Below are positions 1 to 51,365 of a DNA stretch of 51,365 nucleotides, piece after piece (within the stretch, counting starts at the first letter, position 1; the number at the start of each line of letters is the position of its first letter). The translations under genes and the position numbers were made by a program. The stretch spans positions 1 through 51,365 of the forward strand of contig JAMPEW010000021.1 of the NCBI GenBank assembly GCA_023664775.1. Direction: 5' to 3'. A model generated the notes under the pieces. It worked only from the letters and a program-made list of their open reading frames with translations, was not told the DNA's origin and ran no database searches. The stretch comes from Clostridium sp. (GTDB taxonomy: Bacteria > Bacillota > Clostridia > Lachnospirales > Lachnospiraceae).

Positions 1-2
1 AC

Positions 3-429
3 CTTACACTAAAACAGCTATACGATTTATACATCACGGAACAAAGCAAAAATCTTAAAGCTTCTACCATGACACGTAACCGAGGTACAGTACGTAAAGT
101 GATTGAGCTACTTGGACCAGATGTAATTGTTGACATGTTGACAGCCACATATGTAAAAGAACACTTAAAACGCATCGACTCCTTTAAGCAGCGTGAATAT
201 ATAATCCGCCTTAAAGTTATGCTGAATTGGGGGGTACTCAAATGATTTAATCAGCAACTATTCCCTTATAACAAAACTGAAACTCCCTGCTGAAGGGATA
301 GATATTGACTCCATATCTCGCCACTTGGGTCATAATAACAGTAAGGTCACAAAAGAAATATACATACATATGACCGAAAAGCTTAAACAGTCTGAGGAAG
401 AAAAGCTTGCCAAAATTAATTTATTATAA
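3..429 (+). pseudogene. Tyrosine recombinase (phage/ICE integrase), broken and partial
   Basis: Remnant of a site-specific tyrosine integrase that begins before the window. Frame 3 (3-245) encodes an N-terminal core-binding (SAM-like) domain ending in KVMLNWG, then hits a stop. Frame 1 continues as YSNDLISNYSLITKLK, so the reading frame changes at a run of six G around 229-234; five G would restore NWGYSND. After KLK the sequence jumps directly to LPAEGIDIDSISRHLGH and the end of the catalytic domain, with the last catalytic His and the candidate nucleophile Tyr (KEIYIHMTE). Most of the catalytic domain, including the Arg and HxxR region, is therefore deleted. The gene points at the 3' end of tRNA-Gly at 534-604, the classic arrangement for an element integrated at a tRNA. 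Frameshift plus deletion make it non-functional. Confidence 0.85.
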
Positions 430-431
430 TG

Positions 432-450
432 CTTGCCACTTCCTTGCCAC
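432..450 (+). repeat. CTTGCCAC direct repeat
   Basis: CTTGCCAC occurs at 432-439 and again at 443-450, an 11-bp period immediately after the integrase stop codon. One helical turn of spacing next to an integrase would suit recombinase arm-site binding, but that role is inferred. Confidence 0.5.
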
Positions 451-464
451 CTTTTTCATATTCC

Positions 465-514
465 CCAAAACAAAAAGTCCTCGGAAAGCAAGGTTTTAAA
501 CCGCTTTCCAAGGA
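465..514 (-). terminator. Intrinsic terminator of tRNA-Gly
   Basis: Read on the minus strand, TCCTTGGAAAGC pairs with GCTTTCCGAGGA (12 bp with one G-U), followed by CTTTTTGTTTT. It lies about 20 nt past the tRNA 3' end. On the plus strand the same hairpin has a mismatch, so it serves the minus strand best. Confidence 0.75.
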
Positions 515-533
515 TTTTGTTTTAAATGCATAA

Positions 534-604
534 AGCAGATAACGGGAGTCGAACCCGCCTCTCCGGCTTGGGAAGCCAGCGTTCTACCGATGAACCATAT
601 CTGC
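534..604 (-). tRNA. tRNA-Gly (anticodon CCC)
   Basis: A complete cloverleaf on the minus strand. The acceptor GCAGATA pairs with TATCTGC. The D arm is GTTC/GAAC, the anticodon stem CTGGC/GCCGG encloses TTCCCAA (anticodon CCC), and the T arm is GCGGG/CCCGT with loop TTCGACT. The discriminator base is U, as usual for bacterial tRNA-Gly, and CCA is not encoded. The 3' end faces the broken integrase, so the 3' half is the likely attachment site of the lost element. Confidence 0.95.
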
Positions 605-1179
605 ATTTTTTGTAAGCAAATTAATTATTTTTGATGCAACATGACTTATGTAAGCAATACATTTATTATGATTATATGCTCATTATCATATCTATGCAAG
701 AAATATTTCGATTTCATATATCAGTTCGTTCATAACTAAAAATTCTTTAACGGTCTCTGAAAAAGTTCTTTAAATATTGCAGACAAATCTGTTTTTTAAC
801 ATTTCTGCTTCTATTTTTGTAATTAATGACGTATTTTTATTTATATTAACAACTAACTCGTTTGCTTGAAGCGATAATTAAAGTAAATCTTCTGTTGTTA
901 TAATATCTATTTGTGGATATATAATCTTTCATTTGCTTAAAAATACGAATACGTGCCTTACGTTGTCTAATTGCATACATAAGTCATAAACACATAAATT
1001 CCCTGCCCTATAAATGCATATGGTAAATATTTGATATTTTTCCCTCATATTTTCCTTAATTTTTCCCAATTCAAACACAAATTCATTTTCAAATTTTTTA
1101 GTTTAAATAAAGGTAAAATATGTAATAAAGAGCAGAAAACATTCCCTTATTATTTTAATGTCCCAATCTTTAGCTTATA
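605..1179. other. AT-rich gap with no intact gene
   Basis: About 575 bases between the tRNA and the first intact gene. I see no RNA gene, no IS ends and no intact reading frame with a ribosome binding site. The only coding-like signal is the decayed minus-strand frame at 692-976. The stretch fits degraded accessory DNA beside an integration site. Confidence 0.5.
692..976 (-). pseudogene. Possible decayed ORF with three in-frame stops
   Basis: A single minus-strand frame of 94 codons reads MQLDNVRHVFVFLSK, stop, KIIYPQIDIITTEDLL, stop, a 35-residue segment starting LSLQANELVV, stop, then RTFSETVKEFLVMNELIYE to a final stop. The composition looks protein-like (amphipathic, few rare residues) and the frame is constant, as expected for a gene killed by point mutations. 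In such AT-rich DNA chance cannot be excluded. I recognise no family. Confidence 0.25.
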
Positions 1180-1932
1180 TTAAATATTTAGCGTCCATCC
1201 TCCTTTGTTATTTTCTAAACACATAGTTATATAACTTTTTCCCTTTATGTATATTCCTTTTTCAATCGAAGGATTATGTTCAGGTAAATCAGCCGAATCA
1301 AAAGCCATTGCAATAATTATTTTTTCATTAAATTTAGCATTATATTTATTCTTAAATTCTATTAAAACAGCTGTCGCCAAACCTGCCTGTTTAAATTTAT
1401 TACTTATGGGTTTTATTCCTAAACTTGACAAAGAAACAACCATTTCAGATGCTTCAACTACAGTATCTGTAACACACAGAAAATAGCATTTTCTTTTCGC
1501 CTTCTCCATTTCTGCTTCAAAATGATTATAAAATTTATTAACTATCCTTTTTACTAATGTTTTATCGCATATTTTAGATTCTTTTTCAATTTCATTTAAA
1601 AAGCATTTTTCATAATTTTCATACATTTCATCAGTTTTTCTGCTTAGTTTTTCAGCAAATGGATCAATCAATAATTTGTGCAATTTATCATTGACATGAT
1701 AGTATCCATATTGTTTATAGCATTTGATACTCTCTTTACATGCTTTAACAAGCTCTGCTTCTGGATGTTTACCAAAGAGCCTGTCTATTAATGAATACTT
1801 TTTATTATAATCGCTAATTGCCTTTTTCTGATATGTTCCACTTCGTAATTCTGCCCAAAAAGCATCAAGCTCTTTCCCAAAAATCATTGAACAATAGTCC
1901 TGATATTGTAATATCGACATACTTAAATCCAT
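1180..1932 (-). CDS. Unknown protein (250 aa), third gene of the JAMM cassette
   Basis: I do not recognise this family. It is a soluble protein without signal peptide or membrane segments. Residues 1-140 look mostly helical and highly charged. Residues 145-240 look alpha/beta, with hydrophobic strands (CYFLCVTDTVV, EKIIIAMAFDSADL, GIYIKGKSYITMCL). It ends with a GG four residues after which the chain stops (GGWTLNI). The start is preceded by GAGGATAG at suitable spacing. It is the last gene of a co-directional set (JAMM peptidase, Cys-rich protein, this gene) with gaps of 39 and 51 nt, so co-transcription is likely. The position beside an integrase scar suggests accessory cargo. Confidence 0.75.
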   Translation of the reverse strand: MDLSMSILQYQDYCSMIFGKELDAFWAELRSGTYQKKAISDYNKKYSLIDRLFGKHPEAELVKACKESIKCYKQYGYYHVNDKLHKLLIDPFAEKLSRKTDEMYENYEKCFLNEIEKESKICDKTLVKRIVNKFYNHFEAEMEKAKRKCYFLCVTDTVVEASEMVVSLSSLGIKPISNKFKQAGLATAVLIEFKNKYNAKFNEKIIIAMAFDSADLPEHNPSIEKGIYIKGKSYITMCLENNKGGWTLNI

Positions 1933-1983
1933 AATGCTATCCTCACAACTGTACTTTTATAACTTTCTGTCTGATAAGAAATT

Positions 1984-2175
1984 TTATGATTTTACAACAA
2001 AATAACTACAACTGCTTACTGAACCTGAAGGTGGATAATACTTTCCATATTTCCCACACCATGCTTCTCCATAATTATTTTTTGAATACAAATCCATGTA
2101 TTCACAATCAGCGCAACAGTAACCACAACATAGCCCCTCTGGTAATTTTACATTTTCCTTTACGTTTTCCTTCAT
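1984..2175 (-). CDS. Small cysteine-rich protein (63 aa)
   Basis: A 63-residue protein with seven Cys: a cluster CCGYCCADC at residues 16-24, then C40 and C56. The spacing suggests a compact zinc- or Fe-S-binding fold or a disulfide-rich peptide; which one cannot be told from sequence. There is no signal peptide and the N terminus is a Lys/Glu/Val repeat (MKENVKENVK). A very strong site, GAGGAGG, precedes the ATG. It sits between the JAMM peptidase gene and the 250-residue unknown, all in one direction, so it is a plausible substrate or partner of the peptidase (inference). It does not end in Gly-Gly, so it is not an obvious ubiquitin-like modifier. Confidence 0.7.
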   Translation of the reverse strand: MKENVKENVKLPEGLCCGYCCADCEYMDLYSKNNYGEAWCGKYGKYYPPSGSVSSCSYFVVKS

Positions 2176-2214
2176 TTTTTCCTCCTCGTGTAATAATTTA
2201 GTTATACATTTTAT

Positions 2215-2625
2215 TTATATCATTTCAAAATCCAATTCAGTTACATTGCCAAAAATGGATATTTGAAATAATTTCACCTTTACGCATTTGTCTATTAAAA
2301 CAATAGGAAATAAGATATTTTTCATATCATTCATTTTCATAATCCTTTTTCCATATTCAATGTCTGCATATGATAGTTCCTTTTTACAGCAAGGGTGGCT
2401 ATGAATGATGCCTGCAAATTTAACACCATGCTTATACCATTCTTTTAATACTCTGTTTAACGATTTCACATTAGGAATATATGTATTATTATTACATTCA
2501 GCTTTTGTATCATAGTAAAACTCACATATAATGCCATCCTTTTCCCCTATTATTCCACCTCTTTCAGGATACGAATTTCCTATTGTACTCATAATATCTT
2601 CATATACTTTTTTAAGAATTTTCAT
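2215..2625 (-). CDS. JAB/JAMM (Mov34/MPN) metalloprotease-like protein
   Basis: A stand-alone 136-residue JAB domain. The JAMM zinc motif is complete: E21 in PERGGIIGE, then H75-S-H77-P, S85 and D88 (HSHPCCKKELSYAD). Family members are zinc isopeptidases or peptidases that cleave after Gly-Gly of ubiquitin-like proteins, or trim small protein substrates. The usual bacterial partners (E1/ThiF, E2, a ubiquitin-like protein) are absent here; the partners are a Cys-rich mini-protein and an unknown protein. The ATG has no clear Shine-Dalgarno, unlike its neighbours, which could mean weak translation. A predicted promoter lies at 2718-2746, overlapping the palindrome that probably serves the divergent Xre regulator. 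Confidence 0.85.
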   Translation of the reverse strand: MKILKKVYEDIMSTIGNSYPERGGIIGEKDGIICEFYYDTKAECNNNTYIPNVKSLNRVLKEWYKHGVKFAGIIHSHPCCKKELSYADIEYGKRIMKMNDMKNILFPIVLIDKCVKVKLFQISIFGNVTELDFEMI

Positions 2626-2717
2626 AAATAGTTTTTTACGGTGTACTATCCCTGTCTGTGTTCATCTGAAATATTTTTACAATACATATGTACTAAACAA
2701 ATTTTTTGCCAAAAACA

Positions 2718-2746
2718 ATTACATATATGCAATACATTATACTCAA
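2718..2746 (-). promoter_or_regulatory. Predicted sigma-A promoter of the JAMM cassette
   Basis: Minus-strand TTGAGT (2746-2741), 17-nt spacer, then TGTAAT (2723-2718). The -35 element lies inside the 22-bp palindrome, so a protein bound there would block RNA polymerase. Confidence 0.5.
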
Positions 2747-2759
2747 TATATTGAGTATA
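2738..2759. promoter_or_regulatory. Perfect 22-bp palindromic operator
   Basis: The half-site TATACTCAATA is followed by its exact reverse complement, centred between 2748 and 2749. It sits in the divergent region between the JAMM cassette and the xre gene and overlaps the predicted -35 of the cassette. It is most simply the operator of the Xre protein. Confidence 0.7.
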
Positions 2760-2801
2760 GTCAACCATATAATTATGATATTAATATTTTGAGGTGATTA
2801 A

Positions 2802-3005
2802 ATGATTTCGTACAAACCTTTTTACGAGACACTATTACACAGAAATATTACAGAATACGAATTGATATTTAAGTATGGGTTATCAGCAAATACTTTACAT
2901 CGGATGAAAAAAGGGGAAGCTATTACTACAAAAACACTAGATACCTTATGTTATATATTAGATTGCGATGTTTCAGATATATTACTTCATGATAAAACAA
3001 AATAA
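2802..3005 (+). CDS. Small Xre/Cro-type HTH regulator
   Basis: A 67-residue protein that is essentially one Cro/C1-type helix-turn-helix (FKYGLSANTLHRMKKGEAITTKTLDTLCYILDCDVSDIL), of the short HTH family common in Firmicutes mobile DNA. GAGGTGATT precedes the ATG. It is transcribed divergently from the JAMM cassette, with a perfect palindrome between them, so it probably represses both directions. It has no effector or oligomerisation domain beyond the HTH. Confidence 0.9.
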   Translation: MISYKPFYETLLHRNITEYELIFKYGLSANTLHRMKKGEAITTKTLDTLCYILDCDVSDILLHDKTK

Positions 3006-3040
3006 CTCAGTTTCGTTTTTGAAACTGAGTTATTTTGCTT
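3004..3040. terminator. Bidirectional terminator between xre and gltD
   Basis: AACTCAGTTTC pairs perfectly with GAAACTGAGTT around a 6-nt loop, overlapping the xre stop codon. A tract ATTTTG follows on the plus strand and ATTTTGTTTT on the minus strand, so it can end both xre and the convergent gltBD transcript. Confidence 0.8.
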
Positions 3041-3093
3041 AAATATATTTTGACACCAGCTGAATGGATTTGTCTCAATATATAACTATTCCA

Positions 3094-4542
3094 CTACAAA
3101 TTCGTATATCCCATCAGGAATTTATCTACCGCTTTTGCAGCCTCCCTGCCCTCTCGGATAGCCCAAACCACAAGGGATTGTCCACGTCTCATGTCGCCTG
3201 CCGCAAATACTTTTGGTACGCTTGTGGCATGGTCTGTTGTCTCTACATTTGTCCTTCCGTCAACAGCTATCTTAAATGCGTCCGTAACGTATTTTTCACT
3301 TCCAAGGAAGCCTGCCGCAATCAAGACGAGCTCCGCAGGGATTTCCTTTTCGCTTCCCTCTACAGGCACCATATTCATTCTTCCTGTTTTCTCGTCCTTT
3401 TTTGGGGCAAGGCTTACAAGCTTAACCTTTTCAAGGCAGCCCTTTTTATCCTTTATAAATTCCTTTACCGTTGTCTGATACACTCTCGGGTCACTTCCAA
3501 ATACAGCTATCGCTTCCTGCTGACCGTAATCGGTTTTCAGCACTCTAGGCCACTCAGGCCAAGGGTTTCCTGCTGTTCTTTCCTCAGACGGCTTCGGCAT
3601 CATCTCAAGCTGTGTTACTGATTTTGCACCTTGTCTTATTGCAGTTCCCACACAATCGTTACCTGTATCTCCACCACCAATGACAACAACATTTTTATCC
3701 TTGGCAGAGATTGCTTTCCCGTCCTTAAGCTCTGAGTCAAGCAAGCTCTTAGTTACTGAGGAAAGATACTCTACTGCAAAATAAATTCCCTTTGCATCCC
3801 TTCCCTCGGCATTTATGTCTCTTGGATTTGAGGCACCACAGGCAAGCACAACCGCATCAAACTGCTTCGTAAGTTCTTTCGCCGTTATATCTTTTCCAAC
3901 ATTTACGCTTGTCTTAAATGTAATGCCTTCCTCCTCCATAATTGCAATTCTTCTGTCAATTACTCTTTTATCAAGCTTCATGTTAGGTATTCCGTATCTG
4001 AGAAGTCCTCCAACCCTGTCGGAGCGCTCAAATACTGTAACCAAATGTCCCCTTTTGTTAAGCTGCATGGCAGCCGCAAGACCTGACGGACCGCTTCCCA
4101 CCACTGCAACGGTTTTTCCTGTTCTTACCTTAGGCGGGTTTGCCACAACAAAGCCCTCTGCAAATGCATTTTCAATAATGGCTCTCTCATTTTCCTTTGT
4201 CTCCACAGGCTCCTCATGGAGGTTGTGGGTACATGCAGCCTCACAGAGTGCAGGACAAACACGGCACGTAAACTCAGGAAAGTTGTTTGTCTTTGTCAGG
4301 CGTTCATATGCCTGCAAAAAGTTCCCACTACACACAAGATTATTTGTCTCAGGCACAAGATTATTAAGCGGACAGCCTGAAACCATACCGTTAATTATCT
4401 CTCCGTTTTGGCAAAACGGAACACCACATGCCATACACCGTTCTCCCTGTGCCTTTTGCCTTTCAAGTGAAACAGGGGTGTGAAATTCGTTGAAATGCTT
4501 TATTCTCTTTAAAGGTTCTTCAAATTTTGATACAGTTTCCAT
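3094..4542 (-). CDS. gltD: Glutamate synthase (NADPH) small subunit
   Basis: Transfers electrons from NAD(P)H through FAD to the large subunit, which makes two glutamates from glutamine and 2-oxoglutarate. The N terminus carries the two Cys clusters for low-potential 4Fe-4S centres (ERCMACGVPFC...GCPL near residues 36-60, then TCRVCPALCEAAC). The FAD-binding motif is VVGSGPSGLAAA and the NADPH-binding motif is VVVIGGGDTGNDC. At 482 residues it matches the beta-subunit family. It starts 4 nt after the gltB stop, so the two are translationally linked, and it is the last gene of its transcript before the bidirectional terminator. Confidence 0.97.
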   Translation of the reverse strand: METVSKFEEPLKRIKHFNEFHTPVSLERQKAQGERCMACGVPFCQNGEIINGMVSGCPLNNLVPETNNLVCSGNFLQAYERLTKTNNFPEFTCRVCPALCEAACTHNLHEEPVETKENERAIIENAFAEGFVVANPPKVRTGKTVAVVGSGPSGLAAAMQLNKRGHLVTVFERSDRVGGLLRYGIPNMKLDKRVIDRRIAIMEEEGITFKTSVNVGKDITAKELTKQFDAVVLACGASNPRDINAEGRDAKGIYFAVEYLSSVTKSLLDSELKDGKAISAKDKNVVVIGGGDTGNDCVGTAIRQGAKSVTQLEMMPKPSEERTAGNPWPEWPRVLKTDYGQQEAIAVFGSDPRVYQTTVKEFIKDKKGCLEKVKLVSLAPKKDEKTGRMNMVPVEGSEKEIPAELVLIAAGFLGSEKYVTDAFKIAVDGRTNVETTDHATSVPKVFAAGDMRRGQSLVVWAIREGREAAKAVDKFLMGYTNL

Positions 4543-4546
4543 TATT

Positions 4547-7500
4547 CTATTCCCCCTTCTTTCCGTCTGAAAAGCTCTCGTAAAATGCTTCCATCTGTGC
4601 CTGCTCCTTGCTCATTCCCTTTTCCTCAAGCTTTGAGGAAAGAGCAATCATCTTCTTGTAATCATTCGGAATGATTTTCTTAAATTTCGCTATGTACTCA
4701 TCCCATGCGTCAAGTATACGTCCTCCAATCTCAGAGCCAGTTGCCGCAACATGCTCCTCAATAAGCATTTTAAGCTCCTGAATGTCGTACTTATTTTCAA
4801 GCTTTTCAATGGAAATCATGTCCTTGTTCAGGTTTCTGTAAAGGTGGTTATCCTCATCAAGAACATAGGCGATACCGCCGCTCATGCCTGCCGCAAAGTT
4901 TTTTCCGGTCTTGCCAAGCACAACAACACGTCCTCCCGTCATATACTCACAGCCATGCTCTCCGACACCTTCAACAACTGCATAAGCCCCTGAGTTTCGC
5001 ACTGCAAAACGCTCTCCTGCAACACCGTTTATGAATACCTTACCACTTGTGGCACCGTAAAGCGCAACATTTCCTGCAATGATATTCTCCTCTGCCTTAT
5101 AGCCCCTGTTTTTCGGTGGGAACACTGCAAGCTTGCCACCCGAAAGTCCCTTGCCGAAATAGTCGTTTGTATCCCCACAAAGTGAAAGGGTAAGTCCTGA
5201 CGGAATAAATGCACCGAAGCTCTGTCCTCCTGCACCCGTACAGTTTATTGTAATTGTGTCCTCAGGAAGCCCCTCCTTGTGGTTTCTTGTAATCTCTGCT
5301 CCGAAAATTGTACCAAAGGCTCTGTCCGTATTTCCAACCTTTATATCCAAAGAAGCCTTTTTGCCCGCTTTAACTGCACTGCCAAGCTTGGCAAGAAGCA
5401 CCTTCTCGTCAAGGGTCTTTTCAAGCTCAAAATCATATACAAGCTCTTTATTAAACGTAACCGTTTCACAAGTCTCACCATACGGATTTGCAAGTATCTC
5501 ACTTAAATCCATTTTATGTGCCATGGAAAGAGATGAATTTTCCTTTACCGTAAGAAGGTCAGAACGTCCAACCATCTCGTCAATTGTCCTTACGCCAAGC
5601 CTTGCCATGTACTCACGAAGCTCTCTTGCGATAAATCTCATAAAGTTTTCAACATACTCAGGCTTGCCCTTAAACCGTTTTCTAAGCTCAGGGTTTTGTG
5701 TTGCCACACCTACAGGGCAGGTATCAAGATTACATACCCGCATCATAATACAGCCCATTGTTACAAGCGGTGCAGTTGCAAATCCAAACTCCTCAGCACC
5801 CAAAAGTGCCGCGATTGCAACATCACGTCCACTCATAAGCTTTCCATCCGTCTCAATTCTGACCCTGTTTCTAAGTCCATTTTGAATCAGAGTCTGATGG
5901 GTTTCTGCAAGCCCCATCTCCCACGGAAGTCCTGCATTGTGGATTGAGCTTTCCGGTGCGGCTCCCGTACCTCCGTCATAGCCTGATATAAGAATAACCT
6001 GCGCACCTGCCTTTGCAACACCTGCCGCAACGGTTCCCACGCCTGCCTCCGACACAAGCTTAACGGAAATATCTGCATTTTTATTTGCATTTTTAAGGTC
6101 ATAAATCAGCTCTGCCAAATCCTCTATGGAGTAGATGTCATGGTGTGGTGGCGGCGATATCAGGCTTACGCCAGGCGTTGAATGTCTCGTCTTTGCAATC
6201 CAAGGATAAACCTTCTTCGCAGGAAGATGTCCACCCTCGCCGGGCTTTGCCCCCTGCGCCATTTTTATCTGAATTTCCTTTGCACTTACAAGGTATCTGC
6301 TCGTCACGCCAAATCTTCCTGATGCCACCTGCTTGATTGCAGAGCATCTGTCTACCTTGCTTCCTGCGGAGTCAAGCCTTTCGTCACTCTCTCCACCCTC
6401 GCCTGTGTTTGACTTTCCATGTAAATTGTTCATGGCAATTGCCAGCGTCTCATGGGCTTCCTCAGAAATGGAGCCGTAGGACATTGCGCCCGTCTTAAAT
6501 CTCTTTACAATTTCATCCTCACTCTCGACCTCATCAAGCGAGATGCCTTTTTCAGGATAGGCAAAATCCATCATGCTTCTCAGATAACCGCTTTCCTCCC
6601 TGTCAATCAGCTCACTGTATTGCTTATACAAATCGTAATTTCCTGTCCACGTTGCCTGCTGAAGCATATGTATCGTCTGTGGATTATATCTGTGCTCCTC
6701 GCCGCCGCTTCTTCTCTTATGCTTTCCTAAGCTGTCAAGGGTAAGGTCAGTCTCAAGTCCAAGCGGGTCAAATGCCTTAGTATGTCTTGCATCAACCTGC
6801 TTTTCAATATCGTCCATGTCTATACCGCCCACACGGCTTACCGTTCCATTAAAATATGTATCAACGACCTCCCTTGAAATGCCTATTGCCTCAAATATTT
6901 TTGCTCCCTGATAGGACTGTATTGTGGAAATACCCATCTTTGAGGCTATCTTTACAATACCGTGCAGCACTGCATCATTGTAATCCGTGACAGCGGCATA
7001 ATAATCCTTGTCAAGGAGATTTTCATCTATCAGCTCCTTAATCGTGTCCTGTGCAAGATAAGGATTTACTGCAACTGCACCATAGCCTAAAAGCGTAGCA
7101 AAATGATGTACCTCCCTCGGTTCCCCTGACTCTAAAATAAGAGCGAGTGACGTCTGCTTCTTTGTATTGACAAGGTGCTGATGCACTGCCGAAACTGCAA
7201 GGAGTGACGGAATAGGCACATGGTTTTCGTCAACGCCCCTGTCGGAGAGCACAACGATATTTGCCCCGTCCTTATATGCCTTGTCAACCTGAACAAAAAG
7301 CCTGTCTATGGCTCTCACAAGCCTTGTGCTTTTATAGTATGTAATCGGGATAACCGCAACCTTAAAGCCCGGTCTGTCCATATTTTTAATCTTCAACATA
7401 TCCGTATTTGTAAGGATTGGATTTTCAATCTTAAGCACCTGACAGTTGTCTGCCTTCTCCTCAAGAAGATTTCCCTGCTTGCCTACATATACGGTTGTAC

Positions 7501-9091
7501 TTGTCACAATCTCCTCCCTTATGGCATCAATCGGCGGGTTTGTAACCTGTGCAAACAGCTGTTTGAAATAATCAAACAAAAGATGTCCCTTATCAGAAAG
7601 GGCGGCAAGCGGCGTGTCAACACCCATTGCAGCGATTGCCTCGCCTCCGTTAAGCGCCATATTGTAAATGGAATTTCTATACTCCTCATAGGTATAACCA
7701 AATGCCTTCTGAAGCTTTTTCTGCATCTTGTCATCATAGGACTCAATTCTTTTATTTGGTATTTTTAAATCCTTCAAATGAAGAAGATTGCTGTCAAGCC
7801 ACTCGCCGTAAGGCTGCTTTGTCGTGTACCGCTCCTTTAGCTCCTCGTCCTGAAGTATTTTCCCGTTTACGGTATCTATGAGAAGCATTTTGCCAGGATG
7901 AAGGCGCTCCTTTAAAACAATCTCCTCCTCAGGCACCTCAAGCACGCCTACCTCAGAGGCAAGTATGACATCGCCGTTTTTTAGAACATAATATCTTGAC
8001 GGTCTAAGACCATTTCTGTCTAAAACAGCTCCCACCAAATCTCCGTCTGAAAATACGATGGAAGCAGGTCCGTCCCAAGGCTCCATCATTGTAGCATAAT
8101 ACTGGTAAAAGTCTCTCTCATCCTGATCAAGGGTCTGATTGTTCGCCCACGGCTCAGGTATCGTTATCATAACTGCAAGTGGAAGCTCCATGCCGCTCAT
8201 AACGAGAAATTCCAAGGTATTGTCAAGCATAGCCGAGTCCGAGCCCCTTGTGTCAACGACCGGAAGCACCTTATGAAGCTGCTCCTTTAAATGCTCCGAC
8301 TCCATCTGCTCCTCACGGGCAAGCATTTTATCCGCATTTCCTCTTATTGTATTTATCTCGCCGTTGTGAACAATAAATCTGTTCGGGTGTGCCCTCTCCC
8401 AGCTTGGATTTGTGTTTGTGCTGAACCTTGAGTGCACCATTGCTATGGCAGATGTATATGCCTTATCCTGCAAATCAGCAAAAAATATCCGAAGCTGTCC
8501 TACAAGAAACATGCCCTTATAAACGATTGTCCTGCTCGACATGGAAACCACATATGTATTTTCATTTGACTGCTCAAATTCACGTCTTACAATGTAAAGC
8601 TTACGGTCAAACTCTAAGCCCTTTGAAACCGTTTCAGGCTTCTTAAAAAATGCCTGCATAATGTAAGGCATACACTCCTTTGCCTTTGCACCCAGCACGT
8701 CAGGGTCCACAGGCACCTCCCTGTAGCCTAACAGTGCAAGCCCTTCCTTATTTGCAATAATCTCAAGCATCTTTTTCGCCTGATTTCTCTCAAGCTCATT
8801 TTGTGGAAAAAATATCTGCGCAATACCGTATTCCCGCTCCTCTCCCAGCTCTATGCCAAGCTTTTTGCACTCCCGCTTGAAAAAGTCATGGGATATTTGC
8901 AGGAGAATACCTACGCCGTCTCCAGTTTTTCCCTCTGCATCCTTCCCGGCACGGTGCTCAAGATTTTCAACAATTTTAAGGGCATTTTCAACCGTTTCAT
9001 GCGTTTTAATTCCCTTACTATTTATAACTGCTCCTATACCACAGTTGTCATGCTCGAACTGTGATCTGTATAATCCCTGATTTTTATTCAT
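4547..9091 (-). CDS. gltB: Glutamate synthase large subunit
   Basis: The catalytic subunit of GOGAT, 1514 residues and full length. A short propeptide of 16 residues precedes Cys17 (HDNCGIGAV), the N-terminal nucleophile of the class II glutaminase domain after processing. The central domain, the FMN-binding synthase domain (GEGGESDERL, AKPGEGGHLPAKK, SGYDGGTGAAP) and the C-terminal GXGXG beta-helix follow. The Cys cluster MRVCNLDTCPVG ligates the 3Fe-4S centre. AAGGAGG sits ahead of the ATG. It lies downstream of pyrG in the same direction with a 73-nt gap holding palindromic hairpins but no convincing promoter, so read-through from pyrG is possible. Confidence 0.98.
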   Translation of the reverse strand: MNKNQGLYRSQFEHDNCGIGAVINSKGIKTHETVENALKIVENLEHRAGKDAEGKTGDGVGILLQISHDFFKRECKKLGIELGEEREYGIAQIFFPQNELERNQAKKMLEIIANKEGLALLGYREVPVDPDVLGAKAKECMPYIMQAFFKKPETVSKGLEFDRKLYIVRREFEQSNENTYVVSMSSRTIVYKGMFLVGQLRIFFADLQDKAYTSAIAMVHSRFSTNTNPSWERAHPNRFIVHNGEINTIRGNADKMLAREEQMESEHLKEQLHKVLPVVDTRGSDSAMLDNTLEFLVMSGMELPLAVMITIPEPWANNQTLDQDERDFYQYYATMMEPWDGPASIVFSDGDLVGAVLDRNGLRPSRYYVLKNGDVILASEVGVLEVPEEEIVLKERLHPGKMLLIDTVNGKILQDEELKERYTTKQPYGEWLDSNLLHLKDLKIPNKRIESYDDKMQKKLQKAFGYTYEEYRNSIYNMALNGGEAIAAMGVDTPLAALSDKGHLLFDYFKQLFAQVTNPPIDAIREEIVTSTTVYVGKQGNLLEEKADNCQVLKIENPILTNTDMLKIKNMDRPGFKVAVIPITYYKSTRLVRAIDRLFVQVDKAYKDGANIVVLSDRGVDENHVPIPSLLAVSAVHQHLVNTKKQTSLALILESGEPREVHHFATLLGYGAVAVNPYLAQDTIKELIDENLLDKDYYAAVTDYNDAVLHGIVKIASKMGISTIQSYQGAKIFEAIGISREVVDTYFNGTVSRVGGIDMDDIEKQVDARHTKAFDPLGLETDLTLDSLGKHKRRSGGEEHRYNPQTIHMLQQATWTGNYDLYKQYSELIDREESGYLRSMMDFAYPEKGISLDEVESEDEIVKRFKTGAMSYGSISEEAHETLAIAMNNLHGKSNTGEGGESDERLDSAGSKVDRCSAIKQVASGRFGVTSRYLVSAKEIQIKMAQGAKPGEGGHLPAKKVYPWIAKTRHSTPGVSLISPPPHHDIYSIEDLAELIYDLKNANKNADISVKLVSEAGVGTVAAGVAKAGAQVILISGYDGGTGAAPESSIHNAGLPWEMGLAETHQTLIQNGLRNRVRIETDGKLMSGRDVAIAALLGAEEFGFATAPLVTMGCIMMRVCNLDTCPVGVATQNPELRKRFKGKPEYVENFMRFIARELREYMARLGVRTIDEMVGRSDLLTVKENSSLSMAHKMDLSEILANPYGETCETVTFNKELVYDFELEKTLDEKVLLAKLGSAVKAGKKASLDIKVGNTDRAFGTIFGAEITRNHKEGLPEDTITINCTGAGGQSFGAFIPSGLTLSLCGDTNDYFGKGLSGGKLAVFPPKNRGYKAEENIIAGNVALYGATSGKVFINGVAGERFAVRNSGAYAVVEGVGEHGCEYMTGGRVVVLGKTGKNFAAGMSGGIAYVLDEDNHLYRNLNKDMISIEKLENKYDIQELKMLIEEHVAATGSEIGGRILDAWDEYIAKFKKIIPNDYKKMIALSSKLEEKGMSKEQAQMEAFYESFSDGKKGE

Positions 9092-9131
9092 ATGAAATTT
9101 CCTCCTTATTGTTGAACATCAGCCATTCCAT

Positions 9132-9189
9132 ATTTGCCTTCGGCAAATGGGCTGACGCTACATGTCAAGTTTTCAGTGAAAACTTGACA
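9132..9189. repeat. Palindromic repeat-like element at the pyrG 3' end
   Basis: Two hairpins lie side by side. ATTTGCC/GGCAAAT has a 3-nt loop (9132-9148). A perfect 12-bp stem TGTCAAGTTTTC/GAAAACTTGACA has loop AGT (9163-9189 including one flank base). On the minus strand neither is followed by a T tract, so it is not a standard terminator. The larger stem encodes the last residues and the stop of pyrG. Flanking GTCAGCC and GGCTGAT can close a longer outer stem around the smaller hairpin. It looks like a mobile or REP-like palindrome, though I see no second copy in this window. Confidence 0.45.
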
Positions 9190-10787
9190 CAACTATATTT
9201 TATGGCGCTTTCTATAAGTCCCTTAAACAGCGGATGTGCCCTGTTTGGTCTTGACTTAAACTCAGGATGTCCCTGCGTAGCTATAAAATACGGGTGGTCA
9301 GGCAGCTCAAGCATTTCGACGATTCTGCCATCAGGGGATTTCCCTGAAAGCACCATACCCTTTTCCTCCAATACATCCCTGTATTCATTGTTTACCTCAT
9401 ATCTGTGTCTGTGTCTTTCGCTTATCTTGTCACTTCCAAACAGCTTCCTCGCAAGGCTTTCCTCCTTTAACACGCAATCGTAAGCTCCAAGCCGAAGCGT
9501 ACCGCCTCTGTTTACCACACCGTTTTGCTCAGGCATAAGGGCGATAACCGGATATGGGGTGTCAGCGTTAAATTCTATACTATTTGCACCTGCAAGTCCT
9601 GCCACATTTCTTGCAAATTCCACAAGTGCCATCTGCATGCCAAGACAGATACCGAGAAATGGAATTTTATTTTCCCTCGCATATTTTATGGCAGCTATTT
9701 TTCCTTCCGTTCCTCTCGTTCCAAAGCCTCCCGGTACAAGTATGCCGTCAACATCACCAAGCATTTCCTCCACATTGGAGCCTTCAAGCTCCTCCGAATC
9801 AATCCATTTTATAGTTACCTCTGCATGTGCTGCGATTCCCCCATGCTTCAGTGCTTCAACAACGCTAAGGTAAGCGTCATGAAGCTGTATGTATTTCCCT
9901 ACCATTGCTATTGTAACATTATATTTAGGATTTTTAAGACTATCTATCATATTTTTCCAATCCTGCAAATCAGGCTCGGGGCAGGGAAGTCTAAGCTCAT
10001 CGCATACAACCTGTGCAAGCCTTTCCTTTTCCATTGCAAGAGGCGCCTCGTAAAGATATTCAACATCAAGGTTTTGCAGTACATTTTTTACGGGTACGTT
10101 GCAAAACAGCGCTATCTTTCCCTTCATGTCCTCCGAAATTTCATACTCGCTTCTGCATACGATGATGTCAGGCCAAAGCCCCATTCCCTGAAGTGCCTTT
10201 ACGCTCTGCTGGGTAGGCTTTGTCTTAAGCTCACCGGATGCCTTAAGATACGGTATCAGGGTTACATGTACCAGTATCGCATTTTCATGTCCTGCCTCAT
10301 GCTGGAATTGTCTGATTGCCTCCAAAAACGGCTGACTTTCTATATCGCCCACCGTTCCACCTACCTCTATAATGACAATTCGGTTATCCTCATTTTCATT
10401 ATTATAAAATCTGCTTTTTATCTCATTCGTAATATGCGGTATTACCTGAACCGTACCTCCGCCATAATCTCCGTGTCTTTCCTTCTGCAAAACGGACCAA
10501 TAAATTTTGCCCGTCGTCACGTTGGAATTTTTATCCAAGCTTTCATCTATAAACCTTTCATAGTGTCCAAGGTCAAGGTCCGTCTCCGTCCCATCATCGG
10601 TCACAAATACCTCCCCATGCTGTATCGGGTTCATTGTTCCCGGGTCTACATTAATATATGGGTCAAACTTCTGCATGGTAACCTTGTAGCCTCTTGCCTT
10701 AAGCAGTCGTCCAAGAGATGCCGCCGTTATTCCTTTCCCTAATCCGGATACTACGCCTCCGGTAACGAAAACGTATTTGATTGCCAT
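9165..10787 (-). CDS. pyrG: CTP synthase
   Basis: Makes CTP from UTP, ATP and glutamine. The N-terminal amidoligase domain starts [17 protein letters not shown] (P-loop-like [10 protein letters not shown]) and includes the conserved [11 protein letters not shown]. The class I glutamine amidotransferase domain has GICLGMQ (nucleophile Cys near residue 380) and [10 protein letters not shown] start at the second ATG (MAIKYVF), because AGGAGG overlaps the first ATG and stands 6 nt from the second. The C terminus ends [14 protein letters not shown], where the last residues are encoded by a perfect hairpin, so the tail may have been altered by insertion of a palindrome. It has its own promoter, followed at once by a terminator hairpin. 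Confidence 0.97.
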
Positions 10788-10837
10788 TTTCATCCTCCTA
10801 AAAACTTACCACAGATAATTCCTTATCCTTAAAACCT

Positions 10838-10878
10838 AAAAAAGGGGTCAGAAAAACATTATGTTTTCTGACCCCTTT
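10838..10878 (-). terminator. Intrinsic terminator in the pyrG leader (attenuator)
   Basis: On the minus strand the arm AAAGGGGTCAGAAAACAT pairs with ATGTTTTTCTGACCCCTTT, followed by TTTTTT. It lies downstream of the predicted pyrG promoter and upstream of the gene, so it can only act within the pyrG leader (and on read-through from proB). Bacillus pyrG is attenuated by reiterative G addition pairing with a C-rich 5' arm. Here the 5' arm is G-rich and the 3' arm C-rich, so that mechanism would need a different register. Confidence 0.75.
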
Positions 10879-10894
10879 GCCATTAACTTATAAT

Positions 10895-10923
10895 ATTATG
10901 ATGCTTTTTAGGGAATTTGTCAA
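10895..10923 (-). promoter_or_regulatory. pyrG promoter
   Basis: Minus-strand TTGACA (10923-10918), 17-nt spacer, CATAAT (10900-10895). The predicted start is about 10888, roughly 10 nt before the leader terminator. It begins just after the proB stop. Confidence 0.75.
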
Positions 10924-10942
10924 TTGTTTTTTGTTGGCAAGT

Positions 10943-11767
10943 TTACCCTTCCGACAAAACCATACTACTTTTACCATTACCTACAAATAATGTTCCCTTA
11001 TTTTCACCATTCACTATGTCGTATAAGACCTCTGGATTTTTCCCGTTTGTAATAATCGTATCTATCCCATTTTCTGTAGCATACCTTGCAGCGTCAAGCT
11101 TTGTCCTCATGCCACCCGTTCCACGCTTAGATCCTGCTCCTCCTGCAATTTTATATAAATCCTCTGATATATTATCAATTTGTGGAATCAATGCCGCATT
11201 TATATTTTTATGCGGGTCACTATCATACAACCCATCTATATCGGAAAAAATAATGAGCTTTCCTGCCTGACACAAAACTGCAACAATCGCCGAGAGCATA
11301 TCATTATCTCCAAACAGCCGTTCCTCCGATTGTATTTCCTCATAGCTTACGGAATCATTTGCATTTACCACAGGAATAATTCCCATTTCCAACAGCGTGT
11401 TAAAAGTATTAATCAGATTTACCTTCTTTTTTTCATTGATAACATCTGCGCCACTCAACAAAATCTGACCTATCTGTTTATCATATTCCCCAAAATACTT
11501 ATTATATAAATGTATAATTCTGCACTGTCCTACAGAGGCGGCTGCCTGCTTGTACCTTATTCCATTTAGTTTCTTTTGCAGATTGATTTTATTTGTACCT
11601 ACGGCGATTGCTCCCGATGAAACCAAAATCACTTCATAGCCCATATTATGAATATCCGATATTGCACATGCAAGCCTGTCAATGGCACGGAAATTGCTTT
11701 GCCCCAGCTCATTCGTAATTGTGGATGTGCCGACCTTAACCACAATTCTATTATGATACAAATTCAT
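10943..11767 (-). CDS. proB: Glutamate 5-kinase
   Basis: First step of proline synthesis: phosphorylates glutamate to gamma-glutamyl phosphate. The amino-acid kinase fold is clear from IVVKVGTSTITNELG, VILVSSGAIAVG, NANDSVSYEE, ERLFGDNDMLSAIVA and GTGGMRTKLDAA. At 274 residues it is the short form, lacking the C-terminal PUA domain found in enterobacterial ProB. The start is set at the ATG with GGAGG 6 nt upstream, one base past the stop of the preceding proX-like gene; a longer in-frame start would overlap that gene. No proA is present in the window. The first gene of this pair edits mischarged tRNA-Pro, so the two link proline supply and proline decoding. Confidence 0.93.
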   Translation of the reverse strand: MNLYHNRIVVKVGTSTITNELGQSNFRAIDRLACAISDIHNMGYEVILVSSGAIAVGTNKINLQKKLNGIRYKQAAASVGQCRIIHLYNKYFGEYDKQIGQILLSGADVINEKKKVNLINTFNTLLEMGIIPVVNANDSVSYEEIQSEERLFGDNDMLSAIVAVLCQAGKLIIFSDIDGLYDSDPHKNINAALIPQIDNISEDLYKIAGGAGSKRGTGGMRTKLDAARYATENGIDTIITNGKNPEVLYDIVNGENKGTLFVGNGKSSMVLSEG

Positions 11768-11768
11768 G

Positions 11769-12308
11769 TTAAACCTCCACAATTTCAAAGGAATGACCTG
11801 TAAACGGCAAAAATTTTTCCGTTATCAGCTCTGTTTTTATCTTCATATATCCCGTAGTAGTTCCATCACTGCATCCGTAATAAGCTTCATTTATCACATC
11901 CCTGTCAAAAACAACCCTTACATCTTCTGCCGTATCCAAAAGCATACTGAATATGGTTGCAGCTCCTATCATTGTTCCGAGCATATCCTGCATTTTTTCT
12001 GCCGGTGCAAAAGACATTCTCGATATTCCCAATGCATTACTAAAATCCTTTGACCGAAATTGCTTATCACCTCTTGTAACAAAAAGATAGTATTCTGTCT
12101 GCTGTCTGTTACATAAAAACAAAGTTTTTACCATGTTCATATCAAGCCTTTCATTAATCCACTTACAATCCTCCATTGTGATTGCCTCGTCCGTATCAAC
12201 ACGCTCAAATTCAATTTGCAGACTGTCTAACACTTTATAAACTTTTTCCTGCAAAGGCGTCCTATACTCTGTCGGTGCATTTTTCTTGTTTTCACTTACA
12301 TAAAACAT
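11769..12308 (-). CDS. ProX/YbaK-type prolyl-tRNA deacylase
   Basis: A trans-editing protein of the YbaK/ProX superfamily; the stand-alone ProX type hydrolyses Ala-tRNA-Pro made in error by prolyl-tRNA synthetase. The sequence shows the usual core: KTLFLCNRQQTEYYLFVTRGDKQF, then the glycine-rich GTMIGAATIFSMLLD and VVFDRDVINEAYYGCSDG. Its 179 residues match the single-domain family. It is one base upstream of proB and very likely in the same transcript. A LysR regulator is divergent 139 nt away and probably controls the pair. YbaK-type Cys-tRNA-Pro editing cannot be excluded, but the C-terminal GCxDGTTTGYMK region resembles the ProX branch. Confidence 0.85.
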   Translation of the reverse strand: MFYVSENKKNAPTEYRTPLQEKVYKVLDSLQIEFERVDTDEAITMEDCKWINERLDMNMVKTLFLCNRQQTEYYLFVTRGDKQFRSKDFSNALGISRMSFAPAEKMQDMLGTMIGAATIFSMLLDTAEDVRVVFDRDVINEAYYGCSDGTTTGYMKIKTELITEKFLPFTGHSFEIVEV

Positions 12309-12447
12309 ATTTCATCCTCTTTTCATAAAAATTTAGCATAACTCCTTGTATTTACTGCTCCTTTAGTGTATTCTATATCTATCAATTTGAAAAGCGAATA
12401 TATTTCATATTAACTATGACATTTTCAGATGCAAAAGAGGTGTATAT

Positions 12448-13314
12448 ATGGATGTAAGTATTCAAAAATATTTGGCTTTTGTAAAAACAGTAGAGTGTGG
12501 CAGCTTTACACGGGCTGCTGAAATTCTTTCATACTCTCAATCAGGCATAAGCCGTATGATAAATGATTTAGAAAAAGAATGGAGAGTTATTTTGTTAGAA
12601 CGTGGAAAAGGCGGCGTCAGACTTACCTCTGACGGATTAAAGCTGCTTCCATATGCAAAAAATGTATGTGACGAATACCAAAAGCTGCAAATGCAGGTAT
12701 CGGAGCTTAACGGACTTCATTCGGGATTAATACGGATTGGGACATTTTCCAGCGTTGCTACCCACTGGCTGCCGAACATTATAAAGCATTTTCAAGCAGA
12801 CTATCCGGGGATTGATTATGAGCTTCTGCTTGGTGATTATACGGAAATAGAGGATTGGATTTTAAGCGGCCGTGTTGATTGTGGTTTTCTTCGTCTTCCT
12901 GCGCATGCAGAGCTTGATACTTTATTCCTTGAGCAGGATAGGCTTCTTGTTGTCCTTCCTGAAAACCATCCTCTTAAAGACTGCCTTCATTTTCCCGTGA
13001 GTGCTCTATGTGATTATCCTTTTATGCTTTTGGAAAAAGGTGCAAAGGCAGAAGTATCAGAAATATTTGAGAAATGTAATATTGCTCCTAAAATTCATTT
13101 TACTACGTGGGATGATTATGCCATTATGTCAATGGTTGAAAGTGGATTAGGCATCAGCATACTGCCACAGCTTATTTTACAGCGTGTACCCTACAAAATC
13201 ATCACAAAGGAGCTGGAGGTTCCCGCTTACCGCAATATCGGTATTGCGATGCGCAATACCAAAACAACATCATTGGCAGTCAAAAAATTTCTTGATTACC
13301 TTGATTACAGATAA
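12448..13314 (+). CDS. LysR-family transcriptional regulator
   Basis: A 288-residue LTTR. The winged HTH is at residues 1-60 (FVKTVECGSFTRAAEILSYSQSGISRMINDLEKE), and an effector-binding domain with two Rossmann-like lobes follows (LHSGLIRIGTFSSVATHWLPNI; ESGLGISILPQLIL). GAGGTGTAT is ahead of the ATG. It is divergent from proX-proB with a 139-nt shared region, the usual LTTR layout, so proline or glutamate metabolism is a reasonable guess for its target. The sequence does not identify the effector. Confidence 0.93.
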   Translation: MDVSIQKYLAFVKTVECGSFTRAAEILSYSQSGISRMINDLEKEWRVILLERGKGGVRLTSDGLKLLPYAKNVCDEYQKLQMQVSELNGLHSGLIRIGTFSSVATHWLPNIIKHFQADYPGIDYELLLGDYTEIEDWILSGRVDCGFLRLPAHAELDTLFLEQDRLLVVLPENHPLKDCLHFPVSALCDYPFMLLEKGAKAEVSEIFEKCNIAPKIHFTTWDDYAIMSMVESGLGISILPQLILQRVPYKIITKELEVPAYRNIGIAMRNTKTTSLAVKKFLDYLDYR

Positions 13315-13585
13315 GGTGTTCCAGTTTTCGAGGTAAATCGAGCACCTTAAAACGGCAACGACTCGTCTCGGCGACTTTGTTACCGGACATACTACATGAT
13401 ACACCACTAAGTAGATCAATTTATATATCGGTAACAGGAATGGAAATATTTTCGGCTTTAACGTAAATGGAAGCGTTTTTGACGTAAGTGGAAATTGTCA
13501 TATGGCGAATATGTGGAAGGTTTTTGTTGTCAGGTTTAATTTCTCGTTTTGGGACTTTTTGCAAATATTTTGCAATCATGTCATC
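13315..13585. other. Gene-free stretch with short repeats, possible decayed IS end
   Basis: No gene is seen. There is an inverted repeat GTTACCG (13379-13385) / CGGTAAC (13429-13435). There is also a direct repeat ACGTAARTGGAA at 13461-13472 and 13482-13493, a 21-bp period. Repeated subterminal boxes of this sort occur at ends of some insertion sequences (IS21-like), but no transposase fragment is visible. Confidence 0.3.
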
Positions 13586-14260
13586 CTATAATTTCTTTTT
13601 CTCAACACTTTTTAAAAAAGTCTTCTTTAGCTCTTGTGGTTTATAGAAAAAATGTTCTTCCGATTTACTCAATCGTTTTTCATCTCGCTTAATTCTCAAC
13701 AATTCCATCGAGCAAATAAAATCTGCCGCCTGTAATAGCCGATATTTCTGTGGCTCAGCTTTTCTAAATTCTACATTTGAAAATTGTATCGAAAATACTG
13801 CATTTAGAATTGTGCTAAGTTCAACCTGACCATTATCATAGTAAACAATAACCTTGTCGAACTCCGTGAAAAATTCAATATGTTCGCTTAACGCTCTATT
13901 GATTGCCTTTGCCAATTTACCAGACAACGCAATTTTGTCTATTGCTTCTTTTCTATCGACAACAACGGTCAAACAGGAAATTGGACATCTATTCACAAAA
14001 TTAAGCATTTTATATAACAATTTTCTTCGCTCATCTATGGAATATTTTTCAAATACTTCCTCTCGTCGAATTACCGGACCCGTATGTATATATTCCACAT
14101 CAAACCCTGAACTGCGAATACTCTCTTCCAATTTTGAAACCTGTTCTTCTATACTATTATCCTGATTATGAAAAACAAATGTTACTAAATAATATGCCGA
14201 TTGCTCTTTTATTTCTCCAAAATCTCCTGATTCATCAATAAATACACTCAATTCTTTCAT
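13586..14260 (-). CDS. DUF3800 family protein
   Basis: A 224-residue DUF3800 protein. The family is RNase H-like in fold by prediction, with an N-terminal FIDESGD motif (residues 7-13), a central acidic strand (KVIVYYDNGQVE) and a C-terminal LLQAADFICS motif; all three are present. Biochemical function is not established. Genes of this family are often found in mobile or defence-like regions and are unusual in being preceded by structured RNA motifs. Such a structured leader is present here at 14283-14369, with its own promoter, so gene and RNA probably form a unit. Confidence 0.9.
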   Translation of the reverse strand: MKELSVFIDESGDFGEIKEQSAYYLVTFVFHNQDNSIEEQVSKLEESIRSSGFDVEYIHTGPVIRREEVFEKYSIDERRKLLYKMLNFVNRCPISCLTVVVDRKEAIDKIALSGKLAKAINRALSEHIEFFTEFDKVIVYYDNGQVELSTILNAVFSIQFSNVEFRKAEPQKYRLLQAADFICSMELLRIKRDEKRLSKSEEHFFYKPQELKKTFLKSVEKKKL

Positions 14261-14282
14261 TATTATTTCCTTTTATAAATAA

Positions 14283-14369
14283 TAGAAATGGCGGGAAATT
14301 CTTCCCGCCTACGGTGGTCCAAAGAGCTTTCGCCCAGACCAAAACTGTAACTCGTTACAGTTTTATTCT
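14283..14369 (-). ncRNA. Structured leader RNA upstream of DUF3800 (DUF3800-type motif)
   Basis: On the minus strand three hairpins follow each other almost without spacer. The first is AAAACTGTAAC/GTTACAGTTTT (14341-14364). The second has outer GGTC/GACC with an inner GGGC-GAAA-GCTC GNRA tetraloop (14316-14340). The third is GGCGGGAA/TTCCCGCC (14290-14309). The last ends about 30 nt before the DUF3800 ATG. Comparative genomics has described several RNA motifs lying upstream of DUF3800 genes (DUF3800-I and others); this fits that class by position and compactness. I cannot say which subclass without a covariance model. Confidence 0.7.
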
Positions 14370-14375
14370 ATTCGC

Positions 14376-14404
14376 ACCATACCATATCTATACATAATTT
14401 GCAA
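14376..14404 (-). promoter_or_regulatory. Predicted promoter of the DUF3800 RNA/gene unit
   Basis: Minus-strand TTGCAA (14404-14399), 17-nt spacer, TATGGT (14381-14376). It would start the transcript near 14369, a few nt ahead of the first hairpin. Confidence 0.5.
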
Positions 14405-14593
14405 GTATTTTTTCAAGCACGATAGCTTTGAGTAAATGCGTGGACAATATTTTGATAGAAATACACTTGGGATTATGATATTCTATTAGCAAAATAAATT
14501 CGGATTTATAGAGGAAATTAAGCATCATGGAAAATTTGATGCTTGTATCTGTCCAAATATATCCCGAAAATTAATAGAAATGAGGTGTATCAC

Positions 14594-15349
14594 TTGCATA
14601 CAATATTTCAAAGAACAGAAATTTTAGAGCCAGCCTTGTTCAGTCCATCAGACACAACAAAAAGAATAGAAAATTTCCCGGAAATATGTGTTTCAACATT
14701 TTCTGATAACATCATTCAAAAATTTTCTTCGTTGGATAATGTAGAGCGAATAGCAGAACTCTATTCAGCAAACGGCACATTGCCTGTTTACAAAATCAAT
14801 TACAAGAATACAGAAATTGCTTTTTACCGTTCTATGGTAGGCGCGCCTGCTTGCGTTTCCTGTTTTGAAGAAATCATTGCTATGGGAGCTAAAAAGTTTG
14901 TTTTGTTCGGCTCTTGTGGAGTATTAGACGACAATAAGGTAAAAGACAACATTATTATCCCCGTTTCTGCTGTTCGTGATGAAGGCACAAGCTATCATTA
15001 TATAGCACCTTCTCAGGAAATTGAGGCAGACACACATTCTATTCAGATACTGAAAAATGTTTTAATAAACTGTGGATATTCATATGTAAAAGGCAAAACA
15101 TGGACTTCGGACGCCATTTACAGAGAAACCCTCTCTGCCATTGAGGAACGTCGCCAAGAAGGTTGTCTTACCGTAGAAATGGAATGTGCCTCTATGTTAG
15201 CAGTTTCAAAATATAGACACATTCCTTTTATCCAGTTTTTATATGGAGCTGATAACCTTACATGGGAAATTAGGGATTTAATGTCTCATGGGCTTACCAA
15301 TGCAGAAAAGTATATGGTTCTTGCTTTTGAATGTGGACTTGCTATGTAA
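14594..15349 (+). CDS. Nucleoside phosphorylase (PNP/UDP family)
   Basis: A 251-residue member of the nucleoside phosphorylase / MTAN superfamily. It contains the phosphate/ribose-binding segments FVLFGSCGVL and GAPACVSCFEEI, and VEMECASMLAVSKY, the Glu-Met-Glu motif that grips the ribose, typical of uridine phosphorylase-like members. The base specificity is not clear. I choose a TTG start at 14594, because GAGGTG stands 6 nt ahead of it. A longer ATG-started frame from 14543 exists but lacks a ribosome site and would run through a leader hairpin (AAGCATCA/TGATGCTT, 14520-14544). Confidence 0.85.
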   Translation: MHTIFQRTEILEPALFSPSDTTKRIENFPEICVSTFSDNIIQKFSSLDNVERIAELYSANGTLPVYKINYKNTEIAFYRSMVGAPACVSCFEEIIAMGAKKFVLFGSCGVLDDNKVKDNIIIPVSAVRDEGTSYHYIAPSQEIEADTHSIQILKNVLINCGYSYVKGKTWTSDAIYRETLSAIEERRQEGCLTVEMECASMLAVSKYRHIPFIQFLYGADNLTWEIRDLMSHGLTNAEKYMVLAFECGLAM

Positions 15350-15382
15350 AAGCATTATGGTATTCGCCTTAAATTTGGATTT

Positions 15383-16096
15383 GTGGAGGAAATGGCTACC
15401 TTGAATAAAAAATATTATCCCAGATTTAACAGTGATTTACTAGAGAAAATACTAATTATTTGTGGTATTGTATTCTTCATTTGTTTTTTATTATTTAATT
15501 TTATCTTTGACAGCAGAGATTTAGCCTGTGTTTTTTGGGGATTATGTCTTTCTTCATGGTTTATACCTGTCACACTATTTTTTTTCAAATTGAAGGAAGG
15601 ATATACTATTTGGGAGGACGGCATTTCCTTTAATTATAGGTTTATGAAAAACAAATTACTCTACCAAGATATAAAATGCATCATTATTTCAAATGCGCAG
15701 GGAAATTACACAATTACAAAAACTCCTTATGTGACTGTTATTGGCGGAGAGAAGGATGAAATTCTGCAATACTGCATAAAAAGCTCCAAAAGACATGTAT
15801 TAACAAGCAACAATATCAGGTATAAGCTGGGTGCAGAGATTGGATGTTATCATCCAGAAAATATCCAAGAATTATTTAAAAAAGGGTCATCTACCATTTA
15901 TAATTATGGATTTGCGTGGAACAAAAGAGTAATGGATAAGCTATTAAAAGGTTTTGGGGGAGACTATTATATTGCAGCATCAGTCCTTGGTAACTTTCGT
16001 AATGAATTTGATGGTATTGTAAAAAAATATAATATAGGCAGCGAACGAATATTTGTAATTGATGATTCAACAAATGGGAAATTTATATGGAATTAA
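15383..16096 (+). CDS. Membrane-anchored protein of unknown function
   Basis: About 230 residues with two N-terminal membrane helices (ILIICGIVFFICFLLFNFIF and ACVFWGLCLSSWFIPVTLFF) followed by a cytoplasmic or surface domain that I do not recognise. The segment after the helices (YTIWEDGISFNYRFMKNKLLYQDIKCI) resembles the beta-rich PH-like domains that follow paired helices in several small Firmicutes membrane proteins. The start is uncertain: GTG at 15383 has no site, ATG at 15392 is too close to GGAGGA, and TTG at 15401 has GGAGGA 10 nt upstream. It follows the phosphorylase gene by 33 nt or more on the same strand. Confidence 0.7.
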   Translation: MEEMATLNKKYYPRFNSDLLEKILIICGIVFFICFLLFNFIFDSRDLACVFWGLCLSSWFIPVTLFFFKLKEGYTIWEDGISFNYRFMKNKLLYQDIKCIIISNAQGNYTITKTPYVTVIGGEKDEILQYCIKSSKRHVLTSNNIRYKLGAEIGCYHPENIQELFKKGSSTIYNYGFAWNKRVMDKLLKGFGGDYYIAASVLGNFRNEFDGIVKKYNIGSERIFVIDDSTNGKFIWN

Positions 16097-16102
16097 AAGC
16101 GT

Positions 16103-16158
16103 GGTTCAATCAGCATTTAGTGAGGTGCATTGATTGAGTTACCTATTATATTTTTTCT
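16103..16158 (+). terminator. Terminator between convergent genes
   Basis: GGTTCAATCA...TGATTGA..ACC forms an imperfect stem around a long loop, followed by TATATTTTTTC on the plus strand. It lies between the plus-strand membrane protein gene and the convergent MBL gene. Confidence 0.5.
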
Positions 16159-16161
16159 CCC

Positions 16162-17043
16162 TTATATGCTTTGTTTCCAAATCATTTTATTATCTTTAAA
16201 TTCATAAATAATTTTATTTTCATCACATAAATAAGATAAATATGATTTTATTGTACTTCCAACTAATACATATTGATTTACATTCATAGCTAGTGCGTAT
16301 TTATCAAATATATATTTAAGCACATCTTCAAATGTTACTTCGTTTTTACAATATACATATATCAAATCTGCAATTTCATTTATTTTATTTCTATTTAGTT
16401 CAATTAAACTGTCTATATTATTTGTTGCCTCACAATGAGAAGGAATAAATAAAGCTCCATCCATACTTTGTAAATAATCTAACGTATTCAAATATTCTCG
16501 TATATCATATATAAAGAATAAATGGTATTTTGTTATTGTTTCTTCACTAAATAAAGAATCTGCTAGAAATATAACATTATCTGATGTCCTAATTCCTATC
16601 ATATCAAAAAAATGTCCTTTTAAAGCAAAGTATTCCAACCCATTTGGCAGATTATCATTTATATTTGTAACATTAGATTCCTTTGCTAATAGAAACTTGT
16701 TTCTTAAATCTTTAAATGGATAACCACCATACAAGAATGATGATTCTAATATAGGATATTCTGTAAAAGACTTTTCAATATTGTAAGCATATATTTCACA
16801 ATTCGTTCTATCTTGAATAACTTTATTTCCTCCAATATGGTCTGCATTTGAATGAGTAATTATTATACCTTTTACTTTCCAACCTTGTTCATCAATAATC
16901 TTCAATATTTTCTTCCCTGCATCTTTATCGTTTCCTGCATCTATTAAATAAACATTTTCATCATCTATTTTATAAATTCCTATATTCGTAGGATTTTTTA
17001 TATAATAAGTTTTTTCTCCAGCTTTTACTAATTCCACAATCAT
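16162..17043 (-). CDS. MBL-fold metallo-hydrolase
   Basis: A 293-residue metallo-beta-lactamase-fold protein. The metal motif is H64-S-N-A-D68-H69 (ITHSNADHIGG): the second His of canonical HxHxDH is Asn, a variant I recall from a subset of the family. Downstream metal ligands fit LKGHFFDMIGIR (His), FLADSLFSEE (Asp) and IPSHCEA (His). The C-terminal 80 residues are helical. A strong GGAGG precedes the ATG. It is the last gene of a co-directional pair with a polytopic membrane protein (30-nt gap) that is frameshifted here. The substrate is unknown. Confidence 0.88.
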   Translation of the reverse strand: MIVELVKAGEKTYYIKNPTNIGIYKIDDENVYLIDAGNDKDAGKKILKIIDEQGWKVKGIIITHSNADHIGGNKVIQDRTNCEIYAYNIEKSFTEYPILESSFLYGGYPFKDLRNKFLLAKESNVTNINDNLPNGLEYFALKGHFFDMIGIRTSDNVIFLADSLFSEETITKYHLFFIYDIREYLNTLDYLQSMDGALFIPSHCEATNNIDSLIELNRNKINEIADLIYVYCKNEVTFEDVLKYIFDKYALAMNVNQYVLVGSTIKSYLSYLCDENKIIYEFKDNKMIWKQSI

Positions 17044-17073
17044 TTAATCCTCCCTGCAAATTGTACTTTATAG

Positions 17074-17439
17074 TTATATTATTATTCTAAATACAAATGC
17101 TAATATAATAGCGCCTATCAAACTATATACACTCTTTTTAGGATTAGTGTATAAAATAATCATAGTACCTAAAAATAGAATTGTATCTATAATACTTTTA
17201 AAATCAAAATACCACATTCCAATTCCAAAAGAACATAACATCATTACAGCAAGTATTCCACAACATAAAATTAATGATATTTTATTGTCGCTTTTTGCAT
17301 ACCAACAAATAAATGCAAGTATAGGTGTTATCAAGGTTATTATATACCATATCATCATATAACTTCTTGGATTAAATCCACTAAATATAATTGTATATAA
17401 ATGATAACTAATCGTCATTCCTAGAAAGAATAAATACAT
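17074..17439 (-). pseudogene. C-terminal part of a frameshifted polytopic membrane protein
   Basis: 121 codons with about four membrane helices (MMIWYIITLITPILAFICWY, ISLILCCGILAVMMLCSFGIGMW and others). It appears to be the second half of one protein whose first half lies at 17408-17728. The upstream frame ends with SLNVF followed by six out-of-frame residues, and this frame begins within the overlap as YLFFLGMTISYH. Adding two T in the run near 17430 would give a continuous SLNVFLFFLGMTISYH. It has no ribosome site of its own. The function of the intact protein is unknown. Confidence 0.65.
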
Positions 17440-17728
17440 TTAAACTTGCTCTTAAAGGTGTTTTACTAAAAACTGAAATAGTAACTGCTAGAAAAATCCA
17501 TATACTAAATTCAGAAAAAACATTTCGTAAATCTAGTATTCCAATAAAATGTTGCCACCATATTTCATCATTGATAGCGAGGTTATCTAACCATTTGGAA
17601 AACACACCTAAAATTATACCTAATAATAGTATCAATAAACTATTTATTATCTTTTTAGATATTTTTATATCTTTGTTGGGTTTTCTAATATTATCAAGCC
17701 ACTCCTTCATTGTAAACTTCCTTTGCAA
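17408..17728 (-). pseudogene. N-terminal part of a frameshifted polytopic membrane protein
   Basis: 106 codons starting MQRKFTMKEWLDNIRKP, with two membrane helices (IINSLLILLLGIILGVF and FSIWIFLAVTISVF) and ending just after SLNVF, where the frame is lost. Together with the overlapping frame at 17074-17439 it would form a single protein of about 215 residues with six helices. Such proteins pair with MBL hydrolases or occur alone in Firmicutes; I know no function. Upstream (17729-17939) nothing beyond AT-rich spacer is seen. Confidence 0.65.
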
Positions 17729-17939
17729 ATTACTATTTTCAGCTTGTTCATATTATATCATTAAACCATTAAATACGGAATAATAATCACAAAACCTATA
17801 CAAAAAACAAAAGACTATCCTTTTAACTGATTTATCTTTAATTTTGTTATGAAGCAACTTCTGTAATGCGATTGTTTTTCAGAGTTTATTTTGTTATAAT
17901 GAACCAACAGACAAATCGGGAATTTGACGGAGGATTATA

Positions 17940-18779
17940 ATGATAGATAAAAAATATATGGCACCTTTATGGATTAAGTATCCCGAAATATCTGAAGCCA
18001 GCATAGGCTGGCGCATGGGGTATGGCGAGGCATATGCAGAAGAATTTTATGATTGGTTTTATGCGCTTTCAAAAGAAAAAAGGAAAGAATTTGAAGAAAA
18101 ATTCCCTAAGCCACTTTTGTGGAATACAATGATGTATGAAACTTGTACCTATAACAACCATCACATAAGAAAATGGAAGCATATACGGGGCTACAGTGTT
18201 GATACGCTTATCGAAGAAAAGAAAACGGGGTTAGAAAGACCTATCATCTGTTTTTGGGGACATCAGAATAAGGGCAGCGGCATCGGAAAAGAATGCTTCA
18301 GCCAATGGTATAAGTCTGATTTTCAGGTAGACCATCTTCGATATTGTTGTATGGAGCAGTATATGATGGTGGAAAAGGCACGCATTTTCGGAGATGAAGA
18401 AATTGCGAAGCAAATCATGGATGAAACAATGCAGGATAAGATAAAGGGGCTCGGACGAAAAGTAAGAAACTTTGATGAGAATATATGGAATGACGTAAAA
18501 TATCACATTGTCCTTACGGGAAATTATTATAAATTCTCGCAAAATAAACAACTCAGACAAGTTCTTTTATCAACGGACGATACTATCCTTGTTGAGGCAA
18601 GCCCTCTTGACATGATATGGGGAATAGGCATGGATGCTAACAACGAGAATGTGTATCATCCTGAAAAATGGAATGGTTCAAATCTTTTGGGTTTTGCTTT
18701 AACCGAAGTACGTGAAGAAATAAAACGCATCAGAAAATATGAAAATGAAATTTTCAATTTGCAGGATGACGATGCATAA
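17940..18779 (+). CDS. NADAR (YbiA/DUF1768) domain protein
   Basis: A 279-residue protein. Residues about 100-265 form a NADAR domain: FWGHQNKGSGIGKECFSQWY, the helix EQYMMVEKARIFGDEEIAKQIM, VKYHIVLTGNYYKFSQN, LVEASPLDMIWGIGMD and NLLGFALTEVREEI. NADAR proteins are N-glycosidases acting on ADP-ribose-like or riboflavin-pathway substrates; some remove ADP-ribose from guanine bases as antitoxins to DarT-type toxins. The N-terminal about 90 residues are an extra helical domain of unknown role. GGAGGATTATA precedes the ATG. No DarT is nearby. Three small co-directional genes follow after 87 nt, ending in a DUF4160 protein, so a toxin-antitoxin or defence context is plausible but unproven. Confidence 0.85.
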   Translation: MIDKKYMAPLWIKYPEISEASIGWRMGYGEAYAEEFYDWFYALSKEKRKEFEEKFPKPLLWNTMMYETCTYNNHHIRKWKHIRGYSVDTLIEEKKTGLERPIICFWGHQNKGSGIGKECFSQWYKSDFQVDHLRYCCMEQYMMVEKARIFGDEEIAKQIMDETMQDKIKGLGRKVRNFDENIWNDVKYHIVLTGNYYKFSQNKQLRQVLLSTDDTILVEASPLDMIWGIGMDANNENVYHPEKWNGSNLLGFALTEVREEIKRIRKYENEIFNLQDDDA

Positions 18780-18866
18780 ATGATAGTCTGATATTCCTGT
18801 AAATTCCGTCTTAGTATAGTTACAGAATGTTAGAGCCAATACTATAGAAATGAAAGGGATGAAAAG

Positions 18867-19139
18867 ATGTCTGATGAGGCAATTTTAAGTAGTAAAAATG
18901 AATATACAATTTTTAAATATGATAGGCATATTATTAGATTTCGTGCTCCGTATTCGCTGGAAAGGTACACGAGGGTTAAGGAATGGGATAATGGATATTT
19001 AGTAGTTATGGCTAAGTATTCTCATAATCAGGATGAAGAAGAAGAGTATATAGACCTTATTCCGATTTTGAAAGATTTATATTATGATGCATATGAATTT
19101 TTAGTACCAATAAAGAAAGTGAGGATTCAATATGATTGA
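18867..19139 (+). CDS. Small unknown protein (90 aa), first of three-gene set
   Basis: Soluble, acidic, predicted beta-rich (FKYDRHIIRFRAPYSLERYTR; GYLVVMAKYSHNQDEEEEYIDL). I do not recognise a named family with certainty, but the WDNGYLVVMAKY and EYIDLIPIL segments look conserved-domain-like rather than chance coding. AAAGGGATG lies ahead of the start. Its stop overlaps the next ATG by 8 nt, showing translational coupling with the following small gene. The set is downstream of the NADAR gene on the same strand. Confidence 0.7.
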   Translation: MSDEAILSSKNEYTIFKYDRHIIRFRAPYSLERYTRVKEWDNGYLVVMAKYSHNQDEEEEYIDLIPILKDLYYDAYEFLVPIKKVRIQYD

Positions 19140-19353
19140 TTATAAGACCATTGCTGAGGATTCAAACATGATTATTAATGGTTATGCTTTTACGAAAGAC
19201 GATAAAAATATAAGGGTGTTGAATCTAAATAATACTGAAATGGCTGTTGTATTTAATAATAATTTTGAAGTGATTGAAACAACAATGAGTGATATAGAAA
19301 TCCAGATTGTAAAAGATTATTTATCAAATAATATTGAATTTATGGAGGATTAA
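19132..19353 (+). CDS. Small unknown protein (73 aa), second of three-gene set
   Basis: A 73-residue acidic protein with alternating hydrophobic strands (NIRVLNLNNTEMAVVFNNNFEVIE) and a C-terminal helix (SDIEIQIVKDYLSNNIEF). The family is not recognised. It overlaps the preceding gene by 8 nt and is separated from the DUF4160 gene by one base, so all three are one translational unit. Small beta-rich partners of DUF4160 proteins are often DUF2442-like; this may be a distant analogue, which I cannot show. Confidence 0.7.
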   Translation: MIDYKTIAEDSNMIINGYAFTKDDKNIRVLNLNNTEMAVVFNNNFEVIETTMSDIEIQIVKDYLSNNIEFMED

Positions 19354-19354
19354 T

Positions 19355-19633
19355 ATGCCAAAATATTACGATTATAAGGTTGCCGGATATTTTCTGTATT
19401 TCACATCATTTTGTACTGTTGAGTGCATGCATGTACATGCAAGTGATAAACAACTTACCGAGGGCAGTTCTGCAAAATTTTTTGTAAAAGAAAATGGGGA
19501 TACTGTACTTCAGAATAAGGGGAAGTTGAATGACAGGGAAATACTAAAGATCAAGAAATTCATCAAAAAAAATTATCGTGAAATGTTTTTGAAGTGGTCA
19601 GAATATAGTAAAAATGAATTTTATGAAAAATAG
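19355..19633 (+). CDS. DUF4160-like protein
   Basis: About 92 residues from the ATG at 19355, chosen because GGAGG sits 6 nt upstream and the ATG follows the previous stop by one base. The sequence has the DUF4160 look: an N-terminal strand pair (YKVAGYFLYFTSFC), a His-containing turn (CMHVHASDK), AKFFVKENGDTVL, and a C-terminal helix (REILKIKKFIKKNYREMFLKW). The family is commonly encoded beside a DUF2442-type partner and annotated as putative toxin-antitoxin-like; activity is unproven. It ends 44 nt before the convergent MGMT-like gene. Confidence 0.75.
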   Translation: MPKYYDYKVAGYFLYFTSFCTVECMHVHASDKQLTEGSSAKFFVKENGDTVLQNKGKLNDREILKIKKFIKKNYREMFLKWSEYSKNEFYEK

Positions 19634-19677
19634 GCATTATAAAACCATTCCTTCTACCAACATTTTATATGCTGCTT

Positions 19678-19974
19678 CTAGCACTCCCACTGATATTTTT
19701 TCAGGTCAACGTGGGTATCATCCTTTAATTTAATCCCTTCCTCCTCCAGCAAATACTTTTGCTCCTTCCATCCAGGCACAAGCCTGCCTGCATAATTGAC
19801 AACCCTATGACATGGGTATACTCCATAATATTCTGCCATACTAAGCACCTTGCCAACAAGTCGTGAATTTTTATCCCTGCCAATCAGTCTTGCTATCTGC
19901 CCATAGGTTGCAACCTTTCCCCTTGGAATTTCCTCCACGACAGAAAGTATTTCATATATCAGTGCTTCTTCCAT
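19678..19974 (-). CDS. MGMT-family DNA-binding protein (YbaZ-sized)
   Basis: A single C-terminal MGMT domain of 98 residues: helix-turn-helix (PRGKVATYGQIARLIG) followed by the active-site motif PCHRVV with its Cys intact. Full-length alkylguanine-DNA alkyltransferases carry an additional N-terminal domain that is missing here. ATL proteins have the same size but Cys replaced by Trp or another residue. This one could therefore accept alkyl groups or act only as a lesion sensor. I start at the ATG of MEEALIYEIL, with AGAGG 9 nt upstream; a longer frame would overlap the UPF0175 gene. Confidence 0.88.
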   Translation of the reverse strand: MEEALIYEILSVVEEIPRGKVATYGQIARLIGRDKNSRLVGKVLSMAEYYGVYPCHRVVNYAGRLVPGWKEQKYLLEEEGIKLKDDTHVDLKKYQWEC

Positions 19975-20005
19975 ATTTATATACCTCTGTCTATTGAAAC
20001 AACTA

Positions 20006-20287
20006 TCATACTGTCGCACTCCTTAATTTCTTCAATACTGCCAAATCTTCTTCAAATTCTTCCTCTGTTTCATCAAAGTAAGGCAAACCCAATTTACCAT
20101 ACAATGTAATCAGGTCAATCTTATGAAGCCCCAACATTTCTGCTGCTTTTCCGTGAGACATGGCACCACTTTTTATATATGGATATACCAACATTGCATT
20201 TCTTGTTATTTGCGCATCTTTATCCTCTAACACTGTATATGGTACAATTTCCTCCGGCACATCAATTTCTACCTTTGTCATTGTCAC
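20006..20287 (-). CDS. UPF0175 family protein (antitoxin-like)
   Basis: About 93 residues, beginning VTMTKVEIDVPEEI from a GTG that has AAGGAG 9 nt upstream. UPF0175 proteins are small DNA-binding-like proteins with a helix-turn-helix segment (SGAMSHGKAAEMLGLHKIDLITLYGKLGLPYFD), often paired with PIN-type toxins or annotated as antitoxins. No toxin partner lies beside it; the next gene on the strand is the MGMT-like protein after 31 nt. The acidic C terminus (DETEEEFEEDLAVLKKL) is typical. Confidence 0.8.
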   Translation of the reverse strand: MTMTKVEIDVPEEIVPYTVLEDKDAQITRNAMLVYPYIKSGAMSHGKAAEMLGLHKIDLITLYGKLGLPYFDETEEEFEEDLAVLKKLRSATV

Positions 20288-20421
20288 AACAATCATCTCC
20301 TTACTTTTTGGATTTTTCCTACCACTAATTATATACATTTTATTTTTGCCTTACAATAGCAAAATCAACAAATCCTTAATACCACACAAATAGAAAAAAA
20401 CTTCTCGGCACTAATGTAAAA

Positions 20422-20477
20422 TAAAAAAGGACTTACCGCACAGATGGACGTAAAATCCATCACGCATGCGGCAGTCC
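20422..20477 (-). terminator. Terminator after the amt-glnB fusion
   Basis: On the minus strand GGACTGCCGCA pairs with TGCGGTAAGTCC, with an inner stem GATGGA/TCCATC, followed by TTTTTTATTTT. It lies 20 nt after the amt stop. Confidence 0.85.
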
Positions 20478-20497
20478 CCTTATTTTTATAAGCTCTA

Positions 20498-22282
20498 TTA
20501 CTCTACATCCTGCAAGGCTGCAAAGCCTTCCTCACCGGTACGAACCTTAACAACCTGCTCCACGTTGTATACGAATATCTTACCATCACCAATATGTCCT
20601 GTGTAAAGAGTCTTCTTTGCAGTCTCGATAACCGTATCTACAGGTATCTTGCTTACAACGACTTCAATTTTAACCTTTGGAAGAAGTGTTGCATCAAGCT
20701 CAACTCCACGGTACATCTCTCCTGCACCCTTCTGAATACCACAGCCCATTACCTGTGTCATAGTCATTCCCGTTACGCCTAAATCATTGAGTGCCTTTCT
20801 AAGCTTCTCGTATCTGGAAAGCTTAGCGACAATAACAACCTTGTAAATGCCTGACGCAGAAGCTACAGGTGCTTTGCTTACCTTAACGGCAGCCTCCTTC
20901 TGTGCCTCCGTTGCCTCACTGTACTCAGCCACGCCAAGGTCGGTATTTTCATTTTCATCCATGATATTTGAAATATCCATAAGGCTGAAGCCTGAATACG
21001 CTGACGGAAGTCCATGCTCTGTTGCGTCAAGTCCTACAATTTCCTCCTCCTCTGTAACACGAAGACCGAATATTGCCTTGATTGCAAAGAAGGTTATTGT
21101 AATTGTAACGGCAGTAAATGCAATGATTGCCGCAATTCCTACAAGCTGTATTCCAAGAAGCTCAAAGCCTCCACCGTAAAACAACCCCTTTCCCACAATC
21201 TGATTTGCACCAAATACTGTTCCATCACCAAAACCTCTTGCATAAGCAGGCGCCGTGTCTGTTGCAAAAAGTCCAACTGCAATCGTGCCCCAAATACCAT
21301 TCATCATATGAACGGCAACAGCGCCTACCGGGTCATCAATGTGGAGCTTATGGTCTAAGAGCCATACACCGAACACGACAAGCAATCCTGCCACCGCACC
21401 GATAATAGTTGCGCCTAAAGCATCTGTGACGTCACATGAGGCGGTAATTGCCACAAGTCCTGCAAGGGATGCGTTAAGACACATTGAAACATCAGGCTTA
21501 CCATATTTAATCCATGTAAATACCATACATACAACCGTTGCAATTGCAGGCGCAATTGTGGTTGTAACAAATATTGAGCCAAGCTCTGCTACTGATGTGG
21601 CAGCGGCGCCATTAAATCCGTACCAGCCCAACCAAAGAATAAATACGCCGAGGGCTCCGATTGGAAGATTATGTCCCGGAAATGCATTTACCTTTGTTAT
21701 CTTTCCTTCTTTATTCTTTGAAAATTTACCAATACGGGGACCAAGTATTTTTGCACCAATCAAGGCACAAACACCACCTACCATGTGGATGCAGGCTGAA
21801 CCTGCAAAATCGTGGAAGCCCATTTCGGCAAGCCATCCACCGCCCCATACCCAGTGTGCTTCAATTGGATAAATGAGACCTGAAATAATTGCTGAGTATA
21901 CACAGTAGGACAAAAATTTTGTTCTTTCCGCCATTGCTCCGGAAACGATTGTTGCCGTAGTTGCACAAAATACTAAGTTAAACACAAAGTTTGACCAGTC
22001 AAAGCTTTCGTAGGCCGTAAAAATATCAAATCCCGGCTTTCCGATAAGACCAATCATGTCCTCTCCAAGAAGAAGACTGAACCCAATCAGGATGAACATT
22101 ACCGTTCCTATACAAAAATCCATAAGATTTTTCATGATAATGTTACCTGCATTCTTTGCTCTGGTAAAGCCTGTCTCCACCATTGCAAAGCCTGCCTGCA
22201 TCCAAAATACAAGTGCGGCTCCGATTAAAAACCAGACACCAAAAACATTGTCAGATATTAGCTGCATTAATTCTTCTGCCAT
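20498..22282 (-). CDS. Ammonium transporter fused to PII signalling domain
   Basis: A 594-residue fusion. Residues about 1-410 are an Amt/MEP channel with 11 membrane helices, the paired histidines of the pore (GSACIHMVGG and VGAVAVHMMNGIWG) and the signature WLGWYGFNGAAATS. A linker of about 70 residues leads to a PII (GlnB/GlnK) domain (about 480-594) with T-loop GAGEMYRGVELDATLLPK and B-loop TGHIGDGKIFV. In a GlnB-like register the uridylylation Tyr51 is Leu (YRGVEL), so control is probably by ligand binding (ATP/ADP/2-oxoglutarate), not uridylylation. Fused PII could gate the channel directly. It ends in its own terminator and follows purF through a leader hairpin. Confidence 0.95.
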   Translation of the reverse strand: MAEELMQLISDNVFGVWFLIGAALVFWMQAGFAMVETGFTRAKNAGNIIMKNLMDFCIGTVMFILIGFSLLLGEDMIGLIGKPGFDIFTAYESFDWSNFVFNLVFCATTATIVSGAMAERTKFLSYCVYSAIISGLIYPIEAHWVWGGGWLAEMGFHDFAGSACIHMVGGVCALIGAKILGPRIGKFSKNKEGKITKVNAFPGHNLPIGALGVFILWLGWYGFNGAAATSVAELGSIFVTTTIAPAIATVVCMVFTWIKYGKPDVSMCLNASLAGLVAITASCDVTDALGATIIGAVAGLLVVFGVWLLDHKLHIDDPVGAVAVHMMNGIWGTIAVGLFATDTAPAYARGFGDGTVFGANQIVGKGLFYGGGFELLGIQLVGIAAIIAFTAVTITITFFAIKAIFGLRVTEEEEIVGLDATEHGLPSAYSGFSLMDISNIMDENENTDLGVAEYSEATEAQKEAAVKVSKAPVASASGIYKVVIVAKLSRYEKLRKALNDLGVTGMTMTQVMGCGIQKGAGEMYRGVELDATLLPKVKIEVVVSKIPVDTVIETAKKTLYTGHIGDGKIFVYNVEQVVKVRTGEEGFAALQDVE

Positions 22283-22367
22283 AGCTTTTTCCTCCTTTTA
22301 CGTTACGATTTTTAATGTAAATCGTAATCCTTCATGTCATAAATCCTTTCAATGCTAAAATCTATAT

Positions 22368-22423
22368 AAAAAAGCGATACATGGTCTACTTTACTTTTTT
22401 GTAAATGCCCCATTGCATCGCTT
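22368..22423 (-). terminator. Terminator after purF / possible amt leader attenuator
   Basis: On the minus strand AAGCGATGCAATGG pairs with CCATGTATCGCTT (one bulge), followed by TTTTT. It starts about 30 nt after the purF stop. A weak -10-like TATAAA lies just before it without a clear -35. It may be a simple terminator or copy the promoter-hairpin layout of the pyrG and glnA leaders. A second stem, TTACGATTT/AAATCGTAA, lies between it and the amt ribosome site. Confidence 0.65.
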
Positions 22424-22452
22424 AATTATTTTATATATGGTTTTCGTAATTA

Positions 22453-23835
22453 TTATTGCGGAATACTCATCGGATAATCATTATCGAAGCAGGCACGACA
22501 TATCGGCAAATCTCCTACCATCGTCTGTAAGTCCTCGATTTTCATATATCCAAGTGTATCAGCTCCAATAAGCTGTCTTATTTCCTCCTCAGAATGTGAG
22601 GAAGCAATCAGCTGTTTGTTTGATGGGACGTCCGTCCCAAAGTAGCAGGGATAAAGAAACGGCGGTGAGCAAATTCTCACATGAACGCTTTTTGCTCCTG
22701 CTTTTTTCAGCATATGTATCAGGTTTGCAATCGTTGTACCCCTGACAATGGAATCATCCACAAGCACAATGCTTTTATCCTTAACGGACGGCTCCAACAC
22801 GCTTAGCTTTAGCCTTACGCTAGATTCCCTTTCCTTCTGCGTCGGCTTTATAAAGGTTCTTCCTACGTAGCTGTTTTTGTAAAACACCTGACTGTACGGT
22901 ATGCCTGCAGCCTTGGAATATCCCATTGCAGCCGCAACACCCGATTCGGGAACTCCTGCGACAATATCTGCATCTATGGGATATGCCTTTGCAAGAGCCT
23001 CCCCTGCCTTCAGTCTTGCATCATAGACTGATATACCGTCTATGGTGCTGTCAAGTCTTGCAAAATAGATATATTCAAAAATGCAATGTGCGCATTTTCC
23101 ATTACAAAGGTTCTTATAGGAGTGTAAACCATCTCTTGTTACAGTCACAACCTCACCTGGAAGCACATCCCTGATAAATGTTGCTCCAAGGGCACTAAGC
23201 GCACAGCTCTCAGAAGCGATTATGTACGAATCGTCCTTTTTTCCTATACAAAGAGGCTTAAGCCCTAAAGGATCCCTGACGCCGATAAGCTTTCTCGGAC
23301 TTGCAATCACAAGGCCATAGGCTCCCTTTATCTTTTCTGCCGCCTTTATGATAGCCTCCTCAACGGAATTTGTATTTACCCGTTCCCTTGCTATAAAGTA
23401 GGCTATAAGCTCCGAATCGGTTGTGGTCTGAAATATTGCGCCTGTTCTTGCAAGCTCACATTTAAGCTCCTCCGTATTTACAAGATTACCATTATGTGCC
23501 AGTGCCAATGTTCCCTTGATGTAATTCAGTACAAGAGGCTGAGCATTATTTATGGAGGTGTCTCCCGTTGTCGAATATCTCACATGGCCTACGCCGATAT
23601 TTCCTTTTAGCGAGGCTAAAACAGTTTCCTTAAATACCTCGCTTACAAGTCCCATGCCCCGCTCTACGTTCATGTTTCCCATAGGTCCGCTTGTGTCAGA
23701 AACAGCAATCCCGCAGGACTCCTGACCGCGATGCTGCAACGAGGACAGTCCATAATATATCTGCTGTGCAACATCGCCGCCGGAAATATTATAAATTCCA
23801 AAAACACCACATGCCTCTTTTATTTCCTGTTCCAT
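22453..23835 (-). CDS. purF: Amidophosphoribosyltransferase
   Basis: First committed step of purine synthesis: PRPP plus glutamine to phosphoribosylamine. A short propeptide precedes Cys9 (EEACGVFGIY-type, here KEACGVFGIY), the class II glutaminase nucleophile, with QHRGQESCG following. Residues CAHCIFEYIYFARLDS, the PYCYFG-like FLYPCYFG and CRACFDNDYP supply the Cys for a 4Fe-4S cluster as in Bacillus PurF. The PRPP loop is IVLVDDSIVRGTT. At 460 residues it is full length. It starts 36 nt after glnA, so here it is expressed with glutamine synthetase and not with a pur operon; none is in the window. Confidence 0.97.
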   Translation of the reverse strand: MEQEIKEACGVFGIYNISGGDVAQQIYYGLSSLQHRGQESCGIAVSDTSGPMGNMNVERGMGLVSEVFKETVLASLKGNIGVGHVRYSTTGDTSINNAQPLVLNYIKGTLALAHNGNLVNTEELKCELARTGAIFQTTTDSELIAYFIARERVNTNSVEEAIIKAAEKIKGAYGLVIASPRKLIGVRDPLGLKPLCIGKKDDSYIIASESCALSALGATFIRDVLPGEVVTVTRDGLHSYKNLCNGKCAHCIFEYIYFARLDSTIDGISVYDARLKAGEALAKAYPIDADIVAGVPESGVAAAMGYSKAAGIPYSQVFYKNSYVGRTFIKPTQKERESSVRLKLSVLEPSVKDKSIVLVDDSIVRGTTIANLIHMLKKAGAKSVHVRICSPPFLYPCYFGTDVPSNKQLIASSHSEEEIRQLIGADTLGYMKIEDLQTMVGDLPICRACFDNDYPMSIPQ

Positions 23836-23871
23836 ATCTTCCTCCCGGATTTCGCCTTAGACTATCTCAGC

Positions 23872-25971
23872 CTACACTGCAAACAAGAGCTTTTCATATG
23901 TCGGATATGGTAATATATCATCAGGAATAAGTGCTTCTATCTCATTTGCGCAGGCAGCAAGGGCATCCATCTTAGGAAGTACCTTGTCACGACATGCATT
24001 TGCAGCCTCCTGCATTTCTGCAATGGCAAGTGTTTCCTCCGTAAGCTTTTTAAGCTCTGCCACATTATCAGTGATAAATTTATATGCATCCGTAAGCTTT
24101 TTAACAAGCGCTTCCTCAGTTTCCATTGAAAGACTTGGCATAAATGCCTTTGCACTTGCTGCATCGCCTGCTACCTTTCCGGCATATGCTGAAACTGACG
24201 GCAGGAAATCCTTTGTAAGCATGTCAGCCATTGTACGTGCCTCAATTCCAATTGTCTTGACATAATTCTCAAGGAGTATTTCATATCTTGCAAAGATTTC
24301 CTCCTTGGTAAAAATACCATGCTTTGTGAAAAGCTCAACATTTTTATCCTCAATAAACTTAGGCAGACAATCCGGTGTAGTCGGCAAATTATATAATCCT
24401 CTTGACTCTGCCTCCTTAATCCACTCATCCGTATATCCGTTGCCGTTAAATATAACCTTTTTGTGCTTTCTGATTGCTCTCTTGATAAGCTCGTGTACTG
24501 CATGCTCCATATCCTCAGGCTTTGTTCCCTCAAGCTCGTGATAAAACTGCTCAAGTGCCTCAGCAACAGCAGTATTCAGTATTACGTTAGGATTTGAAAC
24601 CGATGCTGACGAGCCAAGCATACGGAATTCAAATTTATTTCCGGTAAATGCAAACGGTGATGTACGGTTTCTGTCAGTGTTATCCTTAAAGAAATGAGGA
24701 AGCACATTTGCACCCGTCTCAAGCTGTACCTTTTCCTGCTTTCCAAAGTATGTGTCATTTTCAATGGACTGAAGAACAGCCGTAAGCTCATCTCCAAGGA
24801 ATATTGAAATGATTGCAGGAGGTGCTTCATTTCCTCCAAGCCTGTGGTCATTACCTGCTGATGACGCTGCTATTCTCATCAAATCAGAATAATCGTCAAC
24901 CGCCTTGATAACTGCCATAAGGAATACTAAAAATTGTATATTCTGTGCAGGTGTTCTTCCCGGATTCAAAAGATTTACACCATCATTTGTCGATACTGAC
25001 CAGTTATTGTGCTTGCCGCTTCCGTTTATTCCCTCAAACGGCTTCTCATGTAAAAGACATACAAGTCCATGCTTCTCGGCAACCTTCTTCATTGTATCCA
25101 TGGTAAGCTGGTTGTGGTCAACCGCAATGTTTGCCGTCTCAAATATCGGTGCCATCTCATGCTGTGCAGGTGCAACCTCATTGTGCTTTGTCTTGGCAGG
25201 TATGCCGTACTTCCAAAGCTCTCTGTCAAGGTCATGCATATATGCTGCAATTCTAGGCTTGATAGAACCAAAGTAATGATCCTCCATCTCCTGTCCCTTT
25301 GGCGCCGGAGCTCCGAAAAGCGTTCTTCCACAGAACACAAGATCCTTTCTCTTATTGTAAAGCTCTCTGTCCACAAGGAAATATTCCTGCTCAGGTCCTA
25401 TTGTTGTTGATACGCCTGTTACCGTATCATTTCCAAGAAGATGAAGTATCTTGACTGCCTTCTCGCTTAACATTTCCATAGAACGAAGAAGCGGTGTTTT
25501 CTTATCAAGCGCCTGACCGCCATATGAACAAAAGGCTGTCGGTATGTAAAGTGTTCCGTCCTTAATAAATGCAGGAGAGGTTGGATCCCATGCAGTATAT
25601 CCTCTTGCCTCAAATGTTGCACGAAGTCCTCCTGATGGGAAGCTTGATGCATCAGGCTCACCCTTTACAAGCTCCTTACCCGAAAATTCCATGATAACCT
25701 CTCCATCACCTGAAGGCTGTATGAAGCTGTCATGCTTTTCAGCAGTAAAGCCCGTCATCGGCTGAAACCAATGAGTGTAATGGGTGGCACCGTTCTCAAC
25801 AGCCCACTCCTTCATTGCAACTGCAACTGAATTTGCAACGTCAAGCTCAAGGTGTGTACCGTTTTCAATTGTTTTCTTGAGTGCCTTGTACATATCCTTC
25901 GGTAACTTTGTTCTCATTACCTTATCATTAAAAACAAGGCTTCCGTATAATTCAGGTATTTCATTTGCCAT
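23872..25971 (-). CDS. glnN: Glutamine synthetase type III (GlnN)
   Basis: ATP-dependent amidation of glutamate with ammonia. The 699-residue length and sequence are those of GSIII, the large form of Bacteroides and many Clostridia: THWFQPMTG and EKHDSFIQP near the N terminus, TTIGPEQEYFLVD (metal-binding Glu), KTKHNEVAPAQHEMAP, GSGKHNNWSVST (catalytic HNNWS), RIAASSAGNDHRLGGNEAPPAIISIF. I start at MANEIPELYG, with AAGGAGG 9 nt upstream; a longer frame runs into the leader. Its own strong promoter (26095-26122) is followed at once by a terminator hairpin (26040-26078), so early termination probably sets the level of glnA-purF. GSIII is not adenylylated as far as known. Confidence 0.97.
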   Translation of the reverse strand: MANEIPELYGSLVFNDKVMRTKLPKDMYKALKKTIENGTHLELDVANSVAVAMKEWAVENGATHYTHWFQPMTGFTAEKHDSFIQPSGDGEVIMEFSGKELVKGEPDASSFPSGGLRATFEARGYTAWDPTSPAFIKDGTLYIPTAFCSYGGQALDKKTPLLRSMEMLSEKAVKILHLLGNDTVTGVSTTIGPEQEYFLVDRELYNKRKDLVFCGRTLFGAPAPKGQEMEDHYFGSIKPRIAAYMHDLDRELWKYGIPAKTKHNEVAPAQHEMAPIFETANIAVDHNQLTMDTMKKVAEKHGLVCLLHEKPFEGINGSGKHNNWSVSTNDGVNLLNPGRTPAQNIQFLVFLMAVIKAVDDYSDLMRIAASSAGNDHRLGGNEAPPAIISIFLGDELTAVLQSIENDTYFGKQEKVQLETGANVLPHFFKDNTDRNRTSPFAFTGNKFEFRMLGSSASVSNPNVILNTAVAEALEQFYHELEGTKPEDMEHAVHELIKRAIRKHKKVIFNGNGYTDEWIKEAESRGLYNLPTTPDCLPKFIEDKNVELFTKHGIFTKEEIFARYEILLENYVKTIGIEARTMADMLTKDFLPSVSAYAGKVAGDAASAKAFMPSLSMETEEALVKKLTDAYKFITDNVAELKKLTEETLAIAEMQEAANACRDKVLPKMDALAACANEIEALIPDDILPYPTYEKLLFAV

Positions 25972-26039
25972 ATCTTTTTTCCTCCTTCTTTGAACGCCGC
26001 ATTTAAAGCTTTGCTTCACAATATGTTCCTATTCAAACA

Positions 26040-26078
26040 AAAAAAGGGCGCTTTAGAGTTATTCTCCAAAGCGCCTTT
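26040..26078 (-). terminator. Intrinsic terminator in the glnA leader (attenuator)
   Basis: On the minus strand AAAGGCGCTTTGGAG pairs with CTCTAAAGCGCCC around AATAA, followed by TTTTTTT. It lies downstream of the glnA promoter and starts about 10 nt after the predicted transcript start. The loop is not the A1/G4 hexaloop expected for ANTAR-type antitermination. Confidence 0.8.
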
Positions 26079-26094
26079 GCTTTTACGTTTTCAA

Positions 26095-26122
26095 ATTATA
26101 CACCTAAATTTTAAAATGTCAA
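26095..26122 (-). promoter_or_regulatory. glnA promoter
   Basis: Minus-strand TTGACA (26122-26117), 16-nt spacer, TATAAT (26100-26095): consensus in both hexamers. The predicted start is about 26088. Confidence 0.85.
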
Positions 26123-26171
26123 TCCTTTTTTTTTAATTTTATGCAAAAAAATTTTATTCATTTTCTTTGCC

Positions 26172-27104
26172 TCAATATTCCTCAGGAATTAGCTTAAATA
26201 CTGCGGTGTTTTGGTACGCCATTGTTTCATTATGTGCAAATGCAACCGTTCCGTCTATCGGTGCGCAAATCTCAAGCTTTTTTACTCCTAGATACGGGTC
26301 GTTTACATATGCCATCGGCTGTCCCTTTTCAACCTTATCTTCCACATCCACAAGCCGTTCAAAGAAGCCTGCTGCCGACGTTCTGACATTAACCATATCC
26401 GTACTTTCTATTACTCTTGATATGTAACCCTCGTAGCCCCTGTAATTTATAATTCCCTGTTTAGACATAAAATTAAGGATTGCCGCCACTGCCTGTCTTG
26501 CACTTTGCTTGTCCACGTCACTTGTGCTTGATGTATATATTGAAAATGCATCCGTTCCCCAAAGCTGCCAATTATAATTCAGCGTAGCTGTATCAAATGG
26601 TCTTGGGTGATGAAGCACAACATAAGGTAAGCCAAACTGACAGGCAAGCTCAACATTTTCATTTCCTGTTTTCATCATCCTTATCTGCGGCACAAAATTT
26701 CCAGGCATGTAAAACGATGCAAACTGTATTCCGAATCGGTATTCCTTTATTGCGTCAAATATGCCTCCTGCAATCCGCTGTGTTGTCTCTCCTAAATCAT
26801 ATCCTGGAAACATACGGTTAATATCCGTATTGTCTATGCTCCAAAACCGTTTTCTGATATTAACCGAATACGGATTTGCGCAGGGAATTACCATTATTCT
26901 ATGCCCATTAGCAAGCCTGCCTTTTTCCTCTAATTCCCCCAGCCGTTTTACAAGCTGTGAACATACATAAATCTGCTGAAATTCATTTCCACGCATGCTT
27001 CCGACAATACATACGGTTTTCTCCCCCTCCCCAAAGGAATATCCTGTAACACGAAAATCATCTCTATATAGTGCCTTTATCTCATATATAATTTCCTTTT
27101 TCAT
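26172..27104 (-). CDS. AspA/AstE-like protein lacking zinc ligands (probable pseudoenzyme)
   Basis: A 310-residue member of the succinylglutamate desuccinylase/aspartoacylase branch of the M14 fold. The overall pattern is kept: GNEFQQIYVCSQL, IPCANPYSVNIRKRF, DINRMFPGYD, FVPQIRM and a C-terminal beta-barrel-like domain (EKGQPMAYVNDPYLGV). But the first zinc motif HGxE is R38-G-N-E41, the DIH that supplies the third ligand is QFA, and the strand that carries the catalytic Glu in its neighbour (VVEVG) reads IYTSST. It should not bind catalytic zinc normally. It is encoded 21 nt after an intact paralogue, so a heteromeric or substrate-binding role is likely (inference). Confidence 0.82.
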   Translation of the reverse strand: MKKEIIYEIKALYRDDFRVTGYSFGEGEKTVCIVGSMRGNEFQQIYVCSQLVKRLGELEEKGRLANGHRIMVIPCANPYSVNIRKRFWSIDNTDINRMFPGYDLGETTQRIAGGIFDAIKEYRFGIQFASFYMPGNFVPQIRMMKTGNENVELACQFGLPYVVLHHPRPFDTATLNYNWQLWGTDAFSIYTSSTSDVDKQSARQAVAAILNFMSKQGIINYRGYEGYISRVIESTDMVNVRTSAAGFFERLVDVEDKVEKGQPMAYVNDPYLGVKKLEICAPIDGTVAFAHNETMAYQNTAVFKLIPEEY

Positions 27105-27125
27105 TTTTCTCCTCCATGCAAAAGT

Positions 27126-28082
27126 CTATTGATTTTCCAGTATATCCTTTTTTAGAATACGTCCCATAAGAGATCCCTCCTCTAAAATGGGGTATTCTCT
27201 TTGCGTAAAAAGCCATCCCGCTTCAGGTGCATCAATTTTAGCAAGCAGCTCGCCTGTAAGGGGATTTACCACATCACCGATATGAGCTCCCTGTTCCACC
27301 ATTTCACCGTGATTTACCGCCTTAATGTAAATTCCTGAAACTGGTGCATTCATATAGCATACGCACCCGCCATTTTCATCTGCGGCGACCACCGGTTTCT
27401 TAATATCGTCAACAGGTCCCTCCCATATTCCCAAATTTTTCATGAGAGAAAAAATCCCCTCCGTAATCTGATTACCATATTCTTTCGTTATGCGCATTCC
27501 CACGCCAACCTCAACTACAAGCGTAGCGGTCTTTCTGCTGTTTAAGCTATAGGCAAATGTAGATTCGAGCACCGTACTTGCACCATGTACCCATATCAAA
27601 TCCACGTTAGCATTCATTGCGATAGGAACAAGCCAATCCTTATGAAGCTCGTTTATTCTGATTTGGGGAACCTCCGTCAAAAAAATATTACTTGCATGTA
27701 TATCAACACAGATATCCGCCCCGACCATATCCTCAATAATTTGTGCCGCAATGTGCTCATTCATATCTCCGTCACTGTTGCCCGGAAACAGTCTGTTCAT
27801 GTCCAAATCAAACGCAGGGATTCCTCTTGTTATGGAATCTATGCCAAAGGGATTAAGTGCAGGATATATGTCAACGGTTCCCTTTAAATACTCAATATTT
27901 TCCCGTATTCGCCTGTTTACCTCATAACAGACATATTGTCCCTCCAGCTCATCGCCGTGAATGCCTGTTACCACACATATTCTTTTTCCATTTGATATTC
28001 CATTTAAGGGAACAATTCTGTTCTTCTTTATCTCAAGCAGCTCATCTACCGGTAATTCTGCCTTTGCAATTGTCTCAATCAT
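27126..28082 (-). CDS. AspA/AstE-like zinc amidohydrolase
   Basis: A 318-residue zinc deacylase-like enzyme of the succinylglutamate desuccinylase/aspartoacylase family, which cleaves N-acyl amino acids or related amides. The metal site is complete: H42-G-D-E45 (GIHGDELEGQ), the DIH of CVDIHASN, and the catalytic Glu in LVVEVGVG. DMNRLFPG and EVPQIRI are the substrate-binding motifs. The C-terminal domain is a lipoyl/barrel-like fold (APVSGIYIKAVNHGEMVEQG). Start at MIETIAK, with GGGAGG 5 nt upstream. It lies in an operon with ATP-grasp, alpha-E and transglutaminase genes, so the substrate may be a product of that ligase. Confidence 0.88.
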   Translation of the reverse strand: MIETIAKAELPVDELLEIKKNRIVPLNGISNGKRICVVTGIHGDELEGQYVCYEVNRRIRENIEYLKGTVDIYPALNPFGIDSITRGIPAFDLDMNRLFPGNSDGDMNEHIAAQIIEDMVGADICVDIHASNIFLTEVPQIRINELHKDWLVPIAMNANVDLIWVHGASTVLESTFAYSLNSRKTATLVVEVGVGMRITKEYGNQITEGIFSLMKNLGIWEGPVDDIKKPVVAADENGGCVCYMNAPVSGIYIKAVNHGEMVEQGAHIGDVVNPLTGELLAKIDAPEAGWLFTQREYPILEEGSLMGRILKKDILENQ

Positions 28083-28115
28083 ATTTTCCTCCCATTTTTT
28101 ACACAACTCTGATAC

Positions 28116-28901
28116 CTACAATTCTTCAACTAATACGGATATATCCTGAAGCTGTTTCGCATTTCCATAGAAAACACCTTGGTTTATATTACAGTCCTTA
28201 TAATCCCTTCCGTTAGAAATTTTAATATGGTCTTCCTTTACAATCAGATTATTTGTTGGGTCGAGGGCAATCCACCTTCCATTTTCATATATGTCTACCC
28301 ATGCATGGGATAATCCCTCACCCATAAGCATACCAACCACATAACGGCATGGTATATGCTCCATCCTGCAAAGTCCAAGCATAATATGGGCATAATCCTG
28401 ACAAACTCCCTGTCCAAGCCTTAATGCCTCCTCCGCCGTTGTTTCTATCCCCGTTACACCCTGAACATAAGAAAAGCTGTTATAAAGCTTATTCATAAAT
28501 AAAAGCGCCTTATCTAAGTTTCCTGCATCCTCTGAAAATGATATGGAATTATAAAACATGTTCATTTCCTGCCCGGGTTTTGTGTACTCTGTCTGATATT
28601 TATAGAAGCCTATTTTGTGTATTTGACTCTCACTCTCACAATCAGCGAGCCCTGTCCTTGCCTTTCCCATGACATCAATGTAAAATTTGTTATGCTCGTT
28701 TTTAGCATAGCCGTAATAGCAGAAATTTCCAAAGGAATCAAAATCCTTACTGATAAATTCATTTGGATAAACATCCACCTCAAGGTCATATATTTCCTGC
28801 CTGTCACTGTCAAGGGGAATACATTTCAGCGTAAAACGGTGTTCCCTAATTGGCACGTCAAAAGAAAGCCTCATTCGGTAATGAAATTTTAGGTTTTTCA
28901 T
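28116..28901 (-). CDS. Transglutaminase-like cysteine protease-fold protein
   Basis: A 261-residue protein. Residues 1-150 carry the N-terminal beta domain typical of the COG1305 group found with alpha-E genes. The transglutaminase core follows, with the catalytic triad Cys in GQGVCQDYAH, His in LSHAWVDIY and Asp in IALDPTN. Bacterial members are thought to act as peptidases or amide transferases. The gene is 30 nt after the alpha-E gene and 9 nt or more before the AspA-like pair. This ATP-grasp, alpha-E, transglutaminase order is a recognised but biochemically unexplored gene set. No signal peptide, so cytoplasmic. Confidence 0.9.
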   Translation of the reverse strand: MKNLKFHYRMRLSFDVPIREHRFTLKCIPLDSDRQEIYDLEVDVYPNEFISKDFDSFGNFCYYGYAKNEHNKFYIDVMGKARTGLADCESESQIHKIGFYKYQTEYTKPGQEMNMFYNSISFSEDAGNLDKALLFMNKLYNSFSYVQGVTGIETTAEEALRLGQGVCQDYAHIMLGLCRMEHIPCRYVVGMLMGEGLSHAWVDIYENGRWIALDPTNNLIVKEDHIKISNGRDYKDCNINQGVFYGNAKQLQDISVLVEEL

Positions 28902-28931
28902 AACGCTCCTCCATTTTAAAGAAACAGACTG

Positions 28932-29594
28932 CTACACTAAAGCCTCAACTGTTTTTACTATTTCTTTGTAATCAAGCTCATCCATCTCACAAAAATAGTT
29001 AAGCTTCATAAGGTTTGCGTGATTGTAGCTTAAGCCTGTCCGGTCAATTCGTCCTGTCAGACGCCGAACCTCCCGGACAAGCTCCGAAGCCTTGTAATGC
29101 ATTCTTGCATACAAATCAATTCTTTCAATCCGCTTTCCAACCTTGATAATATTTCTTACATATTCACTGTCAATCTGATCGTCTGCAATGCCCCAAAATG
29201 CAACAATATCATCCTTAACACTCATAAGAGGGATAAGTGGTGCATCTGATTCCTTAGCTTTATTCATGGCATAAACGGCGAGCTGAATATAGGCAAGCGT
29301 CTCACTTCCTATTTCCTCCCTCAGCACAATTGCATTATCATATGCCCGCATAAGATTTGAAAATATTGAATTTACATCCGTCTTATCAAAGCAGTACCTG
29401 CTTACAAAATCCTCTGACGAGGTATAAATATTGGGAATTTCCTGCCTCCTGCAATATTCCTCATATGCATTTTCTTCCATGTCAATCATAGTATCATATC
29501 GCTCCGAAAAAAATTTCAGTGTGGAATATACCCTTTCACTATATCTTCCAAGCCAATATAATCTGTCCATATGTTCTACTGAGATAATACCCAT
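28932..29594 (-). CDS. Alpha-E domain protein
   Basis: A 220-residue all-helical protein of the alpha-E family (COG2307): EHMDRLYWLGRYSERVYSTLKFFSERYD at the N terminus, EDFVSRYCFD, and AYDNAIVLREEIGSETLAYIQ. The family has no measured activity; it almost always accompanies a circularly permuted ATP-grasp protein and is predicted to be its partner in peptide or amide synthesis. The first codons overlap the end of the ATP-grasp gene by 19 nt, so the two are translationally coupled, which favours a stoichiometric complex. Confidence 0.92.
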   Translation of the reverse strand: MGIISVEHMDRLYWLGRYSERVYSTLKFFSERYDTMIDMEENAYEEYCRRQEIPNIYTSSEDFVSRYCFDKTDVNSIFSNLMRAYDNAIVLREEIGSETLAYIQLAVYAMNKAKESDAPLIPLMSVKDDIVAFWGIADDQIDSEYVRNIIKVGKRIERIDLYARMHYKASELVREVRRLTGRIDRTGLSYNHANLMKLNYFCEMDELDYKEIVKTVEALV

Positions 29595-30895
29595 GTGTCC
29601 TTAAAGCCTCCTCCCTGTGATGAATTCACAATAAATGAATCCGGATTCCTTGAAAATCTTGTCAAACCACTTTTCCAAACCATCGGCTCCTCTGCCATAA
29701 GCACGAATGCCCGAAGGTCAGCTTTCCTCGGTACAACTTTGCCCTTGTCCATAATATCAATATCAAGGAAATCAATTACCTCCTGTGCAATAAACCGTCT
29801 CGGTTCCGCCTTCAGCATTTCAACAAAAGCTTCCTTTTCCGGCTTCGTCATCTTACTTCCAAAAACAACTCCGTACCCGCCTGCCTCAGCAACATCCTTC
29901 AGTACAAGGCTGTCAAAATTATCCAAAACGTATTTCATATCCTCCTCATAATACGGAAGATAGGTCGGAGCATTTTTCAAAATCGGCTCCTCGCCCAAAT
30001 AATACGTTATCATCTTAGGCACAAAATAATAAATACCCTTATCATCTGCAACTCCGTTTCCGGGCGCATTCATTAGTGCGACATTTCCTTTGCGGTATAT
30101 ATCATAAATATGTGGAATGCCTATTACCGACTCCTCAAGAAAATTCATCGGGTCCAAATAGTCATCGGATATACGCCGATAAACAACTCCAACTTTCTCC
30201 TTGTGCCCTGCATAATCAAGAAAATACAAATGATCATTTTCCACGACAAGCTCACTGCCTGTAACAAGGTGTGCCCCTGTCTTTTCTGCAAGATAGGAAT
30301 GTTCAAAATAAGCAGCATTGTATCTGCCCGGTGTAAGGATGACGGAGTGTCCGCCCGTATTCACATAATCCATTGTTTTTCTAAGTAATTCAGCGTAATT
30401 ACGGTTATCCTCAATATGATTTTCCTGAAAGGTTTTCGGACTGCTTCTTCTACAAAGCTCTCTTGCAATCATGGGGTATGATGCGCCCGACGGCACTCTT
30501 AAGTTATCCTCAAGAATATACCATTCCCTATCCTTTCCCTGAACTAAGTCTATTCCTGAAATATGGTTATATACCTCCTTAGGCGGGCTTGTACCCTCAC
30601 ATTGTACAAGATAACCACTTCCTGCATATACAAATTCCTCCGGAACGACCTTGTCCCGAATAATTTTTTTGTCCCCATAAATATCCTTGATAAAGCAATT
30701 TAACGCTTTTACCCTTTGCTTTAATCCTTTCTCCAACTGCTCAAATTCCTTTTTTTCAATGATTCTCGGTATTGTATCAAAGGGAAAAAGCTGCTCTTTA
30801 AATTCATTATTTTTATAAATGCCAAACTTAACGCCATATCTTGCCAACAGCTCATTTACTGTGTCCGTATGCCTGTACAAATCCAAATTTTCCAT
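29576..30895 (-). CDS. Circularly permuted ATP-grasp ligase (COG2308 type)
   Basis: A 439-residue predicted amide-bond-forming ligase. Recognisable segments are IDLVQGKDREWYILEDNLRVPSG, PGRYNAAYFEHSYLA, GVVYRRISDDYLDP, NAPGNGVADDKGIYYFVP and LVLKDVAEAGGYGVVFG, the order characteristic of the circularly permuted ATP-grasp family. The family was predicted by comparative genomics to make small peptides or modify proteins; the substrate is unknown. Start at MENLDLYRHT, with AAAGGAGG upstream; the longer frame would read through the leader terminator. It is the first gene of the five-gene operon and has its own promoter with an immediate terminator hairpin. Confidence 0.92.
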   Translation of the reverse strand: MENLDLYRHTDTVNELLARYGVKFGIYKNNEFKEQLFPFDTIPRIIEKKEFEQLEKGLKQRVKALNCFIKDIYGDKKIIRDKVVPEEFVYAGSGYLVQCEGTSPPKEVYNHISGIDLVQGKDREWYILEDNLRVPSGASYPMIARELCRRSSPKTFQENHIEDNRNYAELLRKTMDYVNTGGHSVILTPGRYNAAYFEHSYLAEKTGAHLVTGSELVVENDHLYFLDYAGHKEKVGVVYRRISDDYLDPMNFLEESVIGIPHIYDIYRKGNVALMNAPGNGVADDKGIYYFVPKMITYYLGEEPILKNAPTYLPYYEEDMKYVLDNFDSLVLKDVAEAGGYGVVFGSKMTKPEKEAFVEMLKAEPRRFIAQEVIDFLDIDIMDKGKVVPRKADLRAFVLMAEEPMVWKSGLTRFSRNPDSFIVNSSQGGGFKDTWVLSQ

Positions 30896-30937
30896 GACAA
30901 ATCCTCCTTTCAAGAACAAAATACTATAAAAACAAAA

Positions 30938-30974
30938 AGAAAAAGGCGCTCTGCATAATTGCAAAACGCCTTTG
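30938..30974 (-). terminator. Intrinsic terminator in the ATP-grasp operon leader
   Basis: On the minus strand AAAGGCGTTTTGCA pairs fully (with G-U pairs) with TGCAGAGCGCCTTT around loop ATTA, then TTCTTTTT. It lies between the predicted promoter and the gene. The arm AAAGGCG is the same as in the glnA leader hairpin. Confidence 0.78.
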
Positions 30975-30984
30975 TTTGTATAAA

Positions 30985-31013
30985 CAGTAGCACAACATTA
31001 TAATTTAGTCAAG
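30985..31013 (-). promoter_or_regulatory. Promoter of the ATP-grasp operon
   Basis: Minus-strand TTGACT (31013-31008), 17-nt spacer, TGC-TACTGT extended -10 (30990-30985). The predicted start is about 30978, only a few nt before the hairpin. Confidence 0.6.
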
Positions 31014-31056
31014 AATAATTAAAAATTTTATCAAAATATTCCTTCCACTTAAATCG

Positions 31057-31746
31057 CTATATGTTTTTTATTTCAAGCTCCTCCTTCAGCTCGGTAAAAT
31101 CCTTTATACATGCCTTAATGTATTTTAAATTGTCTATATCAGGCTTTTCACTGTCGCCTGTTACGGCAACAATATTTTTCACGCCCGCATTGATTGCCGA
31201 AAGTATACCTGCTTCCGAATCCTCAAATACAAGACATTTTTCAGGAGGAATGTCCAACATTTTACATGCTACAAGGTAAAGGTCCGGATAAGGCTTATCC
31301 CTCAGCCTTTTATCATGGCAGGCAAGCTTGTCCGGGTCAAACCATCTGTACAGGTCAAAGGCTTCAAAATAGTACATTACATTTGACAGATTGGCAGAGG
31401 TAGCCATTGTTCTGGGAATGTTATATTTGTCAAGATAGTCCAAAAAATCAGTCAGGCCTTTGGCAAGTCCTATGTTATCCTTTGCAATCAGCTTTCTGTA
31501 TATGTTTTCCTTTTCCTCGCAAAGCTGCTCAGCCATATCGGTAGAAATCTCACAGTCCATAAAATACTCTAAAATATCCTTTCCCGATTTGCCTATTATA
31601 TGCTCTCTCTTTGCCTTTGCGCCCACACATATGCCCGTAAGCTCCTCTACATATTTTGACCATGCCTCCACATGGTATTTTCCGTCAAAAAGCATGGTTC
31701 CATTTATGTCAAATATAACCCCTATAATTTTGTCAAGCCTTACCAT
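31057..31746 (-). CDS. HAD-superfamily hydrolase (beta-phosphoglucomutase-like)
   Basis: A 229-residue HAD protein with C1-type helical cap. Motif I is D13-I-N15-G-T, with Asn where most phosphatases and mutases have the second Asp; I recall DxNGT as typical of one HAD subgroup. Motif II is ATSAN, the conserved Lys is in RDKPYPDLY, and motif IV is VFEDSEAGI. Substrate is probably a sugar phosphate. I start at MVRLDK, as GGGGG is 11 nt upstream; an ATG 18 nt earlier is possible. It is divergent from the lyxose isomerase and beta-mannosidase genes, suggesting sugar metabolism. Confidence 0.88.
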   Translation of the reverse strand: MVRLDKIIGVIFDINGTMLFDGKYHVEAWSKYVEELTGICVGAKAKREHIIGKSGKDILEYFMDCEISTDMAEQLCEEKENIYRKLIAKDNIGLAKGLTDFLDYLDKYNIPRTMATSANLSNVMYYFEAFDLYRWFDPDKLACHDKRLRDKPYPDLYLVACKMLDIPPEKCLVFEDSEAGILSAINAGVKNIVAVTGDSEKPDIDNLKYIKACIKDFTELKEELEIKNI

Positions 31747-31854
31747 TCGTATACAGACCCCCATTTATGATAAATTTTGTTTTCATATTTACATTTCACC
31801 TATTGTTTTGTATTCTATTATAAAATAAAAAAACATTTTTTCAAGGAGGCAGAC

Positions 31855-32532
31855 ATGAAACGCTCAAAAATTAATGAAAGCATAAAGGAAATGGAAACAA
31901 TGATTGACAAATGCGGTTATAAGCTTCCGCCATTTTGCAGCTTTACTCCTGATGAATGGAAAACAAAAGGTCATGAATACGATGAAATAAGAGACAATAT
32001 GCTTGGCTGGGATATTACGGACTATGGTCTTAACGATTTTGACAGGGTGGGTTTTTCCCTCATTACAATCAGAAACGGAAACCAAAATAATGACAAATAC
32101 ACTAAGACATATGCAGAAAAGCTGCTTTATCTAAAGGAAGGTCAGACTGCCCCTATGCATTTTCACTGGAATAAAATGGAGGATATTATAAACAGGGGCG
32201 GTGGAAATGTACTTATCCGGGTTTATAATTCCACTGAGGATGAGCGTTTTGCAGACACTCCCGTTACTGTACATTGTGACGGCAAGGAATATACCGTTGC
32301 TGCCGGCTCACAGATAAGACTTTGCCCTGGAGAATCCATTACAATTTATCCCTATATGTACCATGATTTCGAGGTGGAAGAAGGCTTTGGGGCTGTTCTT
32401 TTAGGCGAGGTTTCCATGTGCAATGACGATAACACAGATAATCGTTTTTACGAGCCAATCGGACGGTTTCCTGAAATTGAGGAGGACGAGGCACCCTACC
32501 GCCTGCTTTGCAGCGAATACCCAAGTGCATAA
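31855..32532 (+). CDS. D-lyxose / D-mannose ketol-isomerase
   Basis: A 225-residue cupin-type sugar isomerase (DUF1498 family, EC 5.3.1.15). The metal-binding region is TAPMHFHWNKMEDIINRGGGN, with His, His and Glu ligands, and a later His in PYMYHDFEVEEG. Family enzymes convert D-lyxose to D-xylulose and also D-mannose to D-fructose. AAGGAGG precedes the ATG 7 nt away. The beta-mannosidase gene follows 31 nt downstream, so here the physiological substrate is probably mannose set free from beta-mannosides. Confidence 0.93.
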   Translation: MKRSKINESIKEMETMIDKCGYKLPPFCSFTPDEWKTKGHEYDEIRDNMLGWDITDYGLNDFDRVGFSLITIRNGNQNNDKYTKTYAEKLLYLKEGQTAPMHFHWNKMEDIINRGGGNVLIRVYNSTEDERFADTPVTVHCDGKEYTVAAGSQIRLCPGESITIYPYMYHDFEVEEGFGAVLLGEVSMCNDDNTDNRFYEPIGRFPEIEEDEAPYRLLCSEYPSA

Positions 32533-32563
32533 CATATTGATTTAAAAGTGAAGGAGATTTGCC

Positions 32564-35032
32564 ATGATAAAAAAGGAAATAAGCACAGGCTGGACAATGT
32601 GTATCGCAGGCGAAAGCACAAAATATGCCGCAACGGTTCCCGGCTCCGTGTACAGTGATTTGCTTGCCAACCATGCAATGCCTGACCCATATTACAGAGA
32701 TAACGAACTGGCTGCCCTTGATTTGATGAAGCATGATTTTATATACGAGACAGAATTTACTGCAGAGGATTTTTGCGGCAGCTATGACTATGTTGTCTTA
32801 AAGCTCTACGGAATTGACACTGTCGCTGACATCTATTTAAACAGCACGCTTTTAGACAGCATATGCAATATGCACTGTGAATGGGAATATGTGATAACTC
32901 CGCTCCTAAAGGAAAATAATACGCTGAAAATTATACTGCACTCTCCTACCAAGTACATAGCAGAGCGCTTTAAGGCTGACCCTGTAAGGGGTACGGAGGA
33001 TGCCATGCGGGGCTTTCCGTCTCTTAGAAAAGCCCACTGTATGTTTGGCTGGGATTGGGGTCCCCGGCTTCCTGACGCAGGCATTTGGCGTCCCATAGAG
33101 ATAATCGGCTATAATCACGCACGTGTTTCCGATGTTTATATAACCCAAAAACATTCTGATGGACAGGCAGAGCTTTTTACTGAAATTTTCGTGTTATCAG
33201 GCAGTGAAGCTGTGCGTCAAAATTTGAATATGCTACAGGCAGAAAACAAGTCATATCATGCAGTGATTACCGTTTTGTCACCTAAAAATGAGGCGCTGTA
33301 TCAGGATATTTCTTATTCTGATAAAATAGTAATTGCAAACCCTGGACTTTGGTGGCCAAACGGGTACGGAGAGCAGCCGCTTTATAAAATTATTGTAACC
33401 CTTATGTACGATAACACAGTATTGGATGTATGGGAAAAACGAATTGGACTTCGCACCATGACAATTGCCAGAGAGCAGGATGAATTTGGAGAAGCCTTTG
33501 CGCATGAGATTAATGGAGTCCGCATTTTTGCAATGGGTGCTGATTACATTCCTGAGGACAATATTTTATCACGTGTAAACAAAGCGCGCACAAGAAGGCT
33601 CTTAGAGCAGTGTGTCATGGCTAATTTCAACTGCATCAGAGTATGGGGCGGCGGTTATTACCCTGCGGACGATTTTTATGATATATGCGATGAGCTTGGA
33701 CTTGTCGTATGGCAGGACTTTATGTTTGCCTGTGCAAACTACCGTCTTACTGAGGAATTTGAGGAACAGATAACAAGAGAGCTGCGCCAAAATATAAGAC
33801 GGCTGCGCCACCATGCAAGCCTTGGATTGTGGTGTGGAAACAATGAGATGGAAAAATTTGCATCAGTCGGTGAATGGGGCTGTGATGATGCGCTTCGGGC
33901 TGATTATATCAAAATGTACGAATACATTTTCCCAAAACTAGTAAAGGAGGAGGACCCTCAAACCTTTTATTGGCCGGCAAGTCCCTCCTCAGGCGGAGGC
34001 TTTGACAACCCTGATGATGCAACAAGGGGCGATGTACATTATTGGGATGTATGGCACGGAAATAAACCGTTTACGGAATACAGAAAATTTTATTTCCGTT
34101 ATCTTTCCGAATTTGGTTTTCAGTCCTTTCCTTCCATAAAAACAGTTGAAGCCTTCACCCTTCCATGTGACCGCAACGTATTTTCATACATCATGGAAAA
34201 GCATCAGCGAAACGCCTCTGCCAACGGAAAGCTTATGAATTATATGCAGCAGATGTATTTGTATCCTACAGACTTTGATACATTTATATATGCGTCCCAG
34301 CTTCTTCAGGCTGAAGCAATCCGCTATGGCGTGGAGCATTTCAGGAGACACAGGGGCCGCTGCATGGGTACTGTTTATTGGCAGCTAAATGACTGCTGGC
34401 CTGTTGCCTCATGGTCCTCCATTGATTATTACGGCAGATGGAAGGCGCTTCACTACTATGCAAAACGCTTTTTTGCACCACTTATGATTTCCTGCGAGGA
34501 GGAGGGACTTTTGACTCAGTCCATGAATGTAAACGAGGAGCCCTTTGACGTGGAAAAATCCATCAGATTAAATGTTGCAAATGAAACCTTGGACACACAT
34601 TTTGTAACCGTCAATTGGCAGCTTTGCACATCAAAGGGAGAAATTAAAAAACAGGCCTCCGAAAGCCTAACCATAGAACCCCTTTGTTCAAAATGGCTTG
34701 ACAGGGTTTATTTTCCTGATGCAGATTTATACAGCGACTATGTAAGCTATGCACTTATTGAAAATGGCAAGCTCATATCAGAGGGTACCGTGCTTTTTTG
34801 TCAGCCAAAGCATTTTCATTTTGAAAATCCTGAGCTGTCCTTCACAGCAGAGGGCAACGAAATTGTCATTACCTCCTGCTGCTATGCAAAAAGCGTTGAA
34901 ATCAGAAATGAAGATGACAACTTAATTTGCGACAATAATTTCTTTGATTTAAACAAGGAAACGAAACGCATAAAGGTACTGTCGGGTAATATTGATACAA
35001 TTTCCCTGCGGAGTGTGTATGATATTGGGTAG
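32564..35032 (+). CDS. Beta-mannosidase (GH2)
   Basis: An 822-residue glycoside hydrolase family 2 enzyme without signal peptide, thus acting on imported oligosaccharides. The N-terminal sugar-binding domain (VPGSVYSDLLANHAMPDPYYRDNE) and the Ig-like domain precede the TIM barrel. The acid/base Glu is in SLGLWCGNNEMEKF and the nucleophile Glu in RYLSEFGFQSFPS, both in beta-mannosidase context (MFGWDWGPRLPDAGIW). AAGGAGATTTGCC leads to the ATG. With the isomerase it forms a two-gene unit for mannoside use; no transporter is in the window. Confidence 0.95.
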   Translation: MIKKEISTGWTMCIAGESTKYAATVPGSVYSDLLANHAMPDPYYRDNELAALDLMKHDFIYETEFTAEDFCGSYDYVVLKLYGIDTVADIYLNSTLLDSICNMHCEWEYVITPLLKENNTLKIILHSPTKYIAERFKADPVRGTEDAMRGFPSLRKAHCMFGWDWGPRLPDAGIWRPIEIIGYNHARVSDVYITQKHSDGQAELFTEIFVLSGSEAVRQNLNMLQAENKSYHAVITVLSPKNEALYQDISYSDKIVIANPGLWWPNGYGEQPLYKIIVTLMYDNTVLDVWEKRIGLRTMTIAREQDEFGEAFAHEINGVRIFAMGADYIPEDNILSRVNKARTRRLLEQCVMANFNCIRVWGGGYYPADDFYDICDELGLVVWQDFMFACANYRLTEEFEEQITRELRQNIRRLRHHASLGLWCGNNEMEKFASVGEWGCDDALRADYIKMYEYIFPKLVKEEDPQTFYWPASPSSGGGFDNPDDATRGDVHYWDVWHGNKPFTEYRKFYFRYLSEFGFQSFPSIKTVEAFTLPCDRNVFSYIMEKHQRNASANGKLMNYMQQMYLYPTDFDTFIYASQLLQAEAIRYGVEHFRRHRGRCMGTVYWQLNDCWPVASWSSIDYYGRWKALHYYAKRFFAPLMISCEEEGLLTQSMNVNEEPFDVEKSIRLNVANETLDTHFVTVNWQLCTSKGEIKKQASESLTIEPLCSKWLDRVYFPDADLYSDYVSYALIENGKLISEGTVLFCQPKHFHFENPELSFTAEGNEIVITSCCYAKSVEIRNEDDNLICDNNFFDLNKETKRIKVLSGNIDTISLRSVYDIG

Positions 35033-35072
35033 CATTAAATAATCGTCTGGTATTTGTACTGCCCCATTCATT

Positions 35073-35339
35073 TTATTTTTTATCTTTAAAGAAATCAGGA
35101 TGTTCAGCCCTGTACTGTGCTTCCGCCTCTGCACGTTTTTTCACCGACTTTTTTGCCGATACAAATGCAAGAATATAACATGGGATGCAGATAACCGTAC
35201 AGACAATCGCTGGCGTAAGACAATAATAATCCTTATCATAAACTGCCATCCAAAGAAAAATCGCCGGTACAGCAAAAACAATTGCTACGATTGACATAAA
35301 GGTTGAAAACCCTGTTTCCCTTAAAATTAAAAATCGCAT
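35073..35339 (-). CDS. Small membrane protein
   Basis: 88 residues with two membrane helices (FMSIVAIVFAVPAIFLWMAV and CLTPAIVCTVICIPCYILAFV) and a charged, helical cytoplasmic tail (KKSVKKRAEAEAQYRAEHPDFFKDKK). Start at MRFLILRE, with AAGGAG 8 nt upstream. Convergent with the beta-mannosidase gene. The family and role are unknown. Confidence 0.8.
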   Translation of the reverse strand: MRFLILRETGFSTFMSIVAIVFAVPAIFLWMAVYDKDYYCLTPAIVCTVICIPCYILAFVSAKKSVKKRAEAEAQYRAEHPDFFKDKK

Positions 35340-35409
35340 TGTAATACTCCTTTGTATCATGATTCATCTGTATTAAGTAATTATATAGCAAAGCAGATTA
35401 TCATGTTTT

Positions 35410-36360
35410 CTAAATACTAAAATCGTATTTTGTTCCGCTGTTTTGTATTTCTTCTGCCTTAACAACGTCCCAGTCTACCGATTTCATTTTTTCAAGCAGC
35501 TCGTCCATGCTGTCTGCCTGTATGCTGACATGCTTAATATTGTCATTCCTTTTTGCATAGTCGGAAAGCTCCTTTTCTTTGCTTTCCGTCCTTTTTTCTT
35601 CTTCCTTCTGCTTTGTGCGTTTTTCTTCCCGTATTCTCTCAAGGTTTTCTCTTGATTTTGCACTTGATTTTTCCATTTCTGCAAAGAAGCTTGTTGTGCC
35701 ATCCTCATTAAGCACAATACCCATTTTTGTAATCGCCACGCCGTCCTTTCCGAAGCTGCTTTCAAATCCAAACTGCTTATTGATTTCCTTGGACATTTTC
35801 ACTGCATGTTCCATACCCTTAAGCTTTTCTTTTGCATAATTTTCATCATTCGCCATACGCTCCAGCTCTGCACTGGAAAATATGACAGAGAACTCCTTTG
35901 TGCCGCTTTTAGCAAGTGCCTTTAAATTGTCTGTGCCATCTCCAACAAAAAAGTCATAATCGCCGTATTTCTTTCTTAAATTTTTTAGAAAATCCTGTGC
36001 CTTTGATGAAAGCTTTGACTCACTTGTTCCTGTCTTGCCAACCGTACCGTCAGACGATATGGTTCCGTCCTTCAGCCCCTTTTTTACACTGTCCATCCAA
36101 TTTGAAAGAAATGCAAGTCCACTGCTTGTTCTTGCACCGTTTGCTTCCTTTGCAAATTTACTGTATTTTGCATATGCCTCCGGGTCATACTTCTTCATCA
36201 GCTTTTCCAAATCTGCGGTTCTGAATGATTTTCCTGTTGTATCCCTCAAATCCTCCAAGGTTTCCGCTTTTGAAACACCCTTGTTCTCAATTTTCTTTAA
36301 CTCACGTTTGCCTTTTTCCAAAATATTTTGGTAGTTGACTGATACAATGTCCATGTTCAT
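35410..36360 (-). CDS. Unknown protein (DUF6033-like)
   Basis: A 316-residue soluble protein, rich in Lys and Glu, with no membrane segment. From memory it resembles a Lachnospiraceae family, DUF6033. N-terminal VNYQNILEKGKRELKKIENKGVSKAETLEDLRD, central LSSKAQDFLKNLRKKYGDYDFFVGD and KEFSVIFSSAELERMANDE look conserved. Residues about 235-275 form a charged coiled coil (SAKSRENLERIREEKRTKQ and following). AAGGAGG precedes the ATG. No operon partner. The function is unknown. Confidence 0.8.
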   Translation of the reverse strand: MNMDIVSVNYQNILEKGKRELKKIENKGVSKAETLEDLRDTTGKSFRTADLEKLMKKYDPEAYAKYSKFAKEANGARTSSGLAFLSNWMDSVKKGLKDGTISSDGTVGKTGTSESKLSSKAQDFLKNLRKKYGDYDFFVGDGTDNLKALAKSGTKEFSVIFSSAELERMANDENYAKEKLKGMEHAVKMSKEINKQFGFESSFGKDGVAITKMGIVLNEDGTTSFFAEMEKSSAKSRENLERIREEKRTKQKEEEKRTESKEKELSDYAKRNDNIKHVSIQADSMDELLEKMKSVDWDVVKAEEIQNSGTKYDFSI

Positions 36361-36547
36361 TTCTTTCTTCCTCCTTGATTTTTTAAATTGAAATCCTTTT
36401 CAATTATCATCACCACTCATGTTTTTCACATTTTGCGGTAATAACCCCTTACGATATACCATTAATTAATATATCGGTATCAGAAAACATAAAATTTACA
36501 ATTCCTGTCGCAAGCCTCCCAAAATATTCTCTAAATTAATATCAAAT

Positions 36548-36910
36548 CTATCGCTTCAACAATTGATTTAATTTTTTATCAAATGTCTTTATTTCATATC
36601 CATTGACCTTATTATATGCATACAAGATACAATCAACAAAATCTAAATTTTCCTCTGCGTAAACCTGCAATCCTGTTTTTAAAACCTCCATATCATTAGA
36701 CTGAACTTCAGATAAAAAAGCTAAAAGACTGTTTTTTATTGTATTTCGTTCTATGGAATAAACGCCCTTTAAAACATATACAACCTCTGCCACAACTTCT
36801 ATTGTTACATTTACAGAAGACTCTGAAATAATTGCTTCTACCTCATTTGCCATGTCTTCATTATCATTAAGTAAATATCTTAAAATCATATTTGCATCAA
36901 GCAGTTTCAT
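36548..36910 (-). CDS. PIN-domain ribonuclease toxin (VapC-like)
   Basis: A 120-residue PIN domain with the acidic metal site: D5 in LLDANMILRYLLND, Glu in VTIEVVAEVVYVL, Asp in LDFVDCILYAYNK and Asp in IKTFDKKLNQL. Such toxins cleave tRNA or rRNA. It overlaps the upstream antitoxin gene by 14 nt, the usual antitoxin-first layout. Confidence 0.9.
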   Translation of the reverse strand: MKLLDANMILRYLLNDNEDMANEVEAIISESSVNVTIEVVAEVVYVLKGVYSIERNTIKNSLLAFLSEVQSNDMEVLKTGLQVYAEENLDFVDCILYAYNKVNGYEIKTFDKKLNQLLKR

Positions 36911-37133
36911 ATTTTTCTTTTATTGCCCTTTCCCATGCAGTTCTTTCATTTTTGATTAATTCTTTATTTGCATGCTCTGATAGTAATCCCTTGGCTGAAG
37001 TTCTACTCTGTTTTGGTAAATCTTCTATAAATTCATCTAATACTGTTACTATTACTTTTTGATTTTTCTTCGCATTAATTTTTTCCAGTGTTTGAATTAT
37101 ATTTCCATCATAATAGCCCTGTAACGCTACCAT
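36897..37133 (-). CDS. Antitoxin of the PIN toxin pair
   Basis: 78 residues from MVALQGYYDG, with AGAGGG 8 nt upstream. The N-terminal half (VALQGYYDGNIIQTLEKINAKKNQKVIVTVLDE) has the strand pattern of short AbrB/VapB-like or DUF2281-type antitoxins. The C-terminal half is charged and probably disordered until bound to the toxin. It is the only gene upstream of the PIN toxin and overlaps it. Confidence 0.8.
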   Translation of the reverse strand: MVALQGYYDGNIIQTLEKINAKKNQKVIVTVLDEFIEDLPKQSRTSAKGLLSEHANKELIKNERTAWERAIKEKYETA

Positions 37134-37270
37134 ACCAACACCCTCTTTCTTCGCATAACACATATAGTATAATGCAAAAATTAAATTTTGTACACATGAA
37201 AGTAAATCTTAAATATATTTTCTCTGTTTCAATAAATTATGCCCTTTTACCGAAACAAACCTTTTTATCA

Positions 37271-37741
37271 TCAATGATGCCACTTCATCAAATGATATTT
37301 CGATACATCATCCGTAAACCCCACAGATTTATATAACGAATATCCATCCTCTGTGGATTTTAACTCCACAACACAGAGATTTTTTTCATCTGCATCCAAA
37401 AGTAATTTCTCCATTACCATTTTCCCATATCCCTTATGCCGATATTTCGGTTTTGTATAGACATTTAACACGGTTCCTGTTCTTCCATTGATAAATGCAG
37501 GACTCATTGGTTTTTCAACCAGCAGTAAAAAAGCACATGCAATAATCTGTTCGCCGTCTTTTGCAAGGTAACAAAAGATACTTTTATTCAAATGTCTTTC
37601 AAAGTAAGCGGGCAACTCCATCCTAATTTTCTCTCTGTCATCCTCACTTAATGTACCATTGTCTTCTTCCAGATATGCTAATCTTAATTCGGTTAGCTCA
37701 TCAATATCTGTAATTTGGGCATTATCAACTATCATTGGCAT
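37271..37741 (-). CDS. GNAT N-acetyltransferase
   Basis: A 156-residue GNAT. The acetyl-CoA-binding motif is NVYTKPKYRHKGYGKMVMEKLL (R/Q-x-x-G-x-G/A as RHKGYG), and the C-terminal YSLYKSVGFTDD is typical. Start at ATG MPMIVDN with GGATGGGG 5 nt upstream. The substrate is unknown. It stands alone between the PIN pair and the surface-polysaccharide-type genes. Confidence 0.88.
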   Translation of the reverse strand: MPMIVDNAQITDIDELTELRLAYLEEDNGTLSEDDREKIRMELPAYFERHLNKSIFCYLAKDGEQIIACAFLLLVEKPMSPAFINGRTGTVLNVYTKPKYRHKGYGKMVMEKLLLDADEKNLCVVELKSTEDGYSLYKSVGFTDDVSKYHLMKWHH

Positions 37742-37801
37742 GTACACCCCATCCTTCGAAACTCAATAATAATCATCCTTCATTTCTACGCTGAATTGCG
37801 T

Positions 37802-39049
37802 TTAAAAGAACAAATTAAAATACATCTTTCTTTTTTCTGACATTATTTTTTCTGCATTCTGTTTGCTCTCATCAAAGAATCTTTTTTGTAAATCAGACAC
37901 AAAACATAGGTTCTCTTTCATCTGTTTAAGACAATCAGATATGTCGTTTGCCATAAAGAGATCCTGCTTATATTCTCGTTGTGGAAAAATCTGCCTTAAC
38001 AATCCTTCGATTTTTGAATAATAATAACGCTTATCCCCACAAACATTTTTTAAGATATTAATAGCAGGCGTATTGTTCGCCATTGCAAAACAAAAAAGAT
38101 GATATCTTTGACAAATCACAAACTCTGCATTCTTTACAAGGCACTGCACATCTTCAATCTGCCTATATTTTAAATTGCCAAAATCAAAATATTTCAATTC
38201 CGGTATTCTATCTTTCAGGAATATTGCTTGTTCCTCGCCTCCATACATTGTGTCCAATGGAACAAACACTACATCTAAAGAATATTTTTGTTTCATTGTA
38301 ATTACAAAATCATGAATGTCGGATAAAAGCGACTTTAATTCACTTATAGAAGCATATAATTCCAATATGATATATTTTGATGTTGCAACATAATCTGTAA
38401 AAGAAGATTCCCTCATTTTTAATTCGTTATCCAGAAAATATAAATCATCCGGCAATAAATAAACTGATGAATCCACACCGATTTTACGGAGATTTTGCTC
38501 AGAAAATACATTGTCTCTGGATGCAAGGACAACATTTTTTAAAGACGAAAAGAAAGCCGCATATAATTTCCCGCTTTCATCAAACGGACCATACGTGTTT
38601 CCACCAAAAATTATTTTCTTTCCAGCTCTATCAGCAGAAATGATTACTGCCATTATTGATAATAATTTACCCTTTCTATGTTTAGCTGACCAAACCCGAT
38701 TAAAATATCCTCCTCCACAGACAAAAAGGATATCCACAAGTTTTATTTCGCTTTGTAATTCTTCTTGATTTGAAATATAGCAAAGTATTTCTTCTGAAGA
38801 TAATACAGCATCATCATATTCCACTGAATAGCTTTCTCCGTATTGTGGAGTAAAAGAATAATTATTTTTGATTAATACGGTTTTGACATTAAAATCTGAC
38901 AGGTAGCGTTTACAAATTGTTTTCATACCCTCCAAACTATATGTGAAAACAACACTTTCTGTCGGTCGAATATAATACATATTATTTACCAGCATGGCAT
39001 AATCGCCAAAATTAGTATCACCAAATGGTCCCACAAATCCAACTCTCAT
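37802..39049 (-). CDS. Polysaccharide pyruvyl transferase family protein
   Basis: A 415-residue protein beginning MRVGFVGPFGDTNFGDYAML, the GxFGxxNxGD opening of the polysaccharide pyruvyl transferase (CsaB/WcaK) family. It continues with VDILFVCGGGYFNRVWSAKHRKGK, GKKIIFGGNTYGPFD and VICQRYHLFCFAMANNTPAI. Family members ketal-pyruvylate sugars of cell-surface polymers. GGAG precedes the start, and the gene overlaps the stop of the ATP-grasp/HAD gene by 15 nt read from its own ORF, so the two are coupled. No glycosyltransferases lie nearby, which is unusual for a surface-polymer role. Confidence 0.85.
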   Translation of the reverse strand: MRVGFVGPFGDTNFGDYAMLVNNMYYIRPTESVVFTYSLEGMKTICKRYLSDFNVKTVLIKNNYSFTPQYGESYSVEYDDAVLSSEEILCYISNQEELQSEIKLVDILFVCGGGYFNRVWSAKHRKGKLLSIMAVIISADRAGKKIIFGGNTYGPFDESGKLYAAFFSSLKNVVLASRDNVFSEQNLRKIGVDSSVYLLPDDLYFLDNELKMRESSFTDYVATSKYIILELYASISELKSLLSDIHDFVITMKQKYSLDVVFVPLDTMYGGEEQAIFLKDRIPELKYFDFGNLKYRQIEDVQCLVKNAEFVICQRYHLFCFAMANNTPAINILKNVCGDKRYYYSKIEGLLRQIFPQREYKQDLFMANDISDCLKQMKENLCFVSDLQKRFFDESKQNAEKIMSEKRKMYFNLFF

Positions 39050-39062
39050 TTTTTTCTCCAAT

Positions 39063-40334
39063 CTACCCGATAAGCGCTTCCACCATGTCGATTGAAAATA
39101 CAGGTATATTTTTTTTGGTAAAAACCCTTTCCCTTTCAGCAAAGGAATCATCTATAAAAATAGAATTAGTATTATCAATGAAGTCAGCCTTATCCTCATT
39201 TTTTGAAATATGGATTACCCTGTCAAAAAAATGCCGGAGTCCAAATCTTTCCAGCTCGCTATTTAAATCACCGGCATGAGATGACAGAAGTGTGATTTTC
39301 TTTCCTCTGTTTTTAGAGAGAAAAAGGAATTTCATCATATCGGCATTGTAATACTGCCCATCTACTATAATAGTATCATCCCAATCAATAATGACCTCAT
39401 CGTAATCAATCCCAAGTCTATAGGAACATCCTAATGCACGGTCTAACTCAACATCATATCCGTTATCCAAAATTTTTACCGGAATCCCCATAGCATCAAA
39501 CAAAGTCAGTTGGGCAAAGTTTATTCCTCTGGCTCGATATAACGAAGAAGATCCTCCGAATCTGCTCGCAATTTCCATTAACACCAGTTTACCACTTCCC
39601 GATCTCTTTACCTGAAAAAACCAGGCGCCCTGCAATTTTATTTTTTCATTGATTTTTTCAGCCATATCCATAAACTCATCCGTTTCCCTAACCGGAGACG
39701 TGTTTACGCTGATTCCATTTTCAATATGATTTCTAATGCGCGGACCACAAAATCTAAGTGTACCTGTATAATCGGTAAAACAATCCACAGTATATTCTTC
39801 TCCAGGGAGATACTCCAAGACCATACAGTCAGGATGCTCCTTCAGATGTTGTTCGAGCATAGCCCTATCAGTAATATATTTGGTATTTTTGGCACTATAA
39901 CCCACCTTCGGTTTACAAAATACAGGATATATCAACTCTTCATATTCGCTGAATACAGCAGGTGTCCGAACAATTCCTTCCAAGACTTTATAGGTTTTTT
40001 CTTTTGAAAGACAAATCTCTGTAGTTTCCGCACAGGAAGCAATCACTTTACATCCAATTTCTTTTTCGTTTGCTTTAAGCTTTGCTATGACGCTATCCAT
40101 TGCTGGAATAATAAAATCAATATTTCTCTCTCTCACGAGGTCCCGTATCGTGCTAATAAAATTTTCGCTTGACACAACCGGCACACCCTCAACATAATCT
40201 TCAAAAACAAATTTCCCATGATCAGCTATGCTGTTTGCACCAATTAGATTAAAATGCGTAGAATAAATAAGCGACCTGTATATTTCTAACGCAATCTCTG
40301 ACCCACAAGGAAAAACCAAAACATTTTTCTTCAT
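39063..40334 (-). CDS. ATP-grasp / HAD fusion protein
   Basis: A 423-residue bifunctional protein. Residues 1-280 are a CarB-like ATP-grasp ligase: a preATP-grasp Rossmann part (VLVFPCGSEIALEIYRSL), IIPAMDSVIAKL, FCKPKVGYSAKNTKYI, CMVLEYLPGEEYTVDCF and MEIASRFGGSSSLYRARG. Residues 310-423 are a HAD domain: DWDDTIIVDGQYYN (motif I), TLLSSHAGD (motif II) and NSIFIDDSFAERE (motif IV). The ligase may join an amino or carboxyl group to a sugar or nucleotide precursor, and the HAD part may act on a phosphorylated substrate. It precedes the pyruvyltransferase-like gene with 13 nt between. The pathway is unknown to me. Confidence 0.85.
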   Translation of the reverse strand: MKKNVLVFPCGSEIALEIYRSLIYSTHFNLIGANSIADHGKFVFEDYVEGVPVVSSENFISTIRDLVRERNIDFIIPAMDSVIAKLKANEKEIGCKVIASCAETTEICLSKEKTYKVLEGIVRTPAVFSEYEELIYPVFCKPKVGYSAKNTKYITDRAMLEQHLKEHPDCMVLEYLPGEEYTVDCFTDYTGTLRFCGPRIRNHIENGISVNTSPVRETDEFMDMAEKINEKIKLQGAWFFQVKRSGSGKLVLMEIASRFGGSSSLYRARGINFAQLTLFDAMGIPVKILDNGYDVELDRALGCSYRLGIDYDEVIIDWDDTIIVDGQYYNADMMKFLFLSKNRGKKITLLSSHAGDLNSELERFGLRHFFDRVIHISKNEDKADFIDNTNSIFIDDSFAERERVFTKKNIPVFSIDMVEALIG

Positions 40335-40452
40335 TCTCTCACCTTTTTAATGTGTACTTTTACAAATTCGCCCTATTGTTCCCAATCGTGCAATAGTCTA
40401 CCACAAATATGCCGATTTTACAACATTCACATCATTGATGCTTGGGCATTTT

Positions 40453-41427
40453 TCACACATAAAACCTTACCAAAAACCTTGTTCCCTTTCCTTCCTCACT
40501 CTCTGCCGTTATCGTACCGTTCTGTCTCATAATAATCTGCTTTGACATGGCAAGCCCAATTCCCACACTGTCGCTTGCCGTATTATCAGCCTTATAAAAA
40601 CGGTCAAAAATATGCGGGAGGTTTTCCTTTGCAATTCCTGCTCCATTATCGCTAATGGTAATGCTTAAGGCAAAATTATTCTGTGATGCCGAAGCATGAA
40701 CCTCACCCCCGCAATCCGTATGCTCAATACAATTTTTCACGATATTTGAAATCGCCTCTGTCGTCCAGTGTATATCACATTCAAACTGCATTTCATCCTC
40801 CGCCTTTATGTGAAGCGCAACACCTTTCAGCTCTGCCATAACCAAAAAAGGCTCGCAGGCATTTTCAAGCAGGGCTTTTGCAGTCACCATTTGACGTTTC
40901 AGCTTTAAAACCTCTGCCTCAAGCTGTGACAGGGTAAGAAGATTTCTGATAAGCCATGTTATCCTCTTTACCTGACCTTCAATATTTCCGATGTACTCTG
41001 CCCGTTTTTCCTCTGTAAGTCCCCCGCTATCCAAAAGGTCGGTCATAATTGTAATTGCCGCAAGGGGCGTCTTAATCTGATGGGAAATGTCAGAAAGCAT
41101 ATCAGCCATATATTTATTCTGCTTAGAAGTATAATTTGACTGTTCATTCAATAAAGCGACCACCTTATATATTTCACTCTGCAAAATGCCAAGCTGCCCC
41201 TCACTGCACTTTGAAAGCGCAGGCAGGGAAAGATTATCCTGCACCTTCATAAGATAGGCGATAAGCTCCGATATTCTTTTTTCCTGTATGATATGTCCTA
41301 TTATGGAAGCTGCAAGTATGCCGATGGTACAAATACACAATATAACCATGCCGGCATTTGCGTTTCCCATGACAAATACAGCCACAATTCCCGATATTGC
41401 CATGACACATTGCAGAAAAATCATCAT
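40453..41427 (-). CDS. Sensor histidine kinase (intramembrane-sensing type)
   Basis: 324 residues. Two N-terminal helices with only a few residues between (VMAISGIVAVFVMGNANAGMVILCICTIGIL), so no extracellular sensor, as in BceS-like kinases that listen to their ABC transporter. HisKA with phosphoacceptor His in SDISHQIKTPLAA, N box IVKNCIEHT, G boxes SDNGAGI and SVGIGLAMSK. I start at the second ATG pair (MMIFLQ) because GGAGT is 6 nt away. It follows the response regulator by about 10 nt. Confidence 0.92.
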   Translation of the reverse strand: MMIFLQCVMAISGIVAVFVMGNANAGMVILCICTIGILAASIIGHIIQEKRISELIAYLMKVQDNLSLPALSKCSEGQLGILQSEIYKVVALLNEQSNYTSKQNKYMADMLSDISHQIKTPLAAITIMTDLLDSGGLTEEKRAEYIGNIEGQVKRITWLIRNLLTLSQLEAEVLKLKRQMVTAKALLENACEPFLVMAELKGVALHIKAEDEMQFECDIHWTTEAISNIVKNCIEHTDCGGEVHASASQNNFALSITISDNGAGIAKENLPHIFDRFYKADNTASDSVGIGLAMSKQIIMRQNGTITAESEEGKGTRFLVRFYV

Positions 41428-41437
41428 TTGCATACTC

Positions 41438-42118
41438 CTACTTCTCCATTCTGTAGCCTATCCCCCTGACGGTTTTAATAAGCTGACTGTCCTCCGTATC
41501 ACCCAGCTTTTCCCGAAGTCTTTTTATGTAAACTGTCAGTGTGTTATCATTTACAAAATCGCCTGCAACATCCCATATTCTGTCAAGAATTTGCTTTCTC
41601 GAAATTGTCTGTCCCCTGTTGTTGATAAAGATGAGCAAAAGCTTGTATTCCATTGCAGTAAGAGGTATCTCATCATTATTTCTGTACATTCTGCCTGTAT
41701 TTAAGTTAAACTGATTTTCTCCAATACAAACTATTTTGTTGTCGGACTGCCCGTTTGACAGGGTTCGTCTTAATACCGCCTTCATGCGGGCAAGAAGCTC
41801 ACGGATGCGGAAGGGCTTGGCAATGTAGTCATCTGCGCCAAGCTCAAGCGCCCTTACCGTACTTACCTCGTCATCACATGCAGTTAAAAATAAAATAGGC
41901 ACGTTACTGTTCCTGCGGACTGTCTCACATATTTCAAATCCTGTCCCGTCAGGCAGCATGACGTCAAGGAGACAGAAATCAATCTGCTTTCCGCTCTCCA
42001 AAAGCGTTTTTGCACCAGCTACGTTTTGTGCAGATAAAACCTCATATTCCTCCTGCATCAGGGAATATTTTAGCCCGTCCAATATAATACTGTCATCCTC
42101 AACAATCAAAACCGTCAT
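41438..42118 (-). CDS. OmpR-family response regulator
   Basis: 226 residues: receiver domain with VLIVEDDSII, phosphoacceptor Asp in FCLLDVMLPDGTGFE, FLTACDD and the Lys in YIAKPF; C-terminal winged helix with LTAMEYKLLLIFINNRGQTISRKQIL and VYIKRLREKL. It lies between the permease and kinase genes. The paired TnACA-N4-TGTnA boxes at 45795-45831 upstream of the ABC genes match the known BceR-type operator pattern and are its likely target. Confidence 0.95.
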   Translation of the reverse strand: MTVLIVEDDSIILDGLKYSLMQEEYEVLSAQNVAGAKTLLESGKQIDFCLLDVMLPDGTGFEICETVRRNSNVPILFLTACDDEVSTVRALELGADDYIAKPFRIRELLARMKAVLRRTLSNGQSDNKIVCIGENQFNLNTGRMYRNNDEIPLTAMEYKLLLIFINNRGQTISRKQILDRIWDVAGDFVNDNTLTVYIKRLREKLGDTEDSQLIKTVRGIGYRMEK

Positions 42119-42152
42119 GCGTCATTCCTCACATAGTATTTATTATAATTTA

Positions 42153-44999
42153 CTATACACTTTCACTTCGTATCCTTTCAAGCAGGTTTTGTTCCTTTTC
42201 CCTGCCAAAGGAAAGCATGGTTATGATAACCACTGCCAATCCCGTAAACAATACGGCAAAAGCCATAAGTGCCACAGGTAATGTAAGCGCCACATTGCCG
42301 AATATGGATATCATTGTTCTCTTAATAAAATACATCAGTACGGAAGAAATTACCAGTGCAATCATCATTCCCTCTGCCAAAATCCCCACACATTCCATAA
42401 GCAGCATTTTTCTCATTTGGGGCTTCGTCATTCCCATTGACTGCATCACTGCAAACTCCCTGCGTCTGTCTGCCATTCTTCCGCTTATTGAATTGGCGAG
42501 ATTAAGCAAGCAGATAACCGATGTAAGAAGCACAAAGCATATCAGCATAATATCTATAATTTTTACCATTGCCTGACTCATGGTCATTTGCATTTCCAAA
42601 AAATTCTTATCTGCAAAAAATATTTCACCTTCGCCATAGGAGAAGGTTTTAAGCCTCTCAAAAATATCCATACTGTCCTTATCAACCGTAATAATGGCAC
42701 TCTCAGAAAAAATCTGACCCACATCATAATACCCTAAGGCAGACGCTGCTTCCTTTGCTGTATCAATGCCTATGATAATCCATATATCTTCATATACGGA
42801 TATATAATCCGCAATCTGCTCATTCGCAGCAAAGCCTGCTATCTGAAAATCAAACGAAATTTCAGCCTCCTCCTTTGGCGAATATACATTTAAGTCAAAA
42901 TGGTCGCCCTGCTTTAAATCGGTAACAGCTTCTATATCGTAATACCGATACCTTTTTGGCGTTTTTCCGTAAACACTATAATGATCCGTTGAGATGGAAC
43001 TTTCGTTTATAATGATTGCCGAAGGCGTTTGCGGGTTCACAAGAGCATCATAGTCGGAGCCTGTTTTATCAGCGATATCCCTTAACGTATCATTACTTAC
43101 TGCTAACACGCTCACACTATTAAATGCATACGGCTTATATTCACTTTCAAATTCCGACAGGGAAAGTGCTCCGTCATAATACTCATTCAACACCGCATAA
43201 TATGCATCCCAATACTCCCTGCTCAAGGTATCTGCACTTACGCTGCCAAACAAAGTTTCATCATATCGTTCCTCCAAGCTTAGAACGCCTTGTGTTTCCC
43301 TTAATTCCTCTTTTAACGCATCATATTCCTTGCGGCCTTCCTCGTACTCCTCCTTTGACATGCCCTCCGATATATAATTTGGGGAAAGGGCTATCATACC
43401 CTGATTTTCCTTCAGGTTATATACAGCGCTCTCCCTTGTCCTATCGTCTGCAACCCTATGGATTGCCCCTGCTCCAAATGCAGTCACAAGCAAAATAACC
43501 ATAAATATAACAACGGCAAGGCTGATACTCTTTTTCTTTCTTCTTTGACGCTTCAACGAGCTCCCTGCAAGAAGTCCCTCCGCACCAAATATTTTTATGC
43601 TGTTATTTTTCATTTTATAGGTCTTGTTTTTATTATTCCCATCATTCCTAATACTTTCAACTGCACCGATTTTCGCAATCTTTTTAGCAGGCAGAAATGC
43701 CGAGACAAGCACGGTAAGCGCACTGATAATTACGATTACTGCAATTGCCCTTCCCGAAACCACAAGCGTAACAGGAAGTGTATGCGCAAGCCCTAAAAAA
43801 GACATAAACTTTAATATAAAGGGCTTAAGCAGATTCATTCCACCAAAAACAACACCAAGCCCCAAAGCTACCCCTATAGGAATGGCAGGAATCAGAAGCG
43901 AAAATGCCTCATAATAAATACTGCTCTTTTTCTGTCTTGCAGTTGCACCCACAGAGGAAAGCATACCAAGATAGCGGCACCGTTCCCGAAAGGACATATT
44001 AAATACATTGTAAATCAAAAGCACAGATGCAAGAATAATCAGTGCCACAAAAAATACCGTCATCATATTTACAAGCATATTCATCGTTGTATCAGAGGAA
44101 TTTCCTGAAAACGTAAGCAGGTAATTATTAAATTCAACCTTGCCCTCTCCCACGATTGCCTCGATAGCAGCATGACTTTCCATGCTGTCATAATTTTTAT
44201 ACTCTAAATCAAACAGCAGCGACACATTTAATAAATCCGAAGCTGCAAAAAGCGTATCATCAAGCAGGGTTATTCCCGTATAGGCTGCTGCCGTCTCCTC
44301 CTCATAAAATGGTATTTCCATAAAGCCGACAACCGTATAGACGGCACTATCCCCTATATATTCCTTGTTTTCCTGAAAATTATCGTCATCACCAAGATAA
44401 AAGAAATCCTGTGGCGGCGTAACCGTTTCACCATTTCCTATTTCAAGCCCGTAGAACGGAAATACCGAGCCTTCTGCGCCGTCCTGCTGCTTTCCCGTAA
44501 TGGTACGGTTAAAGTACTTGGCATCTATTTTATCGCCTATTTCAAGCTCTGCGCCATCGCTTACACAGGCACAGCTTAAAACAATCTCATCCGAATTTTC
44601 CGGCAGACGCCCCTCTGCAAGCTTTATATTATATAAATCAAAGCATTCCTTTTCGTATGCTTTAACATTCAGATACGGTCTTTCAGTATTTTTTGAATAA
44701 GAAAAATCAGTCAATCCAAGGCTTGCTGAAGCAACGGTGCTCTCCACCATATCCATCCCTTGAAGCTGCTCCATTTTATCCTTTGTTGTGTCATACACGA
44801 CTGCATGCCACCTTCCCTGCTTCATGGAGGATAAATCCTCAAGATACTTAATTGCCGTATCCTTTCCCACAAAAACACAGGTCATAAGAAGAACCATAAA
44901 GGTTATTCCTATAAATGCCGTAAACGTGCGTTTTCTGTTTATGCGCATATATTTTTTTGTAACACGGTGGACAATATTTATCTTCTTATTATGCTTCAT
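42153..44999 (-). CDS. FtsX-like ABC transporter permease (two FtsX modules)
   Basis: 948 residues. One helix near residues 25-45, then a first extracellular domain of about 250 residues. Helices follow at about 305-430 (FtsX module SVGATARQKKSS), with another helix after a cytoplasmic linker (ISLAVVIFMVILLVTAFGAGA). Then comes a second extracellular domain of about 280 residues and a final FtsX module (SMGMTKPQMRKMLLMECVGILAEG). This is the LolCE/MacB-type superfamily layout. It is larger than a BceB permease (about 650 residues), so it is not a textbook Bce system despite the kinase type. It overlaps the ATPase stop by one base (TAATG). Confidence 0.92.
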   Translation of the reverse strand: MKHNKKINIVHRVTKKYMRINRKRTFTAFIGITFMVLLMTCVFVGKDTAIKYLEDLSSMKQGRWHAVVYDTTKDKMEQLQGMDMVESTVASASLGLTDFSYSKNTERPYLNVKAYEKECFDLYNIKLAEGRLPENSDEIVLSCACVSDGAELEIGDKIDAKYFNRTITGKQQDGAEGSVFPFYGLEIGNGETVTPPQDFFYLGDDDNFQENKEYIGDSAVYTVVGFMEIPFYEEETAAAYTGITLLDDTLFAASDLLNVSLLFDLEYKNYDSMESHAAIEAIVGEGKVEFNNYLLTFSGNSSDTTMNMLVNMMTVFFVALIILASVLLIYNVFNMSFRERCRYLGMLSSVGATARQKKSSIYYEAFSLLIPAIPIGVALGLGVVFGGMNLLKPFILKFMSFLGLAHTLPVTLVVSGRAIAVIVIISALTVLVSAFLPAKKIAKIGAVESIRNDGNNKNKTYKMKNNSIKIFGAEGLLAGSSLKRQRRKKKSISLAVVIFMVILLVTAFGAGAIHRVADDRTRESAVYNLKENQGMIALSPNYISEGMSKEEYEEGRKEYDALKEELRETQGVLSLEERYDETLFGSVSADTLSREYWDAYYAVLNEYYDGALSLSEFESEYKPYAFNSVSVLAVSNDTLRDIADKTGSDYDALVNPQTPSAIIINESSISTDHYSVYGKTPKRYRYYDIEAVTDLKQGDHFDLNVYSPKEEAEISFDFQIAGFAANEQIADYISVYEDIWIIIGIDTAKEAASALGYYDVGQIFSESAIITVDKDSMDIFERLKTFSYGEGEIFFADKNFLEMQMTMSQAMVKIIDIMLICFVLLTSVICLLNLANSISGRMADRRREFAVMQSMGMTKPQMRKMLLMECVGILAEGMMIALVISSVLMYFIKRTMISIFGNVALTLPVALMAFAVLFTGLAVVIITMLSFGREKEQNLLERIRSESV

Positions 45000-45694
45000 T
45001 ATGCCTCACCTCCAAGCACCCGAATACGCTCATCCCTCGTGATACGCCCATCCTCAATACAAATCATTCTATCAGCGGAAAGCGCAATGCTCTCGTCATG
45101 CGTAATGAGTATCAGCGTCTGCTTTTGGGTTCGGTTCGACTCCTTTAAAAGGCTTATAATGTCAGCACTGTTTTTGCGGTCAAGATTGCCTGTAGGCTCA
45201 TCTGCCAAAACAATGGCAGGATGGTTAAATATGGCACGACCGATTGAAACCCTCTGCTGCTGCCCGCCTGAAAGCTGACTTGGCAGATTATTCCGCCTGT
45301 CCGTAAGCCCCATCTGCTCAACGATAAGGTCAAGTCTCTCCCTGTCCATCGCCCTGCCGTCAAGAAGATGCGGCAGTACAATATTTTCATCCACATTTAA
45401 CACGGGAAGGAGATTATAAAACTGGTATACAAGTCCAATCTGTCTCCTTCTAAATATGGCAAGCTTATCCTCCTTCAAGGAATGAATATCCGTATCGCTG
45501 ATAATTACCTTACCACTTGTAGGCTTATCAACACCACCCAAAATGTGAAGCAGTGTTGACTTTCCACTTCCTGACGGTCCTACGATTGACACAAATTCGC
45601 CCTTCTCAACAGAGAAGGAAACATTGTCAAGCGCCTTTACCATGGCTTCTCCCTCTCCATAGGTTTTACAAATATTTTCGCATCTTAAAATTTC
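44999..45694 (-). CDS. ABC transporter ATPase (LolD/BceA/MacB group)
   Basis: 231 residues from MEILRCENICKTYGEG. Walker A is GPSGSGKST, Q loop LVYQFYNLLPVL, signature LSGGQQQR, Walker B IVLADEPTGNLD with switch His in LITHDES. The LLPVL and NLD context marks the MacB/LolD/BceA type that powers FtsX permeases. GAAAGGAATGG precedes the ATG. First gene of the four-gene operon ATPase, permease, regulator, kinase. Confidence 0.95.
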   Translation of the reverse strand, partial: EILRCENICKTYGEGEAMVKALDNVSFSVEKGEFVSIVGPSGSGKSTLLHILGGVDKPTSGKVIISDTDIHSLKEDKLAIFRRRQIGLVYQFYNLLPVLNVDENIVLPHLLDGRAMDRERLDLIVEQMGLTDRRNNLPSQLSGGQQQRVSIGRAIFNHPAIVLADEPTGNLDRKNSADIISLLKESNRTQKQTLILITHDESIALSADRMICIEDGRITRDERIRVLGGEA

Positions 45695-45794
45695 CATACT
45701 CCCATTCCTTTCACAATATAATGATAGCATAATCATCAAAATAACGCATTATGATACTGCTTTGATTATCTGATTTTATTATGAAACAGGAACA

Positions 45795-45831
45795 TGACAG
45801 TACTGTGAATAAGAAAGTGACAGTTTTGTCA
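45795..45831. promoter_or_regulatory. Two BceR-like operator boxes
   Basis: TGACA-GTAC-TGTGA (45795-45808) and TGACA-GTTT-TGTCA (45818-45831), starts 23 bp apart, about 100-140 bp upstream of the ABC ATPase start. They fit the published BceR consensus TNACA-N4-TGTAA in both half-sites except for the last bases. Confidence 0.65.
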
Positions 45832-45874
45832 TAATAAAAGCATTATTTTCATGTACTTCAACATTATGCATCCA

Positions 45875-45918
45875 ACTAAAATAGGGACAATTGAATTTCA
45901 TTCTCCTGTCCCTATTTT
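45875..45918 (-). terminator. Terminator after the 3D-domain gene
   Basis: A perfect 12-bp stem AAAATAGGGACA/TGTCCCTATTTT with a 17-nt loop, ending in TATTTTAG on the minus strand. It lies about 45 nt after the 3D-domain gene stop; the T tract is short. Confidence 0.6.
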
Positions 45919-45963
45919 GCAATATGCGATTTTGTTACTATCGATGCTTACGACCCATTTTAT

Positions 45964-46596
45964 CTACCATGAAACAGCAATGTCCAACTGATACGGATTA
46001 CTTTCCGCAAAGCCTCCAGTGTCCACTACAATGCCCGTCCCAAGAGAGGTGTCAACAAGGCTGCCCTTTGGGTACACGTCATAGCAGGCGGCAACCATAA
46101 CATAATCACCTAACATTTTTACGCCATCATCACGTACCCAATATTCTCCTGTTACGCCCATTGAATAGGCATTTGAAACAACGCCTCCCATATCAAGGTT
46201 ATAGTATGTCTCCTTATTTCCATTGGCATTGTAGTTTACCCCGCCGCTTGCAGTAAGAACGCCTGAAGTAGGTGTGCCCGGTTCGCATGTATAGGTTGCA
46301 GCAGGCGGAGTATATACATATTTTGGCTCATTTATATTGCATACCATTCCATTTGTTTCTAATACTTTAAAATGATTGGTACTTCTATACACAGTTATAT
46401 TGTTTTCCGTAGCTGCCACATTTTCAATGCTTTTCTCGTCTGCCATGGTTATCGTTGTTGTTCCCACAGCCTGTAGCTTAATGTTTTCAACATTGGTTTT
46501 ATGTAAACTTCCCATCTCCCCTTCTTCCATTATAACCGCCAGCATAAATACGGCAGTTATCAATGACATAGTTACTAATTTTCTTTTTTTGTTCAT
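45964..46596 (-). CDS. Secreted 3D-domain protein
   Basis: 210 residues from MNKKRKLVT, with GGAGG 5 nt upstream. An N-terminal signal or anchor helix (LVTMSLITAVFMLAVIM) is followed by a short spacer. The C-terminal about 110 residues hold a double-psi beta-barrel 3D-type domain: GVKMLGDYVMVAACYDVYPKGSLVDTSLGTGIVVDTGGF, with the typical Asp residues and the closing PYQLDIAVSW. Such domains occur in RpfB- and MltA-like cell-wall enzymes. No LysM, SH3 or other binding module is present. A structured leader of about 130 nt precedes it, and a LysM-GH18 gene lies upstream on the same strand. Confidence 0.85.
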   Translation of the reverse strand: MNKKRKLVTMSLITAVFMLAVIMEEGEMGSLHKTNVENIKLQAVGTTTITMADEKSIENVAATENNITVYRSTNHFKVLETNGMVCNINEPKYVYTPPAATYTCEPGTPTSGVLTASGGVNYNANGNKETYYNLDMGGVVSNAYSMGVTGEYWVRDDGVKMLGDYVMVAACYDVYPKGSLVDTSLGTGIVVDTGGFAESNPYQLDIAVSW

Positions 46597-46637
46597 ATTA
46601 TCCTCCATTTTTAACAGAGGATACCGGTATCCTTAGA

Positions 46638-46739
46638 ACAGTGCGCTTTTTGACGCTGCCGTTCTCTCCCCAGTAAATGTCCGTGCGTCCACAGACATAG
46701 TTTTTACTTTCGTAAAAATTTTTAGTCTTATCGCACCGT
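46638..46739 (-). ncRNA. Structured leader RNA of the 3D-domain gene (riboswitch-like, unidentified)
   Basis: On the minus strand an outer stem ACGGTGCG/CGCACTGT (46732-46739 with 46638-46645) encloses two hairpins: TTTTTAC-GAAA-GTAAAAA (46701-46718) and TGTCTGTG-GACG-CACGGACA (46678-46697). The GACG loop can pair with CGTC at 46652-46655, forming a pseudoknot next to the G-rich segment CTGGGGAGAGAACGGC. A further palindrome, AGGATACC/GGTATCCT, lies just before the ribosome site and could switch its access. I cannot match it to a named riboswitch: it lacks the c-di-AMP ydaO core and the c-di-GMP GEMM core as I remember them. Confidence 0.5.
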
Positions 46740-46823
46740 CTAACATCATACCCTAATCAAGGACAACCATTTGTCGTTTTTTTGCTCAATTACACAATAA
46801 CTTCCTGCCTTTTTTTGATACAG

Positions 46824-47984
46824 CTATAATTTTATGACATTAAAACGGTCCATAAGCAATGTCCAGTTTGCCTGAAACCACTGCATGATGGTCCAATAGC
46901 CTGCGCCTCTTAAATTATATTCTTCAATCAAATCAAATTTTGCGCCCACGCTCCTTACATCCTCGAACCAAACAACGTGCCGCTGCCCATTTTCATAGTA
47001 ATAAAAAAACGGTGCCTGCGCTACTTGGTCAAATTCAATTACCGCATTGTTATCTGCGGCAATTCTCACCGCCTCTACATTGCCTATTGTAGTTGCCCTA
47101 GGACCACCTCTTTCATAGGGCAGCGTCCAGTCATAGCCATAATTTGGTATTCCTAAGCTAACCTTTTCCGCAGGAATTTCAGTAAGCGCATACTCAACAA
47201 CACGTCTTACCTGGTCAATCGGCGCAACTGCCATTGGAGGTCCGTATGCATACCCCCATTCATAGGTCATAATAAGAACTCCATTTGCGGCAGCTCCCAA
47301 TCCACCGTAATCCTTGCCTGCATATAAAAGTCCCTGCTGAGTTGCCGACGTCTTTGGCGCTAAATCCACATAAACCTGATACCCCAAAGGATTTAGCTGC
47401 CTTGTAAGCCCCGCCACAAAATTTGTAAATACGTCCCTGTCCTCCTGCAATATAAACTCAAAATCTACATCCAATGCCCGAAATCCCTTTTCCTGCATAA
47501 TCTGCTTTAATTGTTCCGTAAGATTTGCGACAGCCTCATCATTCCTGATAAGCTTATGAATAAGGGTGTTATTAAATTGTCCATCCTCGCCAAAGGGTGT
47601 TAGCGTTATTGCAGGCGCAGTGCCAAAATTATTTGCAGCCGTAATCATAAACGTATCGTCAAGCTCTGGATATACCAAGCTCCCCTCTGGCGTAAATCCA
47701 TATGAAAATACCGATAAATATGTCAGGTAAGGCAATGTAGCGTCCAAAACCCACCTGCTGATAAAAGGATATGCATAGCCATTTACATAAATGGAACGCT
47801 TTGTCCTTGGCTCTGCTTCCTGACCGGCATTTTCAATGAGCAAGGACTGCCCCACTACCAAATCATAGGGATATTGCAGTTGATTTACTGCTTCTATGCT
47901 TTCCTCAGTAACACCATACATATTTGCAATCGAAAAAACCGTTTCCCCCGCAGTGACAACATGAATTAGCATACTTTTGTCCAT
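46824..47984 (-). CDS. LysM-GH18 protein (YaaH/SleL-like)
   Basis: 386 residues. A single LysM at about residues 5-52 (HVVTAGETVFSIANMYGVTEESIEAVNQL) is followed by a GH18 barrel: RALDVDFEFI carries the DxDxE catalytic acid, then VYVDLAPKT, VLIMTYEWGYAYGPPMAVAPID and GIPNYGYDWTLPYE. This is the arrangement of spore cortex N-acetylglucosaminidases SleL/YaaH and vegetative relatives. No signal peptide, as in YaaH. The true start may be the inner ATG (MLIHVV), since the first ATG abuts its AGG. Upstream is the divergent EAL gene with about 210 nt between. Confidence 0.9.
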   Translation of the reverse strand: MDKSMLIHVVTAGETVFSIANMYGVTEESIEAVNQLQYPYDLVVGQSLLIENAGQEAEPRTKRSIYVNGYAYPFISRWVLDATLPYLTYLSVFSYGFTPEGSLVYPELDDTFMITAANNFGTAPAITLTPFGEDGQFNNTLIHKLIRNDEAVANLTEQLKQIMQEKGFRALDVDFEFILQEDRDVFTNFVAGLTRQLNPLGYQVYVDLAPKTSATQQGLLYAGKDYGGLGAAANGVLIMTYEWGYAYGPPMAVAPIDQVRRVVEYALTEIPAEKVSLGIPNYGYDWTLPYERGGPRATTIGNVEAVRIAADNNAVIEFDQVAQAPFFYYYENGQRHVVWFEDVRSVGAKFDLIEEYNLRGAGYWTIMQWFQANWTLLMDRFNVIKL

Positions 47985-48081
47985 CCTGTAAGCAATTTAA
48001 TAAAAATATATTCTGACAAGTTGTAATTTATAACAGTGCTAAACATATTTTGACTTTTGACGATGTAATTAGTTTTGACTA

Positions 48082-48109
48082 TTGCACAAAATATTCCGTA
48101 TGGTATAAT
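48082..48109 (+). promoter_or_regulatory. Predicted promoter of the EAL gene
   Basis: TTGCAC (48082-48087), 16-nt spacer, TATAAT (48104-48109). It lies inside the longest open frame, which supports the downstream start at 48197 and gives an 80-nt leader with small stems (AACC/GGTT; AGG/CCT). Confidence 0.65.
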
Positions 48110-48196
48110 GTCATAAAAAGAACCCTGCACGGTTGGAAGAATACCTTAGGACAAACCTGTGGTAATTATATACATAAAATTTTCATGGTGATACAT

Positions 48197-50119
48197 ATGG
48201 ATTATATTATAGAATTTGAAATTGCAGCTCTAGGTCTTGAGCTGATGTTGTTAGTCATCTACTGCATCAGGAATAATTTTCCATGCGCTACAAACAAATT
48301 TTATTTCGCCATGCTGTCCTGCGGCATTGTTGCCACAGGCTTTAATATCATTTCTGTTTTTACCCTTGCACACATAAATACACTTCCTATATGGATAAAC
48401 TATTTATGCAACATGTGTTATCTCTTTGCCTATAACGGCGCAGCATTATTATTCTTTTTGTATGTGCTCCATGTATCTGATGATGAAAAAACAATCCATA
48501 TTGGGAAAAAATTTTTTAATATTGCTTCTGTAATAGTTGTAGCTCTTATTTTAACCACTCCGTTTACCAAGCTAATCATACATTTTGACAACGGCACGTA
48601 CACGCATGGTTCTTTGTTTTTCGTGCTTTATGTCATTTCCGTTTCCATGCTTCTTGGTGTATTTTTACTGTTTTTCAAATTCAAATACAAGCTTGACAAG
48701 ATGCAGGCATTTTCCATAATGGGACTTGATTTGGCAACTGCCATAGTAGTAGTTGTACAGCAGTTTTTCAGTGAGCTGCTCATACAAAATTTCATTATTT
48801 CATTGTTCTTTGTGCTTATCTATTTTTCACTGCAAAATCCTGATGACTATATAGATAAAACCGCTAACTGCTTTAACAACTCTGCGTTTTATGAAACGGC
48901 TGCCATATATCTGAAAAAAAGGACACCGTTTTGCATTATCGCCTTTACCTTGGATGACTTTCAGGCTGTAAACAGGCTGCTTGGAATAAAGGCTGGCGAA
49001 ACAGCGATAAACAATATTGCAGCATATCTGCAAGGTCTTTTTGGCAAATCCCGCATTTACCACCTGTCAGGCAGCCGCTACGCAATACTAATTGATACGA
49101 AAACAATCCTTTCCGCCAATGAGGTTATAGATGTCATTGACATATATTTTAGTGAGCCATACCAAATTGACAATGTAGAGATTCCTTTAACCCCTTACTT
49201 TTGCGTAATTGACTATCCTTCCTTTACCTTTACAACAGAGGATATCAGCGATATATTGGAATATTCCTTCCACGAGATGCAGCATAACCGTGATATAACC
49301 GTAATTGCTGCCAATGAAGAATCCTTGCAGCAGAAAAGGCGCGAGCTTCAAATCATAGACAGCATCAAAAATGCCATACGACAGCAAAGCTTTAAGGTTT
49401 ACTATCAACCGATTTACAATACAAGAACTGGCAAATTTACATCCGCTGAGGCGCTGATACGACTTTTTGATGACGAGCTTGGATTTATAAGCCCTGACGA
49501 GTTCATTCCTATGGCAGAACAAAACGGAATGATAACGGAAATAGGAGAAATTGTTTTTCGGACTGTGTGTGAATTTTTAAAAAACTACGATGTGAAAACA
49601 CTTGGTATTGAATATATTGAAATCAATCTTTCAGCCATTCAATGTATGCAGGAGGATCTTTCCGTCCAGCTTGTTGGCATTATGAAGGAATATGGCGTAT
49701 CTGCCGATATGATTAATTTTGAGATTACGGAAACTGCCAAAACAGTAAACGAAAGCACGTTACAGAAAAATTTAACTTCCCTTATTGACAAGGGTGCAAG
49801 CTTTTCAATGGACGACTATGGAACAGGCTTTGCAACCGCAAACTACCTTATTACCCTTCCAATAAGCATTGTTAAAATTGATAAAAGTATTTTATGGTCC
49901 TCCATGGAAAACGTGGATGCGCTTACAATTCTCCGTCATACAATCGGTATGCTGAAAGCCTTGAATAAGGAAATTGTTGTAGAGGGTGTCGAGACAGAGG
50001 AAATGAAGGATCTGCTTATTGACATGGGTGTCACTTATTTACAGGGCTTCCTTTACTCAAAGGCTGTACCTGACACCGAGTTTGTCGCGTTCCTTCAGGC
50101 AAATAACACACAATTATAG
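48197..50119 (+). CDS. c-di-GMP phosphodiesterase (membrane, degenerate GGDEF, EAL)
   Basis: 640 residues from MDYIIEFEIAALG, with GGTGAT upstream; a longer frame includes the promoter. Seven membrane helices (residues about 5-225) form an N-terminal sensor. The GGDEF-like domain has HLSGSRYAIL where GGDEF should be, so no cyclase activity; it may still bind GTP as a regulator. The EAL domain keeps the catalytic set: SAEALIRLFD, IEINLSAIQ, FEITETAK, DDYGTGFA, VKIDKSI, VEGVETEE and LQGFLYSKAV, so it should hydrolyse c-di-GMP to pGpG. Convergent with DUF3737, with two bases between stops. Confidence 0.93.
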   Translation: MDYIIEFEIAALGLELMLLVIYCIRNNFPCATNKFYFAMLSCGIVATGFNIISVFTLAHINTLPIWINYLCNMCYLFAYNGAALLFFLYVLHVSDDEKTIHIGKKFFNIASVIVVALILTTPFTKLIIHFDNGTYTHGSLFFVLYVISVSMLLGVFLLFFKFKYKLDKMQAFSIMGLDLATAIVVVVQQFFSELLIQNFIISLFFVLIYFSLQNPDDYIDKTANCFNNSAFYETAAIYLKKRTPFCIIAFTLDDFQAVNRLLGIKAGETAINNIAAYLQGLFGKSRIYHLSGSRYAILIDTKTILSANEVIDVIDIYFSEPYQIDNVEIPLTPYFCVIDYPSFTFTTEDISDILEYSFHEMQHNRDITVIAANEESLQQKRRELQIIDSIKNAIRQQSFKVYYQPIYNTRTGKFTSAEALIRLFDDELGFISPDEFIPMAEQNGMITEIGEIVFRTVCEFLKNYDVKTLGIEYIEINLSAIQCMQEDLSVQLVGIMKEYGVSADMINFEITETAKTVNESTLQKNLTSLIDKGASFSMDDYGTGFATANYLITLPISIVKIDKSILWSSMENVDALTILRHTIGMLKALNKEIVVEGVETEEMKDLLIDMGVTYLQGFLYSKAVPDTEFVAFLQANNTQL

Positions 50120-50121
50120 CG

Positions 50122-50967
50122 TTACTTTCTTACAATCACGTGACCGTTACATTCCATAACAGGGTCATCCCATATAATATCTCCCACGCTGTCAACCGTT
50201 ATACTTCCTGACCTTGGATTTTTAATTGAAATAACATGCCCCTTTATGTCAGCCTCAACATCGGAATACTCAAAGGAAAGGTCAGTGTCCTCCATTGTAC
50301 AGTTAATAAGCTTTAAATCCTTACAATAGCAAAGCGGCTGTGTGCCTGAGATTTTGCAGTCGATTAATGTAAGTCCCTCGGAAAACCATCCAAGGTATTC
50401 CCCCTTTACAACAGAGTTTTTCACAACAACATTTTTGCTGTGCCAAAAAGCATCCTTTGTGTCAAGGTTAGAATTTTCTATTTCAAGATTTTCCATATAC
50501 TGAAATGAATATTTGCCCTTCATTTGTACATTCTTAAGACTTACATTTTTGCTGTCCATAAGCATATACTCCGACTCCACAAATGTGTCCGTAAGCGTTA
50601 TACCGTCACTTTTCCAGCCAAACTCAGGCGATATAATCTTACAGTTATTTAAACTTATGCGGTTACATTCCCTGACAACCTTTATTCCATTTAAGGTACA
50701 ATCTGCAATATCCCCATCATCGGCATACCAGATAGCTGCTCTTGTATCTTCGTCCATTACGCTGTTTACCAGCTTAAACCCCTTAACGTGCCACAGTGGA
50801 TATCGAAGCGAAAAGCTACAATCGGTAACTGTTATATTTCTCGATTCCTTCAAAACAGATTCCCCATCCTCAGGTCCCGCAAATACACAATTTTTTATTA
50901 CACAATCCATAGAATGATATAATGCTCTTTCCTCATCATATTGCTTGTTTTCTATCAATGTGCTCAT
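50122..50967 (-). CDS. DUF3737 right-handed beta-helix protein
   Basis: 281 residues of repeated short strands in steps of about 18-22 residues: NCVFAGPEDGES, DCSFSLRYPLWH, NSVMDEDTRAAIWY, NCKIISPEFGWK, NVQMKGKYSFQY, NSVVKGEYLGWF, DCKISGTQPLCY. Turns rich in Asn, Asp and Cys build a parallel beta-helix, like hexapeptide or pectate-lyase folds but of the DUF3737 family. No signal peptide; function unknown. GGAAGTAAAATAAAATC precedes the ATG. The stretch upstream to 51176 holds no gene that I can support. Confidence 0.88.
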   Translation of the reverse strand: MSTLIENKQYDEERALYHSMDCVIKNCVFAGPEDGESVLKESRNITVTDCSFSLRYPLWHVKGFKLVNSVMDEDTRAAIWYADDGDIADCTLNGIKVVRECNRISLNNCKIISPEFGWKSDGITLTDTFVESEYMLMDSKNVSLKNVQMKGKYSFQYMENLEIENSNLDTKDAFWHSKNVVVKNSVVKGEYLGWFSEGLTLIDCKISGTQPLCYCKDLKLINCTMEDTDLSFEYSDVEADIKGHVISIKNPRSGSITVDSVGDIIWDDPVMECNGHVIVRK

Positions 50968-51176
50968 GATTTTATTTTACTTCCTCCATTTTGCTAGTTA
51001 CTTTAAGGCATATAAGCCGTTTGCTTAATTACATATTATGCAGCTTCTATCACAAAATTCCATATTGTATTTTATCAATATTTATACATATTGGCAACCA
51101 ATATTTATAACCACTAAAAAAAACACTAACGAATATTTTTCATTAATGCCTTCTAAATTGTTTGTAACTTATTCAA

Positions 51177-51269
51177 TTACCTTTTATATAAATCTGCATG
51201 TGTTCCTGTATCAACTAATGTCAATATATCGTCTTCTATAAGATTCAAGTGATATTCCTTGAAACAGCT
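51177..51269 (-). pseudogene. YafQ/RelE-like toxin remnant (C-terminal fragment)
   Basis: Minus-strand frame ending IEDDILTLVDTGTHADLYKR, which matches the C-terminal end of YafQ-type mRNA-interferase toxins (IxxDILxLxxTGTHxDLF). It is preceded by FKEYHLNL, where the family has the longer ECHxxPDWLLIYR segment, so about ten residues are missing. A stop codon lies just upstream (51273-51275). No start or antitoxin is visible before the window ends. Probably a deleted toxin-antitoxin locus. Confidence 0.6.
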
Positions 51270-51365
51270 TATTTACAATAGAATCTAATAAAGAAATATG
51301 CCACGCTTATTTTCCAAGAAAAAAGTACACGTATAAGGTGTACTGAAATTCTGTATATCGTATGC

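Follow-up and report, generated by a model that had tools for sequence, protein, structure and literature searches.

A five-gene ATP-grasp, alpha-E, transglutaminase-like and AspA operon and its putative nitrogen-linked leader in Lachnospiraceae

The gene core formed by a circularly permuted (CP) ATP-grasp, an alpha-E protein and a transglutaminase-like protein is found widely, and no product has been assigned to it. Its occurrence in a 51,365-nt stretch of Clostridium sp. DNA (the window, i.e. the whole stretch analysed) raises the question of what such a gene set makes or breaks, and under which condition.

A five-gene operon with an active/inactive AspA pair

The open reading frames and their Pfam matches confirm the initial observation that the core genes overlap or are tightly spaced and run on into two AspA/AstE-like genes. 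The five genes follow one another in the same orientation on the minus strand, from 30895 to 26172, with a 19-nt overlap of the ATP-grasp and alpha-E frames and gaps of 30, 33 and 21 nt thereafter. The interval of 28116..30974 first given for the core extends too far at its upper end, as position 30974 lies inside the leader and the ATP-grasp ATG is at 30895.

29576..30895, minus strand: CP ATP-grasp of the amide-ligase type, 439 aa (PF14403, 456.6 bits against a cut-off of 32; PF04174, 419.8 bits)
28932..29594, minus strand: short alpha-E protein, 220 aa (PF04168, 70.8 bits against a cut-off of 20.8)
28116..28901, minus strand: transglutaminase-like protein, 261 aa, predicted active (PF01841 and PF08379, 69.3 and 36.4 bits)
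27126..28082, minus strand: AspA1, AstE/AspA-family amidohydrolase, 318 aa, predicted active (PF24827, 76.0 bits)
26172..27104, minus strand: AspA2, AstE/AspA-fold predicted pseudoenzyme, 310 aa (PF24827, 49.5 bits)

The ATP-grasp covers its profiles essentially whole (positions 1–373 of 374 in PF14403 and 1–332 of 332 in PF04174), has 186 invariant residues in a 26-row alignment and has a solved relative in 3n6x (E 5e-110). The alpha-E protein matches only positions 7–166 of the 294 in PF04168, about half of the domain, whereas in five other Bacillota genomes the match spans positions 1/2 to 293/294; by its sequence the protein encoded here is a short variant, and its predicted model is all-helical and confident (pLDDT 92). 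Transglutaminase-like proteins of PF01841 are expected to carry a Cys-His-Asp triad, and C167, H199 and D214 are invariant across 26 aligned rows, one of them a 181-aa fragment, when gaps are disregarded; a solved relative is 3isr (E 6e-16).

The AstE/AspA amidohydrolases are characterized by the zinc ligands His, Glu and His and by a catalytic Glu. AspA1 keeps these residues as H42, E45, H129 and E191, invariant in 29/29 aligned sequences, and is therefore predicted to be active; its solved relatives are 3cdx, 3na6, 2qj8 and 6twm. In AspA2, the two zinc-binding His are replaced by R38 and Q127, leaving an incomplete ligand set, and R38, E41 and Q127 are invariant in 35/35 aligned sequences, while in a separate 25-row alignment a single row (L055) has H at 127. 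The AspA2 model nevertheless retains the fold of 3cdx (TM 0.78), at 14–21% identity to its best solved matches. The proposal of an active/inactive deacylase pair is thus borne out, as judged from sequence, by the conserved residues of AspA1 and the lost zinc ligands of AspA2.

Linkage of the deacylase genes to the ATP-grasp set, on which the sequence-only reading had staked its extended pathway, holds in relatives. Of 26 neighbourhoods from the same family, 22 have all five genes in the same order; three of the other four are cut by contig ends and one has a broken alpha-E. The full ordered set also recurs at 68 of the 80 named AspA2 loci. The set extends beyond the family to five genomes of other Bacillota families (L269, L270, L271 and L273, and L272 once its additional alpha-E match is counted), and in some genomes amino-acid ABC transporter genes adjoin it.

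A leader terminator with a single predicted hexaloop

The region upstream of the ATP-grasp gene contains three overlapping or adjacent elements.

30984..31012, minus strand: possible promoter predicted from sequence, TTGACT (31012–31007) with an extended -10, TGC-TACTGT (30992–30984)
30964..30977, minus strand: predicted ANTAR-type antiterminator hairpin AAAC-AAAGGC-GTTT, hexaloop at 30973–30968 (covariation)
30942..30973, minus strand: intrinsic terminator of the leader, 14-bp stem, loop ATTA, followed by a T-rich tract (sequence, fold)

The terminator has a predicted fold of -20.4 kcal/mol, and in 19 leaders 97.3% of the stem cells are paired, with double changes at 8 of the 14 pairs. The antiterminator hairpin would form from the terminator's 5′ arm, and only one of the two folds can exist at a time. 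In the antiterminator helix, 13 cells carry double changes (5.3 in shuffles), and its score of 0.506 compares with 0.273 and was reached by none of 500 shuffles; on its own the hairpin is barely stable (+0.1 kcal/mol). The hexaloop has A at position 1 in 16/19 leaders and G at position 4 in 19/19, in agreement with the ANTAR antiterminator rule. A wider scan of 66 named loci required G at position 4 and the closing pair, and its loop counts are no evidence for the rule; its mean stem of 4.31 is modestly above that of shuffles (mean 3.90, maximum 4.33). A second hexaloop (P1) upstream fits in only 1 of 66 leaders, and the leader is therefore classed not as a classical dual-hexaloop leader but only as one that may work like it.

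By consensus the window's operon promoter is weak, and weaker than those of most relatives in the 66-leader scan; an alternative -10 (TATAAT, 31002–30997) comes with a weak -35. The best promoter score is at least 9.5 in 77% of these leaders against 10% of shuffles, and the hexaloop lies a median of 14–15 nt downstream of the -10. A leader match is found directly upstream of the operon at 49 of 66 named loci; intervening transporter genes are present at 8 of the other 17 and absent at 9. The hairpin of the window's operon leader lies 83 nt beyond the end of a HAD gene transcribed in the same direction.

A leader model, R1, has 19 rows, 18 of them leaders of the operon and one the window's leader for type III glutamine synthetase (GSIII); these source leaders match it by construction. 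The GSIII leader belongs to the glutamine synthetase genes beyond AspA2, into which the operon had been thought to continue.

26095..26122, minus strand: promoter TTGACA-16-TATAAT of the separate glutamine synthetase unit (12/12 consensus matches)
26035..26088, minus strand: glutamine synthetase leader, hexaloop AAAGGC at 26078–26073, overlapping terminator at 26075–26047 (sequence, R1)
23872..25971, minus strand: GSIII, not an operon member (PF12437, 273 bits)

As a promoter and a second leader hairpin intervene after AspA2, these genes are a separate unit rather than a continuation, although one that is probably co-regulated with the five-gene operon. The R1 score of the GSIII leader (47.2 bits) is not an independent match, the leader being one of the model's rows. 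In none of the 26 relatives was GSIII seen next to the operon.

Outside the operon, 18 of the 21 examined R1 matches of at least 36 bits (15 genomes; none in the model) precede nitrogen genes, namely those for glutamine synthetase, ammonium transporter, P-II, glutamate synthase, CTP synthase, purF and amino-acid importers. The other three (L090, L095, L106) have no nitrogen gene, and places without one reach about 24–36 bits with R1. Strong matches are present in 131 of 175 genomes with an ANTAR protein against 5 of 25 without (Fisher p=1.7e-7), two of these five being 98–100% complete (G072, G109). Among the 27 alpha-E genomes, the only two that lack a strong match are the two that lack ANTAR. 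The window's own genome carries an ANTAR protein (G000:C12:42567-42713, 59.2 bits) whose gene adjoins a second glutamine synthetase gene; no leader was seen upstream of this glnA-ANTAR pair. The suspected tie of the operon to glutamate or glutamine metabolism is hence supported through regulation, by the shared leader, and not through chemistry.

Proposed amide cycling under nitrogen limitation and its alternatives

We read the operon as a nitrogen-limitation cassette for amide ligation and cleavage in which AspA1/AspA2 stand in place of Anbu, the fourth component of a known proteobacterial operon with the same core, under a single-hexaloop ANTAR-type leader (probability roughly 0.6). The gene set, its residues, the leader and the leader's occurrence are established at the level of sequence; to these we infer ANTAR binding, the direction of control, the chemistry, the alpha-E partnership and an AspA1/AspA2 heteromer, as follows. 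The operon would be one transcription unit with the intrinsic terminator directly 3′ of its promoter. In ample nitrogen, transcription would halt at the leader terminator, whereas in nitrogen shortage an ANTAR-domain antiterminator would hold the hexaloop hairpin in the terminator 5′ arm. Read-through would then express the operon alongside GSIII and, in relatives, alongside the ammonium transporter, glutamate synthase and amino-acid importers as well. An amide may be formed and cleaved by the five proteins. With alpha-E as partner, the ATP-grasp would use ATP to activate a carboxylate and couple it to an amine. Amino-acid nitrogen would be transferred or released by two further enzymes, the transglutaminase-like protein, a cysteine enzyme, and AspA1, a zinc amidohydrolase that would pair with its dead paralogue AspA2.

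The same core occurs in the Anbu operon, for which tagging of proteins is proposed in the available part of PMC6376114, and a reversible tagging system, in which the ATP-grasp ligates an amino acid or a peptide onto proteins and the transglutaminase and AspA remove it, is conceivable here. We consider it doubtful, as the solved relatives with an AspA fold carry annotations for small substrates (6twm, DoeB; 8eip, CphZ) and some genomes have an amino-acid importer linked to the set. Tagging would suit the protein turnover that a shortage of nitrogen demands; it is compatible with the leader and differs from our reading in its target.

The sequence-only reading had favoured a build-and-trim pathway for a small amide, perhaps glutamate- or glutamine-based, which would here mean biosynthesis of a secreted or stored amide with AspA1 as a trimming step. 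A ligase and an amidohydrolase do occur within one unit, and AspA-fold enzymes trim cyanophycin dipeptides (8eip; excerpt of PMC10206079), but storage would be unexpected in a nitrogen-scarcity regulon and no cyanophycin synthetase match above cut-off was found in the 27 alpha-E genomes, making this outcome unlikely. We judge it similarly improbable that a genuine, nitrogen-linked leader is recognized by some factor other than an ANTAR protein. A lone hexaloop close to the predicted 5′ end, with no dual motif, and the strong matches in ANTAR-negative genomes would fit such a factor, whereas the A1 and G4 conservation, the co-occurrence of leader and ANTAR across genomes, and the redefinition of the minimal ANTAR motif as one hexaloop (in the portion of PMC8934654 consulted) argue for ANTAR. 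Finally, an ordinary terminator of the upstream gene, alike across genomes by chance and leaving the operon without nitrogen control, would suit the nearby HAD gene and the scores at places without nitrogen genes, but is very improbable given the promoter ahead of the hairpin, the hexaloop spacing, a long upstream ORF on the opposite strand at L047, and the clustering of strong matches at nitrogen genes and in ANTAR-bearing genomes.

Beyond the cassette itself, we tentatively suggest, as a possibility short of an even chance, that much of Lachnospiraceae nitrogen assimilation is run by very short leaders with a single ANTAR hexaloop inside the terminator, a few nucleotides from the RNA 5′ end. 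Jointly, the core, from proteobacteria to Bacillota, would be an undescribed nitrogen-salvage amide cycle that gained nitrogen control independently in different phyla and exchanged Anbu for a heteromer of an active and a dead AspA, or the reverse.

In the CC-licensed literature searched, nitrogen induction of the core is reported for Pseudomonas putida only. If in Bacillota the operon and nitrogen genes share a leader, the core gains a second, apparently independent tie to nitrogen. That tie would point to the condition under which to seek the product, and give a long-mysterious family a testable role in nitrogen shortage. AspA1/AspA2 in the place of Anbu suggests that the variable hydrolase slot serves to hydrolyse an amide and so release a small product. 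In addition, the leaders would provide natural cases of a single ANTAR hexaloop, and such a regulon could answer why two hexaloops are needed in eutP, which the report of the EutV-RNA structure leaves open. Neither this leader nor the AspA-linked set was found described in the CC-licensed literature searched, although the supplementary tables of PMC3369931 may list some of these leaders.

Comparison with known systems

The Anbu operon (CP ATP-grasp, alpha-E, transglutaminase, Anbu) shares the three-gene core and is nitrogen-responsive in P. putida. According to the sections available, PP_2688 (CP ATP-grasp) and PP_2685 (Anbu) are up by log2 3.99 and 4.44 on nitrate versus ammonium (PMC8050072), and Anbu rises under nitrogen limitation (PMC5666114, PMC6376114) and is unchanged under several other conditions (PMC5666114). 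In similarly partial sources, marine metagenomes link these domains with urea metabolism (PMC3597751), and the ATP-grasp of a Yersinia Anbu operon releases phosphate from ATP (PMC6376114). The operon described here differs in its short alpha-E, in the leader terminator ahead of it and in its hydrolase: among its five genes, Anbu is absent after the transglutaminase and the active/inactive AspA pair follows instead.

In other Bacillota (L282–L284) the ATP-grasp, a long alpha-E and the transglutaminase are consecutive, as here, with no AspA1/AspA2 found within the 11–12 kb examined; in L284 a single 633-aa ORF scores as transglutaminase and its genomic place carries the alpha-E match. The f60 sets L272 and L273, with a long alpha-E and the AspA pair, stand between that type and the present one. 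DoeB, CphZ and AstE share their fold with both AspA proteins and the expected zinc and catalytic residues with AspA1, which differs in being paired with a dead paralogue.

The eut, nas and ami leaders targeted by ANTAR proteins carry two hexaloops, both of which eutP needs (PMC3369931). As in those leaders, an A1/G4 hexaloop lies at the 5′ base of the terminator, nitrogen genes follow and an ANTAR protein is encoded in the genome; in contrast to them, the hexaloop here is single and close behind the -10 box.

The five-gene operon and its deacylase pair

Between 30895 and 26172 (minus strand), open reading frames and Pfam matches give in succession a circularly permuted (CP) ATP-grasp, an alpha-E and a transglutaminase-like gene (the core), followed by AspA1 and AspA2, a pair of AstE/AspA-type deacylase genes. 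The ATP-grasp gene overlaps alpha-E by 19 nt, and the remaining intergenic gaps are 21–33 nt. Residues C167, H199 and D214 of the transglutaminase-like protein are invariant in a 26-row alignment, as are H42, E45, H129 and E191 of AspA1 in 29/29 sequences and R38, E41 and Q127 of AspA2 in 35/35. The AspA2 model has the AspA fold (TM 0.78 versus 3cdx), and its region ∼86–112 is strongly conserved, with model confidence low in part there (84–94, 100–104). Adjacency and the conservation of AspA2 point to AspA2 as a partner of AspA1. A second AspA1/AspA2-like pair without core genes lies elsewhere in the same genome (G000:C7:44983-46609; fetched locus L268:8972-10838), with a CheY-like ORF upstream; its AspA1-like member has Y at the first zinc His of AspA1, its partner has R, and both look inactive from these residues.

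The sequence-only reading had the deacylase pair extending the core, and in relatives the two are indeed linked. Alpha-E is present in 27/200 Lachnospiraceae genomes, and among the other 26 alpha-E genomes all five genes occur in a single order and strand in 22/26 neighbourhoods. A contig end interrupts the set in L033, L034 and L043, and in L052 (= L024, G037:C135) alpha-E carries an internal TAG and TAA with the other four genes open, from either gene disruption or a sequencing error. A scan for AspA2 in named genomes confirmed 581 places; the 80 best were analysed, a sample biased towards the nearest relatives, and 68 of these 80 hold all five genes. One further place has ATP-grasp and the AspA pair (L212); of the other 11, 7 have a contig end at most 2.1 kb away, and the 4 with room show a transglutaminase gene (L202, L256) or the AspA pair alone (L184, L242). 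Contigs labelled Treponema or Spirochaetes (L184, L200, L233) bear the pair or the complete set, by either gene transfer or mis-binning; the leader match of L233 (leader model below) scores 48 bits.

Across 398 genomes of the phylum, AspA2 is found in 6 and alpha-E in 9, and all 6 AspA2 genomes fall within the 9. Where alpha-E occurs without AspA2 (G221, G418, G368) alpha-E is long, and the AspA pair is absent from the stretch fetched around the core. The alpha-E of the window is covered by the Pfam domain at positions 7–166 of 294 only. As G501 and G523 combine a long alpha-E with the AspA pair, the distribution suggests acquisition of the pair first and shortening of alpha-E later.

A terminator leader with a predicted alternative hexaloop hairpin

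Two similar hairpins lie in the window:

30973-30942, minus strand, terminator hairpin before the ATP-grasp ATG
26075-26047, minus strand, similar hairpin before glutamine synthetase III, directly 3′ of a promoter matching 12/12

In relatives, hairpins recur at the equivalent place before the operon. Over 19 leaders, 97.3% of terminator cells are paired, with two-sided changes in 8/14 pairs. The terminator 5′ arm can alternatively form a small hairpin with the loop AAAGGC, and its helix covaries (13 double-change cells versus 5.3 in shuffles; score 0.506 versus 0.273, with 0/500 shuffles as high). Hexaloop position 1 is A in 16/19 and G in 3/19, and position 4 is G in 19/19; the published recognition rule for ANTAR, the antiterminator domain of RNA-binding regulators, is given as A1 and G4 of a hexaloop at the terminator's 5′ base (PMC3369931, PMC8934654). 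Folding energies of +0.1 and −2.3 kcal/mol leave the small hairpin hardly stable against about −20 for the terminator, such that a protein would be needed to hold it. Two leader hairpins with separate terminators lie in tandem upstream of the ATP-grasp gene in L044 and L049, and tandem matches precede glutamine synthetase III in G190:C56. In a distant Bacillota family (L272:13500-13540), the operon leader has GAGC-AAAGAA-GCTC at the terminator's 5′ base, a hexaloop with A1 and G4.

Promoter geometry was taken from 66 leaders, 42 of the operon and 24 from other places. A best promoter score of at least 9.5 is reached in 77% of these versus 10% of shuffles, and the −10 box lies a median of 15 and 14 nt, respectively, upstream of the hexaloop closure, so near that transcription would start only a few nucleotides from the hairpin. 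Only 1/66 leaders can fit a second upstream hexaloop, which places them outside the classical dual-hexaloop definition; the EutV–RNA structure paper, however, reduces the minimal ANTAR motif to a single hexaloop (PMC8934654).

The leader at nitrogen genes and in ANTAR genomes

R1, a covariance model built from the 19 leaders, was used to search 15 genomes. In the window's own genome the operon scores 56.6 bits, glutamine synthetase III 47.2 and the next other place 26.8; as both top matches are rows of R1, the independent test comes from the other genomes. With reverse-strand copies left out, 22 places of at least 36 bits are not directly before an ATP-grasp gene. One (G135:C30, in L041) lies upstream of transporter genes joined to the set; the other 21 were fetched, and 18 have nitrogen genes downstream, namely glutamine synthetase III (5), amtB or glnK-amtB (5), amino-acid ABC transporters (3), CTP synthase (2), a regulator then P-II (1), glutamate synthase (1) and purF (1), the last followed by apparent carA and carB, read by eye. 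No nitrogen gene follows the strong match in L090, L095 and L106 (3/21), and below ∼34 bits unrelated genes are common downstream. In named loci with enough upstream sequence, R1 matches at the ATP-grasp start in 49/66; in 8 of the 17 without a match, the ATP-grasp gene is immediately preceded by genes for an amino-acid ABC transporter, a cytidylate-kinase-like protein or both, and in L032 and L041 the match sits ahead of the transporter block. A cytidylate-kinase-like gene (PF13189) stands between that block and the ATP-grasp gene in L032, L041, L200, L222, L234 and others.

Counting R1 matches of E ≤ 1e-4 at any genomic position as strong, 131/175 ANTAR-positive and 5/25 ANTAR-negative genomes of the 200 in the family have one (Fisher p = 1.7e-7, overstated because the genomes are related). 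Among alpha-E genomes, 25/27 have one, the remaining two being the two without ANTAR. In the phylum sample, ANTAR is present in 6/6 AspA2-bearing genomes versus 202/398 overall. Several strong matches lie ∼2 kb ahead of ANTAR genes. The AAAGGC leader was not seen before glnA-ANTAR of the own genome (L056:8470-8620), where a ∼150-nt near-perfect inverted repeat separates the upstream gene from the glutamine synthetase gene. The window also holds an Rfam DUF3800-XI RNA match at 14294-14341 (50.2 bits, above the gathering score).

Function and comparison with known systems

The core genes are the same as those of the proteobacterial Anbu operon. In Pseudomonas putida on nitrate versus ammonium, PP_2688 (CP ATP-grasp) and PP_2685 (Anbu) are reported up by log2 3.99 and 4.44, and their promoters were chosen as nitrogen sensors (PMC8050072); urea metabolism is associated with core-type domains in marine metagenomes (PMC3597751). 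For the Yersinia operon, phosphate release from ATP by the ATP-grasp protein is reported, with no amide product known, and no stable complex was detected between the operon proteins and Anbu (PMC6376114). We therefore favour, at a probability of roughly 0.6 for the reading taken as a whole, an amide ligation/cleavage cassette for nitrogen limitation, in which AspA1 would carry out release and AspA2 would assist it in a structural or regulatory role. Protein tagging and the making of a small product both remain as variants of this same chemistry. The leader common to the operon and to nitrogen genes makes the cassette's function testable. Compared with known ANTAR target leaders, the operon leader is predicted to work in the same manner, but without their second hairpin.
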